Shown here: one piece after another, positions 1 to 8,209 of the stretch
How the letters are laid out: each line of letters opens with the position of its first letter
Position numbering within the stretch: the first letter of the stretch is position 1
Translations under genes and position numbers: made by a program
Source of the DNA: Synergistaceae bacterium
GTDB taxonomy: Bacteria; Synergistota; Synergistia; Synergistales; Synergistaceae
Assembly (NCBI GenBank): GCA_012513245.1
Contig: JAAZCN010000225.1
Location: forward strand, 1 to 8,209
Direction of reading: 5' to 3'
DNA: 8,209 nucleotides
Notes under the pieces: generated by a model
Told to the model about the DNA's origin: nothing
Database searches by the model: none
Seen by the model: only the letters and a program-made list of their open reading frames with translations

Positions 1-977
1 GCACTGTCGTACTTACTAACCCACGCCCGATCCATGCGACGTTTGGTGAGCATCGTTCCACAGTGCAAACATGGAAATTCATCTCTGACTTTTCCCGTTT
101 TCTTGTCCACTGCAGCATTCCAGAAAATGACCTCGCGTGTACATTCTGGACAGACAAAAACATCCGACCATACTGTATATTTTATCTTGCCCTTGCTTCT
201 GCCATCAGTGTGGAGTGTCTCATACATCCAACCGCATTCAATTTCCACTTCTTCCAGGATGCGCTTTGCTTCCCGCTCAAAGGCCTGCACATCTACTGGG
301 GTGTTGTAGTTATAAGCGATGAAAGTGGCCGCAGGAGATAGATCATTAAGCACGGCACGGCGTAAGCCGAGCTTTGAAAACGGCTTCCAAATCGTCTTAC
401 CGTTCTCGTCTGTCTCCTGCTGGGAGATCGTGCCGTTTTTGTCGACTCGATAGCCAAGAGACTCTACCACAGTCCTGTCGCCACACATCTGTGCCGCAAC
501 ACCAGTCATACCCGTTCCACAGAATCCGTCGAATACGACATCCCCAGGCTCCGTGTAGTGCAGTATGTACCGCATGATTGCCTTGTGCGGGACCTTGGTG
601 TGATAGGAGTGGGCGTTGTAGATCGGTTCGTTCTTGCCCTCGCTCACATCCGCGGCGAACGGCTCGCGGCTATATGGCTTGTTCGGATCGTAGGGCGTGC
701 CATACTGCTTGATGAAGTCACTAATGAACGGGTTTGGGCATGCTGTATAATACGGCGGATCTGATAAATTCAAGATATCCTCGTCTGAACCAATAGGAAA
801 ACCCTCGATTTTACGAAACTCTGGGTCCTTCAGTTTTTCGCGCAATTTATCTAGGAAGTATTCCCGTCGCTTATGGTCATTATCAAACGTTATTCCCAGG
901 CACTCTACGGGTTCCTCCATCTTGGCAGAAGAGTTAATATTAAAAAGCGATCCTTGGTTTGATGGATTATTCTTCAT
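1..977 (-). CDS. pglXI: BREX type 3 DNA methyltransferase (PglXI-like), N-terminal part, cut by window edge
   Basis: The first 325 codons are visible and open; the 3' end lies outside the window. Seen: a DPPYY catalytic motif (motif IV) at residues 73-77, then an SAM-binding motif I, FDGFCGTGMTG, at 149-159. Motif IV before motif I is the permuted order of beta-class amino-methyltransferases. A zinc-ribbon-like pair, CPEC (276-279) and CLHC (303-306), follows. The start at 977 has an AAGGAG site six bases upstream that overlaps the brxC stop, so translation is probably coupled; Met20 is a weaker alternative. In type 3 BREX the methylase follows brxC, as here, and marks host DNA as self, probably as N6-methyladenine by analogy with other BREX systems. 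Family assignment rests on motifs and gene order; the N6 versus N4 product is not visible. A stand-alone modification methylase is the alternative. Confidence 0.85.
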   Translation of the reverse strand, partial: MKNNPSNQGSLFNINSSAKMEEPVECLGITFDNDHKRREYFLDKLREKLKDPEFRKIEGFPIGSDEDILNLSDPPYYTACPNPFISDFIKQYGTPYDPNKPYSREPFAADVSEGKNEPIYNAHSYHTKVPHKAIMRYILHYTEPGDVVFDGFCGTGMTGVAAQMCGDRTVVESLGYRVDKNGTISQQETDENGKTIWKPFSKLGLRRAVLNDLSPAATFIAYNYNTPVDVQAFEREAKRILEEVEIECGWMYETLHTDGRSKGKIKYTVWSDVFVCPECTREVIFWNAAVDKKTGKVRDEFPCLHCGTMLTKRRMDRAWVSKYDS

Positions 978-987
978 CTTTCTCTCC

Positions 988-3900
988 TTATTCAAGAACG
1001 ATCCGAACTTTGTCGGGTTCTTTGCCCTTAGTAAGCATGTCCAGGTATTCCTCAAACCGCTTCCTCATCTCCGACATGGTGGCCGGTGAGCCGCCCGCGA
1101 GAAGAGCCTCACGCAGTTCCACAATTTTGACCGGAACCTTGGTGAGCCCGGAGAGCACCTCTTGCAAAGCTCGGATGAAGTTCTGGTCAAGTTCGTCCGG
1201 CAGTGTACGCTTCTTGATGAAGCCATCCACCAGCTTGCGCTGTTCGGGTTTGAGCAGATTCATGTTCTCCTTGGTGGTCGGGTCTTCGAGGTTGGCAAGT
1301 AGTGTCTGAACCCAGTTTTCAACCAACTTATCCAGCTCACAGTCCAGGACCTCGAGCATCGTAGCTGCGTGAGCCGTGGGCGGTTCCGCGACCGGTTTGA
1401 AGTTGCAGTGCGGGCAGACCGGCGAAGCCTCCAATTCCTGCTCTGTAAGTGCAAAGCAGCTCTTCAATCCGGCGAGCCGGTTCTGGAAATCCGAGAGGTG
1501 CTGGCGCGGCATCAGTTCGATTGTGGAGAGCTTCTGCAGGTCCTTGAGCCGTTCGTCGCCCATGAGCTGGGCCTTGTGCTTGTCTTCGTTCACGCCGAGA
1601 CGTGCTTTGGCGTGCATGGAAAGGTAGACCAGCAGGTAGGTCTTCTTGAGGTCGCTGAGCTTACGCTGAGTCTGCTGGCGGAATGCCACCACACTCCGCT
1701 TGGTCGGGTCACATATCTGGGCAAGAATTTGATCTCGTGCTGTTTTTATCTCGTCGATCCACTCGTGACCTGTGGGCAGAACCGCCTCGGCGGTGGAGAG
1801 GTACGAGGCCGTGGACCCGAAATCGACAACCAACTCCTCCAGCAACTCAATCTCGGCAAGGGATTCTAGCCCACTACGCTGAGTGGTCACTTCCGAGGCG
1901 TCATAGCGAAAGTTTTTGAGCTTGCCAGTTGTTGTATAGGCTTGCATGGATTCAAGGAAGGTCTTGGTTTCGTCCAGCTTCGCACGGAACTTATTGCTTT
2001 CATCCTCGGTCAACAGGCTACGGCCCCAGAAGAACAATCCGGTCTGCATGCTCTGCTGCACCAGCACCAACCGTTCGACAGAGTTGATAACGGCCTTCTG
2101 TAACTCTTGAACCGGTTCGTCTTTGCCCTGGGTAACCAGTTGCGCCATGCCAGGCGTGAGTCCGAGCAGTTCAAAAAGTGCCTTGAGCGCCGGAAGGTTC
2201 CAATCCTTAGGACGTTCGATGTGTTTAAACTGAGTTAATTCCTCTATCCTGGTACCAGCCAATTGCACTAGGTTAGTGGCATCAAACTTATTTCCCGGAA
2301 TGGAAAGTACAATTTCACCAGCATAAACCAACACAGCCATCAGCACCATAGCCCATTCAGGTTCTAGTCGTAATGATTCTGGAGCTAAGTACTCTACACC
2401 AAGTACATCCTTAATCAACTCGGAGCGATTAAGCACTTGTCCTTGTCCTTTAAGCTTCGCTATGTTGAGGATATACTTAATGTACTTAGAACGATAAGGG
2501 TCATGTCGGTCTCCATCAAGAAGCTCCAACGCATCCAATACTGCAACAGCCTGCTTCGTACGGTTTAGTCCAGCAATTGCGCGAAGGGCATCTTGTGCAG
2601 CCTGTGCTCGGTTCGCGCCCGTGATAAGCACCGAAAAGAACGGATACTCAGGAGCCTGGTCCTGGAACGTCGTTCCTAGACAGATGCCCCCAATGGTGTT
2701 TATCAAATCACGGAAGTTTATGCGTTCGTGGGAGCTGATTCCGGAAAGTTCTCGTATAGACTTGCCTTTTACCCATTCGGCCAGAGGCTTTGTTCGTCCT
2801 TGGTAAGATACATCGAACGCAATAGTCATGTTCTTCTGAAGCCACTCTACAAGATTGCGTAGGGAAATCAATGACTTGGATTCGTATGTGGATTTAGCAT
2901 GACCGGAAGCTGTTGAGGCAAGATCCAGTGCTGCGGCGTAGCTTTTAAGCGATGTGCGGAACTCTTCGTCAATGTTAGTGATGCGAAAGAAGAGTTCTTC
3001 TGGTTTTTTTTCGTCCTTAAAATGCGGCGCATCAAAAGGCTGAATAAAATAAATATAAAAGTCCCTTGGCGGGACAGCAGTAGAGCGTTCGTTAGGCGCT
3101 CCGAAGAAAAGGTATCCCTGGCGCGCAGCTTTGTGCTCTAACCACTCAATCTCGTGCTGCCAAATCTTATAGCCTGTTACATATGTCTGATCGGTACATT
3201 CCATGACACGTCGAAGCGCCTCGTAATAATAGCGATCGAGTTGTGAGGAATCGAGACACTCTGCCCGCCTCTCAATGAGTGCGTCGTAATCATCAGTCTT
3301 TTTAAGGTCTAGGTAATATTGGTGATTGTCTGAATTTGACGAAATGAACTGGCCGCTGACTGTCCTAATGATTTCACGAAGAACTGTCTCAACCTGAGAG
3401 AGCAAATCGTCGGCTGGATCTCCGCCAAGCTCCTCGATACCCGGCTGGAAAAGGCACAATCCATCCCGAAGTTCTTCTGGTGTTGCACCCAAGGGAGCAT
3501 AAATGTCTCCAGTTGTTAGTCTGTGAACGGAGAGTGCGTGAATGAGCTGTGTCGCCATTGGTCTGTATGCCGGTCTGGTAAAGGCCTGCTGTATACGAGA
3601 TTCAAGTACCATACTGCAATCGATTACCGCTTTGATGTCAGGAACAGCTCTGAAGGAAGGGTTCTCACGCAACGTGGTCCAGTAAACGTCATAGGAAATA
3701 ATGCCAGGGTGGTCCTCTGGTAAATTTTTATCAATAAGTTTCTTTATGGACAGTGAAATGGTCTTGAGAACCTCGCGTTTTTCTACCGCTGTTACCCGTT
3801 CGAAGGTGTCTATATAGTCTGGATGTACTGGGAAGAGATTTACAAATTCATCCATACGCTCATTCATGTGACCATAATACTTAGCAAAAGGAGTCAAGTA
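988..3900 (-). pseudogene. brxC: BrxC/PglY, C-terminal 970 codons, cut off by an in-frame stop
   Basis: This is the continuation, in the same frame, of the ATPase fragment at 3901-4716. Only the TAA at 3901-3903 separates them, and together they make a 1242-codon gene, in the size range of BrxC/PglY (DUF6079) proteins. It opens with a conserved-looking stretch around [19 protein letters not shown] that fits directly onto the end of the ATPase domain. The rest is mostly helical, with one CPHC metal-binding-like pair near the C terminus, and it ends at a TAA ten bases before the methyltransferase start. No separate start is convincing: TTG at 3897 and ATG at 3867 both lack a good ribosome binding site. 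Base composition is uneven: sampled 60-base stretches give about 62% GC at 1081-1140 but 30% at 3001-3060. Without bypass of the stop this part is probably untranslated or poorly translated. Confidence 0.88.
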
Positions 3901-4716
3901 TTACCTGATTTTCAGCTGGTGTTCAGCTGTCTTCTTGAGCAGTCGTTCGGCTACTACGAACTTAACGTCTCTACGGGCAATGAGGATTTGTTCGAAGCGG
4001 TCCTTCACCCGGCGGATGCTGTCGGCCACAAAAGAAAAACGGGGGCTGTCAAAAATAGCTTCCTGAACACCTGCGATGAAGCGAAAACGCAGGTCTTTGC
4101 AAACCTCACCGACTTCGCGCAGGAAGTTAAGATCAAGAATGAGTTCCTGGTCCTTGCGTGTCCGCAGGTAGTCTAGCAATTCATCTACTACTAATAGCAG
4201 GCCGTGATCTGGAAACTCTTTATGGAATGCGGTCATCAAATCTTCAAATGACCTTTTGTTGTTGGACACCTTGTCTGCAGATGGGAAAGTATACGATACA
4301 CCCATCACAGACAGGTGCTCCTCTAGTTCGGCCACTAGAATATCACGCAGGGACATAGTCGTAGATCCTATTTCAGTTCTAATAACCTTGAACTGCCCAC
4401 TGATACTGGCGGCGGCATTTGCCACGCTTTTGTCATTCAAGTATTTCACAAGATCCCCGTTTTCAGCTAGTGCAGAAATAACGGACATGAGGTGCGATTT
4501 ACCGGTACCGTAGTTGCCAACTACCAAAAGCCCCTTGTTGTCCATAGGCTGGTCAAACTGAAGCTGAGGAATGACTATGCTGACCAACTTCTCGGCCATC
4601 TCCGAGGAAATCACGTAGGTTTTGACAAGTTGTTGGGCAACGGTAGCCTCATCTGCTGTACGTAGCTGAATTACGGATTCGATAGGTTCAAATTGGATCA
4701 GGTCACAGTATTTCAT
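3901..4716 (-). CDS. brxC: BrxC/PglY, N-terminal ATPase part (271 aa) ending at a premature TAA
   Basis: BrxC (PglY in the Pgl system) is the large P-loop ATPase of BREX, essential for defence in the systems studied. Seen: Walker [10 protein letters not shown] at residues 67-75, Walker B LLLVVDE at 173-179, and a [12 protein letters not shown] stretch (216-227) of the sensor type. The N terminus and these motifs match the DUF6079/BrxC family as I know it. The start at 4716 has an AGGAGG site nine bases upstream; the ATG at 4721 runs into a stop at once. The gene follows brxF after 25 bases, as in type 3 BREX. Codon 272 is TAA, and the frame continues openly in the downstream entry. The product as read is the ATPase domain without the other roughly 970 residues, so it is unlikely to work as BrxC, though it might still bind ATP. 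Confidence 0.9.
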
Positions 4717-4746
4717 CTCATTTGCCCTCCTGTTTATTCCTTGCTC

Positions 4747-5223
4747 TCATGCAACAACCACTGTGTTCACTACTAGGAAATCTTGTAATGGGTATCTTTT
4801 GTATTCTGGGTGATCCGGCTCTGCATAGGCTATATACTCGCGGTCGACTAAGCCGCTCCACGACGCAACCAGAGTTTTGTTTCGCGAAATACCTTGCAGT
4901 AGACGTAACGGGTCCTGCTTGAGCGAGAGATCGAAAAGTATTTCAATGTTATCTAGCAGAACCACTTCGACTGCTGGTGCATCCAAAATCTCAAAAAGGA
5001 TACGCTGTAACTGCAAAGCACGTTGGCGCTCCGTAAGATCAAGCAAACGCTTGGAAAGATTCAAATTAACGTTTATTAAAGGGGCAGACGTACGTGCATG
5101 GATATCCTGCATCAGAGAAGTCTTTCCCGTACCGGGCGGCCCCACCAAAACAACAAGGCGATAGTACAGTTTGGCAGCATGGTCAATATTCTCTAGGACC
5201 ATGTCGATCAGTTGTTCAGTCAT
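4747..5223 (-). CDS. brxF: BREX-3 P-loop protein BrxF
   Basis: This 158-residue AAA-type ATPase is a marker of type 3 BREX; its exact biochemical role is unknown. Seen: Walker A GPPGTGKT at residues 28-35, a central helix signature LSKRLLDLTERQRALQLQR (56-74), Walker B VVLLDNIEIL (87-96) with Asp91, then SLKQDPLRLLQGISRN (100-115) and HPEYKRYPLQDFLVV (138-152). These blocks match BrxF proteins as I remember them. Asn92 stands where many AAA proteins have the catalytic Glu. I chose the ATG at 5223 because the product then has normal family length and the start overlaps the end of the HTH gene by 8 bp, a typical coupled arrangement. An upstream in-frame extension to 5316 would lie within the HTH gene and adds no recognisable domain. 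A nearby AGGG, or an AGGAAG further up, could serve as ribosome binding site. The gene is intact. Confidence 0.92.
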   Translation of the reverse strand: MTEQLIDMVLENIDHAAKLYYRLVVLVGPPGTGKTSLMQDIHARTSAPLINVNLNLSKRLLDLTERQRALQLQRILFEILDAPAVEVVLLDNIEILFDLSLKQDPLRLLQGISRNKTLVASWSGLVDREYIAYAEPDHPEYKRYPLQDFLVVNTVVVA

Positions 5224-5431
5224 TTCCCTGTTTTCTTCCTGAGCCTGGTTGGTGTGCTCGCGTTTCATCAAGCCAATCGTCAATAGTTTTTTTGCGGAAA
5301 CGCCAGTGCCGGCCAATTTTTTGGGAGGGGATCTTACCTTCTCTAACTAGCTTGTAAAGCGTAGATTTGGGTATTTTAAGGTAGGTGGTCAACTCTTCGA
5401 TGGTCAGGACGTCATTTAGTTTTTCATCCAT
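5216..5431 (-). CDS. small excisionase/MerR-type helix-turn-helix DNA-binding protein, probable BREX operon regulator
   Basis: The 71-residue product is almost entirely one helix-turn-helix domain of the excisionase (HTH_17) type: LTIEELTTYLKIPKSTLYKL, followed by VREGKIPSQKIGRHWRF and DDWLDE. Such proteins bind DNA and act as small regulators or as recombination directionality factors. As first gene of the operon, overlapping brxF by 8 bp, it is most likely a regulator of the BREX genes; a plausible site is the inverted repeat at 5499-5529. I chose the ATG at 5431 because GGGGTG lies six bases upstream and the domain begins soon after. An in-frame ATG at 5482 would add 17 residues but lacks a ribosome binding site and would leave almost no room after the predicted promoter. 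An excisionase role is possible, but no integrase is visible. The link to regulation is inference. Confidence 0.85.
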   Translation of the reverse strand: MDEKLNDVLTIEELTTYLKIPKSTLYKLVREGKIPSQKIGRHWRFRKKTIDDWLDETRAHQPGSGRKQGND

Positions 5432-5437
5432 CAAGCG

Positions 5438-5443
5438 CACCCC
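5438..5443 (-). promoter_or_regulatory. ribosome binding site that decides the HTH gene start
   Basis: GGGGTG on the minus strand sits six bases before the ATG at 5431. It is the only reasonable Shine-Dalgarno match near either candidate start, so it favours the 71-residue form of the HTH protein. Confidence 0.55.
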
Positions 5444-5447
5444 TAAT

Positions 5448-5478
5448 GGTATTAAGGCTGAGATCACCTTAGAATACC
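5448..5478 (-). promoter_or_regulatory. leader hairpin upstream of the HTH-brxF-brxC operon
   Basis: In the minus-strand leader, GGTATT pairs with AATACC (6 bp) and AAGG with CCTT (4 bp), with a two-base CT bulge on the 5' side and a nine-base loop. The hairpin would begin roughly ten bases after the predicted transcription start and end four bases before the ribosome binding site at 5443. It could stabilise the mRNA, tune translation, or act as a DNA-level operator. No poly-U tract follows, so it is not an intrinsic terminator. Pairing is by eye only. Confidence 0.4.
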
Positions 5479-5493
5479 TCATATTTTATAGAT

Positions 5494-5522
5494 AATTTAC
5501 AGTTATTGACAGTTGCTGTCAA
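5494..5522 (-). promoter_or_regulatory. candidate sigma-A promoter of the BREX operon
   Basis: On the minus strand a perfect TTGACA (-35) lies at 5522-5517, followed by 17 bases and TAAATT (-10, four of six consensus bases) at 5499-5494. Transcription would start near 5487, giving a leader of about 56 bases before the HTH gene. The -35 box and the whole spacer fall inside the perfect inverted repeat, so a protein bound there should block RNA polymerase. Confidence 0.5.
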
Positions 5523-5529
5523 TAACTGT
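5499..5529. repeat. perfect 31-bp inverted repeat (14-bp arms, 3-bp centre), probable operator
   Basis: The arms ACAGTTATTGACAG (5499-5512) and CTGTCAATAACTGT (5516-5529) are exact reverse complements around TTG. Each arm carries a TTGACA reading outwards past the centre. The site covers the -35 box and spacer of the presumed BREX promoter. Neither strand has a T-run right after it, which argues against a terminator. A regulator binding site is the best reading; a recombination site is a weaker alternative. I saw no second copy in the window. Confidence 0.75.
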
Positions 5530-5587
5530 TTGTTAAACGGTTATCTTTTATTTATCGGTGGATATATCGTGTGTGTACAATCCGGGA

Positions 5588-5770
5588 TCATTTGGAAGCC
5601 ACAGAAGACCAGAGTGGCAACCTACACAATTGACAAATCAGGAATTCCCCGAGTTTTTTCAGTTTTTTTTCCCGTTGACCTTCGACTTCCATATCCACTT
5701 CAAATTTTCTGATCGGTGTCCCAATCATACAAATATATCCATTGCTTTCAATTATGAAGGTCTGACGCAT
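5588..5770 (-). CDS. small hypothetical protein downstream of the DUF932 gene
   Basis: This 60-residue ORF starts 13 bases after the DUF932 stop, on the same strand, so it may be the last gene of that transcript. The product begins MRQTFIIESNGYICMIG, has a strongly charged middle (KFEVDMEVEGQREKK) and ends LCRLPLWSSVASK, including a CQLC pair. I do not recognise it. The ribosome binding site is weak (GAAG about ten bases upstream), and a TTG just before the ATG is an alternative start. A second ATG overlapping the DUF932 stop (ATGA) opens only a five-codon frame. It may be a real small gene, a remnant or chance. Confidence 0.38.
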   Translation of the reverse strand: MRQTFIIESNGYICMIGTPIRKFEVDMEVEGQREKKLKKLGEFLICQLCRLPLWSSVASK

Positions 5771-5783
5771 CAAGGGTTCTTCT

Positions 5784-6803
5784 TCATTTTACCAACTTTT
5801 CTGCTTCTCTGAAGGCCCTGTATCTTAAATCAGCGCCGGAGCCAAACCAGAGAGAGTCAAGTTTATCATTCCGATAATTGCGATAATGGTCAATGTATTC
5901 CGTCATGGCGTTATATCCTGCCCAAACCGTGCCTCTTACGTTCTGGATTTCCTGACCGGTTCCTGCATCAAAAAGCTGTCTGATAAGGTCCCATCTTTTC
6001 GCTCTCTGCAAATCCTTTTCTTTTAGTAAATCAAGGTCTATTCTGTTCCCATACCATACTTTAGTAAAATAACCTTCAAATTCTGTATCCGTCATTTTTG
6101 TTCTTGCAAACTTCTTGAAAAGCTGGATACTGTCATTGAATTTGAGAGTCGTTGTATTGACAAGGTCCTTCGCAAATTCCATCTGTTCTATAATTCCGTT
6201 CGTGTGCTTGATAGTGATTGCCTGACCTTTTCGCTCATTACTTGAGTTTCCACTTAATGCTGCGTTCAGCGTATTCATACACACTACTCTGATCGGGGTA
6301 AATTTAACAATCAACGAAAGTGATCCGTCATGCGAATTACAAAGGAGAAGATAAGACCGCACGGCATCATTCTTTAGTACTTCATCTTCCCCGAGCAACT
6401 TTGCCAGAACCCACACTTTTTGACCATTTCTCAGACTGCCGCCGGCTTCAAGCGTAGCCTGTTTGTTCTTAAGAAGGAAATCAAACCACTGGAACGCCTC
6501 AATATTCTGCACAGGTTGGTAATTTGCTCCAACAATTCCAAGGACACTATTGTCAGTCTCTCGTACGATGGCTTTATGTGTTGTAATTTTAGAGGTATTT
6601 ATAGCACTTTTTTTAATACCTTCAATATTATTCTTGTTAAACTCCTGTTCCATGTCCACATATACAGGTTTTTCAATAACTTTCCAGTTAGTCCCGCTAG
6701 CCACTAATGCTTCTTCAACTGTCGGCGGTTCTTTAAGGACCACGCCTAAATTATGCCAGGCTGGTTTATTAGTAAAAAATCCTGATTCAAATTCGTGTGC
6801 CAT
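5784..6803 (-). CDS. DUF932 domain protein (phage/plasmid-related protein, TIGR03299-like)
   Basis: The 339-residue product resembles the DUF932 family found on plasmids, in phages and in mobile islands; its molecular function is not established. Seen: an N terminus MAHEFESGFFTNKPAWHNLG typical of the family, the block VLGIVGANYQPVQNIEAFQWF about 90 residues in, a middle RVVCMNTLNAALSG, and a C-terminal SLWFGSGADLRYRAFREA. I chose the ATG at 6803 because AGGAGG lies eight bases upstream and the family motif begins at that Met; an upstream in-frame ATG at 6842 has no such site. No signal peptide or membrane segment is visible, so the protein is probably cytoplasmic. The gene is full-length for its family and unbroken, unlike brxC and the upstream nuclease gene. 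It lies between two defence-type genes, but a part in defence is not shown. Confidence 0.87.
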   Translation of the reverse strand: MAHEFESGFFTNKPAWHNLGVVLKEPPTVEEALVASGTNWKVIEKPVYVDMEQEFNKNNIEGIKKSAINTSKITTHKAIVRETDNSVLGIVGANYQPVQNIEAFQWFDFLLKNKQATLEAGGSLRNGQKVWVLAKLLGEDEVLKNDAVRSYLLLCNSHDGSLSLIVKFTPIRVVCMNTLNAALSGNSSNERKGQAITIKHTNGIIEQMEFAKDLVNTTTLKFNDSIQLFKKFARTKMTDTEFEGYFTKVWYGNRIDLDLLKEKDLQRAKRWDLIRQLFDAGTGQEIQNVRGTVWAGYNAMTEYIDHYRNYRNDKLDSLWFGSGADLRYRAFREAEKLVK

Positions 6804-6878
6804 TACTATTTCCTCCTCTCGATTTATGGTTATAGTTTCCATATCCTTCAGAGATAGTAGTTGTTTGTATCTTTAAAG

Positions 6879-6887
6879 ATTATCACA
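6879..6887 (-). promoter_or_regulatory. possible extended -10 promoter element for the DUF932 gene
   Basis: TGTGATAAT on the minus strand resembles an extended -10 element (TG, one base, then GATAAT, five of six consensus bases). No good -35 box lies 16-18 bases upstream. A perfect 12-bp palindrome, ATCTTTAAAGAT (6869-6880), overlaps its downstream edge and could be an operator. The whole call is tentative. Confidence 0.3.
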
Positions 6888-6993
6888 CTAAAGCGACAGC
6901 TTAAATGCGAAGTATAAGATTCTAAAAACATTTTCACATATGATAAATTCTTACTCAGTATTTCATTGTAGTTATCACACAGAATTGCTCAAT

Positions 6994-7007
6994 CTAGAAA
7001 GTTCTAG
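6994..7007. repeat. short inverted repeat between the nuclease and DUF932 genes
   Basis: CTAGAA and TTCTAG are exact reverse complements around AG. No T-run follows on the minus strand, so it does not look like a terminator for the upstream gene. The rest of the 257-base gap (6804-7060) is AT-rich with no supportable gene. A 14-bp repeat of this kind could be a small operator or chance. Confidence 0.25.
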
Positions 7008-7060
7008 TAAGGTTTTCTTGCTCCGGTTCTCTATCTTTAACCCTAAATAAAAAGTTACTA

Positions 7061-7483
7061 TTAAATCTCAATCATATAATATTTTCTGTTGCTATCTAGT
7101 GATTGCCATTCAAATTGATAATCCCCTATCAATTCGATACATTCATCATCTTTTGTTTCACCGGTAGGCTTATATATTTTGCCGAATAACCGGAATTCTT
7201 TTCTAAAATACTTGTATATAGATGTGATGTTGTCTCCACGATAGAAAGGCCGGTCAGATACAAGAACTAAGGAATAAGTTCTATTGAATCCCAAATGTTT
7301 CAGTTCTTCCATAAACTTAAGATCCTTTACAAAAGCATACATCTGCTCTGGGTACTGTCCATTCAACGGGCACTTAAGTTCTACTGCATATTTTTCTTTA
7401 CCATCCTGTGAGAATACAACGATATCTATTTCTTTTTTTACAGTATGTTTTTGATTGAAGAAATAAGAAACGTTTCGTTCGAA
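7061..7483 (-). pseudogene. PDDEXK nuclease-like domain, C-terminal part after an in-frame TAG
   Basis: Read in the same frame as the ORF at 7484-7930, these 140 codons complete a 289-codon gene. They hold the core of a PDDEXK (restriction-endonuclease-like) fold: EIDIVVF with Asp169 and, after a hairpin, YAVELKCP with Glu184 and Lys186 as the E-x-K pair (numbering of the full frame). The conserved-looking stretch NGQYPEQMYAFVKDLKFMEE and a C-terminal EWQSLDSNRKYYMIEI follow. The frame ends with three stops in a row, TAA TAG TAA (7063-7055). The first in-window start codon is a TTG at 7366, beyond the active-site motif and without a ribosome binding site, so this part is probably not made alone. 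The PDDEXK call comes from motif spacing and is not proven; substrate is unknown. Confidence 0.65.
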
Positions 7484-7930
7484 CTATACCTTATAAGAGG
7501 GCAGCATGTTTCTGAGATAGACACCTAGTTTGTGCTGGAGGCTAAATTCGTTATATATTTCTATATTATTTATACGCACTTTAACAAAAAAATGCTCAAT
7601 TAAAGCTTTTAAATCGATATTACGAGAAACTATATTATTTACTTCTTCCGCATTGTTACGCTGGTATTTCTCAGAGATATCTCCTGACAAGATGCTTGTG
7701 TTCGTCTCTGATGGCTCCTGGAAATTCCCTTCAAAAACCAGATAATTTTTTATAATTCCATCTGACTTAGAAGTCCTTTTTATGATCCCTTGCTTCTCTA
7801 GCAGCGACCTGCATATTATATTGACAGGCTGTTGTTTTGCCCCTATTCCCATAATAATTTTCGTCAATTCCATATCAGACAGGCCCTGCTGTCGTGAAAG
7901 TGTTTCTATAATGTCATCTCTTTTGGACAT
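7484..7930 (-). CDS. winged-helix N-terminal part (148 aa) of a wHTH-PDDEXK protein, ending at a premature TAG
   Basis: Residues 1-65 look like a winged helix-turn-helix: an initial helix (DDIIETLSRQQ), LSDMELTKIIMG, a recognition-helix-like VNIICRSLLEKQGIIKR, and a wing ending KNYLVFEG. A variable linker (70-100) follows, then the first helix of the nuclease-like domain, with Glu128 in YNEFSLQHKLGVYLR as the usual N-terminal acidic residue. Codon 149 is TAG, and the frame then continues with the active-site strands. The start at 7930 has a strong AGGAGG seven bases upstream. As read, the product can bind DNA at most and lacks the catalytic Asp and E-x-K. I do not know a named family; the intact form would be a DNA-binding nuclease, perhaps a restriction-type defence protein. 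The truncated form could act as a repressor, which is speculation. Confidence 0.7.
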   Translation of the reverse strand: MSKRDDIIETLSRQQGLSDMELTKIIMGIGAKQQPVNIICRSLLEKQGIIKRTSKSDGIIKNYLVFEGNFQEPSETNTSILSGDISEKYQRNNAEEVNNIVSRNIDLKALIEHFFVKVRINNIEIYNEFSLQHKLGVYLRNMLPSYKV

Positions 7931-8209
7931 GGTTTAACCTCCTCAGAATTGTATCTATCAAAAAATAGATCCATTGCTGTGAATTGTTTAAATCTGGACT
8001 CTATGAGCCTTATGTCCTTTGAAATGTTTAATTTTTGCTAAAATTTGTGGATGGCTACTAAACTGTTTTCGGACAATTACTGCAGGTTCTTTTTAAGTTT
8101 TTATCGATCAAGAGCTTGTGATAAATAGTGAAATATGAAAAAACAGCATCATAAGAAACTATTACTATATAAATAAACACAATCGTATCACAAATCTGAA
8201 AAAATGGTA
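7931..8209. other. AT-rich upstream region of the wHTH-nuclease gene; no gene seen
   Basis: No supportable ORF lies here. Closest to the gene is AGGAGG (7943-7938), then a weak inverted repeat ATCTAT/ATAGAT with a six-base loop (7953-7970) that could be an operator or a 5' leader hairpin. A weak promoter match, TTGTGA (8193-8188), 18 bases, TATAGT (8169-8164) on the minus strand, would give a leader of over 200 bases, so a nearer promoter may exist. The promoter match is low confidence in such AT-rich DNA. Confidence 0.35.

Follow-up and report, generated by a model that had tools for sequence, protein, structure and literature searches.

How did a stop codon come to interrupt the brxC gene of a Synergistaceae bacterium, and what would it mean for the BREX system to which the gene belongs? 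We examined this in the window, that is, the whole 8,209-nucleotide stretch of contig JAAZCN010000225.1 that was analyzed (Table 1). On the minus strand, brxC runs from 4716 to 988 as 271 codons, a TAA at codon 272 (3903..3901), and a further 970 codons in the same frame, which end at the natural terminator, also TAA, at 990..988. The translation bears out the original prediction of a single in-frame TAA followed by 970 open codons. The assignment to brxC was likewise sound, as Pfam PF19557.5 (DUF6079) and PADLOC PDLC02482 (BrxC) match both pieces end to end: residues 1-271 align with positions 1-271 of each profile, and the remainder with 273-1238 of 1238 and 273-1231 of 1231, respectively. 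Because both frames fit one profile, which unrelated frames would not, they represent one gene with one altered codon. The claim that there is no frameshift, insertion or deletion also holds, with both profiles continuous apart from codon 272; as the break neither removes nor adds a residue, it reflects a substitution, not an indel. BrxC is described as one polypeptide of 1200-1300 residues in the excerpts available from PMC12839542, and the present frame ends after 271 residues.

The break had been placed exactly after the ATPase domain, which is wrong. The N-terminal part of BrxC has an ORC/Cdc6-type AAA+ fold, and in an AlphaFold2 model of residues 1-440 of L001, the unbroken relative described below, DSSP puts residue 272 within a helix predicted for the AAA+ lid at residues 264-277 (pLDDT 90 for the block 261-270 and 88 for 271-280). 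The 5' piece contains the AAA+ core with the motifs that we take to be Walker A (GNYGTGKS) and Walker B-like (LLLVVDE), together with the first part of the lid. By the domain order given in papers, the 3' piece carries the rest of the lid, the wHTH and the C-terminal regions. A search of solved structures by sequence gave no useful match.

Table 1. Features in and around the interrupted brxC, in window coordinates.
Feature	Coordinates	Strand	Evidence
In-frame TAA, brxC codon 272	3901..3903	-	Translation; sense codon in L001 and in 77/77 covering loci
brxC 5' piece, 271 codons + TAA	3901..4716	-	PF19557.5, 480.7 bits, profile 1-271; PADLOC BrxC 1-271
brxC 3' piece, 970 open codons + natural TAA	988..3900	-	PF19557.5, 1366.2 bits; PADLOC 273-1231
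Predicted lid helix cut by the stop, codons 264-277	3886..3927	-	DSSP of AlphaFold2 model, L001 residues 1-440
Presumed Walker A, GNYGTGKS, residues 67-74	4495..4518	-	Translation; columns invariant in 39-row alignment
Presumed Walker B-like, LLLVVDE, residues 173-179	4180..4200	-	Translation
Candidate weak restart: AGG (3906..3904) and in-frame TTG (3897..3895) flanking the stop	3895..3906	-	Sequence only
brxF, upstream of brxC	4747..5223	-	NF033453.1 BREX_3_BrxF, 187.6 bits (cut-off 50); inner ATG
pglXI methyltransferase, 5' part, runs off the window	3..977	-	PADLOC PDLC02541, E 2.1e-166
Small helix-turn-helix gene (HTH_17/excisionase-like) before brxF	5216..5482	-	PF12728, 66 bits

The gene lies in a minus-strand, operon-like row that comprises the helix-turn-helix gene (5482 to 5216), brxF, brxC and the start of pglXI. 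For brxF, the match to NF033453.1 begins with the ATG at position 5223 and the PADLOC BrxF match begins at residue 32 of the open frame. The pglXI frame starts with an ATG at 977, preceded by the Shine-Dalgarno-like GGAGAG, and the part inside the window covers positions 3-307 of 919 of the PADLOC PglX/PglXI profile. The presence of BrxF, of BrxC/DUF6079 (in two pieces, adjoining brxF) and of a PglXI-type methyltransferase identifies the system, as far as it is visible and on the basis of gene content, as BREX type 3. Type 3 systems have six core parts according to the excerpts available from PMC12839542. Three of these six are in the window; PglZ, the BrxHII helicase and a BrxA homologue did not turn up in the window genes that we examined and could be encoded past the window edge at position 1.

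To see what relatives encode at residue 272, we collected 84 stretches encoding a relative and kept 80 loci, 77 of which cover the codon. A sense codon stands there in all 77 (68 Glu, 4 Asp, 3 Ala, 1 Asn, 1 Ser). In a search with the C-terminal part, 118 of the 120 proteins listed (of 6489 matches, with 7999 scored) cover the position, with 108 Glu, 5 Gly, 3 Asp and 2 Ala; since protein records cannot display a stop, these inform on the residue only. A phylum survey gave a residue at 272 in 28 of 28 further loci (20 Glu, 3 Ala, 2 Asp, 1 Lys, 1 Gln, 1 Arg), these being 28 of 54 survey rows that may overlap the 80-locus set. Two separate BrxC proteins had been named as a possible normal state of the family; since codon 272 is a sense codon in every one of the 77 loci that cover it, a split is not the normal state. 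A naturally split BrxC was accordingly rejected, with 0/77 covering loci having a stop at 272 and the breaks that do occur lying elsewhere. When the N-terminal piece was searched by itself, match ends among the 120 listed of 1553 were spread from 228 to 476 and none were piled at 272: the 260-279 bin held 14 of the 120, the preceding bin 5 and the next three 16, 10 and 20, where many of these ends may be contig ends, both kinds being counted together.

Breaks in other brxC genes were then counted. Of the 80 loci, 58 were whole and unbroken, 12 ran into a contig end but showed no break, and 10 were flagged. Two of the flagged loci stand apart (a run of N at the start in L002 and an in-frame loss of 29 residues in L022), which leaves 8/80 broken in some way once contig ends and N runs are left out. 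Their lesions are a break at about codon 969 (L049), at 57 (L060) or at 110 (L065), missing codons 417-473 (L050), homology that stops at 677 (L069) or 553 (L078), the loss of 645-1108 with a stop at 1155 (L070), and a break at 131 with a stop at 467 (L074). The phylum survey covered 398 genomes and found a match in 48 of them, in 54 rows, of which 43 span at least 1150 residues and include the genome of L001 and matches down to 24% identity. A single in-frame stop was found in two of these 43 near-full-length rows (G348 and G088), and G089 begins at residue 51; among the 11 shorter rows, G311 is a piece with two stops and G020 is in pieces. Broken brxC copies are thus an ordinary minority, many of the source genomes being metagenome-assembled genomes (MAGs), where errors mimic breaks. 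A breakage hot spot was rejected; the breaks are scattered. Close parallels are L103 and L083, each with exactly one in-frame stop (TAG at codon 574 and TGA at codon 719, respectively) in an otherwise open DUF6079 brxC; because the positions differ, these stops and the one in the window are separate events.

The age of the stop can be approached through the nearest relatives. The best match in genome contigs, L001, is a 3988-base contig of a Bacillota MAG; it aligns without gaps over these 3988 bases, of which 3937 are identical. It is unbroken across codon 272 and open up to its contig end. A 1242-residue protein, P0001, is also open at 272, has 98% identity across the 970-residue part, and, counting the stop, shows 22 differences from the window. 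In both, the same gene thus has a sense codon where the window has a stop. Over codons 1-1215, the span held by L001, 49 codons differ between the window and L001: 40 silently, 8 by missense and 1 by nonsense. All possible single changes would comprise 7975 missense, 2517 silent and 443 nonsense changes. We polarized the differences by majority rule using up to 49 outgroup loci, which assigned 15 silent and 5 missense base changes plus the stop to the window side, and 12 silent and 4 missense changes to the L001 side, where one missense is the third position of a twice-differing codon; 14 silent changes were ambiguous. With the tract at codons 513-533 excluded, the window side has 11 silent changes, 4 missense changes and the stop, and the L001 side has 11 and 3, with 4 ambiguous. 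Although the numbers are small, the broken copy shows no relaxation of constraint, and missense changes are not overrepresented on its side. Because the differences are mostly silent and missense changes are not in excess, the stop is either very recent or an error. Of the origins suggested earlier, a recent mutation or a sequence error is supported as the likely one.

At 3118-3180 (codons 513-533) the differences from L001 are dense and mostly silent; this suggests a recombined tract or a mosaic assembly. A comparison of 1.7 Mb of the L001 genome with window positions 1-1070 found nothing, and with positions 5000-8209 it matched the first 59 bases only, so that the similarity in brxC does not imply a shared species.

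We consider that the locus is best explained by a recent loss-of-function substitution that altered codon 272 in a brxC gene intact elsewhere, to which we assign a probability of roughly 0.6. The observations behind it are the lesion itself, its position in the predicted fold, the unbroken relative with 99% DNA identity, and the constraint on the remaining gene; we infer that the stop is present in the living cell and not only in the consensus, and that function is lost. Some observations count against it. At three conserved sites the window carries odd residues, found in 0/119 (codon 738), 1/119 (codon 487) and 3/119 (codon 413) of the compared proteins, and these missense changes could be extra errors or the onset of decay. 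A serious rival is a sequencing or consensus error, by which the organism would have an unbroken brxC and the stop would exist in the assembled record alone. The constraint on the rest of the gene, the unbroken L001 and the lack of a missense excess would be expected under this explanation too, and the operon genes that are visible show neither a further stop nor a frameshift. Moreover, the 51 positions that differ from L001 across 3988 bases are unevenly distributed, with the cluster at codons 513-533, a pattern that a mixed-strain assembly could produce. However, there is no sign of poor quality at the site itself, and the other differences, being mostly silent, resemble strain differences and not random errors. 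Taken together, an error is a possibility to be reckoned with, though we think it unlikely.

The remaining explanations would give the interrupted gene a function or a regular role, and nothing found favors a split protein, recoding or a dedicated switch. The stop had been proposed as an on/off variant, one state of a reversible BREX switch in the population. A single-base change is revertible in principle, and the available text of PMC9122589, citing others, reports that PglX is phase-variable in the S. coelicolor type 2 system. Positive evidence for such a variant is absent here, however: the change is a base substitution, the breaks in other brxC genes are scattered and not at one switch site, and none of the repeats shown for the window (20 of the 21 families of direct repeats and 17 pairs of inverted repeats, with a length of at least 14) overlaps 3901-3903. 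Among these repeats there is thus no repeat tract, inversion or template repeat at the site, as would mark the switch site of a phase-variable gene, and we regard a switch as very improbable.

Still harder to credit is a functional two-piece BrxC, in which translation would restart at the TTG or at a later ATG and the pieces would assemble. The downstream frame is open and constrained, and four bases, AGGT, which we take to match the anti-Shine-Dalgarno sequence, stand 5 bases ahead of the in-frame TTG. Judged from the bases alone, this weak candidate restart adjoining the stop would count against loss of function. The stop nevertheless falls inside the predicted lid helix and none of the 77 covering loci is split at this codon, and the AGG and TTG are not an adaptation to the stop because both are present in the unbroken L001. 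Read-through of the TAA, or its recoding as an amino acid, would account for the frame that stays open beyond it, but the window has no tRNA gene, and recoding is also argued against because brxC itself ends with TAA at the C-terminus of the family (profile end 1238 of 1238); the chance of this is close to negligible.

Under the preferred reading, a recent loss-of-function mutation, a single base substitution would have created the stop at codon 272 of an intact brxC in a BREX type 3 operon. Translation would then terminate partway through the AAA+ lid, so that the 271-residue product would lack the remainder of the lid as well as the winged-helix domains and the C-terminal region, and BrxC function, and hence BREX, should be lost in cells with the stop allele. 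The stop would be very recent, in keeping with the lack of clear decay around it. In the excerpts available from PMC11580459, BrxC is reported as an essential component of BREX defence in Vibrio, whose N-terminal domains need ATP binding in order to interact, and those of PMC9122589 report that BrxC is needed for genome methylation in an Acinetobacter type 1 system. The 271-residue product should thus be inactive, which for type 3 would be an extrapolation, as no test of BrxC loss in a type 3 system was found in the literature excerpts available. In Salmonella, methylation requires the N-terminal part of BrxC and restriction the C-terminal part (PMC9009780), and by analogy the N-terminal fragment could retain some methylation role. 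Through polarity, an early stop in brxC might in addition reduce the expression of pglXI downstream, similar to the polarity of pglZ on brxL inferred in Salmonella in the available part of PMC9009780.

Several known cases resemble this locus in part. StySA, a BREX variant of Salmonella laboratory strains with mutated brxC and pglZ, is likewise disabled by small changes in core genes with pglX unchanged, whereas it has multiple mutations in the C-terminal part of brxC and the type 3 brxC of the window has a single early stop (excerpts of PMC9009780). The phase-variable pglX of BREX/Pgl is also a BREX core gene in broken form, but a different gene, and brxC in the window has a single substitution and no shown repeat at the site (excerpts of PMC9122589). 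Within the available portions of the literature on BREX premature stops, pseudogenes and nonsense mutations, no published report of a codon-272 brxC allele was found; the premature-stop case found there was a stop introduced into brxR. One could speculate that a low-cost BREX 'off' allele arises repeatedly by nonsense mutation of brxC, with the gene staying intact long enough to revert, which would make BREX a population-level on/off trait without a dedicated switch, but we consider this quite improbable. The interrupted brxC does not look like a new kind of gene but like an ordinary copy that broke very recently, or a sequence error. If the stop is real, it would represent a very recent loss of phage defence and not a new mechanism. 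The case mainly calls for care with profile-based calls of presence or absence, which would score this interrupted brxC as present.

Some features of the surroundings may also be recorded. The helix-turn-helix gene matches TIGR01764 with 60.6 bits (cut-off 28.8), and at 5216-5482 it also resembles MAD1 of another defence system below the cut-off (62.2 vs 80 bits). An inverted repeat with perfectly matching 14-base arms around a 3-base loop, which contains TTGACA, lies at 5499-5529, 16 bases upstream of this gene, and from its sequence looks like an operator or promoter dyad. The window contains no tRNA genes or Rfam families and gave no plasmid or phage match by megablast. Viral contigs matched neither the BrxC patterns nor a 29-base pattern around the stop, and of the five viral stretches that matched DUF932 patterns, none encoded a relative. 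Beside the operon, positions 5784-6842 hold a gene for a DUF932/TIGR03299 'phage/plasmid-like' protein, followed by two open frames (7061-7366 and 7484-7930) that matched nothing in Pfam, PADLOC or NCBIfam. The GC content is about 0.45-0.56 across the BREX genes and drops rightward to 0.32-0.41 (5500-8000), as if the operon had been acquired.
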